Positions 1-64,000 of a stretch of DNA of 64,000 bases are shown piece after piece. Made by a program: the position numbers and the translations under genes. Numbering within the stretch: position 1 is the first letter of the stretch; each line of letters opens with the position of its first letter. The DNA lies in assembly GCF_003171515.1 (NCBI RefSeq), contig NC_089395.1, forward strand, positions 930,001-994,000, given 5' to 3'. The stretch is from Pyrenophora tritici-repentis (lineage: Eukaryota; Ascomycota; Dothideomycetes; Pleosporales; Pleosporaceae). The notes below the pieces were generated by a model. That model saw only the letters and a list, made by a program, of their open reading frames with translations. It was not told the origin of the DNA and did not search any database.

Positions 1-1860
1 TTTAGGAAGATTAGTTATAGGCTGTCGCTTAATTTCCCTCTTTAATCTACTACTACTACTAGTTTAGCCGCTACTTATAGGCGCTAAGCTAAGAACTAGT
101 GTTGTATAAAAAACAAGAGTAATAGAATAGCTAAAAAGGTTGTGCACAAAGATGTTACCGTTACTTTATTAAATACTATTTAGTGTAGCTCTCTCTTCAG
201 AAGCGCGACTAATAACTCTTTTATCTAGTCGCTTACTAACTTTCCTATACTTTCTAAGTACCTTTTAAAACTCTCCGCTAGCACTGCTAGCTTATCTTCT
301 TTCTTAAAGTTGCATCTTTAACCGCTTATTGTGTGTTTCCAAATCGTATTCGGCCGTGACGCGGCGAATATGTGTTAATTTCTAGCCCTAGCTCCTGTCC
401 GAAAGGCGCTTAGCTAACTCCTAACTCCTCGCCGCCTCTCGCGCCGAGCTTAGGGGTTTGCTACTCTCCCTAGGACCGCCCTATTTTGCGCGTCTATTCT
501 CGCAGTTCGAACACCTCTTAGATGTTACTATACAGCTTTTCTCTTTCTGCTCTAGAATCTAAATAACTCTTAACTTTGCTCTTATACTATTTTCTTATCT
601 TTTTCTTATTAATAACTATCTTTCTGCTGTACTTCTAGTCTTAGTATCCGTACCGCGAGGCTGTCTTAGCCTTTAGGGTTCTAGTTTTCATAAAAATATG
701 CTAGTTACAAACTTCCTAGATATTGCTATCACGAAAGTCTGTTAGAAGAGTGCGCAAACAGTTTACGCGCAGCCCTCGTAAGGTTAAGAAGCTAGAGGTT
801 TAAGTTTTAATCGGTCGCTATATGTAGTGGAGGATTTTCCTATAGGAACGTGTGCTCGATGTAAGTATTAGAGATTAGATTGTTGAGAGAGAGTGTGTGT
901 AGGTGTCTGAGTGATGTCCGATGGGATCCTTCGCGATCCCATATGGTTTCCACTGTCCGAGCGCCCTTCGGGTCCGTTCATTCCCACTTGCTCCACCACA
1001 GTACGTACGTGGAGAGCACGTGACTACGTGCGTGGCCCGTGCCGTGGGGTGGGATTCAGTTCGTACGCGAGCTGCAGCCCACCTCCTCTAATCAATCATA
1101 ACCATCTACTTCAACTCGTTGCAACGACCGTTACTTGATTCAACCTCACCTTTGCCGTATCAACAGTAGATAAGCGCCTCTAGGATAGATACCTCTTTAC
1201 TAGGGGAAACGACTTATAGTAGTTCCTTGACGTTAAGATTATTTAAGACTAAAAAGCGCGGATAATCTAGCTGTCGTAGGTAGCCTATGTAGACAAGATT
1301 AGTAGACTAGCTAACTATACTAACATTAGACACAATACGCTAATCGCAACTACTAAACTATAACCTAGAGATAGTCTCGCCTCCGTATTAGAGATTAATA
1401 AATACTAGCGTAAGATAGGCTTACTCCTCTTCGCAGCTATAACTACTAGACTAAACATTACCTTTGCGACGTCGCGGCTTGCCCGCTTTCTCTTAAATCC
1501 AGGACTGAAGTACTACGACGCTGCCGACTAATTCCTTCTATATCTCTTAGTAATAAAGCATCTTACACTACAACTTAGAGGAGATATAGGCCTATACATA
1601 GCTAGCGATGCTTCCTTTACTAATAATACCTGTAGCGGGCGTGAGTCTATAAGACTAGCGGCACAACTACATGCACCACGCGTGCGCAAAAGGCATGCAC
1701 AAGTTGAATCAACGTGATTCAGCTTGCGTAGTTGATATTTATGTAGGAGGCATGACTGCGCTGCTCTCTCTCAGCCTACAAGTAGGCATACATGGGTCTA
1801 GCCCATCACACTGACACTCCTGCCTAACTACTACGCGTAGTGCATTACCAAGCTATTATA
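1..1860. other. Decayed repeat DNA, no intact gene
   Basis: No credible open reading frame. The DNA is unusually rich in CTAG, TAGC and CTAA words, as expected when repeats have lost CpA to TpA. Around 1585-1660 one plus-strand frame reads DASFTNN after a stop-littered stretch, which weakly recalls the RNase H region of a Copia-type retroelement. I would not name the element on that alone. Confidence 0.5.
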
Positions 1861-1973
1861 GTGTAGTAACTAGGCATGTAATAATAGAGTTAGTTAGTAG
1901 GCCTAGAGTAAGTATTTAATAGCTTAGAGCGTTTACTAATAGCTAGTTAGCTTCTCTCTCTATAATGTAAACT
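1861..1973 (+). repeat. 5' LTR (or LTR part) of the Gypsy remnant
   Basis: 113 bp directly repeated at 3559-3671 with 12 mismatches and no gaps. Similarity stops sharply after the shared AACT. The true outer LTR edge could lie slightly upstream. Confidence 0.7.
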
Positions 1974-2061
1974 TAGTCCCTGCAAAGTGTGTTAGTAAAT
2001 AAAGGGAAGCAGAAAGGAAGCTGAGCTAAATACAACATACTCTCTTACATTATGGGCTTGG

Positions 2062-2913
2062 TGGACCGTTGACATCACCTACATGCCAAAAGACCATGGC
2101 AGAAACTACCTGATTGTAGCTCGCGAATATCTCTTGGGGTAGGCAGAAGCTAGGGCGGTGAGAGGTTACACTGCAGAAGTAGTGGCCCGATTTATTTTCG
2201 AAGAGATCTGCTGTCGCTGGGGCGTGCCAGTCAAGCTTTCTGTGGATGGAGGATCCGAGAACAAGTTGGTGGTTGAAGCACTGGCAGAGTTATTTAGCAT
2301 CCACCGAGTCTAGGCTTTAGCTTATAACTCTAGAGGCTAAGGCCTTATTGAACGAGGACATTAAAGCTTTATCTATGGTCTGACGAAGATGGGCGACTTA
2401 TGGGTAGAGAATCTGTCTGCTATCCTTTGGGCAGAGCGCGTCACGCTGCGACGGCCTATCGGCTACTCTCCAGCTCAGCTTGTCCTTGGGCAAAATCTTA
2501 CTTCCGATTGAACTCTGGACTATTTGCTTGCGGTGCGCGCAACACAGCTCTAATTCCGCAGGGAGAACTTAGAAGAAGCGGTTTACCGGACGAGGAGGCT
2601 TCGGCGAGAAGTAGTGGAAGCTAGGAATGAGGCAAAGGAAGCCGATAAAGCGTTTGTAGTGGGCGATTTAGTACTAATCTGGGACGCACAGAAGGCTGTT
2701 GATATGAGTTCAGACATGAAGTGGAAGCAGCGATGGGTGGGGCCTTACAAGGTGCGAGAAGCAAACGCTGAGAAGGGGTATTATCGCCTTAAGGACTTGC
2801 ATGGAGCGCCCTTTGCCAGCACAGTAATGGTTGATCGGCTGAAGAGATTCAAAATACTAGCGAGCACTGTCGCTCACGAGATCCTGAGAGGGAGGTTGAA
2901 GCTCTACCTGTGA
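2062..2913 (+). pseudogene. Degenerate Gypsy integrase (pol C-terminus)
   Basis: Integrase catalytic core and C-terminal domain of a Ty3/Gypsy polyprotein, which would insert element cDNA into the genome. The core starts at WTVDITYMPKDHGRNYLIV, with the first catalytic Asp, and continues to SVDGGSEN with the second Asp. After a decayed stretch comes RRPIGYSPAQLVLGQ, typical of the region after the core. A clean 99-codon segment (2614-2913) then holds the C-terminal module with WVGPYKV and a final TVMVDRLKRF. In-frame stops (TAG at about 2139, more near 2310-2350 and 2510-2560) and at least one frame change make it non-functional. Several stops are single transitions from CAG, CAA or TGG. Identity as Gypsy integrase is firm; activity is excluded by the stops. 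Confidence 0.8.
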
Positions 2914-3558
2914 ACGGTCTGTAGGTACTGTATTCCAGCTACCTAATCCAGATGCTATTCACAGTCGAGATGAAGAGGAGAAGAGGAAAGTGGGCGGCCA
3001 TCCCGCTTTTTTTGGGTTGGCGCACGGCGTACGGTCTGCTGGGGGAAGGAGTGATAGAAGGAAGGAAGCGACTAGGCCTGGCCTAGTCATGTGACCTAGG
3101 ACTTAGCCCGTTACACTACTCGCCTAAAATTAGGATGGTAGCCCCATAATCACATGCCGATGCCCCGCCATCTGATCTCCAGCTGATAGCTATTAAAGCG
3201 CCATCTTCAGCTCTAGCACCCTAAGAAATTCTAACTAAGGAAGAAGATAAGCTAGACTGACTGATTGGCGGGACTTACAAAGGAGATGGGTTAAGCAAGA
3301 CCTACATACCTAACAGAACTTCTAATAATGCGCCACGACGAGCTATTGATGCAGTCACAAAGGAGAACATTCTTAAGACTAACTGGAGAGGGGAGCCGGT
3401 GATTGAGAGCGACAGCGATTCGTAGTAAGCCTCATCTCTTACTCCTAGCAAAAGATGAGGGTTAGAGAGGTAAGACTGGCAGAGCGGCTGTGACAGGCAC
3501 TCGAAGGGAAGTCGGCAGCTTGAAGGGACCAAGCTAGAGTGTTAGGGAGGAAGATACA

Positions 3559-3671
3559 GTGTAGTAACTAGGCACGTAATAATGGAGTTAGTTAGTAGGC
3601 CTAGAGTAAGTATTTAATAGCTTAGAACGTTTACTGATAGGTAGTCGACTTCTCTCTCTACAACATGAACT
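3559..3671 (+). repeat. 3' LTR (or LTR part) of the Gypsy remnant
   Basis: Second copy of the 113-bp direct repeat, preceded by a purine-rich tract. Confidence 0.7.
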
Positions 3672-4466
3672 ACCTTCTCCTCCGCCGAATGCGGATTGTT
3701 TACCTGCTCCCTGCCTCAACACTTTTTCAGTGCGACACTATTGGTGGCTACGGTGATGACGCTTATGCTCTTAGATGCAGCCTGTACTGTGTGTAATGAA
3801 TTTGATATTCTTACGTCACGAACATACTCTAATGTATTCACAAATGTAGACCTTAAGAGTTTATGCTTTTTGTTACCGTGTCCATACACTGCATACATGG
3901 CGTGACCTCAGTGTAGCGATAGATAGCTTCAATCGATTGATTACCCTGCAGCTGATAGTGTCTGAATCTCGTTACCCTAGTATCAGCACCGATAACACCC
4001 AATAGAGGTACGAATAGAAGCGCTTTCGCTACACCAGTTTTCAATGCATCAGCACTACTGTAATGATAATCAATAGGTACACTGATATAGCAGCTTTCGC
4101 TACACCGGTTTTCGAGGTATCCGCACTAATAGTACCTAATAAGGAAACGGATAGAAGGTTAGTGCCTGAAAGAGTGAAGCCACAATTGCATTGCTAGCGT
4201 TTTTATGATTGGTTTCTTGCTCTTCGATGTGTCTCTGCTTACAGGTGTCCAAGAAATGGGCGGTGGCTATGTTCTACGCGACGCTGTAGCAACATCTATT
4301 CGACGGAAATATAATGGCCCCCAGAGCGCCATCGACGCCTAGAATAGAATGTAAAAATGGATAAAGGTGCATACTTGGTACCGATAAATGAATGCGGTGA
4401 TCCAAAAAACCTCGGGAAGGCTCCATATCTAAGTAACGATACCCGACCCTCTCGCGATTACTGATT
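3672..4466. other. Intergenic, with an imperfect tandem repeat
   Basis: No supported gene. At about 3980-4140 there are roughly 2.4 imperfect copies of a ~70-bp unit. The phrase GCTTTCGCTACACC recurs at 4022 and 4093 (71 bp apart), and the ATCAGCAC/ATCCGCAC phrase recurs with similar spacing. Confidence 0.5.
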
Positions 4467-5360
4467 ATGCGCGGAACCTCCTCTCGCCCAAGACTTCCAC
4501 TCTCAAGGGCAGCGGCTTTACTCGCTCTTGTTATCTCTTTTCCCCAAACTCAAGCTGGCTGCTCCCTGCGCCAATTTCCCTATTCGCCTGGCGATGGCAG
4601 TCCTCAGTCTTGTCCCAATAGCGCCAATGCAATGCAGCACTGGGATAGTAGCACTCTGAAAACGAGCACTTGTTTGATTCTTCCTTCAAGCTATCTTCGT
4701 TCCGTGTTTAAAGTCTATCTCGAATCGGGATCAGAGGCGTGTATGTTGGGACTTTTCTAGTATCCGTCTTCCCTTTTGTGCTTATCCTGCTGTCAAGCTT
4801 AGAAGCTCCACAAATCGGGTTGTCGTCTAGCGTTTAACTCATTCACTCATCGACTAATTGGTACAATCTCCGTAGACCAGATCTACCCCTCCCGCTCCTC
4901 TAACTGTTTAGACGGTACCTTGAACCACGAGTTTTACACCGACGACCCTACCCCGCAATGTTTCGCATGGTCCGAGACTGGTATCGCTGCAAATGATTAC
5001 CTAGTGTTTAAATGTGGCTCCGGCTTCTCAAACACCATCTCTACGCTGACCTCCACATATTTCGTAACGGCATCCGAAACCGCATCCGCTACCCTAGAGT
5101 CCTTCACTACCAGCGTCAGGGTGGCGGATCTAAGTTCACAGTCCAATACGGTAGTACCGAAGGCGACAGAATCTCCTTCTCCAAATCCCACCGGGGGAAA
5201 CGACCAGAAGGAGAGCAATGGAATTACGCTCGGTGTTGGCATTGGAATTCCCCTAGCGGCACTGATAGTGGCGCTGGTGACGCTTTATTATACGCGGAAG
5301 AACATCAGACAGACGGCAATTAGATTGGAGCGGAGGATACGGAATAACACTCGACATTAG
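4467..5360 (+). CDS. Secreted single-pass membrane protein, Ser/Thr-rich
   Basis: Predicted CDS join(4467..4740,4831..5360), 267 aa. The 90-nt intron has a GTATGT donor, and its acceptor at 4829-4830 keeps frame. The N-terminus has a positively charged start followed by a hydrophobic stretch (residues ~12-30) ending in QTQAG, a likely signal peptide. The lumenal/extracellular part has several Cys residues and then a Ser/Thr-rich stalk. Near the C-terminus a transmembrane segment of about 22 residues (ITLGVGIGIPLAALIVALV) is followed by a basic cytosolic tail (RKNIRQ, RLERRIR). This layout is common for fungal cell-surface proteins of the WSC/mucin-like class, but I see no WSC Cys pattern, so no function is assigned. 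It sits between the Gypsy remnant and a MITE. The alternative is two unrelated short ORFs; the phase-matched intron argues against that. Confidence 0.6.
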
Positions 5361-7017
5361 CTTTACGGGTGGTTAACATAGCAGAAAGGTCGGCCAGCCG
5401 CGTCATTAGTGAATGAGACAATCTTGACATATGCGTTGGGATTGAATTGAACTGTGTGTTGTAACCACGTGACTAGAGTCACATGATATCCTATTATAAC
5501 AGCCACTGCCCGGTGGGCAAGTGCACTTACCTCTGAGCCGAGAGCTCTTGTACACATACATCACAACACGACAACAGATAGCAATACAATCGTTGATCCA
5601 CAGCCTCCACCCGACACTGCTCACGCAGTTACATGTATTCATCACATTACGGCTTCATTAGATGCTGCACGACAGAGTATGAGCTATGGTGGCTGTTGCC
5701 ATAGGAGCTGTAGGGTATTCTGGGTAGATAAAGGTAATGTCATAAAGCCATATTTAAAAACTGGCCTGATTGGTATACAGCGAAGAAGGAGATTAAAGCA
5801 AGCAGTCTTATATGAATGCCTAAGCGCTGAAATAGATTAGATACGATTGCGTAGCTAGAAACGCTGAATGAGAGGTCTTCGAAGGAAGAGGAAAATGTCT
5901 CCATAGCTCACGATAGCAACCAAGGTGTATAGGGCAAGTGTGGACAGTTCACGTACTTAATAGGGGACGCACTCTAGCCGATGGCTCGATTCTGTTTGCA
6001 AGCACTTAGACAAAGGCGCACATGGTATTAGTAGCGGCAGTTAGGGGCTAAGATTGCTCCAATAGCCTCTACCGCAAAAACTGAAAAAAAGAGGTTTACT
6101 AGGCTCCTTCTAGAGGCGGCGACAGGGGTTTGATTAGATCACTTCTCTCCCGTCACCTCTATGTATTCTGCCACCCCGAATAAGAGGAGAGGAAGATGTG
6201 GGTATAAATAGAGATAAACTAAGCCTTCCCATCTATCTAATCGGCTCCCCGCGCACTTCCCAAATGAGCCTAGTAAACCTCCATTTTTCCAGTTTATGCG
6301 GTAGTAAATAAGCGCTGTACTAATTTAGCAGCAAAACCAGACGCGGCTAGGACACTAATCATTCTACTTGCCGAGAAAGAGGCGTCCTTGACCCTGGCAT
6401 TAATTAGGGGCCCTTCCTTTCTTGCGAAACGAGTTTACGTCTTCTGCGATACCGCAAACAGAGTGACAACAAGGCTTCCCGTTCGCTCAGCCCTATTTAA
6501 GCAAGATACCGGCGGATTAGTAGTTAGGTGGGTGACCACTAGCGAATCCCCGCTGTTGTATGTTTTTGCCATTTTTGGTGGATTCTGACTAGTCAAGGAA
6601 GTAATCGGCTTTGTTAACGTCTTTTTGATACCCCTCCTACGTATGTTGGTTATTTTTGTAAGGATAGGAAATAAGAACACTTAGACTTGATTAGCATTTG
6701 AATACGAATAAGAATAAGAGATTGAATATCCAAGAGCATTGACAAGGCAATAAATATGTCTGAGCTAGTTCCAGAAACGAGAAACCCACTGCGCTATGGA
6801 CTGCGAAGAGTTGGGTAACGAGAGTGTCCAACAATCTCCCAAGTAGTTCCTATACATCCCGAATGATGAGCAAGAAGATAATGTAACAAGGGGTGACCCC
6901 TAAAGTCGCCGATAACACCGTACTGTATGTAAAATTTAACGGAAGTGGTTTGCGCCAAGCTATGCTGAGGTATCGTAACGGGGATATAAACAAGAGGCAA
7001 TAATCTATGTCGTGAAA
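5361..7017. other. Intergenic; contains a MITE and a repeat fragment
   Basis: No supported gene; the small ORFs at 6388-6680 overlap on both strands and have no family features. It contains the MITE at 6070-6303. At 5478-5520 a stretch containing GTCACATGAT and CACTGCCCGGTGGGCAA is also found, on the other strand, at 59975-60017 inside a decayed hAT gene, so it is probably a dispersed repeat. Confidence 0.5.
6070..6303. mobile_element. MITE with ~37-bp terminal inverted repeats and TA target duplication
   Basis: The left arm 6072-6106 (CCGCAAAAACTG then AGGTTTACTAGGCTC) matches the reverse complement of the right arm 6266-6301, with one-base gaps and a few mismatches. The dinucleotide TA lies directly outside both arms (6070-6071 and 6302-6303), the target duplication expected of Tc1/mariner-type elements. 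The 230-bp element has no coding capacity, so it is a non-autonomous element (Stowaway-like by structure). Confidence 0.7.
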
Positions 7018-8816
7018 TTAAGCAATAGGGAAGACTTTGCGGACTAGACGGCGCCATTTTGGAACTCTTTCTTCTTCTTCTGCATCGCTGATCGGTGCAT
7101 GACGAGGTCCGAGCATGGCTAAGGCTCTTTGACGTGCCCATTCTCTCCGGTTTTGAGTGGGTGAGCAGGCCTGATTATTGGGTGATGGTGGTTGGGCAGG
7201 TGGCATTCCTGCCGACTGATGTTCTAACAGAGCTTCCGGTGGCGGTGTAGTTCCCATTTCAATGTCTCGTGGACGCGACTGGGCCCGCTCCGGTGCACTA
7301 AAGATGCGTCGCCCTGTTATCGCTCCGCCTATTCGACTAGAAAGCGACCCGAGAGCTATGGCGGGCCGGCTCGGTAGTGGTAATGATACAGGAGCGGTAC
7401 CAGGCACTGAAGTTGCTTGTGAAGCTGCTTGTGAAGTTGCATTACGTGCGCTACGGGCTCGCATACGATTAATATGCCGCTCACGCCGTACCATGACGTT
7501 TGTGATCTTAACTGGACATGCACCTTTTGGTAATACGCTTTGCTTGCACATTGGACATAGTGATGAGTGGTTGAGGAGGAAAGTGTCGATACATTCGGGA
7601 TGGAAGACGTGATGACATGGGAGCTCGCGAACTTGTGTTTCGTTGGCCTCGAAGTCGTCCATGCAGATAGGACAAGTAGGCTGTGACCAAGAGCCGGACA
7701 TGCCAGTAGTAGGAACTGTGGGCGCGGACGAGTGGCGGGACAGCGGTGGTGCCTTCCTACCAGTCTCGGCATCTACGGATGTGGACGGAGCACCAAGATG
7801 TGGAGCCTGGGCATGCGAATCGATGGCCTTTTCTGGCTCACCCGCAGCTCCGGCAGTATATATGTGTATGGGCAGCTTGTCAAGTATATGTTGCGAAACC
7901 GTAAGTCGCTTTACACCCAATGCTTCGAGATCGACTTGGCCGTTGAGAACGCGTTCACGGAGGTCGTTTCGGCGTCTTCGTTGGATGATGTGCATGACGA
8001 GGGAAGTGATGCTGACAGCGACGAGGAGGATGGCTAGGACGATGACAAGAAATACCCACAGACTTGGGAGTTGGCCACTGGAGTCTAATAGGATTGTTAG
8101 ATTGATTCGAGGCAAAGAGTCGTGGTCCGCTCACCAGTACCAACGGTCGCCCACAGGCGCACGTAGTCAGTACGATCGTAGACCTTGGCTAATTGATCGC
8201 CGTATGGCGCATCGGTTAGGTTTCCCGAGTAAAGACCCAGCTGGTCCATGACATTGTTTCCAGTTATCGAAGACAGGGCATATGTTGGGAATTGATTGGC
8301 TGACTGCCAGCTGCCGCCATCCTGCAGGTCCCATGTGGCGTCGTTCAATACGGGTGGTTTCGCATTACTCTCGCCGGGTTGGTATGTGAAGAAGGCTTTG
8401 GTGGTGTGTGCTCGGGCAGCGGCGAAGTATTCTTTGGTACAATCTGCGGAGAACCATGGCGCAACCGCTATCAGGGCATAATCTTTATCTTGGGGCAGAT
8501 TTGCCCTGCGCGTCGCATTCGCAGGAACATGCTGAGCTTCTTGTTCCTTGCACGCGGTCGATTGGAGGTCGGGAACAAAGAGAATGCCATAAGGATCCTG
8601 GTCGGAATCAACGCCTTTGGTGGACAGGGTTTGGATATTATTGAGGATGCGGTACTGAAACGAGACGGAATCGTTGAGCGTGATGAACTGGTTGTTGTTG
8701 TAGTCGATAACCCGGGGGTCCGGGAAGTCGATGGTAAAGATACCGATGCGTTGGGCAGCTGTGTAGGACCGTCAGTGTGTGGTAGCGATGCGACAAAAGT
8801 TGTGTGACGTACACAT
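7018..8816 (-). CDS. Membrane-anchored RING-H2 E3 ubiquitin ligase (PA-TM-RING type)
   Basis: CDS complement join(7018..8084,8135..8758,8813..8816), 564 aa. A long N-terminal region with N-glycosylation sites (residues ~1-217) is followed by a transmembrane helix (~218-242; LWVFLVIVLAILLVAVSI), a basic stop-transfer segment (QRRRRN) and a cytosolic RING-H2 finger (~347-389) with CPIC, HHVFHPEC and CPMC. The tail is Ser/Pro-rich and disordered. Such proteins sit in endosome/vacuole membranes and ubiquitinate membrane cargo. The 50-nt intron at 8085-8134 joins G|AC in phase and is secure. The start is uncertain: an ATG at 8816 followed by a 54-nt intron (8759-8812) gives a four-base first exon in the right phase, but then no signal peptide is apparent. 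An unseen upstream exon is possible. RING and membrane topology are firm; the start is not. Confidence 0.75.
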
Positions 8817-9650
8817 ATTGGCGCGCGAACTGGACGACGAATGGTCGGATGCTCAGGGGCCGTGTGGTTGCGCGACTATGTCAGTTCATACTAGCAGAGG
8901 GTTGTGAAACGGGAGTGGCGGTGGTCAAAAAAAACGTCTACAGATGCACAAAGTGAGGATGGAGAGACAGACGATAACGGCGGCGATGGACGATAGACGA
9001 TGGATCAAGTATGGGGTGGCTAGGTGTAGAGGCTGGTACTAACAGCCGCCCCTCCCGGCTCAATTGTGAAAGCGCCGGGTTGTGCCAGTGCCACAGCTTA
9101 GCAAAAAGCTTGATCCCGGTGGCGCATCTAACAACTCATGTCTGCGCCACTTATGGTGGGTGTGAGGCGAACAAACCATCATCTCAGCAGTCACACATGT
9201 CTCTGCAGGGCAGGGCATTAGATGATATGATATTGTCTTGGAGGAAATGACGTCTTGAGAGAGTTCGGTGGGTGGTGGGCATGGAGCGCGACTTGGCGCA
9301 CCTAATAGGTTAGTATGCCCCGGCCTGCGAGTGCCCAGCCAGTTGTTTACTCACGGGCGGGCTGGTTTGCCCATGAAAGCGTATATGCGAAACGACGTCT
9401 TCGTATCACTCTCGTACATGCCCACATTCACTCCGTCTGCCATGTGACGACAAACATCGCTCTTGTATGCATTGTTCACTTTGTAATGGTGTCTTGAACC
9501 AACGACGACGATTGAGCGCCGTCGCACCGCTGTAACTTACTGCTGCACCGCCTCCCGCGCCCATTCCCGCCAGTCATTTGCGTACACCGTGGGCGTGTCT
9601 TTGTCTTCCCCGCATACCCCAACATTCCATAGTCGCCGGGACAAACCAAC
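8817..9650. promoter_or_regulatory. Bidirectional promoter region, RING ligase (-) / ADA3 (+)
   Basis: About 830 bp between two divergent genes. No ORF with coding character and no clear TATA box seen. Confidence 0.4.
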
Positions 9651-11724
9651 ATGGCGCCTACCGGCCTGAGTAGCAAGGGAAAGGCAACGAAGCCCGGCTC
9701 CAAGCCCTCGCAGACGCCACGCAGCCGCAATACGACGCCGCTGCCTCATGTACGCGCTTCGGTCGAAGCTTCGTCGACATCGTCGTCGTCGTCGGCCTCG
9801 GCATACTTTGGCAACCGCCTGAGCTCCTATCTGAAGAAGTCGGAGACGACTGTCGAAGAGGTGCTGGAGAGTGGCGGCAATGGCTCCCAGATTCCCTCGG
9901 GCAAGCAGCTTCTCGTCATGCGCGACCACGTCGAGAAGACGGTCATGAAGAACGCAGAGGCTCGCTGTACTCAGTCCGAGGGCGCACTGCGAGAGCTCAT
10001 GAGCCTGAAGAAGAACAGGGCGCCGCGCGAAAGAGACAGGGACAAGGCTGGCGAGGATCGCGATCGCAAGCACAAGCTCAAGAAAGTGAATACAAAGCAA
10101 GACGACGACAGTAAGCACCCACCCGTCATAGGCGCCCATGGCGTCGCCAGGCAGGATGGAGGCGACGCAAAAGGTAAGTCACCACTAAGCGATTGCTATT
10201 CTGTTCCTGTCTGCCTTTGTGCAAGAGCCTACTGCTACCACTCTCACCACCGCCTCCACCACACTTGTCACAATGCCTCGCAGACGCCGCAGCTTGATAG
10301 TCAAGCTCAAGGTCAGAGGCTTCGACACATTTCTGACTCAGCCCGCAGACAACTCGTCGGCCATCTCGTCCCCGATATCCCAAGCCCCGCCCTCTGCTAC
10401 CGGTACTGGCCCAGCCGACGCCCCATCACCTAGCGGTTCCGATGTCTCCCACCAGCCTGCGCCTGCGCCCGCCGTACCACAATTCCAGACCTTCGGGCCT
10501 GACCCCGCAAAGTTCGATGACCCGACCATATACCACATTCGCGAAGTCACCCCGGGCATGTCAATCGAGGAGAGGAAGGAGATATATTGCGTCGCCGAGT
10601 TCCCCCAGGAGGATCTCCGCGACAAAATCGCTGGCTCTCCGCCAGACAAGGACTTTTCAAACGCAAAGCCGCCATCGCAGGTCAATGCCACCGTCTTTGC
10701 CAACTACGTCGAGCCGTACATTCGCCCGCTCACCGAGGAGGATGTTGCCTTTTTGAAGGAGCGCGGAGATCGCGTAGGGCCGTTTGTGCTGCCTAGGCGC
10801 GGCCAGCGACACTACAAAGAGATATGGGCTGAAGAAGACGGGGCCATGCACATTGACTCCAACGACCAACACCCACCACCCAACGTCCCTCGGGGTGCAG
10901 CAGAAGACATAACGGATGATAATCTCGAGACAGACCAGGTCTCTGCGGGCCCCCTACTGTCGCGCTTGTTGTCTACGTTACGACCAGAAGGACGCGGCAA
11001 TCAAAACAGTCACAACGAGCAGAATGGAGTAAACGGAGATGCTATGGACATCGACGAAGGAGCAGGAACACAGGCAGACGCGACCAATACGAACTCGCTC
11101 CCCGCGGCAGCTCAACTTCCAGACCTCGTACAGCCTGGCTGGAAGGCTTCTTCGCAAAATGCGCGTACCGATTACGCGGGCATGGAAGACCGTGTGCTCA
11201 TGGAGCTCAAGCACTATGGCTTAATCTCAGATGCAGATGCAGAATCACAATCCTTCGACGCCCATTTTGATGACGAGGTTGCGGCACGACTTCGATTCCT
11301 GCAAGAAGAATTGCGCAAACAATCCATCATCAACGGCGCGCGGAAACAACGTCTCCTCGAGCTCACCGAAGAGCGCATAGCTCAGCAGGAGTACAACACG
11401 ATAGCAGACGATCTCGACAACCAACTCAACGCCGCCTACCTCAAGCGCAACCGCAACATCGGCAAAGGCAAGAAACAAAACAAGCGGCCTGGTGGTGCTG
11501 GAGGTGGGAGCCATCCTGTGGCAAACGCTGGCATATCAAGACCGGGCGTTGGCGAGCCCATTCGCACACTCATGGAAAGGAGACAACAATGGATCAACAC
11601 CATCGGACCTGTTGTCAATTTCGGCAAGACCGGTTTACCGACTGAGACGATATTCGGAGAGGAGAAGATGAAGGAATTGGAGAACAGAGAGGTGGAGATT
11701 TGGAACACAGAAGCCGAAGAATAG
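9651..11724 (+). CDS. NGG1: SAGA/ADA complex subunit ADA3 (NGG1)
   Basis: CDS join(9651..10173,10226..11724), 673 aa. Ada3/Ngg1 links the Gcn5 acetyltransferase and Ada2 within the SAGA and ADA chromatin complexes in the nucleus. The N-terminal ~175 residues are low-complexity Ser/Lys-rich (a poly-Ser run, then basic ERDRDKAGEDRDRKHKLKK). A charged middle section follows (FGPDPAKFDDPTIYHIREV...). The conserved Ada3 C-terminal domain (~residues 470-665) includes MEDRVLMELKHYGLI, a coiled-coil LRFLQEELRKQSIINGARK, EERIAQQEYNTIADDLDNQ and WINTIGPVVNF. The 52-nt intron (GTAAGT donor at 10174; AAG acceptor ending at 10225) joins G|AG in phase. Length fits fungal homologues. The family call is confident; the exact acceptor (10225 or 10227) is less so. 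Confidence 0.85.
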
Positions 11725-13191
11725 AACTCTGAAGCAATCAGGGCAATCAGGGCTCAAGTTCCTAGCAAATCTAGTGATGATCAAGGTTAGCAGTAGACGG
11801 CGTTTAGTTGATAAGCGCCATAGGCATCACTCTGCCATGAAATCGGTGTGGTTATCATGTGTTTTTGGCCTGGTGGCCATGGTCTTCTGCCTGGCATGTG
11901 TTGGCGTTTGTGGTCCATTATGAGGTACCGGTATTCCATGCAACTTCGGAGGTTGCAAACGGACATTAGGCAAACGGATCAGGCGTTAGATGGCGGGTTG
12001 GTCACACGATATCATTAACCAGTACACGGTCTACTTCAGATGTATGCAATATTCATACAGTTATACAGCATATCTCGCAAGCGAGTCGCATTCAGTCAAG
12101 ACTACCCATATGCTCACGACTTCCTTACACAGATTATCCCTGTGTATACTCGTTATTTTTACAACCCCAGTTCCATCAGGAGCAATGCCGCGCATACTTC
12201 GGAGTTTAATTGTTCTACAAAGGGACGCGTATATGTATCTCACCCGTCGCAGCTTCCAACGTATTTATCCAGCCCCTGCCTATATCTACCGCAACTCGAA
12301 GCCCTACCGGTAACCCCACTTCTCCTCGCACAACCTCTGTCTCGAAAGCACCATATTCAAGGGTGGACTGTTAGCACACTCCAGCCCAACAATCATATAG
12401 CACGAACACATGTGCACAGGGCTAGTCTACGACCGAGATGATCGTTGATGAAGTATACGAACGCTAACAAATTCTTTTCAGTAGTTGCTGACACAAAAGG
12501 TCTAATGATCCAGCTCGCTCGCTAAAGTAAGCAAGCGTTCCCGGAGAGCCCAGCTTACAATCAACCGCTACAGTTCTGGTTCGTGCCCTCGACCAGGTCT
12601 CTCAATATATTTTATACAATTTCCGCCACGTTTGTGCTTCAGTCCAAGAACCACCTATAATTAGGCTTGCAGTCTCGTTAGCGCTTGCATTTTACCCCAG
12701 ACTTTGGAGGTTCTAGAGCAACAATACCCTGCGTTCAAGGGCTGTCGTATCGTTTGCGTCCCGGCTATGTCTACGAGCAATATCGGTGGACAGATCTCAT
12801 ATCGCGCTCGTGGCAACCATACCAGGTTCGTCGCAATGTCCGAGAGAGAGATAGGGTAGATAAAGGCAAGGTTCTCGGTTGGTAGCGAGTGGCTGAATTC
12901 TCGCCATCCGCCATAAAAACACTACCAATGAGAATGTGTTCTTTGCTGTTCGCAAGACCGGATGATTAGTGTGAAGCCATATCTATAGTGAGGTTTGTTG
13001 AACCCTTCTGGTGCCAATGTTCTAGCTCTCCTACTCCAATGATTACGTCGAGATATAAAGTCACGGTCACCCGCTCGTTGGAGGTCTATACCGAATTGCA
13101 CTTGTGTCAGCATTGAGCATCGACATCATTGCCTTGAGATACTTGATCCATCCTAACCTTACCAAGGTCTTTATATCGTTACGTCTCCAAG
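11725..13191. other. Intergenic, no gene seen
   Basis: A 133-codon frame at 12040-12441 has no ATG context, family motif or splice partner and looks like chance. No tRNA or other RNA gene recognised. Confidence 0.5.
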
Positions 13192-13845
13192 ATGAAATAC
13201 ACGTTTGCTACACTTGCCCTTGCGGCAGTAGCGGTTGCCGCTCCAACATACCAGGCGCCAGATTCATTCAGCATCAAGAACGTTGTCTCTGCTGGATCCG
13301 GCTGTCCACAAGGCAGTATCGATATCGAATGGAACGAGAACGGCACACTACCCATCTGTAAGCTCTCTTCTCCAGGTCCTACCTTGTGTCTATACTAACT
13401 ATAACCCTCAGACTTCAACAAGCAATTCACTGCTCGCGTCGGTGTTGACAAAACTGCCGACGAGTCGCGAAAGAACTGCCAAATCAACCTGGCCCTACAA
13501 TTCAGTCCAGGCTTCTCATTCGCTGTCTTCAGCGCCGACTACTCAGGTTGGGGTGATCTTGACACCGGCGTCACAGGTGTTGTGAAATCCACATACTACT
13601 TCTCTGGATCGCAGGACCAAACTTCATCAGCGCTGAGCCTCAGCGGTCCCTTCCATGGGGGATACTACAAGCAGGATAACGTTGCAGCAGCAGTCTGGTC
13701 CCCCTGCGGTGGGGATGCAATGTTCAATGTCAACAGCGAGGTTGCCTTGACGCCTTTGGCTACGCCTGCCAACGGAGTGCTTGCTTCGACGAGAGAAGCC
13801 GGGAGATTCACGTCGAATCTGTATGTTCGATGGAAGAAGTGCTAA
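13192..13845 (+). CDS. Small secreted protein, DUF4360-like
   Basis: CDS join(13192..13357,13412..13845), 199 aa. It starts MKYTFATLALAAVAVAAP, a clear signal peptide with cleavage near residue 18. The mature part opens with SGCPQGSIDIEWNENGTLPI, then KNCQINLALQFSPGFSFAVF, and ends in a Cys next to the stop (VRWKKC). This order (GSGCPQGS, CQI/L..., F.SG) is that of the DUF4360 family of secreted fungal proteins with no known reaction. The 54-nt intron has a textbook TACTAAC branch site and CAG acceptor and joins T|AC in phase. A role at the fungal surface or in host contact is inference only. No membrane segment or GPI signal follows the signal peptide. Confidence 0.75.
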
Positions 13846-14832
13846 GCTAGGCGGTGAGAGTAGATATTTGGAATTCTGTAGAAATAAAACCACTTCGCTT
13901 TGCCCGATGAGGCTGGTTCAACGTGCACCCTGCGTGTGGGGCACATGCTGACACACGTGCGCATTGCAGAACATGTAACAAATCTCCGGACGTCGACCTA
14001 TTACTCTGACCCTTTTCTTTACCATGTACTCGCCATCTTTCAAGAAGACAGATATGAAGGCCACTAGATGCATATGCCGTGTCCACCCGCTGCGCTAACG
14101 CGGTTGATACAGGGCGAGACGAGTCTCACAGGTCCACCGTGAGGGTCTTCAGGGTCAAAGGTACACGCCTTACTATTCACAAACGTCCGTGTTGCGACGA
14201 CTATTCCTCATGTCGACTCGCCAAGCGCTAGGCTGGGTATTTGCCCTATCTAGCGACGTTTACATATCTTAGTACGGAGGGTAATCCACTTCCCAGTATG
14301 CCCGAGGTTGACCGGGTGGGGCCTCACTATTAGGACGAAAAAGTCCGCACGAGGTTGATCAAACACAGAAGAGTAGCTGAGACCCCAGGTTACCGGTCCG
14401 AGATGGCAACAGATGACCGGCTCGTGGTCGCGGCACACACGTGGCAGGCCTATGGTAGCTTCCAGCCCTAGGAAACTGGGGCGAGTCAGTAGTTGGCAAG
14501 TTGCCGAGTAGGGACTTTACTAAGGGACGGGATAATACGAGGCTAGCTTGATACAAGGTGTAGTTACTCCTCAGAGCCCCGCGATCCTGCTACTCAAGTG
14601 GGGTCAAGGGTCGTAGCCAAGGATTTTGAAAGCGCCTACCATTACAAACCCACTGCCGCAGTCCACTCACAGCAAGTTTTGTTGCCGAGGATATCGAAGG
14701 AGCGTTGGGATGCCCCTGGGTGGCAACAACACCGGGTCTTTCCTCGAGACGCTTAAAGGCGCCATCGCCTGTCAGCCCGTTAGCCGACCAAACTCTAAAA
14801 CCCTACATCATCGAACTCTACAAACCGCAAAT
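13846..14832. other. Intergenic, no gene seen
   Basis: Downstream of the DUF4360-like gene and upstream of the aldehyde dehydrogenase. Short ORFs on both strands lack coding features. Confidence 0.5.
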
Positions 14833-16424
14833 ATGTCTCCAGGAAAGATTTCATCCCTCGACTTTGAAAAGTTCTACAACATTGTAGACGGCAAGCAGCG
14901 CGGATCCGACCAGATTCACCACGGTATCAACCCCTCAACCGGCCAGGAGCTTTGGGATGTGCCTATCGCCAGTGAGCAAGATCTCAACGATGCCGTCGCA
15001 GCAGCAAAGAAAGCATACCCTGCGTGGAGAGATACCCCACTTGCGAAGAGGAAGGAGGCCCTCGTCAAGATAGCCGAGTTATACCAGCAACACCACGAAG
15101 AATTTCTCACCCTACTTCGCAAGGAGAATGGAAAGCCGGTATGTAGTATTCTATCCACTTCACAGTCATCGCATACTGACGTACCAACAGAGCCAAATCG
15201 CAAACATGGAAGTCAAGGGAGCTGGCGACTACTTTTTGTACCACGCCAGCCTTGACATTCCTTCAGAGACGATCGAAGACGCCGAGAAGACCTTGTACAC
15301 AGAGTACACGCCCCTGGGTGTCTGCGGTGCCATCTGCCCATGGAACTTTCCCCTCATCCTATCTGCCGGCAAGATGGCACCCTGCCTCTTGACTGGTAAC
15401 TGCATGATTGTCAAGCCTTCCCCATTCACCCCATACACTTCTCTCAAGTTTGTTGAGCTGGCCCAGGAGATCCTCCCACCCGGTGTCCTCCAGGTAGTTG
15501 GTGGCAACAATGAGCTCGGTGTTGGAATGTGTGAGCACCCTGATAGTAAGTTCCATCAGTCTCCGTCTTCGTATGAGCAGTAACTAACAGATCTTCAGTT
15601 CACAAGATCTCCTTCACTGGATCCATCGCGACAGGAAAGAAGGTTATGGCAACATGCTCAAAGACTCTTAAGCGCGTCACTCTCGAGCTGGGTGGAAACG
15701 ACGCCTCCATCATTATGCCCGATGTCGACATCAAGAAGGTTGCACCACAAGTTGTCATGGGCGCTTTCCAGAACTCCGGCCAGGTTTGCGTAGCCACCAA
15801 GCGCATCTACATCCACGAGACTATCTACAAAGAATTCCTGGAGGAAATGACCAACTTTACTAAGAACATGAAGGTCGGAAACGCAGAAGGTAAATTTGAT
15901 GGTATCACTCAAATGACAGGCCGCTAACATTACTAGATGATACCACTATGCTTGGGCCCGTGCAAAATCAAATGCAATACGAACGCGTCAAGGGGTTCTT
16001 TGAAGACAGCAAAGCCAAGGGCTACAGATTCGCCGCCGGAGCACCAGACGTCGAGTCTGGCAAGGGATTCTTCATCCAGCCAACAATCATCGACAACCCA
16101 CCCAGCGACTCCCGCATCATCCAGGAAGAGCCATTTGGACCCATTGTGCCTACACAGCCATGGTCGGATCTTGAGGAGGTTATTGCACGCGCTAACGACA
16201 CCAACACCGGCCTTGGCGCATGTGTATGGGGCGCTGACGTAGAGAAGGCGAGCCAAGTTGCGCGACGATTAGAAGCCGGTTCAGTCTTTGTCAACTCATT
16301 TGAGAAGCCAACACCCCAGGCTATCTTTGGTGGACACAAGGAGTCTGGAATCGGTGGAGAGTGGGGCACAACGGGTCTGCTTGCGTACTGCAACGCCCGC
16401 GTCATTCACGTGTACAAGTCGTAG
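14833..16424 (+). CDS. NAD(P)-dependent aldehyde dehydrogenase
   Basis: CDS join(14833..15138,15191..15545,15599..15889,15937..16424), 479 aa, the usual length for the family. It oxidises aldehydes to carboxylic acids with NAD(P)+. Seen in order: CPWNFPLI (cofactor-domain Asn motif), FTGSIATGKKV (glycine loop), VTLELGGNDASI (general base Glu250), NSGQVCVATKRIY (catalytic Cys284), EEPFGPIVP and the C-terminal SGIGGEWG. All three introns (52, 53 and 47 nt) have good donors and in-phase acceptors. The start MSPGKISSLDFEKFYN is chosen because upstream in-frame sequence is not conserved in character. No targeting signal is seen, so it is probably cytosolic. Substrate cannot be told; an aromatic or aliphatic aldehyde is possible, and proximity to xylan/ferulate enzymes is suggestive only. 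Confidence 0.85.
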
Positions 16425-17268
16425 ATTCGCGAGTCATGATGAAACAAGAAGAAGAGCGGCCATATCTTAGTTGAAATAAGATCAGCTTACGATGCTTAAC
16501 CATCCTGACATCTGCTCATGACGCGTGATTTTCCAGGAATCCGGAACATGATGAAGCACAGAAGGCCCGGTGGCTAACAAAACGAACGTCCGTTCGCATG
16601 GTGTTCGGTCCAGAAGTAGTTGGCCTGTCATTTATCTGCGACTCGGCAGCGTCTTGGCAGACGCAAGCGCGCGCGGGTTCGAGCGTGAACACGCACTGCA
16701 TGAAGTTCCTGGCCAGCCGCTCAGCTTTGATTGTCCACAATCCACCTGGACGTGCGTAAGATAGAGTATCGCATGAACGCATAGGGTGGCTATACACGCA
16801 GGAACGTAATGGTTCTGTCAACCCGTCTCCACACCTTTTGCTTGTTTTCTTGTTTGTATGAAACAGAGCGGTAAAAGTGGGTGTTTTCCCGAGGTAGAGA
16901 CGGAATAATCAGGACCAGGGATAGTGTTTCGTTGGATTGACATGCGATGAAACAACAACTCGAAGGGTGTATCCGCCCACCACAAATTGCGACCCACCGG
17001 GCAGGGCTGTCTGCTCCCGCAATGTTACGATAGTATAAGATGGATTGGACGCCCGACTCAACTCACTTTTCTTCATCACTCATCCGTTCAGTCGTTCCTT
17101 CAGACACCTCTCGTACCATCTCTATTCTTTTCTGTCTATTACTGGGAGCTTGCTTCCTGACATTCTTTTCTTGAACATATCCATACAGAAGCTTGCTTCT
17201 CTACTTCGTCCATCTCCAACCAACCCCTTTGAACCGAACCAAACCGAACCGATTGAAACATCTCAATC
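16425..17268 (+). promoter_or_regulatory. Upstream region of the GH10 xylanase gene
   Basis: No gene. A TATAAGA box lies at 17034-17040, with a CT-rich leader of about 200 nt before the ATG. A GGCTAA at 16572-16577 matches the core bound by XlnR-type xylanase activators. One such hexamer is expected often by chance, so this is weak. Confidence 0.35.
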
Positions 17269-18537
17269 ATGCATTTCACTAGCTCCCCTCTCTACTTCGC
17301 CGTCGTTGGCTTGTCATCCTCGTCTGCTGTCCTTGCAGCTGTCCTGCCCTACGGACAATGCGGTGGCAAGACCTTCCAGGGTGAGAGCAGCTGTGCCGAG
17401 GGCTGGTCTTGTGTCAAGATGAACGATTGGTACAGCCAGTGTGTTGCTGGTGGTGGAGCCGGCCCAGTCCCTCCTATTGGCACCGGTGCCCCGGCTGCCC
17501 CTACTCCTACCTTCAACGCCACTCTGCCAATCGCCGAGCCTGCTGCGGTTGTCTCACCCACTCCTGCTGCTTCTCCCGCCAATAACTCCGCCCCCGCGCC
17601 CAACGTCGCCGGCAACGGTGCCAACGGCGCCAAGTGCAACCTCGATGCTGCCATGAAGGCCAAGGGCAAGAAGTACCTCGGTGTCGCCACTGACCAAGGT
17701 CTTCTCGGCACCGGCAAGAACGCCGACATCGTCAAGGCCAACTTCGGTTGCGTCACCCCTGAGAACAGCATGAAGTGGGATGCCACCGAAGGCACCCAGG
17801 GCCAATTCACCCTCTCCGGTGCCAACTTCCTTGTCGACTTTGCTACCAAGAACGACAAGCTTGTCCGTGGCCACACCACTGTCTGGCACTCGCAACTTCC
17901 TACCTGGGTCTCCTCTATCACCGACAAGACCAAGCTCACTGAGGTCATGGTCGCCCATATCAAGAAGATGATGACCACCTATGCCGGCAAGGTCTACGCC
18001 TGGGACGTAGTCAACGAGATCTTTGCCGAAGACGGTGGTTTCCGCTCTTCCGTCTTCTACAACGTTCTCGGTGAAGACTTCGTCGCTACCGCCTTCGCCG
18101 CTGCCAAAGCCGCCGACCCAGCCGCTAAGCTCTACATCAACGACTACAACCTCGACAGCCCCGGCTACGCAAAGACAAAGGCCATGGCTTCGCACGTCAA
18201 GAAGTGGATCGCCGCCGGTGTTCCCATCGACGGTATCGGCTCCCAGTCCCATCTTTCTGGTGTCTGGCCCATGTCTGATGTCCCTGCTGCTATGGAGCTT
18301 CTCTGCGGTTCCGCCCCTGAGTGCGCAATGACTGAGCTCGACATCAAGGGTGGAGCTTCAAGCGACTACAAGACTGCCTTTGACGCTTGCCTGAACCAGA
18401 AGAACTGTGTTGGTGTTACCGTTTGGGGTGTCAGCGACAAGAACTCGTGGATTGGCGCTGCCGCTACCCCGTTGTTGTTCGACGGTAACTTCTCGGCTAA
18501 GCCTGCTTACAACGAGCTTTGCTCCGCGCTTGCTTAG
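17269..18537 (+). CDS. Endo-1,4-beta-xylanase, CBM1-GH10
   Basis: Intronless, 422 aa, secreted. It cleaves internal beta-1,4-xylosidic bonds of xylan outside the cell. Order: signal peptide (1-~23), N-terminal CBM1 cellulose-binding module (~26-58; [15 protein letters not shown] ... WYSQC with four Cys), a Pro/Ala/Thr linker (~60-120) and a GH10 barrel (~125-422). Catalytic residues: acid/base Glu250 in WDVVNE and nucleophile Glu356 in TELDI. Other GH10 marks are [38 protein letters not shown] and [12 protein letters not shown]. The third-position C bias is strong, as in highly expressed secreted enzymes. It is convergent with the feruloyl esterase gene downstream. Confidence 0.95.
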
Positions 18538-19038
18538 ATGTTAGAAGTTTTTTCCGTCTAGGTGGAGAGAGACGAAGATGATTGTTCTAGAGTATATATT
18601 TTTCACTTACATATCTTTCTTGAGATGGTTAGACCGCCTCACATTTTTATTCAATTGATCCTTGAATCAAGAAGCCGGAATTGCTGCTCTTCGTGATGAT
18701 TATTTTGCATGTGATGTAGAGGCATCATTCTTGGCCTGTAAATTTGTCAGGCGGTAAGCCGGTTGTTTGCCGGAAATTTAGTTCCAAGTCTATCTGATAA
18801 GCATTATAGATACTTCCAACCCCTTTTGGCCCCTCTACACACGCACTGTAGTACGAGCGGTCATCCTTCTCTGCAGTTATCACGAAGTTAGACTATTAGG
18901 TCTACCGTTGAGATTGAAGAACTAAAGATTAGTATAGAACTCAAAAGATGACGCACAAGATACTGATTTTGCAGGATTACATATTACGTGTAATATTAAA
19001 CGACTAACTATAGTATATTCTTGTCGTCTACCACCAAT
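18538..19038. other. Intergenic between convergent GH10 and feruloyl esterase genes
   Basis: Should hold both 3' ends. AT-rich; no gene or strong hairpin noticed. Confidence 0.5.
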
Positions 19039-20739
19039 CTACTGTTGGGCCACCTCCCAAGAAACAGCCTCGTCGGTGTTCACGCACTCCCAGCTCTCGG
19101 GGAGGTTGGGGTCGCCCTCGCCCTTGTACTGGTTGCGCCTCGGGAATCTACAGTGCGCACGCTGGAGCTCGATACCAAGAGACTCGGTATCATTTACGAA
19201 CTTGGTACCCATGATATAGTCGGGAGCATTGCCTTTTTCAACCCAGTCCACCAGTGCCATGAGGATATTGTTACTGGGCTCATAGCCGTTAATCTCCCCA
19301 CCGCCTTGTCCGATGGCATGAGCACCATTACCTCCACGGCAGTGGCCAGTTCCACTGACACGGAAAAAGCGGTAGAATTTGTCCAACTCGTCACTTGTTG
19401 CGTTCATGGTAGAGCGGACGTGATTATAGTAGCGAGGGCTGTTGTCGCTCGAGATGATGGCGTCGGCTAGGCCATGCCAATGTAGCACCTTTGCGCCGCG
19501 GTCCCTCACAGCGCTAAGATCGCCCTTCCAAGACTGGATACCAAAGGGATCGAGCTTCGCAGCGTAGTCGTAGTCTTTGGGGCCTAGAGTCGCTGGATCC
19601 CAGTTGGGGTCGTTGTAAATGGCATAGCGGAACCAATCAGTTGTGTAAGGGAATGGCTGTCCATTTGCGAGGAAGGCAGCTACTTCCGTCTCAACTCCAT
19701 ATTGGATAGGCGGGTAAACCAGGTCTCCTTGATCGTTGACTAGTGGCGCGAAGAATTTCTTCACGGTCTGGACTTGCGTTGGTGTAAGGCACGCGGAAGA
19801 GTTGCTGCCTTCGGCACAAACCAGGCCTGATGGGTCGTAGTGGCACATCAAAGGATCTTCGAGGATGCCGTCTACAAGGCCATCAAGTCCATCGCATTGC
19901 TTCATCACATCGTCGTGAATAACCGACCATAATGGCAGCGGAATGAACGTTGAAGAATTCGAAGGACCGGTAATGGGGTAGAAGTGTCCACTCCAGGAAG
20001 TGAGGTTGTTGAAAGCGACAGCAGGCGCTCCAGCAATGATGCCATCAAAGTCGTCCGGAAAGTCTTGTGCGGACTTGAAACCCTGTCGTCCTCCTGTTGA
20101 GCAGCCGAGATAAAACGACTTGTCGTGTGGCTTGCCGTAAAAGTCCTGGGTGATTTGTTTTCCGACTACGACACCAGTATGTAGGCTGAAATGGTTAGAC
20201 AAGTTCCATGTGGAATCTTTAGCTACTTACGCTCTATATGCAAAGTCCTCTACGACATCGGCGTTGTTGTAGAACGGCAAACCCCCGCCTCCGTCGTGGC
20301 CATTGTTGGTTCCAACGGAGGCAAACCCGAGGCCAGCTGTGTAGCCCATGTCGTCGAAAGAGATGCAGCCATTCAGTCCACCGTTGCCAACGGAGAGAAA
20401 CCGGCCAGTCCAGTTGGTCGGAAGCCACGCCTCCATCTTGAAGCCCGATCGCGCAGAAGTCGAGACCTCGAGCACAATTCGGCACATGTCCCTTGTGATG
20501 GGGACTGATTGGGGCGGACCAGTGTTGCATGTTGGGTCGTATATGGGTACACTGAAGTTTGTGCCAGCAGGAACGAAGGAAGAACCGTTGACAACACCAC
20601 CCTCAATAACGAGATCAGAGGCGAAGTCGGCACACTTCTTGGAGAAACCAATTGGTGCTGAGCAACTTGGTCCATGAGGAGCTGCGAGCGCAGAAGACGC
20701 ACATAGCAGTGCAGTCTGTAGTGATTGTCGGAGTCTCAT
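19039..20739 (-). CDS. Feruloyl esterase / tannase family esterase (FaeB-like)
   Basis: CDS complement join(19039..20185,20231..20739), 551 aa, secreted. The tannase/FaeB family hydrolyses phenolic esters, releasing ferulic or gallic acid from plant polymers. A signal peptide is at 1-~19. The nucleophile motif GCSTGGRQG puts Ser199 next to Cys198. The partner Cys452 follows the catalytic His451 in SGTGHCRGG, giving the CS-D-HC arrangement typical of this family. WHGLADAIISSD holds the candidate catalytic Asp and the Ca-binding-type segment lies before it. The 45-nt intron (GTAAGT...TTTCAG) joins GC|C in phase. Tannase versus feruloyl esterase cannot be settled from sequence alone; convergence with a xylanase favours feruloyl esterase (inference). 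Confidence 0.88.
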
Positions 20740-21512
20740 CTTGACAGTAGATTGATGGTGAGTAGTAACAAGACTGGCTCGTCACCATGTTCTCGGATTT
20801 AGTCTTCCTTTTATTTGCACCATTTTGGCACCCCAATCATGGTCCATCGCAAGCGCGGTTAAATGAATAGTACAAACCGGGGGACCTGCCTTAGATCTCA
20901 GCGCCAAACCACGCCAAAAAGCCACCAAAAACTGGGGCACAAGCAAATGTACCGAGGCGAATACAAAAAAGTTCGTTGCTAGAGCCAGTCGAGCATCAAT
21001 TCGGCCGCACGCAACTGCCGAAAAGTCATGGTGCGCATCTGGCAAACCACTAAGATTGATGGACTCAGGAAAGCGGGGAGGAGGACCACATATGCAGGCG
21101 CCTCGCAATGACCCCGACCACTCGAGGTCGCAGTCGGGGAACGGGGGATATCATGGGGTCGGGAGTGCGTCATTTTCGGCGAAACGACCCCAATGTGTGG
21201 AGAAACGCCGCTTAGCGTGCCCATGAAAGGCGGGTCTATGGGTTCCATGCAGTTGTCGTGTGAATTGCCCTAGAGGTGCATTTGACGGACGTTAAGCTAG
21301 TTTAGGGTGGTCAAAGCGGGATAATATTTTATTCCTTAGGTATCTGCCTATGCACGTCCTTGGCTATAGTATCGCATCCGTGCTACCCTTGTTTGCCGCC
21401 TGTGTACTGTATATCGGATGTCCCTACAGCTTCGCGGGCTCATGAGACGACCATGTCTTGGACACGTCAGCCATTTGCTGCGCGTGCAGAGCTACTCGGA
21501 ACTAGACCCATT
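20740..21512. other. Intergenic: esterase promoter and epoxide hydrolase 3' end
   Basis: No gene recognised. Confidence 0.5.
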
Positions 21513-22760
21513 TCATACCTTCCAGGCCTTGCTAACAAACGCCTCAACATCTTCAAACAGCTCGTTCGGACGTTCCAAAGCCGCAAAGTGGCCACCGCGC
21601 TCGTGTTGCTTGTAAAAGACCAAATTGTGATTCTTTGCCGCAACACTCTCGAAAATCGGCCTGAATTCAAATTGGAACCAGGAAATGCCCAATGGCTTGT
21701 CAGACTTGGCTGGTTCATCTATGTTGACGACGCCACCCCTGAATAGTTCGCGGTATGTATAAATGGATCGAGTGATGCAGTTGGTAAACCAGTAAAGGGA
21801 AACATTGGTGAGAATTTCATCGATGGAGGGATCCTCGTCCGTCCATTCCAGAAACTTCTCTCCGATCCTGATTAATGTTACCACAGATGTTTCTCAGTAG
21901 GTAGCAGGGCTTTTACCATGCAAGAATTGCGAGCGGGTTGGAAGAGAGTACATTGGCGATGGTGCTCGGCCTCGAACCGTGCTCTATAGCATAGCCCATC
22001 CCAAGAGGCTCCCACGCCTGGGTCCGCGCTAATGCCTCCTTTTCCAAGTTGGATAAAGGAGTGTTCTCGTCTGGCTTGCCGGCCGTAGGGAGCATGTTCA
22101 CTAGTACGAATCTCAGCGTTACAGCATATGAGGTAGGGAGAATGTCTTACGGTGCATACCAACACAACCATCGTAAGTTGCGCTCATGACCTGTGCTACG
22201 AAACTACCAACATCTCCTCCTTGAACGAGGTACTTGTTGAAGCCAAGAGTCAACATCAGCTGGTTCAAGATGCGGCCAGTGTCCTTATTGGTCCAGTCAC
22301 TGTTGGACTGTATGGTGCTAAGAGTGAATCCGGGTAGCGAAGGTACTATGATATGGTACGGAAGATGTTTGGTTGAGTACTTCGTCTTGATCAACTGCAG
22401 CATTGGCAGGAACTCGAGGAAACTTCCAGGCCAACCATGCATGAAGAGAATGGGAACGGCATCCTTGTTTTCAGAAAAGAGAGCAGTAAAGTGCAGATGG
22501 ACAAATTCAATTTGCATCTTGTAATGCGGCACAGAGTTGATGTGCTTTTCTTGCGCCCGCCAGTCGTATTTGTTCAGCCAGTAGTCCTTGGTTTCGGACA
22601 GCCATTTGTGCGTCACACCGAAGCGGCGGTCCTCCTGTTGAGTTTCGAAAGTATCGGGTGCGAGCTTGGAGAGCTGGAGTAGTTGACGCCATTCCGAGAT
22701 TGCTTGGTCCGAGATGTTTAGCGTAAAGGGCTTGGCTGAGGCTGGAGGGGAGTACGACAT
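21513..22760 (-). CDS. Epoxide hydrolase, microsomal (EHN) type
   Basis: CDS complement join(21513..21867,21917..22100,22151..22760), 382 aa. An alpha/beta-hydrolase that opens epoxides to diols. An N-terminal EHN domain (~12-115) precedes the oxyanion motif HGWPG (109-113), the nucleophile in VQGGDVGSF (Asp183), LAWIGEKF and the catalytic His358 in ERGGHF. Two short introns (50 and 49 nt) join C|TG and TG|G in phase. I start at MSYSPPAS because the EHN domain follows directly. The frame stays open 48 codons upstream to an ATG at 22904, and that extension contains a hydrophobic stretch (LLLFSYLGYAAAKLASVA) that could be a membrane anchor as in microsomal enzymes. Physiological substrate unknown. 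Confidence 0.88.
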
Positions 22761-23409
22761 GGTTGCAACAGAGGCTAACTTAGCGGCCGCGTATCCGAGG
22801 TATGAGAAGAGGAGTAAGTCTGTGATTTGGAACTCGGAAATGGAGCTTTTTATCTGTAGCTGGAAGTACTTGAGTGGTGTTGTGACAAACGGTACCGGAA
22901 GCACCGGATGGTAGGGATCGTTATGGCCGAGCTGGTGTATGCAGGTATGTAAAGGCTATCTGAAATGTAAAGAAACTCCGCTTCATGATCATTAATCCAG
23001 TGAGCTAATTTGCAAGCTTAGACTAGACCTTTGCATATCCTGGCGCATTTGCTGCATTGATAGCATCAAGTTGACGATTGAGGGAGAAACTCGACCAGTA
23101 ATGAAAGGCGGGGCGATTATTACAATCTATAGCAAAGGACGCCATGCATAAGAGGTACCACTGGATCCCTTGATCAAAATGGTTCCTATGAGCTCGACAA
23201 GCCAGCCAAGTAGCAATATGCTGAGGCTCGAGGCGTGAGGTGGGTCGGGGGGCCATGGTGGTGGCGTCATCAGAGGGGCAGATCGGAATAGGCCCCGCGA
23301 TTTGGCAGCTGCTAGTCTAGAACTTTTCTACTGTCGACTCACAACTCACCTTTGCTACTTGGTGGGAAATCGTTAATCATACCAAGTCGTCACAACACGA
23401 ATACACAAC
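22761..23409. promoter_or_regulatory. Bidirectional promoter, epoxide hydrolase (-) / HIS4 (+)
   Basis: 650 bp between divergent starts. No perfect TGACTCA (Gcn4/CPC1) site is seen; the closest is TCGACTCA at about 23333-23340. Confidence 0.35.
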
Positions 23410-26083
23410 ATGGCTCCGACACTGGTGGCTGCAATTGACCTGGCTACGTACACACAATCTACCCAGGGTCTTGATGCGCAGGCATTATCATACGTCGGCA
23501 ATGTCTTTATCCAAGTCACGGACGCGACTATCGATCAGGCCCTTGATCACCTGAAGCGATCGGTAGGCCGTTTTGCCAACTACCTAGGCGTCACTTCAAT
23601 CACCTCCATGGACGATGTTCTCTCACTTCTCGATGCCGGCGCCGCTAAGGTCTTCGTTACTCGCCAGCAACTAGACGAGCTCAAGGTGCGGAAGATAGAC
23701 CAGGACAGGATCGTCCTATGCTTGCCTGGAAACACAAAGGAAGAAATCATAGAGGCTATAGCAGGGACACATGTGGATATTTACGCCCACCAGGTGCAGG
23801 ATGTTGATTTTGTCGAGGCATGGCTGAAGGACTATGGGACAGACCGCCCCGGATTCTTCGTCTCCTTTGCGCAACCTAATGTGGACACTGTATCAAGACT
23901 AGCGAAACTGTCAGCAATCCCCATCGTATCCGCTGAAAATCTCACCATCGACCCTTCGAAGCAAGGAGGCGCATTGAGTGTCGCGAAGCTCATCATGGCC
24001 AACGCAACGAGCGACCGGCCCGACGGCCTTTTTACCACACTCGTGACTGACGAGCGGGGTATCGCGCTAGGACTCGTATACAGCAGTGAAGAGAGTGTCG
24101 CCGAAAGTCTGAGAACAGGACGTGGGGTATACCAGAGTCGAAAGCGGGGATTGTGGTACAAGGGCGAAAGCAGCGGCGACGTACAGGAGCTGGTATCTTT
24201 GTCGCTCGACTGTGATAGCGATTGCCTTCAGTTTGTGGTGCGACAACAAGGCAGAGGCTTTTGCCATCTGGCAACACCTACATGTTTCGGCGAGTACAGT
24301 GGCTTGTCAAAACTGCAAAAGACACTGCAGAGTCGCAAGGCCTCAGCCCCGGAAGGCTCGTATACTGCGCGCCTCTTCAATGATGAGCAGCTTTTGCGCG
24401 CAAAGATACTAGAGGAGGCTACCGAGCTCTGCGACGCCAACACGAAAGAGGACGTTGCATTCGAAGCAGCTGATCTCTTCTACTTTGCCCTGACCAAATG
24501 CATAGCTGCTGGTGTATCATTAGAAGATGTTGAGCGAAACTTGGATGCGAAGAGTATCAAGGTCAAAAGGCGGCAGGGCGATGCAAAGCCCGCATTTGCC
24601 GCACAGGCAGCAACGACAACACAGGGAACTACTAGTGATTCAAGTACCAAGGAGATGGTCAAGGAGGCTGCATCGGTACCCAAGAGCAAAGACGACCCGG
24701 CAGGTACAAAGAATGGCCGCATCACTATGAGGCGATACGTAACCGCAAACGAGAGCCCAGAGACCATCAGCGCTGCATTGCAAAGACCTTCACAACGTTC
24801 ATCCGAAAAGATTCTGGGTATATGCCGACCCATAATCGAGGCTGTCAGGACGCGCGGAGATGCTGCGTTACTCGAGTATACGCACAAGTTTGAGAAAGCT
24901 ACATCGTTGACCTCGCCCGTCTTGAGAGCACCTTTCCCACCAGAACTTATGCAACTGGCCCCTGAGACCGCCAAAGCCATCGATGTTTCGTTTGAGAACA
25001 TTCGTAAATTCCACGCTGCGCAGAAAGAAGACAAGCCACTTAGGGTGGAGACTATGCCTGGAATTGTATGTTCGCGCTTTGCTCGACCCATCGAAAGGGT
25101 AGGTTTGTATATACCTGGCGGTACAGCTGTACTTCCCTCCACCGCGCTCATGCTTGGTGTGCCAGCCATGGTTGCTGGCTGCAAGAAGATTGTTCTGGCT
25201 ACGCCACCACGATCCAACGGTCAAGTAACCCCAGAAGTCGTCTACGTTGCTCATAAAGTTGGCGCAGAGTCTATCGTACTTGCTGGAGGTGCACAAGCTG
25301 TTGCGGCCATGGCATACGGTACTGAAAGCGTGACCAAGGTTGATAAGATTTTGGGCCCTGGCAACCAATTTGTTACAGCAGCTAAAATGCACGTTTCCAA
25401 CGACACAAATGCCGGAGTAAGCATCGACATGCCGGCGGGACCCAGTGAGGTCCTTGTGATTGCTGATGCATTTGCCAATCCCGCGTTTGTCGCATCGGAT
25501 CTACTCAGTCAAGCCGAGCATGGCGTGGACTCTCAGGTCATCTTGATCGCAGTTGGACTGAATGAATCCCAGCTCGGGGCAATCGAGGATGAGTTACACA
25601 AACAGGCAATTGCTCTACCGCGCGTGGACATCGTCCGCGGCGCGATCGAGCACTCGCTTACACTCGCCGTAAGCACGATGGATGAAGCCATGGAGCTAAG
25701 CAACCAGTACGCGCCAGAACATCTTATCCTCCAAGTCAACGAGGCGGAGAAGGTTGCAGAAATGGTTGAGAATGCTGGAAGCGTGTTCATCGGCGAATGG
25801 ACACCGGAAAGTGTTGGTGACTACTCCGCCGGTGTCAACCATGCGTTGCGTAAGTGCCAACCCATACGTCAAGTTTGAAATTCGCTAACAAAATGCAGCA
25901 ACATACGGATACGCAAAGCAATACTCAGGTGTAAACTTGGCATCTTATGTCAAGCACATCACCAGTTCCCATCTCACTAGACAAGGTCTGGAAAATGTGG
26001 GCGCAGCTGTGATGGAGCTCGCGCGTGTCGAAGAACTAGAGGCCCACCGTCGCGCTGTAAGTTTACGGTTGGGCGTCGCATAG
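23410..26083 (+). CDS. HIS4: Trifunctional histidine biosynthesis enzyme HIS4
   Basis: CDS join(23410..25849,25899..26083), 874 aa. One polypeptide does steps 2, 3 and 10 of histidine synthesis: PRA-CH cyclohydrolase (~225-300), PRA-PH pyrophosphatase (~305-400) and histidinol dehydrogenase (~440-874). Seen: the N-terminal fungal extension (AIDLATYTQ...), GRGVYQSRKRGLWYKG and CHLATPTCFG of the cyclohydrolase, KILEEATELCDA and EAADLFYFALTK of the pyrophosphatase. The dehydrogenase has GLYIPGGTAVLPSTALML, LGPGNQFVTAAK, DMPAGPSEVLVIADA and EHGVDSQVILIA. The 49-nt intron lies just before PTYGYAKQYSG and joins C|CA in phase; without it the protein would lose the end of the HDH domain. Length matches fungal HIS4. 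Cytosolic. Confidence 0.95.
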
Positions 26084-26839
26084 AATAATGTTACTCGGTT
26101 TGCCTTTCAATATTCGGTCATAGATTATCAAAAAGCTCTGGGCGGCATGGTAGAAGTTTCCTTTTGATAGTACATGTGTAGTAGTTGCAAGCGTCGGCCA
26201 TTGTCTAGAGATGCCCCGTGGTAGTTTGGGGGAATTCAATGACAACAATAAGCATTTGGAGTACCGGAAGACCCTGGAATCTGACCATTATTGATAAGGC
26301 ATATTCACTAGTCTCTATTGACGACATCGCTGTGTGTGATCCTCGACGAACGGCAGCTTCGCCGCGTGATTGCCGGAATGTGTAGGAGCAAACAGATGGT
26401 AATACTAACCGGCCACTGTAAGCCGACTCTTCTCCTCCTCATAGACGCTTCATTACAATCATTTTATCCAATAGGATCGCAGTTTTGCGGTACCGAGTAG
26501 CAGAAAAGAGAGAGAGAAGCCCTGGAGATGTCGTATAGTTCAGCCTGTCACGGAGCAAGTTGTCTACGCAGGCCTGGAGATTTGCAAGCGAGGTGGTTGT
26601 GCCTTTCACTTTCACTGTAATCGCAGGATTTAGTACAATACGTGCAAGTGACTATGTCACGCGCGACTCAGCACGAAATTCCTCTCCGTGGGTCAGTCAC
26701 TAGCTTATCAAAAGCCTTACCAACGCACCCGTTTGTACAAACAGTTTACTTCCTCTGCTCATCGCTATCTCTATCGCAACCCCTCCACTGCAACCCTGCT
26801 CCAAACCGACGTTCTCTCTACACCACAAGGTTCCTTAAA
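26084..26839. other. Intergenic and CT-rich leader
   Basis: The last ~90 bases before 26840 are CT-rich, like fungal 5' leaders. No other gene seen. Confidence 0.45.
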
Positions 26840-28051
26840 ATGAATTTTCAATTTAAATTGAACACCTTTCAGGCCCACTTTTCCAACATGACTTCATCAA
26901 TCACACTCTCCAGCTTGAGTATAGCGAAAATTATCGCAAGGGTACACGCCTCATGGACCAAGAGCTCTACTACTTTGGGCAAACGAAAGCGTCATGAGGA
27001 CGACACCACAGCGTCCGAGGACAAGGAGCAAGCCAGCCTAGAGACGAAGAAGTAGCGGACTCAGGAGCGAGATAGCCTGTCGGACGAGCCGCCAAGCCCA
27101 GTTCCCCCCGTGCTATGTGGACATCCTACTCACCCAGCCTACCGTGACCGCTACATCAAGTCCAACTGTCCAATGTGTCTTGTGGAGACTGCCATGTCAA
27201 GCCTAAAGACCAATCAGGACATCGCCTTTGCCAATGGCGGCTCACTTGCATGGAAGCTTGCCACCCATGGGACAGATGATTATAAAACATACCGGATGAC
27301 GATGTCCGGCCGCATCCATTGCGATACAACAGATTTCAGCTACCGCCATAGGAAGCGGTTGTTGGCCAACTTGGTCATTGAACTCGAGGCACTCTCTGAA
27401 ATGGAGCTGGCTTGGGAAGAGAAGCAGGGTCCATCCGACAGAGACATTCGGTTTGAGAATGTCCGGTTGAGAAAGCTGTACAGCGCGACTAGTGCGCTTC
27501 ATGAATACTACGATAACGCAGATGGTGGGTTCATGGGTCGAATGGAGCGTGCCGGTGCAATCTGCGATCGAAAGCGGCGTCATGGATCCAGCTCAACGGT
27601 GGCTACTGAACCCGATCAACAAAATGACTTTCAAGTTACATCCACTGCTTCAACATCCCACGACAACGACGACGACGACGCCGACAACTTGCAGCCGAAG
27701 CGCAAGCGCCGTTGTAAAAACGTAGGCGTCCGCTTTGAAAACGCCGTCTCCGTCCGCACCGAAGCAGACGTAGAAGCTCTCTCCAGGAACGCCATTTTAC
27801 AGCCTTATCGCTCGACTGGCATCACCCATCTTACACTTACGACCGAAAACCTCAAGACCCATGATATTCTCGACTTGCTGCCTGGTTTGATAGAGAAGCC
27901 TCGCCCCTTTCGCCAGGTTATTCCACTAAAGACTCATGACGGAGCTCCACAAAAGCTCAAACGTCGATTCAGAGTAGGGCATCAGCCTGGGAAATGGACT
28001 ATGCGAGCAGGGTGGGAGTTTGTCGACACTAGTGGATGGAGGACTCGATGA
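26840..28051 (+). pseudogene. Hypothetical protein gene interrupted by one in-frame TAG
   Basis: From the ATG at 26840 the frame runs to a TAG at 27053-27055 and then continues open, in the same frame, to 28051 (about 403 codons in all). Both sides look like one protein. The first 71 codons end in basic/acidic KRKRHEDDTTASEDKEQ; the rest has HPTHPAYRDRYIKSNCPMCLVE (a Cys-x-x-Cys in a His-rich context), an acidic run (DNDDDDAD) followed by PKRKRRCK (nuclear-signal-like), and a C-terminal GWEFVDTSGWRTR. I do not recognise a family. Possible explanations: a real nonsense mutation (CAG to TAG is one transition), a 45-nt intron (27052-27096, GTAGCG...CAAG, frame-preserving but with poor signals), stop readthrough, or two genes. 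A nonsense allele is the simplest. Confidence 0.5.
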
Positions 28052-28988
28052 GATGCTTTTCTACGAGATGGGTGTGATAATGCTGGGTGCACGATGTAAT
28101 AAGTTGGTCTTCTATTGGGATTACGGAGTGTTGTTTCCGAAAGGAAGATCTATCCAAACCACAGTAATATTTAATGCTTTTATTTCCAAGACACCCAATC
28201 GGAAGTTTCAGGGCGGAATAGCCATGGTTGAATAATACCAATGCGAATGTTGCGGACAATCGGCTGCCGGTGGGGGAACCTAAAGATGTGACAGTGCGCC
28301 GATAAGGTTGCAAAAGCAAACCAAACTAATATATGTAGCTACCTGTGTAACATAAAATACTTGACATACGAGTGTAAGGAGGCCAGTGTAGGCGCCAGAC
28401 CTGCCTATTAGGTGCTTCCCCGCACTGCCAATGTTTTTATGTCACCCATGTCGTAGCGTCTGTAAAGCAGCCCTGGAGCGCACCGAAGCCAAACCGAGAA
28501 TTGCAGCGACCAAGACACCGCCGATTGAAACCAAGAGGAAGTTTGAGGCGCAAGCGTACAATATGTGCTCGTTGCTTAAGTTAGGGTAGCCTCAGGCGGC
28601 AACTATCCCGGTGATCGTAAGCCGCAAGGTTATCGCTAATGTCGGAAACCAGTGTTTCCTTGCCGGAGTATTATGACAGGTGCCGCAGCAAGATTAAAAC
28701 GGCCACCGAATGGCCACCCATCCACGATTTGCCCACGAGTGCTACTAACACCTCGGACCAAATGGCTGCCTGCAAGCCTCAACGGCTCCATATCGGAGAT
28801 ATAGACTTTATGCCCTACAGCCTTGCCACGAGGCCTATCCCAAATGCGCAGTGATGGCCGTCCTGGCAACAGCAACGTTGAGTGTATAAAGAGGTGAGGC
28901 TGCTGGTCCGTATAGACCCAGATCAGACGCTACACATAATCTCCTCTTTTAATAACGGGTCTTTGTAACTCCACACCATCTCGCTACC
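28052..28988. promoter_or_regulatory. Intergenic; TATA box for the lipocalin-like gene
   Basis: No gene. TATAAAG at 28885-28891 lies about 100 bp before the downstream ATG. Confidence 0.45.
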
Positions 28989-29558
28989 ATGCACATGACC
29001 ACGCCCATCGTCGCCCTAACCTCTCTGGCCTCAGCCGTATCATGCTCTGCTGCTGCCAAGCAGTCGAGCCAAGAAAGCACCATTCTCGCTACCTTGGCTG
29101 GAACATACTCTCTTATGAACACCTCCTCCACTTTCAACAATGTCCCCGTTCCAGACTCGACATATGGCAAAAACCCCGTCGGCCTCCTCATCTACACTGC
29201 CGCTGGCTTCATGAGCGCTACAATCACCGCTACAGAGCCTGAGTTCAGGCCCAACGTCAGTTTTCCCTTCAAACCAAACGAGACGGATGCCCAGTGGGCG
29301 CAGGTCGGCAGACACAGCATCGGCTATGCAGGTCCTTTGAGCGTCAACATGGAACTACCGGCCAATGGGACAAGTGGACAGGTCTTCCATGGGCCATTGA
29401 CTGTAGCGAACGTACCGACAATGGTTGGAGACAGGCAGCGCAGGAATTATACGGTTATAGACCGCATGGAGGAGGGCAAGGTGGTGAAGTATCTGAGGAT
29501 TGGGAGTGAGAGGGGAGGTGGCAACAGAGGCTTCCTTTGGTGGAAGAAGATAGATTAG
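28989..29558 (+). CDS. Secreted lipocalin-like domain protein
   Basis: Single-exon, 189 aa. A hydrophobic N-terminus (MHMTTPIVALTSLASAVSCS) suggests a signal peptide. The body opens with LAGTYSLMNTSSTF, then YGKNPVGLLIYTAAGFMSATI and RHSIGYAGPLSVN, the order of strands seen in the Lipocalin_5-type domain (GTW.L..., G.NP.G.L.Y...G.MSA). Several NxS/T sites fit secretion. Small-molecule binding is expected from the fold; the ligand is unknown. Some relatives are pathway genes in secondary metabolism, but no cluster is present here. A second Met at codon 3 could also be the start. Confidence 0.7.
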   Translation: MHMTTPIVALTSLASAVSCSAAAKQSSQESTILATLAGTYSLMNTSSTFNNVPVPDSTYGKNPVGLLIYTAAGFMSATITATEPEFRPNVSFPFKPNETDAQWAQVGRHSIGYAGPLSVNMELPANGTSGQVFHGPLTVANVPTMVGDRQRRNYTVIDRMEEGKVVKYLRIGSERGGGNRGFLWWKKID

Positions 29559-31049
29559 GTGAGGAGGGAAGTTGAAAAGACGATGTATCGATGGACTGGA
29601 GCAGAAACGTTCATCCATGGCATGAACGAGATGCAGTGTGTTTCTTACATGTCAGTGTTTTACTGAGATCCACCATGTTTCGCTGCCAGCCAGTCATTTA
29701 TGCAAACATGGGAATCACCAGTTCTCGATTCTAGCGGTTCGTATCTCTTTTGTTTTTCCCTTTTTTTTTTCGTTTGCTTACGTTCTTTCGTTGGACCTTC
29801 CTGCGGAAACATTTCATTTACCTTCTCGGGCCAGACTAACCCGTTGCGGTAAAACAAAACCCGTGCACTTCCCTCATTGGAATACTCGGGGGCATAAATA
29901 GCCAATGACACCTAGCGTGTTTGGTTTTGAGAGATTTTACATATACTGAAGGAAGGCGATCTTGACTTGGCCGATGTGAATGCGCGGTGGCCCTAGGTAC
30001 TTGAGACCAAACCAAAAGTAGGCGAAAATGGCAGGTGCATACCTCGGACCCGGGATTAGGAAGGTCGCTTGTTTGGACCTTTCCACGAACCGAATCAGGC
30101 GTGGCTTAACACTGTTGTCAAAACCTAGAGTGGTTCAAATGGGAGTTTGATACAAGAAACTTCAGGTCCAAAGGTGACGAGCCATACATCGGATGACAGC
30201 GACATGTCATTGAAGCCGTATGGCCCGTCATCGGGTGTGCATAATTCACTACGTACCTTTGTCACGTGCCAATCACATAACATTGCGCGAATCCCGCAGA
30301 TGTTCCGACGGAGCAATCAAACCCCATGAGATCAACTCGAATTCATGCAGCCGCATGTGACGAGAGTTCATGCTGTTGCCTGCGTGTTCACAAAAGACCA
30401 TGGGCAGCGATATGAAACCAGAGTCTGGAGGCTGTGACAACGACGTGTTTCGCCTCGTCCCGACAGCCGTGAACGGGCTGATCTGACTGAAGATGCCCAG
30501 TTGCGCGACGATCAAACTGGTGGATTACAATACGGCTCGCGGAGATCGTGAGATGTTGGGTTTGATCAGCGGGTTGCATATGTGATGGGAGCGGGCAGAG
30601 GGCGCCCGTTGACAGATTCAGCGACATATAGGTATCAATATGCAAAGTCCATAGACAAATTAGGCGAGAGATTTGGTGTTAATTGCTCTATTTGATATGC
30701 CCGATCAAGATGTCGGTAACAATTACCGTGGGCAGCTTGGATCGTGGCCTTTTTCTTGCAGTCATGTTTTACTGAGCTAGTTACATGCTCCTGCGGCATG
30801 GACATGATGTTCCACGGGCGTCTCTGTATGAAGAACATGTTCGCCGTAATGATGCCATTCGCAGTCAAGTATATTGTACTTGATGGCAAGCTGTGCATCT
30901 GTACACAGGCGCCCCGAGGTTGGCTGGGTGGTACGGCAATAGGACGGACGTCACTAAGAACGCATGTAATCCTTCAGCATGCTCAGAATGTTAGCTCCGT
31001 CTGCGTTTGAGATGACGTGTGCTCGATAGTGAGAAGAGTACGGATGTGC
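29559..31049. other. Intergenic between convergent genes
   Basis: About 1.5 kb with a T-run at about 29760-29770. Small ORFs on both strands overlap each other and show no family features. Confidence 0.45.
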
Positions 31050-32430
31050 CTAATCATCCGACTTCATCTCCACGTCTTGTCCCTCTTTCGCCTTCTTAGT
31101 TGCCTCATCGACTTTCCCGGATGCTCCTTCCTTGGTCGCCTGGTCCTTGGCATCCGTCTCTGCTGGTTCTACAGGCTCCGGGCTCTTGTGGAGACTCGGC
31201 CTGCCGATGGCGCCTTCAATGTTCAACTTGCCTTGCTTTTGCGGACCTGTGTCTTCCATGCCTATGATCTCGGGACCGCGCGCATGGGGCACTTCTTCCT
31301 CTCCCTCGATTGTTTCCATGATTTTACTTGCACCTTCAATCTCGCCGAATGTTGTCCTTGTCGGGCTAGTTGTCATGGTGTGTGGATTGTTGAGCACAAT
31401 TCCAGCTTCTTGTTCCTGGCGTAAGAGCTCACCCTGGGTGACTGGTCCGGTAGAGGGAAGGGTTTCACCGTCGGGATGCGACGAAGCAATCTGGGCGACC
31501 GAAGTGGGAGACTCGGGCCGCTGGCCACCGCTCAGCATGCCCACGGTCACAGTCTCAATCCTGCCTGCACCATTCGGCCCGTCGACCATCTCTGTGCTTT
31601 CTGATATCAGCTCATTCTGACCTCGGTTCTGCAGCCATGGAATTGGTGTAAGCAGAGCGCCGCCTAAGGATTCGTCAGAGCCCAGCGGTACCGTCTGGGG
31701 AGTGGTGGATGCTGTGCCATTGAGCAGCCCGCCAGCCGTAGGCAGTACAGCTTGCGGAAGAGGAAAGACGGTGAGGGGGGAAGAGACGGACACGACACGG
31801 TCGAGAGCGCGAAGGTAGGGTGGGAGGTATTGGTAGCGTTTCTTGGGCTCCAGCACGAGTTCGGCTAGTCTCTGGATGGTGTGTGGCGGGTGTTTGGCAA
31901 AGTTCTTGGAGAGCGTGGCCCGTATGGACGCGTAGAAGGTGGTAATCTCCTGTGGGACTTTCTGTGACTCGGTTGCGGCAGAGAAGGAAGGCACGGGTGG
32001 ACGCGGTGGAGTGGCAGGCGGGGCGTTTTCTTTGTCAGTGACATGTGAGTCTTGACTCGACAGGGCATTGGACGTATTTGGGCGTGAGGGGAGGTCGGTA
32101 GTCTGCTGCGTGGGGCTCGGGTTGGGGTTGAAATCAGCGGGCGGCTTGGGAAAGTCGGCAACAATCTAGGGCGTGGGGTTAGACGTGGGTTGGTGCATTG
32201 AATCATATACCGGTACCTCATCTAGGCGGTCAAGCATGTATTCGAGGGTCCGGGGCCAGTCTGCGCTGTAGTGAGGCGTGTTAGCTGTGCCGGCATGTCT
32301 GTTGCGGGTGAGCACGTACGAGTCGAGCGAGCCATGCTCGGCAGCCGTGGCAAGGATGGACTCTGCTGCCGGGACGTGTCAGTCAGTTCGTGCATGAACG
32401 TGAGTGATCCATTGACTTACCAGACGCCAT
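31050..32430 (-). CDS. PSY4: Protein phosphatase 4 regulatory subunit 2 (PSY4/PPP4R2)
   Basis: CDS complement join(31050..32165,32217..32365,32421..32430), 424 aa. PPP4R2 proteins bind the PP4 catalytic subunit and guide it, among other roles, to DNA-damage substrates such as phosphorylated H2A. The N-terminus (ESILATAAEHGSLDSY; PHYSADWPRTLEYMLDRLDE) and the segment ITTFYASIRATLSKNFAKH followed by HTIQRLAELVLEPKKRYQYL are the conserved PPP4R2 region. After about residue 190 the protein is low-complexity and acidic, as in relatives. Introns of 51 and 55 nt are in phase. The first coding exon is only 10 nt (MAS plus one base), supported by a GTAAGT donor and by the conserved exon 2 start. Confidence 0.8.
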
Positions 32431-33741
32431 GGCCGGGGCGCGTTGGCTTCTGGCTGAGTGCGCGACGATAGCGCGACCGTGGGCGGACGGCGGGATGTCA
32501 GGTCTACCTGTGTGGTGTGGACGTTGAACGGGGCTGCTCTGTGCTGCGCGTCCCTCAAATATGCCCAACTGTGGTGCTATTGGTCGGCTTCCTCGTTGGG
32601 TGACAGGCAGTTGAAGGCCCAAGATGACGGTCGGTCAGTCGTTGCTTGGGGCTCCGCAGCGCGACCGAAGCTGCGCCACATAAGATGATGAATGATGAGA
32701 GGCAGCCGCAGCCGCATATCAAGTGTGGCTTGCGAGCATCTGACCACTAAGGCGAACTTGCGTGCCGGCTGATGGACAGAGGCTTGTGGGGGGGCGCAGT
32801 CTTTCCCAGGCTGCGCCGCTGCAGGCACGGGGAGGCCGTCTGCCGTGAAGCGGATTTGAGCATGGACATGTTGCGCGTAAGCAAGTGCAAGCAATATCGC
32901 ACAACGCGTTTGCTGTCAGCTCCTATAGCTTTCTCTCTATGCTTGCACTTGTAGCGTGTAAACACGGAGCAGCGAGCGGGTCCCACGGCGACGGCCCCCT
33001 TCCACCTTCAGCCCAGAGCCTTCCCAGCTGTCGTCCCCACAAGGCACAAGACAAGGGCCTGGGGGGGGGGGGCTGACCGGCAACCAGCGCTACCATCCAC
33101 CACACTACCGCTACCATCAAACTGCGCCTAAAGTCTTCTCTCCTCCAAAACACTGCCCTCTTTCTGAATCGTCGCTCGCTCGCTCACTCACTACTAACCC
33201 CCCACATTGCACCCGCGACCACTATCCCGCCGCCGTTCGCTCTTCCGCCCACGCCCAGCTGCATCATCGGCCTCTCCGCACCAGCCAAGCCGTCCCTAGT
33301 TTCAGAGCCGCGCGCCCTTTCAACAAGTGTCCAGACATCCCCGATCAAAACGACGTGCCGGGTTTCAGTCCTTTTTGAAGCGCGCATCCATCGTCTCACC
33401 TTGATCCCGGCTGCTCTGCAAACCGCTTTGTCGTGACACCCACTGGTCGCACACTGCCCAGCCCCAAAACCAAGCTCACTCCACCAAACCTTCGCTATAT
33501 CCATATCCCCACGCTTCAGCCGCCGCTCGCGGCTGCCATCATAGCCAAAATTTCACCACACGAGGCACGCGCATCCCTCCTAGGAGGCCAACCGCTCAAT
33601 CGCAACTACCCCCAATACGCAAACACGGCTTATCAGTCCCCCTACCCAGTGAATCCCGCCGTCGACACCCAGCCCGGCGGGTATCACCATCGCGAAGGCT
33701 TTCCTACCACCTTGCCGCCACCAGTCCGACGTCCTCCCAGG
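32431..33741. promoter_or_regulatory. Bidirectional promoter, PSY4 (-) / UPF0658 gene (+)
   Basis: About 1.3 kb. A run of 12 G lies at 33061-33072. From about 32955 to 33741 no ATG occurs on the plus strand, although the frame of the downstream gene is open over the last ~300 bases. Confidence 0.45.
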
Positions 33742-34867
33742 ATGTATATCCCCAACACGCGCTGGACCTGGGCTTTTATGCTCACGGCCATCTTCCAGGT
33801 CGCCGTCGGTCTCGCCCTAGAATCGTACGTGTGCCAAGACTGCTACCTCAAATGTCGCACCTGACTAACAGACTTCAGATATGTCTTTGGTAAATTCCAG
33901 GGACAAATACACTTTGCCGCAGAGGGTGCAGGAGCAAGCGAAACCCGCACCATTCCCACCTTTCTTGCCGTCTTCATGTTCGGCTACATCTACCAGCTGG
34001 TACTCGTGTGGGATGCCCTGCGTCTCAAGAACACCATTCAGGTCATTGGCATTGTCATCTACAACATCGGCATTCTCGTCTATGCCGGCATTCAATTCGA
34101 CCAGATCAGAGACGCGGCCGACGACCTCAACAACAGCGCCTTTATCCCTCGCTTCTTCTGGAAAGATGTAAAGCCCATGTTGATCGCGCTGCCTGTGCTC
34201 ATGGCCGTTGCGACCGTTCTCTTTGCTTTTGAGGCCTGGAAGCTCTATGACGAATTTGCATGGACCATCTACAAGCGCATTAGTGCCGACACCCGCCTGA
34301 AGAGGCGCTATCTGACTTACCAGGTACGGTTTACACACGTCCTACTCATCGCTGCCCTACTAACCAGCTTAGATTTACATTGCTCTTCTCAAGTTCGATT
34401 TCTTCTTTTTCCTTGCCTTTACTGTCCAGTTCCTTGTCGTCGTAAAGAACACAAAGACAGTCGAATTGGCCCTTACCGCAGCGGCCCTGGGCATCACATT
34501 TTTCCTCCTGTTCCTCGCCGCCTGGTGGGTCCGCCGCGAGTCTGTTGCCGGAATGATTGGCATCATCATCATCTATTTCTTATCACTGGGCTACTTCCTC
34601 TTCAAGCTCATCCGCATGTACGTCGCCGACGCCCATCGCCAGGAGGACTACAAACCCGCCCGCAAGTCGTTGACTGCCTTTGCCATCCTCACCATCCTAC
34701 TCCTCGTCTTGACCATTGTCACTGCATGCCTGTGCACCCACAACTTCAACAAGGGTCTGAAGCCCCATGTAAACGACGACAAGATCGTCCACAGCGACAA
34801 GGCATACGCCACCGAGATGCCGTCATTGAGCGGGCCAGCGCCATCACAACGGATGGAGATTGACTAG
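33742..34867 (+). CDS. UPF0658-type Golgi membrane protein
   Basis: CDS join(33742..33824,33879..34323,34373..34867), 340 aa. A multi-pass protein with about seven hydrophobic segments (for example FMLTAIFQVAVGLAL, IPTFLAVFMFGYIYQLVL, MLIALPVLMAVATVLFAF, FFLAFTVQFLVVV, LGITFFLLFLAAWW, MIGIIIIYFLSLGYFLF, ILTILLLVLTIVTACL). The opening RWTWAFMLTAIFQ, YVFGKFQGQIHFAAEG and LKRRYLTYQIYIALLKFDFFFF fit the fungal UPF0658 family, annotated to the Golgi in fission yeast; the molecular role is unknown. Introns of 54 and 49 nt are in phase with good branch sites. The first ATG is at 33742, yet the ~100 codons before it in the same frame look coding (Pro/Tyr-rich, GGYHHREGFPTTLPPP), so the real start may be upstream at a non-ATG codon. 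Confidence 0.78.
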
Positions 34868-35556
34868 TCGCCTTTCCACATTCCCAATTTACGCAAAATT
34901 TACGACATGACTTCTTGGATACCTGCGTTCTGCGAGCATAGATCTGATCATACCCGGGTGAAATCAGCAGGGCTGGCGTTCATTCTTCTAGGCATACTTT
35001 TGGGGCTTTCTGCGGACAACTCGAAAAGCAGTGGGTTTGGTTCGGGTTCCATGTCACAGCAGACACAGCGGGTTATACCATGACTGCACTTTTTTCCTTC
35101 ATCTTCATTCCACGACCACCTGTACACCCATCTTCGGTCTTTTTGTAACCAGTTGTCTGTTCATATTATACCCCACCATGAACAAAGCGAGCGCGAAATC
35201 GAATTCCGTTTAGAATATGCTCGTGTCTGAAATTACATCGTGTCCACGTGGTCCATGAGGAGGCCTGCACTTTGTCGCACGCGACTGTGACGGCTTTGCA
35301 TAAAGTTTGTTCACGATCGAGACTGTGGGTGGGGACCAAGGGGTCAACGCTAAGCCCCCAACCCTGGTGCGTGGACCCTGCTGCACTACCGACATCATCG
35401 GTCCCGCAAGCTCTCCAAACATTCTTTCCACAATATCGAACTTTGTTTTTCACTTACATCTCCACTCTTGACTCTGGCGGTGTGCATCACCCTCAACTAT
35501 ATATATTTATCCATCTTTCCACCCTTTCAAGCCATCAGCTTTTTATCAATTGCAAA
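34868..35556. other. Intergenic; promoter of SYM1-like gene
   Basis: CT-rich leader just before 35557. No gene seen. Confidence 0.45.
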
Positions 35557-36429
35557 ATGGCGTTCCGTTGGTGCGTAGCATGTGTATGAGAAGAGCGTGT
35601 CGAATTGGAACTGATAAAGCGACAGGTACCAAGCAAAGCTCCGAACAGCGCCTTTAATGACGCAAAGTATCACTACCGCGGTATGCATGCCTTCGGTTTC
35701 TTCTCCTCGACCGTTCGTTTCGCGACGCGACTCAATTGCAGTGTGGGCGGACCGATAAGCCTGCACCAGATGTTTGAGGAAGCATTGTCGAGGATAGGAG
35801 ACTGACACGCAACAGGTACTCTTCGCGACAGGCGACACAATGGCCCAACAAGGAGTAGAGAGGCGCGGGTTTGCCAACCAAGATCTCATGAGAACAGGTC
35901 GCATGGCCGCATACGGCGGAGGTACTGCATTTCCCCCCCAAATCTTCCCCTTCACCGCCCTCTTCCCAAGCGCATCTCACTCACCCCCTTTTTTACACCC
36001 CCTTTCTAACGTAATATTGCAGTCATCTTCGGCCCCGCAGCAACCAAATGGTTTGAATTCCTCGTCCGCCGCGTCAATCTCCCGTCGAAAAACGGCACCA
36101 TCGTTGCCCGCGTCGCCTGCGATCAATTCCTCTTCGCCCCAGTCAACATGACGCTCTTCCTGTCCACCATGGCCTACATGGAGGGCAACTCGCCCGTGCA
36201 GCGCTTGAAAGACGCGTTTATACCCGGATACCAGAAGAACCTGATGGTGTGGCCGTGGGTCCAGTTTACAAACTTCAAGTACGTGCCTGCGGAGATGAGG
36301 GTGTTGGTGGTGAATATCATTTCGCTGGGTTGGAACTGCTACCTCAGCTTCTTGAACTCGGGTGGTGGCACGAAGCCTATGCTGCCGGTTGGTCAGACTA
36401 AGGAGGGTGGTCAGTTGCCTCCTTCATAA
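35557..36429 (+). CDS. SYM1: Mpv17/PMP22-family inner-membrane protein (SYM1-like)
   Basis: CDS join(35557..35570,35626..35680,35816..35921,36023..36429), 193 aa. Members sit in the mitochondrial inner (or peroxisomal) membrane; yeast Sym1 is needed for growth on ethanol under heat stress. Diagnostic run: [62 protein letters not shown] and the C-terminal signature [19 protein letters not shown]. The gene is cut into four exons with a 14-nt first exon. The intron lengths are 55, 135 and 101 nt, and all junctions are in phase (TG|G, GCG|GTA, G|TC). Mitochondrial rather than peroxisomal location is inferred from overall similarity to Sym1. Confidence 0.85.
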
Positions 36430-37648
36430 ATCCTTGGCTGTGGTACGATGGGTCAGTTGGGCGATTTGCTTCGGGCATTTTAGACTGGATATAGGGGGTT
36501 GGGTTTTTGCGTCAACTTGTTTGGGAAAGGGGGGATTATCTTGCGATTATCTCGGGGTATAGATGTAGTAAGGTGGTATAGTGTAGAGTTTGTGCGATGC
36601 GTTTATTCAATCTTTTCATCATGTGTTGCTGTCGAAATATGTGTTGCTGTCATGTTTCTAACCTACAGGATTATCAACGCCGTGATGTAATTCTTTCATG
36701 ATATTGACATGCTTTCCAACTACGTGTTCATGACGGTACATTTATTTATTTTTATGTCGTAAGATAATAGAATGTAAATTGAAAATGGTAACATGTCATT
36801 CTTATTCATGTTACTTCAACGCATCTCTAGGCTTGGCGATGGTTATCAACAGCGAAGACACGGAATAATTCCTTCATTGTTCCAAGTGTAACACTTTGAT
36901 GGACAACAAGGCCGCATATCACGATGATAATATTCAATCATCCCCTGCATATTCTTTATGTAAATCCTTCATCAGCAAAACCATAAGAACATGCTGTAAT
37001 TTCGCTACACATAAACCAAGCAGTAGATATCACGTTGTGCAATGACAAGAATCATCACAAAATCAGTCCCTCGACCAAAACATGTCCATTCACCGACCAC
37101 TCATCCTTGTATACACTACACTACACTACTACTAGCTAGACTAAAGAGGAGCTAAGGTTCCCCAGTTAAATCTCCCCGGAAACAAGAGGAGAGAGGAGGA
37201 GAGAGGGAGGGAGGTAAAAGATTACAAGGCACAAGAAACCCACACTCAAGCTTGTGCCCTTGTTCAAAATAGACAACGCCTGCTAATGCAATATTACCTC
37301 AGCATCGCCACGCTGCTGCTGCTGGTCATGGGAGAGAGAGAGAGAAGCGGAGCAGAATAAAGAAAGAGTTTGTGTGAAAAGAAAAGAGTTACGAGACAAG
37401 GGCCGCATGCATGTGCTTGAATATATGGTATCCAGCGAACACGAGACGAGAGAGAGATGAAGAAAAAGGTCGAAGAAGAAAAGAAGAAGAAAAAACAGCC
37501 CCCTCCATGCGCCTTGAACGCTCTAAAACACCATGCACACGTTTATCTCGTTCGCGACCTGTATCGCAAACGATGATCCAACACATCAGCAACCTCGCCC
37601 TTTGCGCTGCAATTGCCAAAACTATTCTTCTCCAAAACGCCGGATGCG
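36430..37648. other. Intergenic between convergent SYM1 and kinase genes
   Basis: Holds both 3' ends. Purine-rich tracts at about 37184-37220 and 37330-37395. No gene. Confidence 0.5.
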
Positions 37649-40600
37649 TTATCGGCTGCTTGTCCTTTGCTTGCCCATGCGCCTAAAGAAATCCATAACC
37701 TTCTTAGAGCTACCAGAGCTTCCCTTGTTACTGCTGCCTTGATCATCATATGCATCAGCAAAGCGTCTGCTCTTCTGGAGAACGCCCTTTCTCTGTTGTT
37801 GCTGGCTGAGCTCCTCGCCTCCCATACCATGAGGGTAGGGGTTCGAGGGTGTCCTTTGGCTGGACTGCTGAGATTGTGACATTTGTCCAGCTGTGGCATT
37901 TTCACCCATCTCCGAGTCGTCGGTGGGGTGGCGGTATGGTCGGTTTCCTTGCGCAGATGGATGCGCTTCTCGGGGGTTGGGAAACTTTTCATCGAATTCG
38001 GGCGCTGAAGTGTTGTAGCCCTTGAATTGGGTCTGGTTTGGAGGCGCGGAAGATGGCCCGGCAGCATTGACATGTTGGTTCCTGATCCTCGAGTTGCTGT
38101 CGTGCTGGCCATCGTAGAAGCCGGGCATGTTGCTTCCTTGGGTGCTCTGACTAGGAGACCTGGATTCCGCACTGCGGCCAAAAGGCATACCGCCAGGACG
38201 CGAACTAGCGCGAGGATGAGTGCTGGAACCGCGGCGCTCATGAGAAGGCTGCGCTGGCAAGCTTTCTCTTTGAGACGAGAATGTCCTGGAAAGCGAAGAC
38301 GGAAGAAGTGAGAAACGACGAGAAGACTTGGGGTTGTCACCAGCGTTCGTGTTCTTCCGAGAGAATCCAAACGAAGTTCGGCGGCTTGATTCGGTGCTCT
38401 GCCTGGGGGCCGCCATTGCGACATTGTCGTTGGACATGGGCCCTGCCATGGAAGTAGGAGGGTAGCTTTTTTGCTTCTTCTCCTCAGGGTAACCGTATGA
38501 GCCCTGCGATGTAAAGGATTCCTTGGGATCCTGAGTGTAGGAAGGCTGACGACCCGAGAACATGGACGTCATACGACCAAGGGTCTCGTTGATAGTGTTG
38601 GACCGTCTGTGAGAAATCTTTGCGCCCTGTGGCCCAAGTTGCATGGACTGCACTCGTTGAGAGTTGGACGGGCCAATAGTAGGTGGCTCTGCAGCCTCGG
38701 AAGGCTCTTGTTGTGCGTACGGTGCCGAGATGGAGTATTGCTTGCCCTTGGGCTGCGAGAAGCGTCCTTCAGCGTTCGTCTGAGCCACGGTGGCCACAGA
38801 CGGCTGTCCGTACGAGTTTCCTCGGGATGGTAATCTTGAGGGACCCAGAGCGCCACTCGTCGAGGGGCGAGTAGCAGATGGGGGCGCACTACCAAATGCC
38901 GTGTAGTCGGAAACAGACCGTTGAGGCTCCTGTCTCCTGGTTGACGTGTAAGTCGCGCCTGAAGATCGGGGAGGTCTGGCGCTTGAAGCGGATTGATAGC
39001 CATCGGTGTGTGGCACTTCTGGTTCTTTGCCGCGTGCTTTCGACGTCGGTTCGGCGGGGGGTAATGTCTCGCCACGTGTGGTTTGGGACGACGGTGCAAC
39101 ATATTCGACTTGGACCGTCCGGCGCTTCGTGTCGCGAGTAGTCTTTGGCTTTTCTGAAGGGGCCTGGTTGATAGCCTCGCGCTTCGTCTGCAGCCCGCCG
39201 TGAGCAGGAGAGGCAGATGTGTGTGGCTTTGCGGGTTCGCGAACCGAAGCACTCCTTGCGAGTGCGGGCTGTGGCTCGAATGTGTCTTCTGCAACGGGTT
39301 TAGTAAGAGCATCCGTGTTCCCATGATCTGGTGAATGCTTACTCGAGTACACAGAAGCTTGCTGGGCTTCTGCCACATTGGTGTTGCTCGAGGTAATGAA
39401 TCCAACAACATGCGAGTAGTCCGCAAGCCAGCTATGACGCGCTACCTCGAACAGATCCGCTCGTTTGCGTGGGTCGGGTACAAGGATGCGTTTGAGAAGA
39501 TCCCGAGCGTGTGGTGTAACGTATTCGGGAAACGTCAAAGGCGTGGAAACAATGTACTTGTAAAGCAGATTGATATTGTCGCCCTCCGGGTTCGCTGGGT
39601 CGTCATCGAAGGGAAGATAGCCAGCCAACATGGCGTACTGCAGTGTGTTAGTGAGTGTGCGCAGAGGAGTAGGTAGGTAGGTAGGTAGGTAGGTAGACAT
39701 ACCAGAATGACACCACAACTCCAGACATCGACCTTTCGGCCGGTGTAGAGTGAATCACTGACAACCAACTCGGGTGCGGCATAACATGGACTTCCGCAGC
39801 TTGTCTGCATGAGGTCGCCCCGTCGTGCGGCGTCGGTTCCTTCCAATCCTAGTGACCTGATGTAGTCCTTGTCACCTAGCCTGTACTCGATCTCTTCGCT
39901 GAGCTCGTCGTTGGGATCGAAGGTGTTGGCGAAACCAAAATCGGTGATGATAATGTTCTTGTTGCGGTCGAGCAACAGATTCTCAAGCTTGAGATCTCTG
40001 TGCACAATGCCTTTGCGGTGGAGGTATCCAACACCTGAGATGAGCTGAGAAAATAGCTTGCGCGCGGGGCCGTCCTTGAGATAACGATGGTTGAGGATGT
40101 AGTCGAACAATTCTCCACCTGAAGCATACTCTAGAATAATGCCAATGTGGCGCTCCGTCTCCACCATCTCGTGCAGACGCACAATGTTGGGGTGGTCCAA
40201 GCCTCGTAGGATGTGAATCTCGCGGTAAATCTTCTGCAACCGGTTTGAGTTGCTTCCGAGTGTTTCCCGTCGTATCAGCTTGATAGCAACCTCGATGGGG
40301 CTGTCTCGCTTCCAGCCCATCTTGACCTTGCCAAACTCGCCCTCACCGAGCGTCTGGCCGAGAATGTAGTTGCCAAACTTGGATCGCTTCGCATTTTCCG
40401 ACTTGGAGTGGTCCTGTCTGCTCTTTCCTCCAGCGCCGCGACCGCCGTCGTCGACGCCCTCGCTGCCAACCAGGCTGAGGCCGGTGATGGGAGTGAGGTC
40501 GGCGCCAGACGTGACATGGACGCCGTCTCCTTGGCGTGCTTGTGCGCGGGCAATGTCTTCCTGTGTGTCTGAAACAACTATGCGGTTAATGACGGCGCTT

Positions 40601-41055
40601 TCCTCGCGGGGAAGGTTTGTTCCAACGGGCGTCTGGCCAATTGCCGAGGCGGAACGACTGTGGGATGGCTGCGACCTGCTGGAGGCGCCCTGCTGGCGGG
40701 GGCTGCCCTCCTTGGTTCGTCGGCGTGACTGTGATGACTCGTCGCGTATGCGGTCGGCCGGTACAGAGCTTCCTGTAGGGGCGCCAGACGATGGGGTGCC
40801 GTGTGACGACGTCCTGGGCGGCGGCATGGGGCCGCTGGCGGCCGAGGCAGTCGCAGTGTTGTTCGGCGTCGTCATGTTCGACGTGTTGGAGACAGCGGGC
40901 GAGTTGTGATTCTGCGGCGTGGTTGGCGTGCTGGCCGACGCGCCATTACTGGGGCGACGCGAATGACGGCGGGCGTTTGCGGAGGGTTGTGCTTGGGGCG
41001 GCTGTTGTTGATAGTACTGCTGACCATGGGGTGGCTGCGATGCCACGGCGGCCAT
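37649..41055 (-). CDS. Ser/Thr protein kinase, Kin4-like (CAMK/Snf1-related)
   Basis: CDS complement join(37649..39637,39703..41055), 1,113 aa. An N-terminal disordered Ser/Pro/Gln-rich region (1-~228) precedes a full kinase domain (~230-515): Gly loop [12 protein letters not shown] Lys259 (VAIKLI), HRDLKLEN (~352-359), DFG (372-374), an activation segment enlarged by [20 protein letters not shown], then [12 protein letters not shown] (427-429) and [10 protein letters not shown] long disordered tail ends in a basic amphipathic motif [14 protein letters not shown]. The extended activation loop and long tails fit the yeast Kin4/Frk1 group, where Kin4 guards spindle position; other Snf1-related kinases are possible. 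The 65-nt intron (39638-39702) splits the domain in phase 0 and contains an AGGT tetranucleotide repeat. Confidence 0.85.
39671..39696. repeat. AGGT tetranucleotide microsatellite in kinase intron
   Basis: About 6.5 units of AGGT (plus strand), right next to the 5' splice site of the only intron of the kinase gene. Confidence 0.9.
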
Positions 41056-42862
41056 GGTGTCGAGGAAAAAAGTGGTTTGGAGTGTTGGGGAAATGGAAAG
41101 TGCAGCAGCAGACCGACTGGTAGGCTACGTTATCGGGCCCAGGTTGCGCTGGCAGTTGCTTCGAACTGGCGGTGTTGAGTTGTCGAATGGGCGATGGCGG
41201 GGATGTGAGGGCGCTCTAGTTCCCGCCGACTCTCGACTGATGCATCGACTGCGCGCGCACGCGTTCAAGTAATCGGCGCTTTTTGCGAAGCCGTGTGGGC
41301 CGAGGGCAAGACTGAGACGGTCTTGGGAGGATCGAGTTACATACAAGGCCTGGGGACATGCACATGCACGTTCCGTCTTGTTGGTCGGGCACAAGACAAG
41401 AGGCCTTGGGGCTGCGGCTGCGGCTGCGATGCTCTCCGCTACTGCTAGGCTTGCCGGCGCAGAGGTTGACGTCGACGTGCTGCACTGTGTCGACAGCGCG
41501 CGTCGGCTATCTAACGGGCGCGGCGAAAGACTGCTGGACGTGTTGGGTTGACGTGAGTGGAGAGGAGAGAAGGCGCGGCTGAGGTTGGACTGTATGGTAA
41601 TTTCGGTAAAGGCTGTGGCTTGGGAAAGGAGGCAGATGCAGATGCACATCATTGACCAGGGCCCGGCACAATACCAGCCCGCCAAAGCATCGACGTCGTC
41701 GCTACTTACTAGTTAGCTAGCCAAATGCTGGTGCTGGTCTGCTAGATGCGAAATGCGGAATCCAAGACGCGCGACTGCGACTCTCTGCCCGTCAGATTGC
41801 ACGTTGCGCCCACTCTGCAACGACGCAGCGACACCTCTCTCTCGACGCGCCCGCCCTTCAATCAGGCGGCTACATGTCCACTGTCCACACGGCAAGCAGC
41901 GCCCAAACAGGCGTAGCAGGGATGACTGCTTGTTTCACACAGCACCGACCCGGCACGCGTAAATTGCCCGTTATGCTCTCCTTGCCAGGCGTAGGCGCAG
42001 GCGCAGGCGCAGGCGCGAACTGGCTGGCCTGCAGAAAGCAGAACGCTGTGCCCTCGATATACTTACATAGTTGGATGCTGTGCGCCTATCCTCGATGCAG
42101 GCCCCGTACCACGGACGCGTAAAAGCAACATGCAACATGCAACATGCAACATGCAAAAACATCAACATTATCAACAACACCAGCACTGTACCAAGGCCTC
42201 GCCCGCCGTCAAGACGCCATGCGCAGCGTCTAGCACACATGGTTTCCCCTGGGCGTCATCTGTCCATGATGCCGTCTGGCACAAGAGTCTCAAAGGTACT
42301 GTACAGTAGGGCATCGAGACGCCCAAACGACCACAAGACAATACTTGGTCCGCTGTCAGCCGACGCGGCAAGGGAGACGGACATACGTGCCCTGCATGTG
42401 TCTCTTGTATTTTGTGTTTCTCCCCCCCCTCACCTGTCCACGTTTCGACTTCTCCCAAACGCACAGATGGCATGCAGGGAGAACGAGGTTTCTCGTGCCG
42501 TCTAGTGTGTGTACAAATATCTGCTTTGGGACTGCCCTAAAGCCTTAGGCCCGTCTTCGGAAATTACCTGGCGCCCGCGTGCAACACTGGACCCACCCTC
42601 CCGAGCACCGTTACGAGACTTGCGCCATCCCAACCTTCCATGCCGAGCCTGTACAACACGAGCTGATTGACGTCACACCGTCTGTAAATACTACTATCGC
42701 TTCCTTCATCTTACTCGGCCGCCATGCCACACATCCTCCACCCCCGCCATCATCTGCCATGACCTCCCTTTGCATGGATAGCCTCACAGTCTCTCGTTTG
42801 CGCATATCTACATTTGCTTCGCATTGAGTTTCCTCTACACCGCCTACTCGGCCTGGACTGCT
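41056..42862. promoter_or_regulatory. Kinase promoter region and intergenic
   Basis: About 1.8 kb upstream of the kinase gene and downstream of the AIF-like gene. It holds two short tandem repeats: AGGCGC x4 at 41993-42016 and the heptamer GCAACAT x4 at 42125-42152. No gene supported. Confidence 0.45.
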
Positions 42863-44761
42863 TTACATTTTAATCTCGTTAGGAAGCCCAATCTCCATGA
42901 TATCAACTCCCTTTTGCAATTCACTCTTGCTCGCCATCACCTTCCTCCTCATGAGCTCGGCCGCCTGGGATACTGTTAGCGCCCGAAACATCTAAACTTG
43001 GCTGGGAACATACCTGAGTCATGTAGGGATCCTTCATCATACTGGCAACCGCAACAACCGTCTCTCCCTTTGTGTAGTAGGCGACGAATGATGCTTTATC
43101 TGGCTCGCCTTGGAGCATCACGTCATCGTAGCCACCCACCGTGTTACCACAGTACCGCAACTGCGATCCAAGGGCTGACCAAAAGACCGGGATAAAGGGC
43201 TTCGGCTTGGATCCCGGGTTATTGATCGTGTGAGCCACTGAACGTCCGGCGTTCTGCGCAACGTTCCAGTGCTCTATCCGGACTGGTGACCCATCGCCGC
43301 CAGGGCCGTGATAGGGGTATGTTGCAATGTCGCCAATGGCATACACGTCCTTTAGCCCATTGACTGCGAACGACTCATCCGTCTTCAGTGATCCGTCCTT
43401 CTCCAGAGTCACACTCGAGTTGCCCTTGAGGTACTCTGTCGCGGGCGCAACACCAACGCCCTCAATAACAAGGTCGGCCTCTAATACAGTGCCGTCTTTC
43501 AGGTGCACACCACCAACCTTTGATGAGTCGTCCTTTGATGGCGTCGCCTTATCGACACTTGCGCTCATCTGGAATTTGACGCCGTTCTTCTCGAGCAGAC
43601 CTCGGAAGATAGCACCGACCTTCTTACCCATCACCCGCTCCATTGGTTCTGTGATATTGTCAATACTGCTTCACCCAAGGCATGTGCACAACTTACCCTC
43701 TTCCATGCCGATGATAGTCACATCGTTCTTCATGCTCGCAAGGCAATTACCGACCTCCATACCGATAAAAGAGCTGCCGACGACAACCACTTTCTTTCCA
43801 TTATCTCCAACAGCCTTGAGAATGTTTTGTGCGTCGGGTAGAGTGCGGAGGAGGAAGACGTTGCCCAGGTCACCTTTTAGCCCGTCAAGAGGGAGCCATC
43901 TGGGCGTGCCGCCTGTTGCCAGGACCAGCTTTGAGTAGTCGTATTCTTTTCCTGACTTGGTCGATACCGTTTTGCCAGAGAAGTCGATGCTCTTGGCCTC
44001 GTCTTCGATGATGTCAATAGAGGCGTCCATGTAGAACTCCTTTTGCCTCCACGCCGCTTTCGATATATCGGCCAGCAAGGCTTTGGACAGTTTGGTTCGA
44101 TCAATGGGCTGGTACCCCTCCTTGGAGATTACGGTAATCTTGCCAGTGTATCCACCGCCTCGTAGACCCTCAATTGCACCAAGCGTACCGGAACCACCTC
44201 CAATGACGAGCACCTTGTCTTCGCTCACTGATGAACACTTGATATTCAGGAACTTCCGGTTGGCCTTGAGCGCCTCTTGTGTCGTCTTGACATATACGGC
44301 GCCATCCTTCTCGACTACTTCGTACTTCGCGATGGGATCGAGAGCAGGTGCGTCTTCAACATCTCCGGTCGAGACATTGAAGCAAGCTGTGTTGTTTTAG
44401 TCAAATCCTTTGGCTTGCAGAGCAGGTGTCGCGTACCTCCGTGCCATGGGCAGGTTAATCGACCCTCTGGTGTCAATACACCTTTGACAAGGGGAGCCCC
44501 GTAATGTGTGCAATTTGAGCTTGTAGCATGAACCTGATCTTGGACCTTCAGCAGCAGTACCTTTCCGCCCTCAACGCCTTCGACTTCGACCTCCTTCTTC
44601 TCCCCATTCTTCATCTGTAGGGATGTGACATCCTTGAGCTTGAACTCCTGGGCCATTGCTGCGGTCGTTGATATGAATGAAGCTCTTTGTAGACGGCTGG
44701 TTGGGCTAAAGTGAAACTTGAGTGTAGTACGGAGAGGCCGTAAGATCCGTAACGGCTTCAT
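42863..44761 (-). CDS. Rieske-AIF flavoprotein oxidoreductase (AIFM3-like)
   Basis: CDS complement join(42863..42964,43014..43648,43697..44386,44437..44761), 583 aa. The start at MKPLRILRPLRTTLKFHF gives an Arg-rich amphipathic mitochondrial presequence. A Rieske [2Fe-2S] domain follows, with CTHYGAPL (Cys84, His86) and CPWHG (Cys104, His107). Next is a pyridine nucleotide-disulphide reductase unit: FAD-binding VLVIGGGSGTLGAIEGLR, NAD-binding KVVVVGSSFIGMEVG, and VYAIGDIATYP for FAD. A C-terminal reductase domain holds RIEHWNVAQNAGRSVAH. This is the AIF-like Rieske architecture of AIFM3/Nfrl. It should move electrons from NAD(P)H to the cluster; partners unknown. The three introns (49, 48, 50 nt) are in phase. 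An in-frame ATG at 44812 would add 17 residues. Confidence 0.85.
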
Positions 44762-45778
44762 TAACGGTTGTATTGTATATAGCGGTGGAAGTGAAGAGCT
44801 CCCCGTACACATGGCAGCTGCGCGTTGGCCAATAGCGGGGGCCCTGATTACTCATGATGTCACCAATGCACGCGAGTCTGGATGCTTTTCTCCGCCTTTT
44901 CATCTTAGGCTGCGGTGGTAATATGGCGCCACTTTGTGGCGCCTAATCGCTCAACCGTCGAATAATTTCCGTAGTATTTCTGTCCACCAATCTGGCAATG
45001 CAAGTGTGGCACATCTGAGCTAACTTGAGAAATATAGAACAGATGGCAGAAGTGATGGCCGAGCTGAAGTATGGTTTTCAGAACATGTATGCGGTTCTCT
45101 TCGAAATCGCCTCATGTCTCGGCCCGTACTCGTATTGTAGATGGAGTGCGTAGGGCATGGCCGCTATCCCATCTTTCCGTTAACGTGATAGCTCGCTCGT
45201 GGCGTATCCCAGAGGCACTCGGTCTCGGCTTTCCTTCCGAACACCCCGCCACCATTCCGAAAGCCACCACACCACCAGCCAGTCCAAGAACAAACAAGCA
45301 ATTAATTGAGCCATTTCGAACATTCCAACAGAGCCATATCTGTGCTTTTTTACATGTCTTCACACCCTCTTCACTCTCTCACTCAGCCTCCCGGTTCCGA
45401 CAGCAAAGCAATACTGTTGGATTGCACATTGGACCTTTAGCTGCTTACCCCACCACCATTCCCAAACACCACCACACCACCACATTACCAAACAGTCTGC
45501 AGAGCATCCACCTGGGACCAAACTCAAACCCTGCTGACGTTTTTCCTTTCGGGTCTTGATTCAACTCTGGAACTGAGATCGCCGACATTTTGTTCCAAAA
45601 TCTGTGTCCAAGTTGCAGCTTTCGAGTTGTGCAGAAGGCCTGTGGTTTGCGCAAGCTGCTTCAACATACGTTGAAGACGCCTCTTACATCTTAGCTCAGT
45701 CGTAGATGAGTTATAGAAGCTAATAGAAGAAGCACGCGTGAGCAGCTAAACTAAAGCCCGGCATAACGATCGGCAGTT
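44762..45778. promoter_or_regulatory. Bidirectional promoter, AIF-like (-) / peroxiredoxin (+)
   Basis: About 1 kb between two divergent redox genes. The 162-codon frame at 45071-45559 is not supported by motifs. Confidence 0.4.
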
Positions 45779-46388
45779 ATGGCTCGTCAGTAGCACGCAG
45801 GTACTCATAAGACCGATCGCTCGCTGACCCAGCACAGACACAACCTTTCCTTCGAATCTACCCATACCCCAGGATGACGGAGCCTGCTCGCACTTGACCG
45901 GAGCCAGGGTACCCTCGGTACCCCTGTTCGCAACGTCAGGCGACCAACTAGATGTTTCCTCCTTTTCTGACCTGACCATCGTCTTTTGTTATCCACGTAC
46001 CGGTGCGCGTGGTGAAACGATTACAGACGATTGGAACTCGATACCTGGTGCACGAGGCTGCACACCTCAAGCTTGCAGCTTCCGCGATCAAATGGATCAT
46101 TTGCGCAAACTCGGCGTAAAACGTGTGTTCGGCCTATCCACCCAGTCTACTGCTTACCAGAACGAGGCCAAAGACCGGTTGCGCCTTCCCTACGAATCGC
46201 TTTCGGACGAGAACCTCGAGTTTGCAAACACTCTGAAACTTCCAACATTCCGCTGGCAGGACAAGACACTGGTCAAGAGATGTGCGCTCGCTATCCAGGG
46301 TGGGACCATTGTAAACGTCTGGTACCCTGTCTTTCCTCCCGATGCGAGCGCACGGCAAGTTGTAGAGTGGCTTGGAAGCAGAAAATAG
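45779..46388 (+). CDS. PrxQ/BCP-type peroxiredoxin
   Basis: CDS join(45779..45785,45838..46388), 185 aa. A thiol peroxidase of the AhpC/TSA fold that reduces H2O2 and alkyl peroxides. The thioredoxin-like core reads LTIVFCYPRTG, then PGARGCTPQACSFRD with peroxidatic Cys77 and a resolving Cys82 five residues on, the PrxQ spacing. It ends with GGTIVNVWYPVFPPDASARQVVEWL. The leader NLPIPQDDGACSHLTGARVP matches the N-terminus common in this subgroup. To reach an ATG it needs a 7-nt first exon (MA plus one base) and a 52-nt intron (GTCAGT...CACAG) with a CTGAC branch site. The donor is slightly unusual, so the start is the weak point. Confidence 0.75.
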
Positions 46389-47043
46389 TACCTGCAGGTA
46401 CCGTTTTACTCTCCTGAAACTGCATGGGTACCATATTTGGAGGCGTCGCCCGACGTGACTCAGGACTCAATATCTTTGCCGTGTCCGGCATGTCGATAGT
46501 CCAGGGGAACAACAAAGAATCTGCATCGTCGCAAGATGCGGAGAGTGCACTATGTGATATTTGCGCCTTCCTACGGTTCGTATTGAGCGCTTTCTTTTGT
46601 ACTGCCGTACTCTTCTATGTCATCTGTCATGGAAAAAAGACATTGTTTGGGGCGAAAGTTTGACGGGGTGCGACGTTGGTTTGCGCACTAAGGATCGTCA
46701 AACCACCAACCGAACGTGGATCAACCGCGCCGTGCGTGCATCGTCAATAAACTTTAGCCTCTTTTGCCGGACCCTACAAGATATGGTCTAACCCGCGTCG
46801 CCCTGCACAGCGATGGTGTGTCGCGAGGACTCTTTCGACTGAGGACCTTCGTCCCTTCGTCACTTTGTCAGCATCTATCTCTACTAGCTCCACGTTCATT
46901 CATATACCTACGTTCCATACTACTGTCTCCTTCTCCATCTTTACCTAAAGACGCCTGCGCAACTTCGATACCCGGCCATACCATTGGCGTGCCGATCCAT
47001 TCTTTTCTAGTTTACACTCGTTCAACACGCTCTTTTAATCATA
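46389..47043. other. Intergenic; leader of the following gene
   Basis: CT-rich from about 46850. Small ORFs at 46424-46791 have no family features. Confidence 0.45.
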
Positions 47044-48846
47044 ATGTCTACCACAATCGTTACCACCAGACGGCGAGACGAGACTACTACGTCTACTGCA
47101 TCGCGTAGACAGCCTTCTACATTCAGCACACTACGGTATTCAACCACTACACCCGATCCTTCAAGTGCCGATACTTCACCTACACCATTACCCACCAATT
47201 TCGCTTCTGATTTTTCTTTCGTTGTCTTCGAGACGAAGACTCCCAGCCCCAGCCCCAGCCCCAGCACAATCGACACAAACATCCAATCTAGCCCCATGGG
47301 TTCTTCTACAGCAGCTTTAGAGTCATGCTCGACAGATAACGACTGCGCAGCGAACAAAATATGCTCGAGTGCCAAATGTACTGGCCTCAACGATGCTGCC
47401 CCTTTTGGCGGATCGGGCCCAGAGCCAACCTCACAGTTAAGCACGGGGGCAGCAATCGGTGTCGGTGTAGGACTTGTGGCTGTGGTCGCACTATTGATAA
47501 CCTTTGGCTTTTGGTTTCGAAGATTCCGAGGAAGCAGAGAACGTCTCCCATCGACCGAAGCATCCTCGGGCAATCGTCACAGGTCTACTTCGAGTGCAAC
47601 TGACCAGAAGACCCTGGTGGCTTCATTACCAAACAGTCCTCAAAGTAGAGCGCTAAACCTTCAGCGTAGCATGAATACGGGACCGGACTTCTTCGCCAAA
47701 ACAAATAGGGAGAAGATGGGGCACAGGAGGCCGCAGTCAACATATCAAGTCAATGGGCGGAACTCGACCGAAAAGGCACTGCCTCTACCTCCACTCAACG
47801 GAGTTCCGCTAGCCACTGCTCCGACAGATTCGAGGCTGTATGCTGTCAACGTGAACATCAACAAGAGCATGATTTTCGATGATGATATGATGAACGCTGT
47901 CAATGCACTTCGAGCCACCGAAACGCCCAGGCACAGCACTCCGTCACGTGCTCCTACGCCACGATACAGATTCGAAGAATACGTTCCTCCTGTCACAAAT
48001 ACACTACCCATCTCGATTTTACCGGCACCGACGCCAACACCAGCCCCAGTGTCAGCACCAGTACCCGCACCAGTACCAGCACCGGAGTTGAAGAAGCGAA
48101 ACTCAGAATACGAGTTAGCCCAATATCCGCGAAAGACAGAGATCAGATCTGTTCACACTGTATCGATATCGGATGTTAGCTCCATCAGCGACTCGGCACC
48201 CCCGAGCCCCATCGTGGACAGCATAGCGCCCCAGCTGCCCCTTCCTGATCTTCCGCCACCAAGCCCTAGACTTAGTTTTCGCTCCTATGATTGGTATCAG
48301 GATATCATAGGCGAGCCCGGGACGCCGTCAGTACTATCACGTAGTCCTGCGCGCACACCAACAACAGCCACATTCCCGGAGCCGCTCTCTCATTCTAAGA
48401 AGAAGCCTACACACCTTGAACCAAGTCTCATGCCCGCGCCTCTTTCACCCGGCTTGCATAACTCGACTCCGGGGCTACATTTACATCCGAGCTCCGCAGC
48501 GTTTCCTAGCCCAACAAATGCAAACTTCCGTCTACCATCAACTGTTTACACTCCCCCGCCACGGCGCGATACTTCACCTACGCCGTCAATAACAGCGATG
48601 CCAGGACGAGGCTCAGGGCGAAACTCGGGACGGAACTCAACGCGAGCCTCTTTGCGGGCCTCTGTGCGGGCTTCTCTACGCGCGTCTGCGCTTAGCACAC
48701 TGACCAGAAATACACATGAGTCTCGGAGTTGGTTGCCAGAGGACGGACTTTATCTTTCTGAGGATGGTGAATACACTCCCTACGAGTACGATACCTTTGG
48801 TCGACGGAGTGAGGATAGTAGACCCACGAGCTATTCGCCTTTGTGA
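47044..48846 (+). CDS. Ser/Thr/Pro-rich single-pass membrane protein
   Basis: Single exon, 600 aa; family not recognised. An N-terminal Ser/Thr-rich region (1-~95, with a PSPSPSPS run) leads to a short Cys-rich module (CSTDNDCAANKICSSAKC, ~residues 98-115). One transmembrane segment follows (~138-160; TGAAIGVGVGLVAVVALLITF), then a basic stop-transfer (FRRFRGSRER). The C-terminal ~430 residues are Pro/Ser-rich, with a PTPAPVSAPVPAPVPAP stretch and an Arg/Ser repeat (SGRNSGRNSTRASLRAS). There is no N-terminal signal peptide, so the membrane segment may itself be a reverse signal-anchor, placing the Cys module outside. The layout resembles fungal surface sensors (Mid2/Wsc-like) by composition only. 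Confidence 0.65.
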   Translation: MSTTIVTTRRRDETTTSTASRRQPSTFSTLRYSTTTPDPSSADTSPTPLPTNFASDFSFVVFETKTPSPSPSPSTIDTNIQSSPMGSSTAALESCSTDNDCAANKICSSAKCTGLNDAAPFGGSGPEPTSQLSTGAAIGVGVGLVAVVALLITFGFWFRRFRGSRERLPSTEASSGNRHRSTSSATDQKTLVASLPNSPQSRALNLQRSMNTGPDFFAKTNREKMGHRRPQSTYQVNGRNSTEKALPLPPLNGVPLATAPTDSRLYAVNVNINKSMIFDDDMMNAVNALRATETPRHSTPSRAPTPRYRFEEYVPPVTNTLPISILPAPTPTPAPVSAPVPAPVPAPELKKRNSEYELAQYPRKTEIRSVHTVSISDVSSISDSAPPSPIVDSIAPQLPLPDLPPPSPRLSFRSYDWYQDIIGEPGTPSVLSRSPARTPTTATFPEPLSHSKKKPTHLEPSLMPAPLSPGLHNSTPGLHLHPSSAAFPSPTNANFRLPSTVYTPPPRRDTSPTPSITAMPGRGSGRNSGRNSTRASLRASVRASLRASALSTLTRNTHESRSWLPEDGLYLSEDGEYTPYEYDTFGRRSEDSRPTSYSPL

Positions 48847-50252
48847 TGATACATTGCGACCAAACTGGGTATCCAAAGGCTAGTCCGTGTACATTCGTGG
48901 CTGTGACAAGCAGAGGTGGAGGCATTCATGGATCTTTGTAGACAAGACCATGCAGGCCAGCTATCGCGAAGACATGCGAAGTTCAAGTCCACAACAAAAG
49001 TTGTGACTTGCTGGGGGTGTCATATCCGACGCTTGCGCAAAGCCACAAAAAGTCGCGTGCCGACATTCAGCCAATGAGAGCGTGCGACCACAAACTATAG
49101 CAACGCGCAGGAAGCATGTGGGAATTACGCTAGGAGACGAGTAAGACTGCTTGCAGTCTATAATACAATGCGAGCGAAGTGTATTAGACTGCAGGACAAC
49201 TGCACTGTCGCGACCACATACTATCTTGTACCTCTATAAACTAAATGTAATGAGCGAATTCAAACCTCAAACATTCATGAGCTTTCCCACACTACATCAT
49301 GAAGCTAGTCAGTTGTTCACAGGGGAGTTCTCGGGGTCGGATGTTAACTTTCTGTTCTTGCTGGGAAACTTATATGCACCCCACAATGTTGGCGTCACGC
49401 AAACATCAGCCCAGAACCCGTTGAGCTGCCACGCTGCAAGGAACACAGATTTAGTCTAACCGAAATACTTTCCGATGGCGCCTGCTACTCCGGGAAATGT
49501 GACTTGCAAGAAGTAATAGCAACAATGGGTCGTAGGTAGGAACTACCAGCGACCTTGGTACGTGGTTGACAGGTCCAATCCAACAGGCTAACCACAACTA
49601 CGAATGAATTTCCCGCAACAACCTGCATTTGCTTGACATTGAAATCTCTTAATCATCACCACACCTGTATATATAAGCTTCTATCATTGCTTATCACCTA
49701 GATTCCCGAACCGGCCCCATCCTCGCGATATTCTAGATGCCGCCACTCTTCGAAATCGTCATTCTTGCGCTATCGTATTCTGTGCCGCAATTCTACGCTA
49801 GACTTGTGAGTTGATTCTTCCAGGCGCTATCTGCACAAGCCTCAAGCCTCAAGCCAAGCCTGGAAGCATCGAAGCTTGAAAGGCGTCGCTCCATGAGCCT
49901 CGCGATCCCCGCACTTTTGCTTGCCTGTCCCGCGAACCGCGCTCCGCACATCCCCATTCGTCCAATGTCGGCGCGACGACTCGTCATCACCCAATTACGG
50001 CAACATGCTTACGCACGGTGCATGTACGCAACCTGCACGTAGCTTTCTTGCTGTACCCGTTATACAGCGTCATTAAGTTACCTCCATGCGGGGAACTGCA
50101 TAACCTACCCATAGCTCAATATGGACCCGGAGAACGCTGCATTTGGCGAAACCAACGAGTATAAGAAGACAGCATGGCTTCGATGGGCATTCCCAGACGC
50201 AAGCTTGCCCAAGGACCTTCAGAAAGCACTTGACAGACTGAGTCTGGACATC
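48847..50252. other. Intergenic; promoter of alpha-glucosidase
   Basis: No gene supported. The frame of the downstream gene stays open back to an ATG at 50121, but the signal peptide argues for the start at 50253. Confidence 0.45.
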
Positions 50253-53200
50253 ATGTCGCGCTCAGGCCTTGCGTTCTTGTCGTCTCTTTTGGCGTTGACA
50301 ACTGCCCAGATACCTTCGCCCTCTGAAAGTGGCTGGAGCACTACGCTCGCTGGCACACCGACGTCCTTCCGATCAGTCTTTACCCTTCCTCCGTTGGTGG
50401 ACGAAGGTTTCCAACAGATTCCCAACATCTACGACCCCGAAGCCGTCAATGCTCAAGAAGTTTGCCCAGGCTACAAGGCATTCGACCTCAAGAAGAGTGA
50501 CCGTGGTCTTAGTGCTACATTGACCCTAGCTGGAAAGGCCTGCAATGCCTACGGTACTGACATCGAGGAGCTTGACTTAAAGGTTGAATACCAGGCAAAG
50601 GGAAGATTGACCGTCAGCATTGTGCCAAAATACCTTGGTGCAAAGAATCAATCCCAGTGGATGGTCCCCGAAGACCTTATTCCGCGACCGCAAGCCGAGG
50701 ATTCTTACAAAGACACGGACCTGAAGTTCGACTGTAAGTAGCTACTATGTGAGCTGGGTCATTACCAAAAGCTCTATCACAGAGAGAATGCGAATTCTTG
50801 CTAACAGATGTGTAGGGGGAAACGAGCCATCGTTTTGGTTCAATGTTGGCCGTCACTCCACTGGAGATGTTATCTTCACTACCGAGGGTTCCAAGCTCAT
50901 CTATGAGAATCAATTCATTGAGTTTGTCAACAGTCTGCCAGAAGACTATAACCTCTACGGCCTTGGCGAACGTATCCACGGCCTCCGTCTGAACAACAAC
51001 TTCACGGCCACCATCTATGCTGCGGATGTTGGTGATCCAATCGACCGCAACCTGTACGGCAGTCATCCGTTCTACTTGGAGACACGCTACTTCGAGAAAG
51101 GCAGCAATGCCAGCAATGTACCCCTGAAGCAATCTAAAATCCAACAGCCAAGCGTCGGAAGCAATGATAAGCCCACAGGTTCCGCTTACGAGTCACGTTC
51201 CCATGGTCTCTACTACCGAAATACCCATGGTATGGAAGTTGTCCTAAAGCCTGACCATTTGTCATGGAGGACCCTAGGGGGTGCCATCGATCTGTTCTTC
51301 TACGACGGACCCTCGCAGCCAGATGTGACCAAAGAATACCAGAGGTCGGCAGTCGGTCTGCCTGCCATGCAGCAGTACTGGACTTTCGGTTACCATCAGT
51401 GCCGATGGGGATACCGCAACTGGACTGAATTGAGAGAGATCGTTGAGACTTTGAGAGCTTTCGAAATTCCGATGGGTAAGTCTCTACAGTGTTCTCCCAC
51501 TGTCGGGTGCAAAAGTGATGAGCCTATCCTGCCACGTTCAACAAAACGCCCTCGTGAATGCATCCAAACATCAGTACCACAGCGTGTACCCGAATCTTAC
51601 TAACACTTGCACAGAGACCATTTGGCTCGACATCGACTACATGGATCAGTACAGAGACTTCACCGTTGATCCTGTGTCCTTTCCTGCATCTGAGGTCGCA
51701 GACTTCTTTGGGTGGCTCCACGGCAACAACCAGCACTTTGTTCCTATTGTCGATTCGGCCATCTATATACCCAACCCTCAGAATGCCAGCGACGCGTACG
51801 ATACCTACACCCGTGGCAATAACTCAGGCGTTTTTCTTAATAACCCTGATGGGAGCCATTACATTGGTGCTGTCTGGCCCGGCTACACCGTGTTCCCCGA
51901 TTGGATGTCTTCTAACGGTGCCTCGTGGTGGATCAAAGAAATGGCCGAATGGTACAAGGAGGTGCCATTCAGTGGCTTCTGGCTTGATATGAGTGAGGTA
52001 TCCTCGTTCTGTGTCGGCTCGTGCGGCACAGGTAGCGTCACCCTCAACCCAGTTCACCCGCCATTCTCGCTTCCGGGTGAGATAGGCAACATCATCTACG
52101 ATTACCCTGAAGGGTTCAACATCACCAACTCGACCGAAGCTGCTTCCGCTTTAGCTGCTGCCTCGAGCCAGGCCTTATCTACCAAGACAACCACGGCAAT
52201 GGCAGTGTCGTCCACCCCCACCCCCACGGTCTCCACTACCAGCTATTTTCGCTCTACGCCTACACCCGGTGTACGAGACATCAACTACCCTCCCTACGTC
52301 ATAAACCATGTACAAGACGGCGCTGACTTAGCTGTCCATGCTGTCAGCCCTAATGCGACTCATGCCAATGGCATGGAAGAGTACGATGTTCACAACCTCT
52401 TTGGACACCAGATCATCAACGCTACCTATCAAGGTCTCCTTTCTGTTTTCCCTGGAAAGCGTCCGTTCATCATCGGACGTTCCACATTTGCTGGTAGTGG
52501 CAAGTGGGCAGGTCACTGGGGTGGTGACAACGCCTCCAAGTGGGCCTACATGTTCTTCTCCATTCCTCAGGCTTTATCTTTCTCCCTGTTTGGTATTCCC
52601 ATGTTCGGAGTAGACACCTGCGGCTTCAACGGGAACACTGATATGGAGCTTTGCGCCCGCTGGATGCAGCTATCAGCCTTCTTCCCCTTCTATCGCAACC
52701 ACAACGTGCTGTCCGCTATCCCACAGGAGCCATACCGTTGGGAGGCTGTAGCTTCAGCATCGAGGACTGCGATGCATATCCGCTACACTCTGCTTCCTTA
52801 CATGTACACCCTCTTCAACGATGCTCACAAGACGGGATCCACGGTTATGCGAGCGTTGGCATGGGAGTTCCCCAACGAGCCTCAGCTTGCTGGTGTTGAC
52901 ACACAATTTTTGCTGGGTCCCAACATCTTAGTCATACCTGTTCTCGAGCCACAGGCCGACACCGTCAAAGGTGTTTTCCCGGGTATCGTAGATGGAGAGA
53001 CATGGTTCGATTGGTACTCTGGTGAGCGCGTTCAGGCCGCAGCCGGCGTCAACACTACCATATCAGCGCCTTTGGGCCATATTCCTGTCTATATCCGCGG
53101 CGGGTCGGTACTACCAACTCAAGAGCCTGGATACACTACTGCAGAATCACGTCAAAATCCTTGGGGTCTCATCGTCGCACTTTCCAGCACAGGAACTGCA

Positions 53201-53506
53201 TCTGGTAGCCTGTACATTGATGATGGCGAGTCTCTTGAGCCAGAGTCCTGCCTGGATATCACATTTAACGTCGTGGACGGAAAGATGAAGGTTGATGTTC
53301 AAGGCGAATACAAGGACAAAAACGCGCTTGCCAACATCACGATCTTAGGCGCTCCAGCTGCTCAGCAAGTCAAGCTCAACGGTGCGATCATTGATGCGGC
53401 AAACATGAACTACAACCAGACTAGCAGAGTATTGAAGCTTATGGGTCTGGAAGATATGACATGTGAGGGAGCTTGGGAGAATGGCTGGACCCTGACCTGG
53501 GAATAA
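50253..53506 (+). CDS. Secreted alpha-glucosidase, GH31
   Basis: CDS join(50253..50733,50816..51475,51615..53506), 1,010 aa. It releases glucose from non-reducing ends of maltose, starch or related alpha-glucosides outside the cell. MSRSGLAFLSSLLALTTAQ is a signal peptide. GH31 landmarks: FDWGNEPSFWF, YGLGERIHGLRL, YWTFGYHQCRWGYRNW, IWLDIDYMDQYRDFTVD, nucleophile Asp505 in GFWLDMSE, RPFIIGRSTFAGSGKWAGHW with acid/base Asp685 just after, and GVDTCGFNGNTDMELCARW. A Ser/Thr-rich insertion (~residues 553-600) with many T/S lies between the two halves of the barrel, as in fungal extracellular maltases. Both introns (82 and 139 nt) restore conserved motifs (T|GG and G|AG). Many NxS/T sites are present. 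Confidence 0.93.
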
Positions 53507-53862
53507 GTCGTGTTGTTTCCGTGTCGGGTGAACCATGGTTGGGCGATGAACGCTATTTCTACGGCATCCAATGACAGGAAGATAATAATTTGATTAGTGA
53601 GCTAAATCTATTTATACTCAAAATTTTATTGTCAAATTTTAAGTGAAGTTCGACCATAGTAAAGTGAAGAACATTGACGCGTTGTCCTACGCGTCTTCCA
53701 AGTTTTGAAATGCGGAGTCGCGACGAGTGACGTCACAGCTGCATTGCAGCACAGCTTGGACGATGCCACCTTCGAAAGCATTTGATGGCTTCCCAAAGCT
53801 CCCAGCGAAAGATTTTGCTAACATATTCTAATACTTCTTTGATCGGTTAACCATCACCCAAC
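53507..53862. other. Short intergenic region
   Basis: 3' end of the alpha-glucosidase gene and promoter of the next gene. AT-rich at about 53580-53650. Confidence 0.45.
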
Positions 53863-54576
53863 ATGCCTCCCAGGAAGTTCAACCAGCCAGGCCCTTCTGT
53901 TCCCGAACACGAGCTTAAAGACATCGCCGCCAAATCCGACAGCCCAGAAGATAAACTCAGAGAAGCCGCTGCATCCGCCGAGTCGGCACTTAACTCGGCA
54001 AAGACGGCCTCGTCACTACGCTCCGCTGCCGATACGATAAAAGACCCCGCTAAGCGCGAAAAATACCTCCAAGATGCGTACAACAAGGAGATCGAAGCCC
54101 ACGGCAACTCGAAGAAGGCACGTATGCTGAGCTCAGGCGCATTCCAGGGAAGCATTGGTGGTGGAGGGATTGGCATGGCTGTTGGTGCTGGCCTGGGCAC
54201 AGTAGTTGGCACGCTGGTGGGGACTGTGGCTACGATTCCTACAACGGCTGTGGGCACGTTGGTTGGCGCGGGGGTTGGGGGTGTACATGGGCCTTGGGTG
54301 AAGCTTGGAGGACAGAAGAAGGACAAGGGAGATAACAAGGAAGATGACAAGGAGGGTCAAGAAGGGAGCGAGGATGATGGCGAGGAGAAGATAATTGATA
54401 ACGAGATGGAGGAGGAAGTGAAGGATGAGGCGGATGGAATACCTGATCCGGAGGCATTACGACGTGCTGCAAACGAGGTTGAACAGCAGAGAAGATTAGA
54501 GGAGGAAAAGGGAAGCGCAGGCAGGGAAACGAAGGAGAGAAGGAAGCCCAGGAAGATAGAAGTGAGGAGTACATAA
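53863..54576 (+). CDS. Hypothetical glycine-zipper protein
   Basis: Single exon, 237 aa. Not a named family to me. Residues 1-~85 are helical and charged (EHELKDIAAKSDSPEDKL, AKREKYLQDAYNKEIEAHG). Residues ~93-148 are a Gly-rich hydrophobic repeat (GSIGGGGIGMAVGAGLGTVV and the following GTLVGTVATIPTTAVGTLVG) with G every fourth residue. Such glycine zippers pack helices in or on membranes. The rest (~150-237) is highly charged, mostly Glu/Lys coiled-coil. The ATG has a good purine context. It ends 42 bp before the convergent P450 gene. Expected to be intracellular and possibly membrane-associated. Confidence 0.65.
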   Translation: MPPRKFNQPGPSVPEHELKDIAAKSDSPEDKLREAAASAESALNSAKTASSLRSAADTIKDPAKREKYLQDAYNKEIEAHGNSKKARMLSSGAFQGSIGGGGIGMAVGAGLGTVVGTLVGTVATIPTTAVGTLVGAGVGGVHGPWVKLGGQKKDKGDNKEDDKEGQEGSEDDGEEKIIDNEMEEEVKDEADGIPDPEALRRAANEVEQQRRLEEEKGSAGRETKERRKPRKIEVRST

Positions 54577-54618
54577 TCAATCTGAGCCCTAACCATTGAT
54601 CTAAAGCTACCTGACTTC

Positions 54619-56697
54619 TTATCGTTTTGTCCATTTGAGAGATACCTCCTTTGGTCGGTTCATCTGTAAAGTCAATCCAGCCTGGCTATCCTGCGTTAAA
54701 TCGAGTAGTCGCTGTTTCGCCTGCTGCATACTTTCTCCTTTCTTAACTATTGGCTGAGCTGTACATTTGCGGAAGAGCGTTGCAATAACAGCTACAAATT
54801 CTACCTGTGCCATTTTCTGCCCTGGACAGATACGGGGACCAACGGACCAAGGAAGATAAGTGCAGCGTGGTGGAGTCATGATTTCCAGCTCTGCACCCTC
54901 TCCAGAAACGGGTCGAAGCCAGCGTGAAGGGTTGAACTCCAGCGCATCCGGGCCCCATATAGAAGTCGACGTGTGCAGAGCTACCGTATTGATGTAGACA
55001 CTAATTGGAGCCGGTAGATGGAAAGACGTAGATGAGTTTTCGAGTTGGATCGTTTGTGGTGTAGTGGTGGAACGCGTCAAGAGGGTTACGGGCGGGTAGA
55101 GGCGAAGAGTCTCCAACTAAGAGTATAATGTCAGCTTAATGTAACGTAGAATAACTGGCTGTACTTGAGGGCTCCAAAGAAGTTATGAGTGAGATAGTTC
55201 TAGCGTACCATGACGGCTAAACAGCGCTTCAATTTTGGGAATGCAGTTGCGTATTCTGGCAAGGCACTCTCCCCATCTACTCCGCCCAGCGTATCCCCAA
55301 ACACAGTGTCGATCTCGGCCTGGATCCATGCCTGCCACTCTGGACAGGCCGCGAGGAGGGTGATGGCGTAAGACATCGTGTTAGCGGTAGTGTCAAAACC
55401 TGCCGCAGTAAAGATGAAGAGGTTTCCTGCGATTTCTTCCTCCGTGAGATAGGAACTGCCGGAAGTACTGGCCTCAGTTGTTTGCTGATTCTTCTCCACT
55501 AAGAGAGAGTTTCCGCTTGAAACCTGGTCTTTCCCCTGGTCTGAAAGGCGGACAAGCGTGCTCATGATGGTGGACCGTCCGCTTGAAGGAGTGGAACTAC
55601 CCTTACTGCGCTCCTGATCAAGCATGTCTCGCGTGAGTTCAGGCAGCTGCTTCATTGCAGCGCCTATTGTCTGCAGGAGACGAGGCATGATGGGTAGCCT
55701 CAGCAAGCCGCCAGGGATGAAAGCTGCTAGAGCGAGAAACTGGGTACAGAGTTCGATGGCGTCTACGTACGAAAAGTTTGCAGCTTGCAGGTCTGAAGAT
55801 TGGGATGCAGCAAAGGGCTTATTATAGCCGTAGGCAATCCGAGCCAGAACATTCATAGCAATTGTACGTACGCCAGTGACTGCCTCTGAACTTTTCTCGA
55901 GTGAATGGGTGGTAGATGGCAAGTGAAGTGTATCGGCGAGGGAAGATGCTTGTTCCGTACTTTCTGTCCAGACGTCCTGACTAATGCGTTCATTCAGTGC
56001 TGGGGCAACAATGCGGCGTTGGCGTGACCAAGAATCATCTTTGGCCTAAAGTGGATGGCTTTTCGTTAATAAATGCTACAGAAGAACAATTACCGCGGCT
56101 TGGACCTTGAATGAGTTTGACAGGAGCAAACAATAGTCAAAGACGTTGACTTACAGTTATGATGTTCGCGCCCAGGAAACCCATAGCCTTATTTGTGATA
56201 TACGTATGGACAAAATCTTTTCTCTTCATCATGATAGCGTGAGCCATAGATGGGTCTGCACAGACAAGCCGGTTGCGTCCCGTAGTAACGAATATAAAAG
56301 CAGGACCGAGCTTTTCGTGGATGGCTGCTTTATCGCGGAACTCCCACCCCCAGATAGTAAGCTCAACAATGGCGAAAATAGGGCCAGGGAGAAGGCTGCA
56401 GAGAATCGGGCGGAGGGGTACGCAGAGTATAGTATGGAGAGTCTTGGTAAGTGCAGTTAGTGTTGGTGGTTCTCTATAGGTACAAAGAGGGGTCGAGAAT
56501 GAGTGAAGGTTGTCCTTTCAACATTCGCGTGTAAGTGAAGGAAAATCTGAACCACTTACACTGTCGGGATCATAGGGGCATATAATTACAGGTAGTCCCG
56601 CGGCCCGTGCAACTCTGTAGTTGTAGTTGAGGTGCCATAGTCGGGAGGCGACGTACAGAAGCGTCAATGTGATCAGTCCGGCGGATAGGGAGCCCAT
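54619..56697 (-). CDS. Cytochrome P450 monooxygenase
   Basis: CDS complement join(54619..55116,55209..56045,56155..56442,56560..56697), 586 aa. A heme-thiolate monooxygenase anchored in the ER by an N-terminal helix (LSAGLITLTLLYVASRLW). Seen: PYDPDS near the N-terminus, WGWEFRDK, LGPAFIFVTTGRNRLVCADP, the oxygen-binding I-helix FTAAGFDTTANT, the K-helix ETLR (Glu423/Arg426), FNPSRW, and the heme loop PWSVGPRICPG with Cys518. Introns are 92, 109 and 117 nt, all phase 0. The first intron needs an AAG acceptor (CCAAG at 56443-56447), chosen because it alone keeps frame with a GTAAGT donor and restores PYDPDS. No secondary-metabolism backbone gene lies nearby. Substrate unknown. Confidence 0.83.
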
Positions 56698-57837
56698 AGT
56701 CGTTTAGGTATACTCAGGCAATGGTTGTAGTTGAGAAAGTACCTAGGTATGTATCAGGAGTGGTCGACGGTCAGGTGGTATCTCGCGGAGTGCTAGGACG
56801 CTGGAGGTGTTTGTTGTGGCTCCGGCCTGAGATGTGTTTGCAATGGGAGCTACGTTAAGTCAAGGTAGAGAAAGCCCCTAGGGGTAGTGAAGGCCTCTCT
56901 ATATGTGATCAATCAACCCTTGAATCCGTGGATCAATGCTCTGCGATTGTTGTTGTTGTTGCGGATTTATAAGCTCAGACCACCTTCGTATCGATGATGC
57001 CGGATCCGCAAGTTCCGGGTGATACGATTTTTTAGTGGCGGGCCTACTCTCCACTAGTTACAGCAACGGCCCAGTCGGGCTATGCAGCCCTCTAGACAAG
57101 CCCTCACCACAACCGCCAATTTTGCTCGAGTTGTTAAGACGCACACCGGAACTCGCGGTTCCGGATGATACGATTCTTTTGTGGCGGGCCCCCTCTGCAC
57201 TACTTACGGCAACGGCACAGCTACGCAGCCAGACATGCCCTTAGATCACCTGTACCAAGCCCTCACCAGAGCCTCCGATTGTTGGTCGAGATGTTAAGAC
57301 GCAATCTATAAACGCTAAATTACGGAGCGCTCAATCGTGTACCAAGATAACGCCAGGGCACCAGACGATATTCAGGGTTGGATGCGACCGGAAGGAACCA
57401 TTCAGTTTGCTTCAGTTCTACGGGCAGCCGTAAGCACAAACTCACAGGCAATAAAAGCACAGGTCATGTCCTCTAAGGCGGCAATTTGCCGGCCATCGTC
57501 ACAGGAACTTCTCATTCGTCCACTCTGGCACCAGGTTTGTCACCGCCAGTGACGCTCGGTTGTCTGCACCCGCTAGGATACTCAGAATGTGCTTGCCTCA
57601 CCGGCGTTGACATAAAAATTGATCACGGCTTAGCGAGGCGCTTGCACTCTCATCCCCGGTGCCATGGACTATTTTGTTCTTGAGTTTGAACCACAATGGT
57701 CCCCAACTCGTCATCTCCCGACTCAATGCCTAGACGAATGGCTAGCTTTGCGTGCTTACGTGGTTTGCCAGATCACATCATAGCTACTGTCTTCGGAAGT
57801 GACATCACGTAGAAAGATAGCGTAAGTATTAGATGCT
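56698..57837. other. Gene-island edge with a tandem duplication
   Basis: No gene supported. See the repeat at 57012-57304. The region beyond grades into repeat DNA. Confidence 0.45.
57012..57304 (+). repeat. Diverged ~146-bp tandem duplication
   Basis: GTTCCGGGTGATACGATT at 57012 recurs as GTTCCGGATGATACGATT at 57158. The copies share GTGGCGGGCC, ACAGCAACGGC/ACGGCAACGGC, AAGCCCTCACCA and the closing GTTAAGACGCA. The second copy has an extra ~20 bp. Confidence 0.6.
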
Positions 57838-58045
57838 ATGTTTATCGAGGTCTACTACCCAACGCGTCTCTTTGTCGAAGTCAAGCCGTTCCTCGTCCTT
57901 TAAGCTACCCAGCCCAACTTCTCGCAAGTCTTTGAGTATCTCAATAGCTCTACTAAAACTCTCGTTGGGCGTATAGCTCTCATTAGTTAACACGCCTCGT
58001 AACTCTTTCTAGAGTTCCTGGCTCTTGTTGGAAGAACCCGCTTCT
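57838..58045 (-). pseudogene. Fragment of an unidentified mobile-element gene
   Basis: One minus-strand frame reads as protein for about 70 codons with a single TAG (near 58010): NKSQEL, stop, KELRGVLTNES, then SRAIEILKDLREVGLGSLKD and DKETRWVVDLDKH. The composition is coding-like, and it adjoins the hAT remnant. I do not recognise the family. Confidence 0.35.
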
Positions 58046-59404
58046 TCGTAGTGTTCATAGTTGTCAACAATCAAGCCAATCCAAGCTGAGGCGTCAGATT
58101 GGATTGCTCGTTTTTTGAGAGCGTCAGCTTGGATTGTTAGGGCTAACAAGCTAAGATTGTGAGCTTGATTAAGGCTTGATTGATCGGCTTAATAACCTAT
58201 ACTAGCGCTAGCCTTAGTGTTGAGTTTCGTCGTCCTAAGTCGCCAGCCCGCACAAAAGCTCCATATTGTCGTCGTCTGCTGCCTCCTCCTCTACTACCTC
58301 GTCGTCGCCTCCGAGGCTAGCTCTTTGCCACCGTCGTACGCACTGTATTGCCGCTAGAATTTGAGGTCCTAGACGTCGTCGTCGCGGCTCTAAGAAGTCG
58401 CCTAGCTTACTAAACAGGCGCTCACACTTACAGCTCGACGCTAGGATAGAGAGTACGTTAAGCGCAAGCTTACTAAGGCTAGGGTAGCAATTGCGCATGC
58501 TCACCTAGTACTTAATAGGGTTATCTGCGTGTTCTGTACCTCTCTTAGCTGCTAGCTCGCTGCGCTTCTACCTCTTAAACTTATTCTCGTTATTAGTAAG
58601 GCTGCTAGCAGTACTAGGATTAAGTATACTATCGATTGCGTCGTCTATATCGTTTAGGATTACTACTAACAGCCTTACCGCGCGTAGTGAGGTGTTGTAC
58701 TGCGCCTAGAGCGCCTAAAAGCTAGCGTTGCTAGCCTCGAGCTAGTTAGGCTTCCTAGCCCACGCCTTATCGCAGTAGTACTTATACATCGGATAGAGTA
58801 TTGTAGCAGCGTAGTACGCGGGCGAGTTGTCTAGCTTAGAGTAGTAGTTATCGGCCTTCTGCTAAGCTGCGCGTAAGTTAATTGTAATATAATCCTTAGG
58901 CGACTTATTGTGCTCGTTGTAGTTAACCGCCTTATACGCATTAACGCGCTGCTCGTAGTAGGTAAGGAGGTATTTAAATATTAGAATTATCTTAGTAATA
59001 GCCCTAAAGCTGTCGCTTTTACCGCGCCCTTCGAGGCGCTTTGTAGCAGTCTTAAGCAGTTTTAAAATGTCTATATACTCTGTAATTACTGCCTAATTAG
59101 CACCTATAAGGCCGTCTAATCGTATCTACGGCTGCGCAACTAGCAGCTTATTGCCGCGACTTTGCGTAAATGTGTCCTCCCTTTGCACCCGCTGTATATA
59201 GTGAGTAGCGTAGGCGTTGACTACAAATTGCAGCTTTACGGCACGCTTAAAGCATAAGTAGTACGAGTTCTACCGCGTGACGACGGGTTTAACGGGCTCA
59301 AGGATCTTGCGATTGTCCGCTAACGCGCTAGACAGCAGCTTAGTATAGGCGAGGCGCTAGAAGTCCTTAAAGAGCTTATGCTGTTGTGGCGTTTTAATGT
59401 AGTT

Positions 59405-59632
59405 TTGTCAGATTGTGATGGGTTATCAAAGACGGGGATAATAGTATAATAATATGATTGGGATCGATTGTATTGTTCTGGTCTGATGTCGTGTGTTCTG
59501 TTGTCCAACGCTGTTCGATCAGTTGGGTCGCGGTGGATTGTGCGCGCTGACTAATTTAACTGATCCACAGAATCCACAGCTCCGAACACCCGGATTTTGT
59601 CCACCACCCAAAATATGCCCATATTCTGACAA
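59405..59632. mobile_element. Small 228-bp insertion (MITE) in the outer hAT gene
   Basis: It begins TTGTCAGA and ends TCTGACAA (perfect 8-bp inverted repeats) and is flanked on both sides by GTT (59402-59404 and 59633-59635), a 3-bp target duplication. Removing it and one GTT restores the hAT reading frame (LLSIINYIKTPQQHKLFKDF). No coding capacity. Superfamily unassigned. Confidence 0.6.
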
Positions 59633-59831
59633 GTTTATAATACTAAGCAGTACGCCGAGTAGGCCTACGCGTCTCCACTCCTCTATAAAGTCGTGCTCGT
59701 CGGTGAGCTCTTGTACGTCGTTGTCGAACAAGGCGGCGCCACCCTTGCCCTAGAGGAGCGTCTAGCCGATAAGGTTAAGCGTGTGAGGTCCGCAGCGGAG
59801 GCGCTAGTGGGTGGCATTAAAACTATACTCT

Positions 59832-60070
59832 TAAACTATTGGAACAAGGTCCCTCTAGTAGTATGACTACTATGGATAACCGAGTGGGAGGAGGGACAAG
59901 GCGGGGTGGCTGCAACGTATTGTATTGACTCTCGTGTCCCATGTCAAGCTCTCAGGCTGTTGTGGTGGATGCCATTGCCCACCGGGCAGTGCCTGCCACA
60001 CCAGCACATCATGTGACCCCCAAGCACCTTCTACCTGGACTGAACCCAGATATTCTCAACATAAACTAAT
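59832..60070. mobile_element. Second small insertion in the outer hAT gene
   Basis: About 230 bp that interrupt the hAT frame between NNALNNN and RLRCGPHTLN. A near-duplicate of nine bases (TAAACTATT at 59832, TAAACTAAT at 60062) may be the target duplication. It contains TTGCCCACCGGGCAGTG, shared (reverse strand) with 5504-5520. Boundaries approximate. Confidence 0.45.
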
Positions 60071-60648
60071 ATTGCAATAGTACTGTTGTTGTTAAGGGCG
60101 TTATTAAGCACGAAGTAACTAATTAACTGCGACGTAATCTTAAAGTCCTGCAGCGTTTTTATAATAACCTTAGCTATCCTCTCGCTACTGTGAGCGCCTG
60201 TTAGCTAGGGCAGCGCTATAGGCAAGTCCTGCAGGTCGCCTCTGCTATCGACAAAGTGCGCAACGACGCCTAGAAAGCCACGCTTGCCGCCCTTTGTCGT
60301 CTATCTATTAAAGCTAAAGTGTACTTTGCTAAGCGCCTGCGACAGTTGCAAGATAACGCGCAGCTTTAGGTGCTTATATAAGCGCGCAACGTACTAGGAG
60401 ACGCTTATATAAGACGTCTAGAGCGCTCGTTCTACTAGTAGGTTGGCAGCTTTAAGGAGGCGTCGAAAAGCTGGTGTTTCAAACTTAGAGAGAGGGTAAT
60501 TGTTCTTAATAAGCTAGCTAACAGCTGCTAGCTAGAAGCGCTAGGTATTAAAGCTAGCGAGCTCGTTAGCGACCTTCTGCAACACGCTATTATTGCTGTC
60601 CTTAAGCAGACGTTGTAGCTAGGTGGGTTTTGCAGCGACGGCCGACTT

Positions 60649-60656
60649 GCTATAGC
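60649..60656. repeat. Left 8-bp target-site duplication GCTATAGC
   Basis: Identical to 63252-63259 at the other end of the nested element. The octamer is its own reverse complement. Confidence 0.7.
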
Positions 60657-60800
60657 TACGCTGGCAAATGGGTCGGGGTGTGGTTGGGGTTGGGTTAGAA
60701 ATTTTGCGACCCCAACCCAACCCCAACCCATTTGTCAGCGCCAAGCTTAGGGTTGGGTTGGGGTTGGGTTGGGGTCGCACGGACCATGGGTTAGGGTTGG
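60657..60800. repeat. Left terminal and subterminal repeats of the nested element
   Basis: The 17-bp TIR is followed by TGGTTGGGGTTGGGTT. A second, inverted near-copy of the terminus (ACCCATTTGTCAGCG at 60727-60741) makes 60659-60741 an ~83-bp hairpin. One 33-bp unit like those at the right end (GGTCGCACGGACCATGGG core) follows, in opposite orientation. Confidence 0.7.
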
Positions 60801-60968
60801 GTTATAGTAAAAAAATTGCAAGATGTATAATATAGATTTCAATAAAAGAAAAGTTTATATAGTATCACAGTAGATTAACACAGTGTAGCATTAACTAGTT
60901 TCATTTATAATATACAGAGGCTTCGCCAGCTAGCATTTAAGCACGTGTATCTAGATATATCTTATAAT

Positions 60969-61541
60969 CTAGAGAAAAGCTAGTAACTCGCGCGCAAAGT
61001 AGCGCCTAGCCAATTGAGAATCCTTCTCTTGAATAGTAACCCTCTTTGCGTGAATAGCATTGATGTTGCAGTCTATAAAAGTTATTAAATGAAAAATAGT
61101 ATAGGGTAGATAGACTATACCCTCAAAATAACCAACTAAGAAAGCTTCTGTAGCTTCCTGAAGAGCTTCGATTGCAGATCGTTGAAAGCGGATATCGGCC
61201 TTGTGCACCTGTGCAAATTCGCGCACTACGCGGGAAAAGGGGAGTTTTCGCAAGAGTAGTTCAAAACCTCTCTGGTATCTCTTGATTTCCCGTAATGCGA
61301 CAGCTAAGCTAAATTAGAAAATAGCTGTGATAAACGACTGTGATAACCTACTGCCGGCCTTAAACTTGCGCTTCTTCTTAACAGCTACAGGTGCCTTTCG
61401 CGTAGACTTTCCTGCTACTTGACGTCTAGCCTTACTAGCAAGGGCCTTCTGAGCCGGCTTGCCGCCAGTAACTGTCTTGCCATCAGGACCACCCCGGCCG
61501 GCTTTACCGGTGACCTTAGGCCGTGGTTTTGTCCTTGCCAT
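60969..61541 (-). CDS. Divergent histone H3 carried by a transposon
   Basis: CDS complement join(60969..61072,61121..61303,61352..61541), 158 aa. The histone-fold half (from residue 64) aligns with canonical H3 almost without gaps: [70 protein letters not shown] and a final KDSQLARR. Loop 1 (QVHKADIRF) has the H3 length, not the longer CENP-A loop, so it is H3-type. The N-tail starts MARTK as in H3, but is ~20 residues longer (63 rather than ~44), Lys/Arg-rich, with [15 protein letters not shown] echoing the K14-K27 region and [10 protein letters not shown] the K36-K37 region. Both introns (48 nt each) fall exactly where needed to restore conserved H3 (A|CT for TVALREI; G|AC for FEDCN). No stop interrupts it. 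It should be able to enter nucleosomes if expressed; expression is unknown. Confidence 0.82.
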
Positions 61542-62051
61542 TGCGTAGTAGAGTAGATGATGAACGTAGGCGACGTATGTGATTAATTACTGTGATAAAT
61601 GTGGTCGACAATTAAGAAAGTAGTAGGCTGAAAGAGTTAGGTAGCTGGAAAGTTTGGGCGACGGCAATTTCCCGATTTCCGCACTAGTAAAGGCAGCAGC
61701 GCACGGACTGCATGACGTAATTTGCTGTTTCACGATCGCATACAACCATTTCTGTTGCAAAATCAGTAGCGAGCATATCATACAAACGTGTTAAACTGCT
61801 GTGATAAACGCCGAGCTCGCGCATGCGTGCAGCCCAAAAATGAAGGAATCATCGATGTGTTGATCATTTTGGGTAATTTCCGCGTTTTCGCGCTAGCGCA
61901 GGCAGCAGCGCACGGACCATTTCTAGGTGAGCATAATGCTGTCTACCCATTTCTCCAGCCCCTGACGCCCAGTAACTCCCAACACCTAATAACTCTCTTT
62001 ACTACATTGAAAACACCCCATTTACAACAGCGCATTATCACAGTCCCCGCC
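61542..62051. promoter_or_regulatory. Divergent promoter with 209-bp tandem duplication and ATCACAG motifs
   Basis: The region between the H3-like gene (-) and the transposase-like gene (+) contains two related units 209 bp apart. CTGTGATAAA occurs at 61590 and 61799, and AATTTCC...GGCAGCAGCGCACGGAC at about 61670-61708 and 61875-61917. The TTATCACAG/CTGTGATAA word also occurs at 62036-62044, eight bases before the plus-strand ATG. It is the same word that opens three introns of this element. Confidence 0.6.
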
Positions 62052-62973
62052 ATGCCTGTCGCGAAAGAGCAAGTCGGCGACGTACCTGAAGGCCTAGTTC
62101 CAGCCATCAAACTTGAACCTCCGCCTGGGTTCGAACAAGATGAGTGGGAGCAGCTTACCGATGTAATAATCACAGCCATTTATCACAGCTTATGCTAATA
62201 TAAGCAGGGATTTGCGTGTGAAGCTGACGAGATTGACGGTATCTTAGATCAAAGAGGTAGTGGGGGTTCACGAAAAGGCCGACCTATCAATTTGAGCGTC
62301 CCCTATACTGGCTCTCTGAGTGGTAGCGCCCGTGCTATTGCTCAACGTGAACGCAAAGCTCTTTTCGATAAAGAGGAGAAGGTACTTGAAAGCGTTAGAA
62401 CAGCCGACCGCTCCGCGAAGTACCAACTGAAGAAATCGCTTTTGCAACAGCCTAAGTATAAATTAGCAAATAGTGCTAGACAGGCTAAGCTGCTAGAGAA
62501 AGAGTGGGATATACTTTCAGAGAAGCGGTTTACCCAGAAAAAGTCTGGTAAGTTATCACAGCTGTTTATCATAGACATCTGCTAATAGACTATCCCAAGT
62601 GGCGAAGGATATACTAGCAATACCAATTGCTCAGGTTGGGGTTGAAAGAGTTTTCAATGTTGCTAAGGATGTTATTGGTAGTCGGAGGCACCGACTATCT
62701 GCCCGGACAATACAGCAGATAATGGTTCTTAAGGATACAATATCTCAAGAGGAAGAACAGGGTCTAGACTACCTAGTTGCTCAATTAGGGGAGGATGGAG
62801 AGCCAATTGACGAGGTTAATGATCTTTTTGAGCTTCCAGCCTCGTTAGAGCATACCTTCGATATAGATGAGGAGAACCAGACTACAGAAGAAGAGTCGGA
62901 GGAAGAGGTCCAGGAGGAGCGTCAATTGCCACCTCGAAAGCGCCAGCGTCCTCAGCGCTACCGTGATAATTAG
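62052..62973 (+). CDS. hAT dimerisation-domain protein without a catalytic core
   Basis: CDS join(62052..62162,62208..62547,62600..62973), 274 aa. Exon 1 codes a short acidic leader (MPVAKEQVGDVPEGLVPAIK). Exon 2 codes a basic, helical region (GSGGSRKGRPINLSVPYTGS, then ARAIAQRERKALFDKEEKV and YQLKKSLLQQPKYKLA) that I do not recognise. Exon 3 opens with the hAT dimerisation motif VAKDILAIPIAQVGVERVFN, then SRRHRLSARTIQQIMVLKD, and ends in an acidic tail and a basic RKRQRPQRYRDN. The RNase-H-like DDE core found in hAT transposases is missing, so the protein cannot cut DNA alone. It could be an accessory or DNA-binding subunit, or a deleted transposase fused to captured sequence. The introns (45 and 52 nt) are related to each other and to intron 1 of the H3-like gene. 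The second needs an AAG acceptor. Confidence 0.6.
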
Positions 62974-63059
62974 CTGTGTTAATATATCTCGTTTTATGTA
63001 TCTACTATATCATCAACGTGTACACATTATCTTAATTAAGTGTTGTTCCGTTAAAGTAC

Positions 63060-63251
63060 CCAAAAAATATAACCCAACCCCAACCCAACCCAACCCAACC
63101 CAAGCCCAACCCTACCACTTGGTCTGTGCGACCCCAGCCCAGCCCTAACCCATGGTCTGTGCGACCCCAACCCAACCCTAACCCATGGTCTGTGCGACCC
63201 CAACCCAACCCCAACCCAAGACTGGGTATACCCAACCCATTTGCCAGCGTA
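63060..63251. repeat. Right subterminal repeats of the nested element
   Basis: After a run of AACCC/AACCCC units come three near-perfect 33-bp units (starting TGGTCTGTGCGACCCC, at about 63120, 63153 and 63186) and then the 17-bp TIR. The C-rich strand here pairs with the G-rich strand at the left end, so the arrays are inverted relative to each other. Confidence 0.75.
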
Positions 63252-63259
63252 GCTATAGC
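63252..63259. repeat. Right 8-bp target-site duplication GCTATAGC
   Basis: Matches 60649-60656. Confidence 0.7.
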
Positions 63260-63804
63260 TATAGCCGCGCTTAGGCAGCTCTAAGTGTCGCTGCGCTAAC
63301 GACGTTAAGAGCGTCGTCTTATATGTCTTAACGCTAGTATCTATATACTTATGCTCGTAGTAGTAACGGCACACAAAGTATAGCTTACTCGGGTCCTTCA
63401 GCAGCGTAACGCGGTAGCTATAGTAATAGATTTAGCTCTTGCGCGACTTCTGCGACGAGAGCGGCTTTATATATATGCGTAAACGCCCCTAATTAATTCC
63501 CTTAAAGTCGTCTATAAGGCTCGCGTCTAGAGCCTCTTGCAAGGTCTTATTGTCTAGGGCTGCTGCCGACGAGGCTGCTATTACCCTCTCGCTGCCCTCG
63601 GTAGGCGCGACGATAGCGTCTTCAGGCCGCGACTCGCGTAGTTGCGACTTAAAAGTTGAAGCCTAGGACGCCTCTACGAGAGCTCTGCGAGGCGATAGCT
63701 AACTATTAACGGCTATAGGCTGGCTAACAGTGCCGCGGGCGGTGGACGATTTAACGCGTTTTTTAGGGCGAGTAAGGTCATCAGAGGCGCGTTTCGTAGG
63801 AGGC

Positions 63805-64000
63805 ATGGCAGTGGAAATATGATAAGGGCGACGGAAGCAAAAAAAGTGACGTGATAGTAGGTTACAGAAGTTAGGCTAATAACGTACTAGTACTGCGACG
63901 ACTACAACACCAAAAACTTATCGTAAAATCGCTCCTGCTGCAAAACGAGCAGCCTCACGCGCCACCTCAATTAAGCCTATTAAGCTAAACAATTAAGCTG
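63805..64000. other. Outer hAT 5' flank, window end
   Basis: Sequence upstream of the decayed hAT start codon. It probably continues to the element terminus beyond the window; AATTAAGCC near 63973 may pair with GGCTTAAT at about 58182 on the far side. Confidence 0.3.

Follow-up and report, generated by a model that had tools for sequence, protein, structure and literature searches.

The evidence from the window, by which we mean the whole 64,000-nucleotide stretch of Pyrenophora tritici-repentis DNA that was analysed, supports an intact, divergent and intron-bearing histone H3 gene, hereafter H3L, as the mobile cargo of a hAT transposon. This element is very probably the short, non-autonomous form of the H3L hAT transposon already published from P. 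tritici-repentis (Manning et al., 2013, G3; PMC3538342). The first-pass annotation had stated that capture of H3 by hAT elements may already be known in Pyrenophora, and this was correct: the two elements are the same by every feature that could be compared with the accessible text of that paper. Known since 2013, the element is hence no discovery; what we add are the H3L lineage and the points on the K9 position and on a tandem doublet motif. In the accessible portions of the literature on H3-carrying hAT elements, we found no description of the doublet motif or of the breadth of the H3L lineage.

H3L lies on the minus strand, where the stretch from 61541 to 60969 runs from an ATG to a stop and encodes 158 aa after removal of two introns, both with GT..AG ends (Table 1). 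Splicing restores the frame with canonical-like H3 joints (FKAG/TVALRE and YFE/DCN), and independent annotation bears out the gene model: the 158-aa ‘histone H3’ proteins deposited for P. tritici-repentis (P0001, P0002) match H3L at 99% over 100%. The spliced product has, as the first-pass annotation had proposed, the complete histone fold of a canonical H3: it is recovered by the Pfam Histone profile (E=9.4e-32), and in neither of two alignments with solved H3 chains is the fold gapped, the only gap falling in the tail. An AlphaFold model of the lone H3L chain (mean pLDDT 50.8) is too weak to add support. The N-terminal tail, which had been described as extended and rewritten, is indeed longer and altered, with an insertion, but is rewritten only in part. 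The K9 position is occupied by T23 (with TGGK14 as the anchor), so that H3L departs from the conserved canonical tail with its ARKS around both K9 and K27, but ARTK4 and TGGK14 are kept. The structure alignments show none of the extra loop 1 residues of CenH3 (CENP-A) in the window’s H3L.

Table 1. Features of the H3L-carrying element, in window coordinates.
Feature	Coordinates	Strand	Evidence
Left target site duplication (TSD), 8 bp, GCTATAGC	60649..60656	.	TSD comparison and empty sites
Short (non-autonomous) hAT element, 2,595 bp	60657..63251	.	17-bp TIRs TACGCTGGCAAATGGGT
Left TIR, TACGCTGGCAAATGGGT	60657..60673	+	Sequence
Left subterminal telomere-like GGGTT(A/G)GGG tract, inverted copy of the right tract	60669..60810 (approximate bounds)	.	
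Left subterminal doublet, 1+1 mismatches	60862..60883	+	
H3L gene, 3 exons, 158 aa, complete histone fold	60969..61541	-	Splicing, deposited proteins, Pfam, structure alignments
H3L intron 2, 48 nt, splits codon of D106 (H3 numbering), without doublet	61073..61120	-	
H3L intron 1, 48 nt, splits codon of T45 (H3 numbering), contains doublet	61304..61351	-	
Doublet TTATCACAGTCGTTTATCACAG in H3L intron 1, 0 mismatches	61325..61346	-	
Doublet upstream of the H3L start codon, 0+2 mismatches	61577..61598	-	
Doublet with weak second half, 0+3 mismatches, between H3L and the chimeric gene	61786..61807	-	
Doublet with weak first half, 2+0 mismatches, just upstream of the chimeric gene	62022..62043	+	
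Chimeric gene, 274-aa product, hAT dimerisation domain	62052..62973	+	Splicing, P0129/P0130, Pfam
Chimeric-gene intron 1, doublet at 62167-62188	62163..62207	+	
Chimeric-gene intron 2, doublet at 62553-62574, ‘gactat’ junction at 62588	62548..62599	+	
Right subterminal doublet, 1+1 mismatches, inverted versus left; overlaps the last chimeric-gene codons	62961..62982	-	
Right subterminal telomere-like tract	63062..63235 (approximate bounds)	.	
Right TIR, complement of TACGCTGGCAAATGGGT	63235..63251	-	Sequence
Right target site duplication, 8 bp, GCTATAGC	63252..63259	.	TSD comparison

The gene was first noted to lie wholly within a 2.6-kb element with TIRs and a target duplication, and this is what we find: the combination of short TIRs and an 8-bp TSD is that of the hAT superfamily, and H3L, being inside these TIRs, is mobile rather than a fixed locus. 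When the flanks are joined they have five uninterrupted genomic matches (90-96% over 785-800 bp), and these empty sites in the flanking repeat directly show insertion into an older repeat. The target site (60257-60656 and 63260-63659) also has many partial copies at ~70%. Several further features were observed in and around the element. A host telomere-repeat-binding protein might attach to the telomere-like subterminal GGGTT(A/G)GGG tracts; a 46-nt direct repeat (61663-61708 and 61872-61917, 80%) lies between H3L and the chimeric gene; and the remnant of a different hAT transposase is found nearby (58235-58504; Dimer_Tnp_hAT, E=5.3e-16).

A search of the genome (40.9 Mb, 41 contigs) recovered at least 19 full-length short copies with both TIRs and 11 long ones of 5.84-5.88 kb, in addition to truncated copies. 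Identical 8-bp TSDs flank 15 of the 19 full-length short copies and 8 of the 11 long ones. The four short exceptions comprise two on contig C4 with swapped flanks, and one each on C7 and C18 that have a common mismatched pair. The two on C4 (L003 and L006; C4:2928691-2936819) are in opposite orientation and have traded their flanking 8-mers, as expected had the segment between the two copies been inverted. Judged by the flanking 8-mers, C18:6455-12398 is the reverse complement of C7:1128624-1134567, C18 being a small and possibly redundant contig; since its two copies repeat those of C7, there are about 17 distinct short insertions. We examined 33 H3L genes, 22 from short elements (three of these truncated) and 11 from long ones: the protein is identical in 27 and the frame open in 30, so that H3L is intact rather than frequently interrupted by stops, again in line with the first-pass annotation. 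At the DNA level, 19 are identical to the window’s gene, eight have one shared silent change, three have one missense change, two are frameshifted and one, the older copy L051, has decayed (14 of its 21 differences are G-to-A or C-to-T).

Beyond H3L, the element encodes a second, chimeric protein, whose origin is seen in the long form. This carries a transposase, a ‘central ORF’ and H3L, with the sequence ‘gactat’ present in both the second intron of the central ORF and the transposase; in the short form, ‘gactat’ stands at the junction that joins the central ORF to the transposase. With the junction intron spliced, the chimera is 274 aa in length, as deposited for P. tritici-repentis (P0129, P0130). 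The hAT dimerisation domain (PF05699) is detected with E=1.6e-20 in the long-form transposase piece and with E=1.6e-7 in the chimera. In the long-form putative transposase a hAT-like RNase-H match scores 18.1 bits, below the cut-off of 27, and no BED match is among the domain matches listed for it; its N-terminal exon joint is ambiguous, with no unique model for the N-terminus. As the short element is without a full transposase, it probably moves in trans, mobilised by the transposase from long copies. The central ORF has an acidic C-terminus and is largely helical in a weak structure model, from which one might guess that its product is a partner or chaperone.

Deposited proteins place relatives of H3L in P. 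teres, Alternaria, Paraphoma, Massariosphaeria and metagenomes. Aligned to P0002 they show 51-70% identity, 49 columns being invariant over the seven sequences, and in six of the seven aligned rows the fold is gapless before the C-terminal end. In P. teres 0-1, H3L (CFE70_001393, P0094) and the central ORF (CFE70_001394, P0124) have consecutive locus tags, and the contigs recorded for them are equal in length. P0094 is missing ~10 residues of the fold, which are present in another P. teres H3L (P0054), and loop 1 of the metagenomic relative P0069 is two residues longer; hence, the standard fold length is not universal among the relatives. The 22 central-ORF matches listed include proteins of P. 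tritici-repentis, P. teres, P. seminiperda, Boeremia, Exserohilum, Parastagonospora and metagenomes. In a phylogenetic tree of the histone fold (seven H3L rows and 19 others, including host H3 and CenH3), H3L stands apart from both canonical H3 and CenH3 with support of 99/97 and in 100% of 200 bootstrap trees; the branches are long, and long-branch attraction may be a source of this grouping, a caveat that we retain. We also considered H3L as the CenH3 (CENP-A) of this fungus and rejected this: a separate host CenH3-like gene was found, and H3L groups apart from it. Based on these protein comparisons, with the link to a transposable element coming from Pyrenophora only, H3L appears to be an older and wider lineage that spans several Pleosporales. 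The first-pass annotation had seen in H3L a lineage under its own selection: the seven H3L rows do form a lineage of their own, and selection on it we infer only from protein conservation and open frames.

Within this lineage the tail has a distinctive pattern. When the seven sequences are aligned by eye with TGGK14 as the anchor, TGGK14 is kept in all of them and K9 is absent in five, its position being taken by T (P0002), L (P0054), A (P0058, a partial record, and P0065) and P (P0066); P0067 and P0069 have K. The K27-like (A/T)RK is kept in most members. With so few sequences (seven), the loss of K9 alongside a retained K14 hints at selection against methylation but does not prove it.

We tentatively propose, somewhat short of an even chance, a reading of these features in which H3L would be no passenger: it would be an H3 variant long kept by the element family, which can pair with host H4 and wrap DNA and which, in this member, is without a methylatable K9. 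The fold suggests that H3L can join nucleosomes, and it is probably transcribed, as H3L ESTs have been reported (PMC3538342). Such nucleosomes would resist the H3K9me heterochromatin that silences transposons; such shielding of the element DNA from H3K9 methylation would follow the idea of the first-pass annotation that H3L could dilute silencing marks, and is close to a question raised in the accessible text of the same paper. Speaking against a role in chromatin are the retention of K9 in two of the seven sequences, that of the K27-like motif in most, and the drift suggested for H3L by Manning et al. (PMC3538342). It is about equally possible, if again short of likely, that H3L is instead a captured histone gene that has persisted through the recent spread of the element as a passenger with no effect on host or element. 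The copies are too young to show selection (19 of the 33 have the same DNA sequence as the window’s gene), the tail and helices of H3L vary, and P0094 of P. teres is without part of the fold; the suggested drift and the RIP stop codons in the amplified H3 copies of Mycosphaerellaceae (PMC6710886) are also consistent with a passenger. A mere passenger, however, is harder to reconcile with the invariant columns and the largely gapless fold among relatives that have diverged to 51-70% identity, or with H3L still adjoining the central ORF in P. teres.

A further feature that we report is a tandem doublet, TTATCACAG-N4-TTATCACAG. Scanning the long element (copy L041) with a fixed 4-nt gap and up to four mismatches allowed, we found 12 distinct doublets (13 raw matches, one overlapping with other spacing), whereas 100 Markov shuffles gave 0.26 on average and never more than 3. 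Six of these are intronic, in H3L intron 1, three central-ORF introns and two transposase introns, i.e. in six of the seven modelled introns, which leave out the N-terminal joint of the transposase. The other six comprise two upstream of H3L, a weak one upstream and another downstream of the central ORF, and an inverted subterminal pair lying ~0.2 and 0.27 kb from the element ends. The window’s short copy has eight, within 60862-62982. Genome-wide, with two or fewer mismatches, there are 158 matches (the reversed-pattern control gave 0 and 1), about 155 of which were located: 152 in copies of the H3L element, one in a transposase fragment and two in other repeats. The last two (L059, L060) lie close to reading frames of zinc-knuckle (Gag-like) type and appear to be chance matches. 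Three diverged relatives have deposited proteins in which an intron is read through, and these read-through stretches are compatible with the doublet at 0, 1 and 2 mismatches. We propose that the doublets are putative binding sites for an element-encoded protein or a host GATA-type factor; a protein bound there would mark or regulate the element’s own promoters and transcripts.

Two other origins of the doublets were weighed. That they are relics of one intron sequence multiplied within the element by introner-like gain, and not protein-binding sites, is rather unlikely: this would account for the six introns in three genes that carry them in sense orientation, each doublet beginning 4-11 nt into its intron from the 5’ end, but half of the 12, the inverted subterminal pair included, are outside introns, and the half-site spacing is uniform in all 12. 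Moreover, the only matches identified outside the element copies are the two in other repeats and the one in a transposase fragment, and the near-identical introns in many unrelated host genes that characterize introners were not found in the genome-wide doublet scan, among the ~155 of 158 matches located. TGATAA is the core recognized by fungal GATA factors, and it is contained in the reverse complement of the motif, CTGTGATAA; hence, the doublets could be tandem host GATA-factor sites that make the element responsive to nitrogen or light. Their presence between two divergent genes is in keeping with this, but the repeated half-site exceeds the GATA core in length and intron positions in one orientation are unexpected for a plain enhancer site, so that we regard plain GATA sites as unlikely.

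Combining the proposed roles of H3L, the central ORF and the doublets, one could envisage a chromatin module kept on a transposon across Pleosporales, in which an H3 variant mostly lacking K9, an adjacent central-ORF chaperone or DNA adaptor, and doublets through which the element’s proteins recognize its DNA or transcripts, would together mark the element copies with K9-unmethylatable nucleosomes; this composite picture is speculative and, as a whole, improbable. In any case, the element lends itself to testing whether silencing can be escaped by a transposon that brings its own histone: its H3 variant is young, intact and multi-copy, its host fungus can be cultured, and P. teres has a relative. 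It also sharpens two questions: what binds the TTATCACAG doublets, and does the loss of K9 recur because it is helpful to the element?

Among the known systems, the closest is that of Manning et al. (PMC3538342), a P. tritici-repentis hAT element of 5.6 kb with a transposase, a ‘central ORF’ and H3L (PTRG_00559.1), of which a 2.3-kb form arose by recombination at ‘gactat’ to yield an in-frame chimeric protein. Its defining features, the gene set of the long form and the ‘gactat’ chimera of the short form, are both found here. As far as the accessible text goes, the two further have in common the host species (by the deposited proteins), the position of H3L between the TIRs, near-identical copies and two frameshifts. 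The lengths differ (~5.6/2.3 kb versus 5.87/2.60 kb here), with a long-minus-short difference of 3.3 kb there and 3.28 kb here, and we examined 33 H3L copies versus 26. In the main text of that paper, as distinct from its supplements, ‘subterminal’ is absent and ‘intron’ occurs once, in the legend of figure 5.

The introner-like elements of fungi (PMC4457414) resemble the doublets in that introns of one genome share sequence; they differ in that here the shared sequence is almost entirely within one transposon family and half of it is outside introns. The H3-carrying hAT elements described from Pseudocercospora, Cercospora and Sphaerulina (Dhillon et al., 2019; PMC6710886) likewise amplify an H3 sequence, with TIRs and an 8-bp TSD where findable. 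In contrast to the present element, that of P. fijiensis is ~9.5 kb with an intronless H3 retrocopy, present in one or two copies per element, the extra H3 copies carry RIP stop codons, and the authors’ hAT consensus sequences are reported to be without similarity to the P. tritici-repentis element. The suggestion in that paper of a recent and independent capture of H3L from the host H3 gene in P. tritici-repentis would fit the near-identity of the copies within the species, seen here and in PMC3538342, but is highly improbable, as host H3 is just 65% identical to H3L over residues 41-149, has a single intron within codon Q19 against the H3L introns at T45 and D106, and is, like CenH3, not what H3L groups with, its affinities being to the relatives in other genera. 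By these comparisons, what is recent in P. tritici-repentis is the amplification; the H3L lineage itself does not appear to stem from a recent copying of the host gene. Finally, the deRIP consensus of repeat R25 of Stagonospora (Parastagonospora) nodorum, which has weak DNA-transposon homology, matches a P. tritici-repentis histone H3 (Hane and Oliver, 2010; PMC3017866). R25 differs from the present element in being RIP-degraded; its H3 match fits an old H3L lineage, and a central-ORF relative (P0140) is deposited from the same species.
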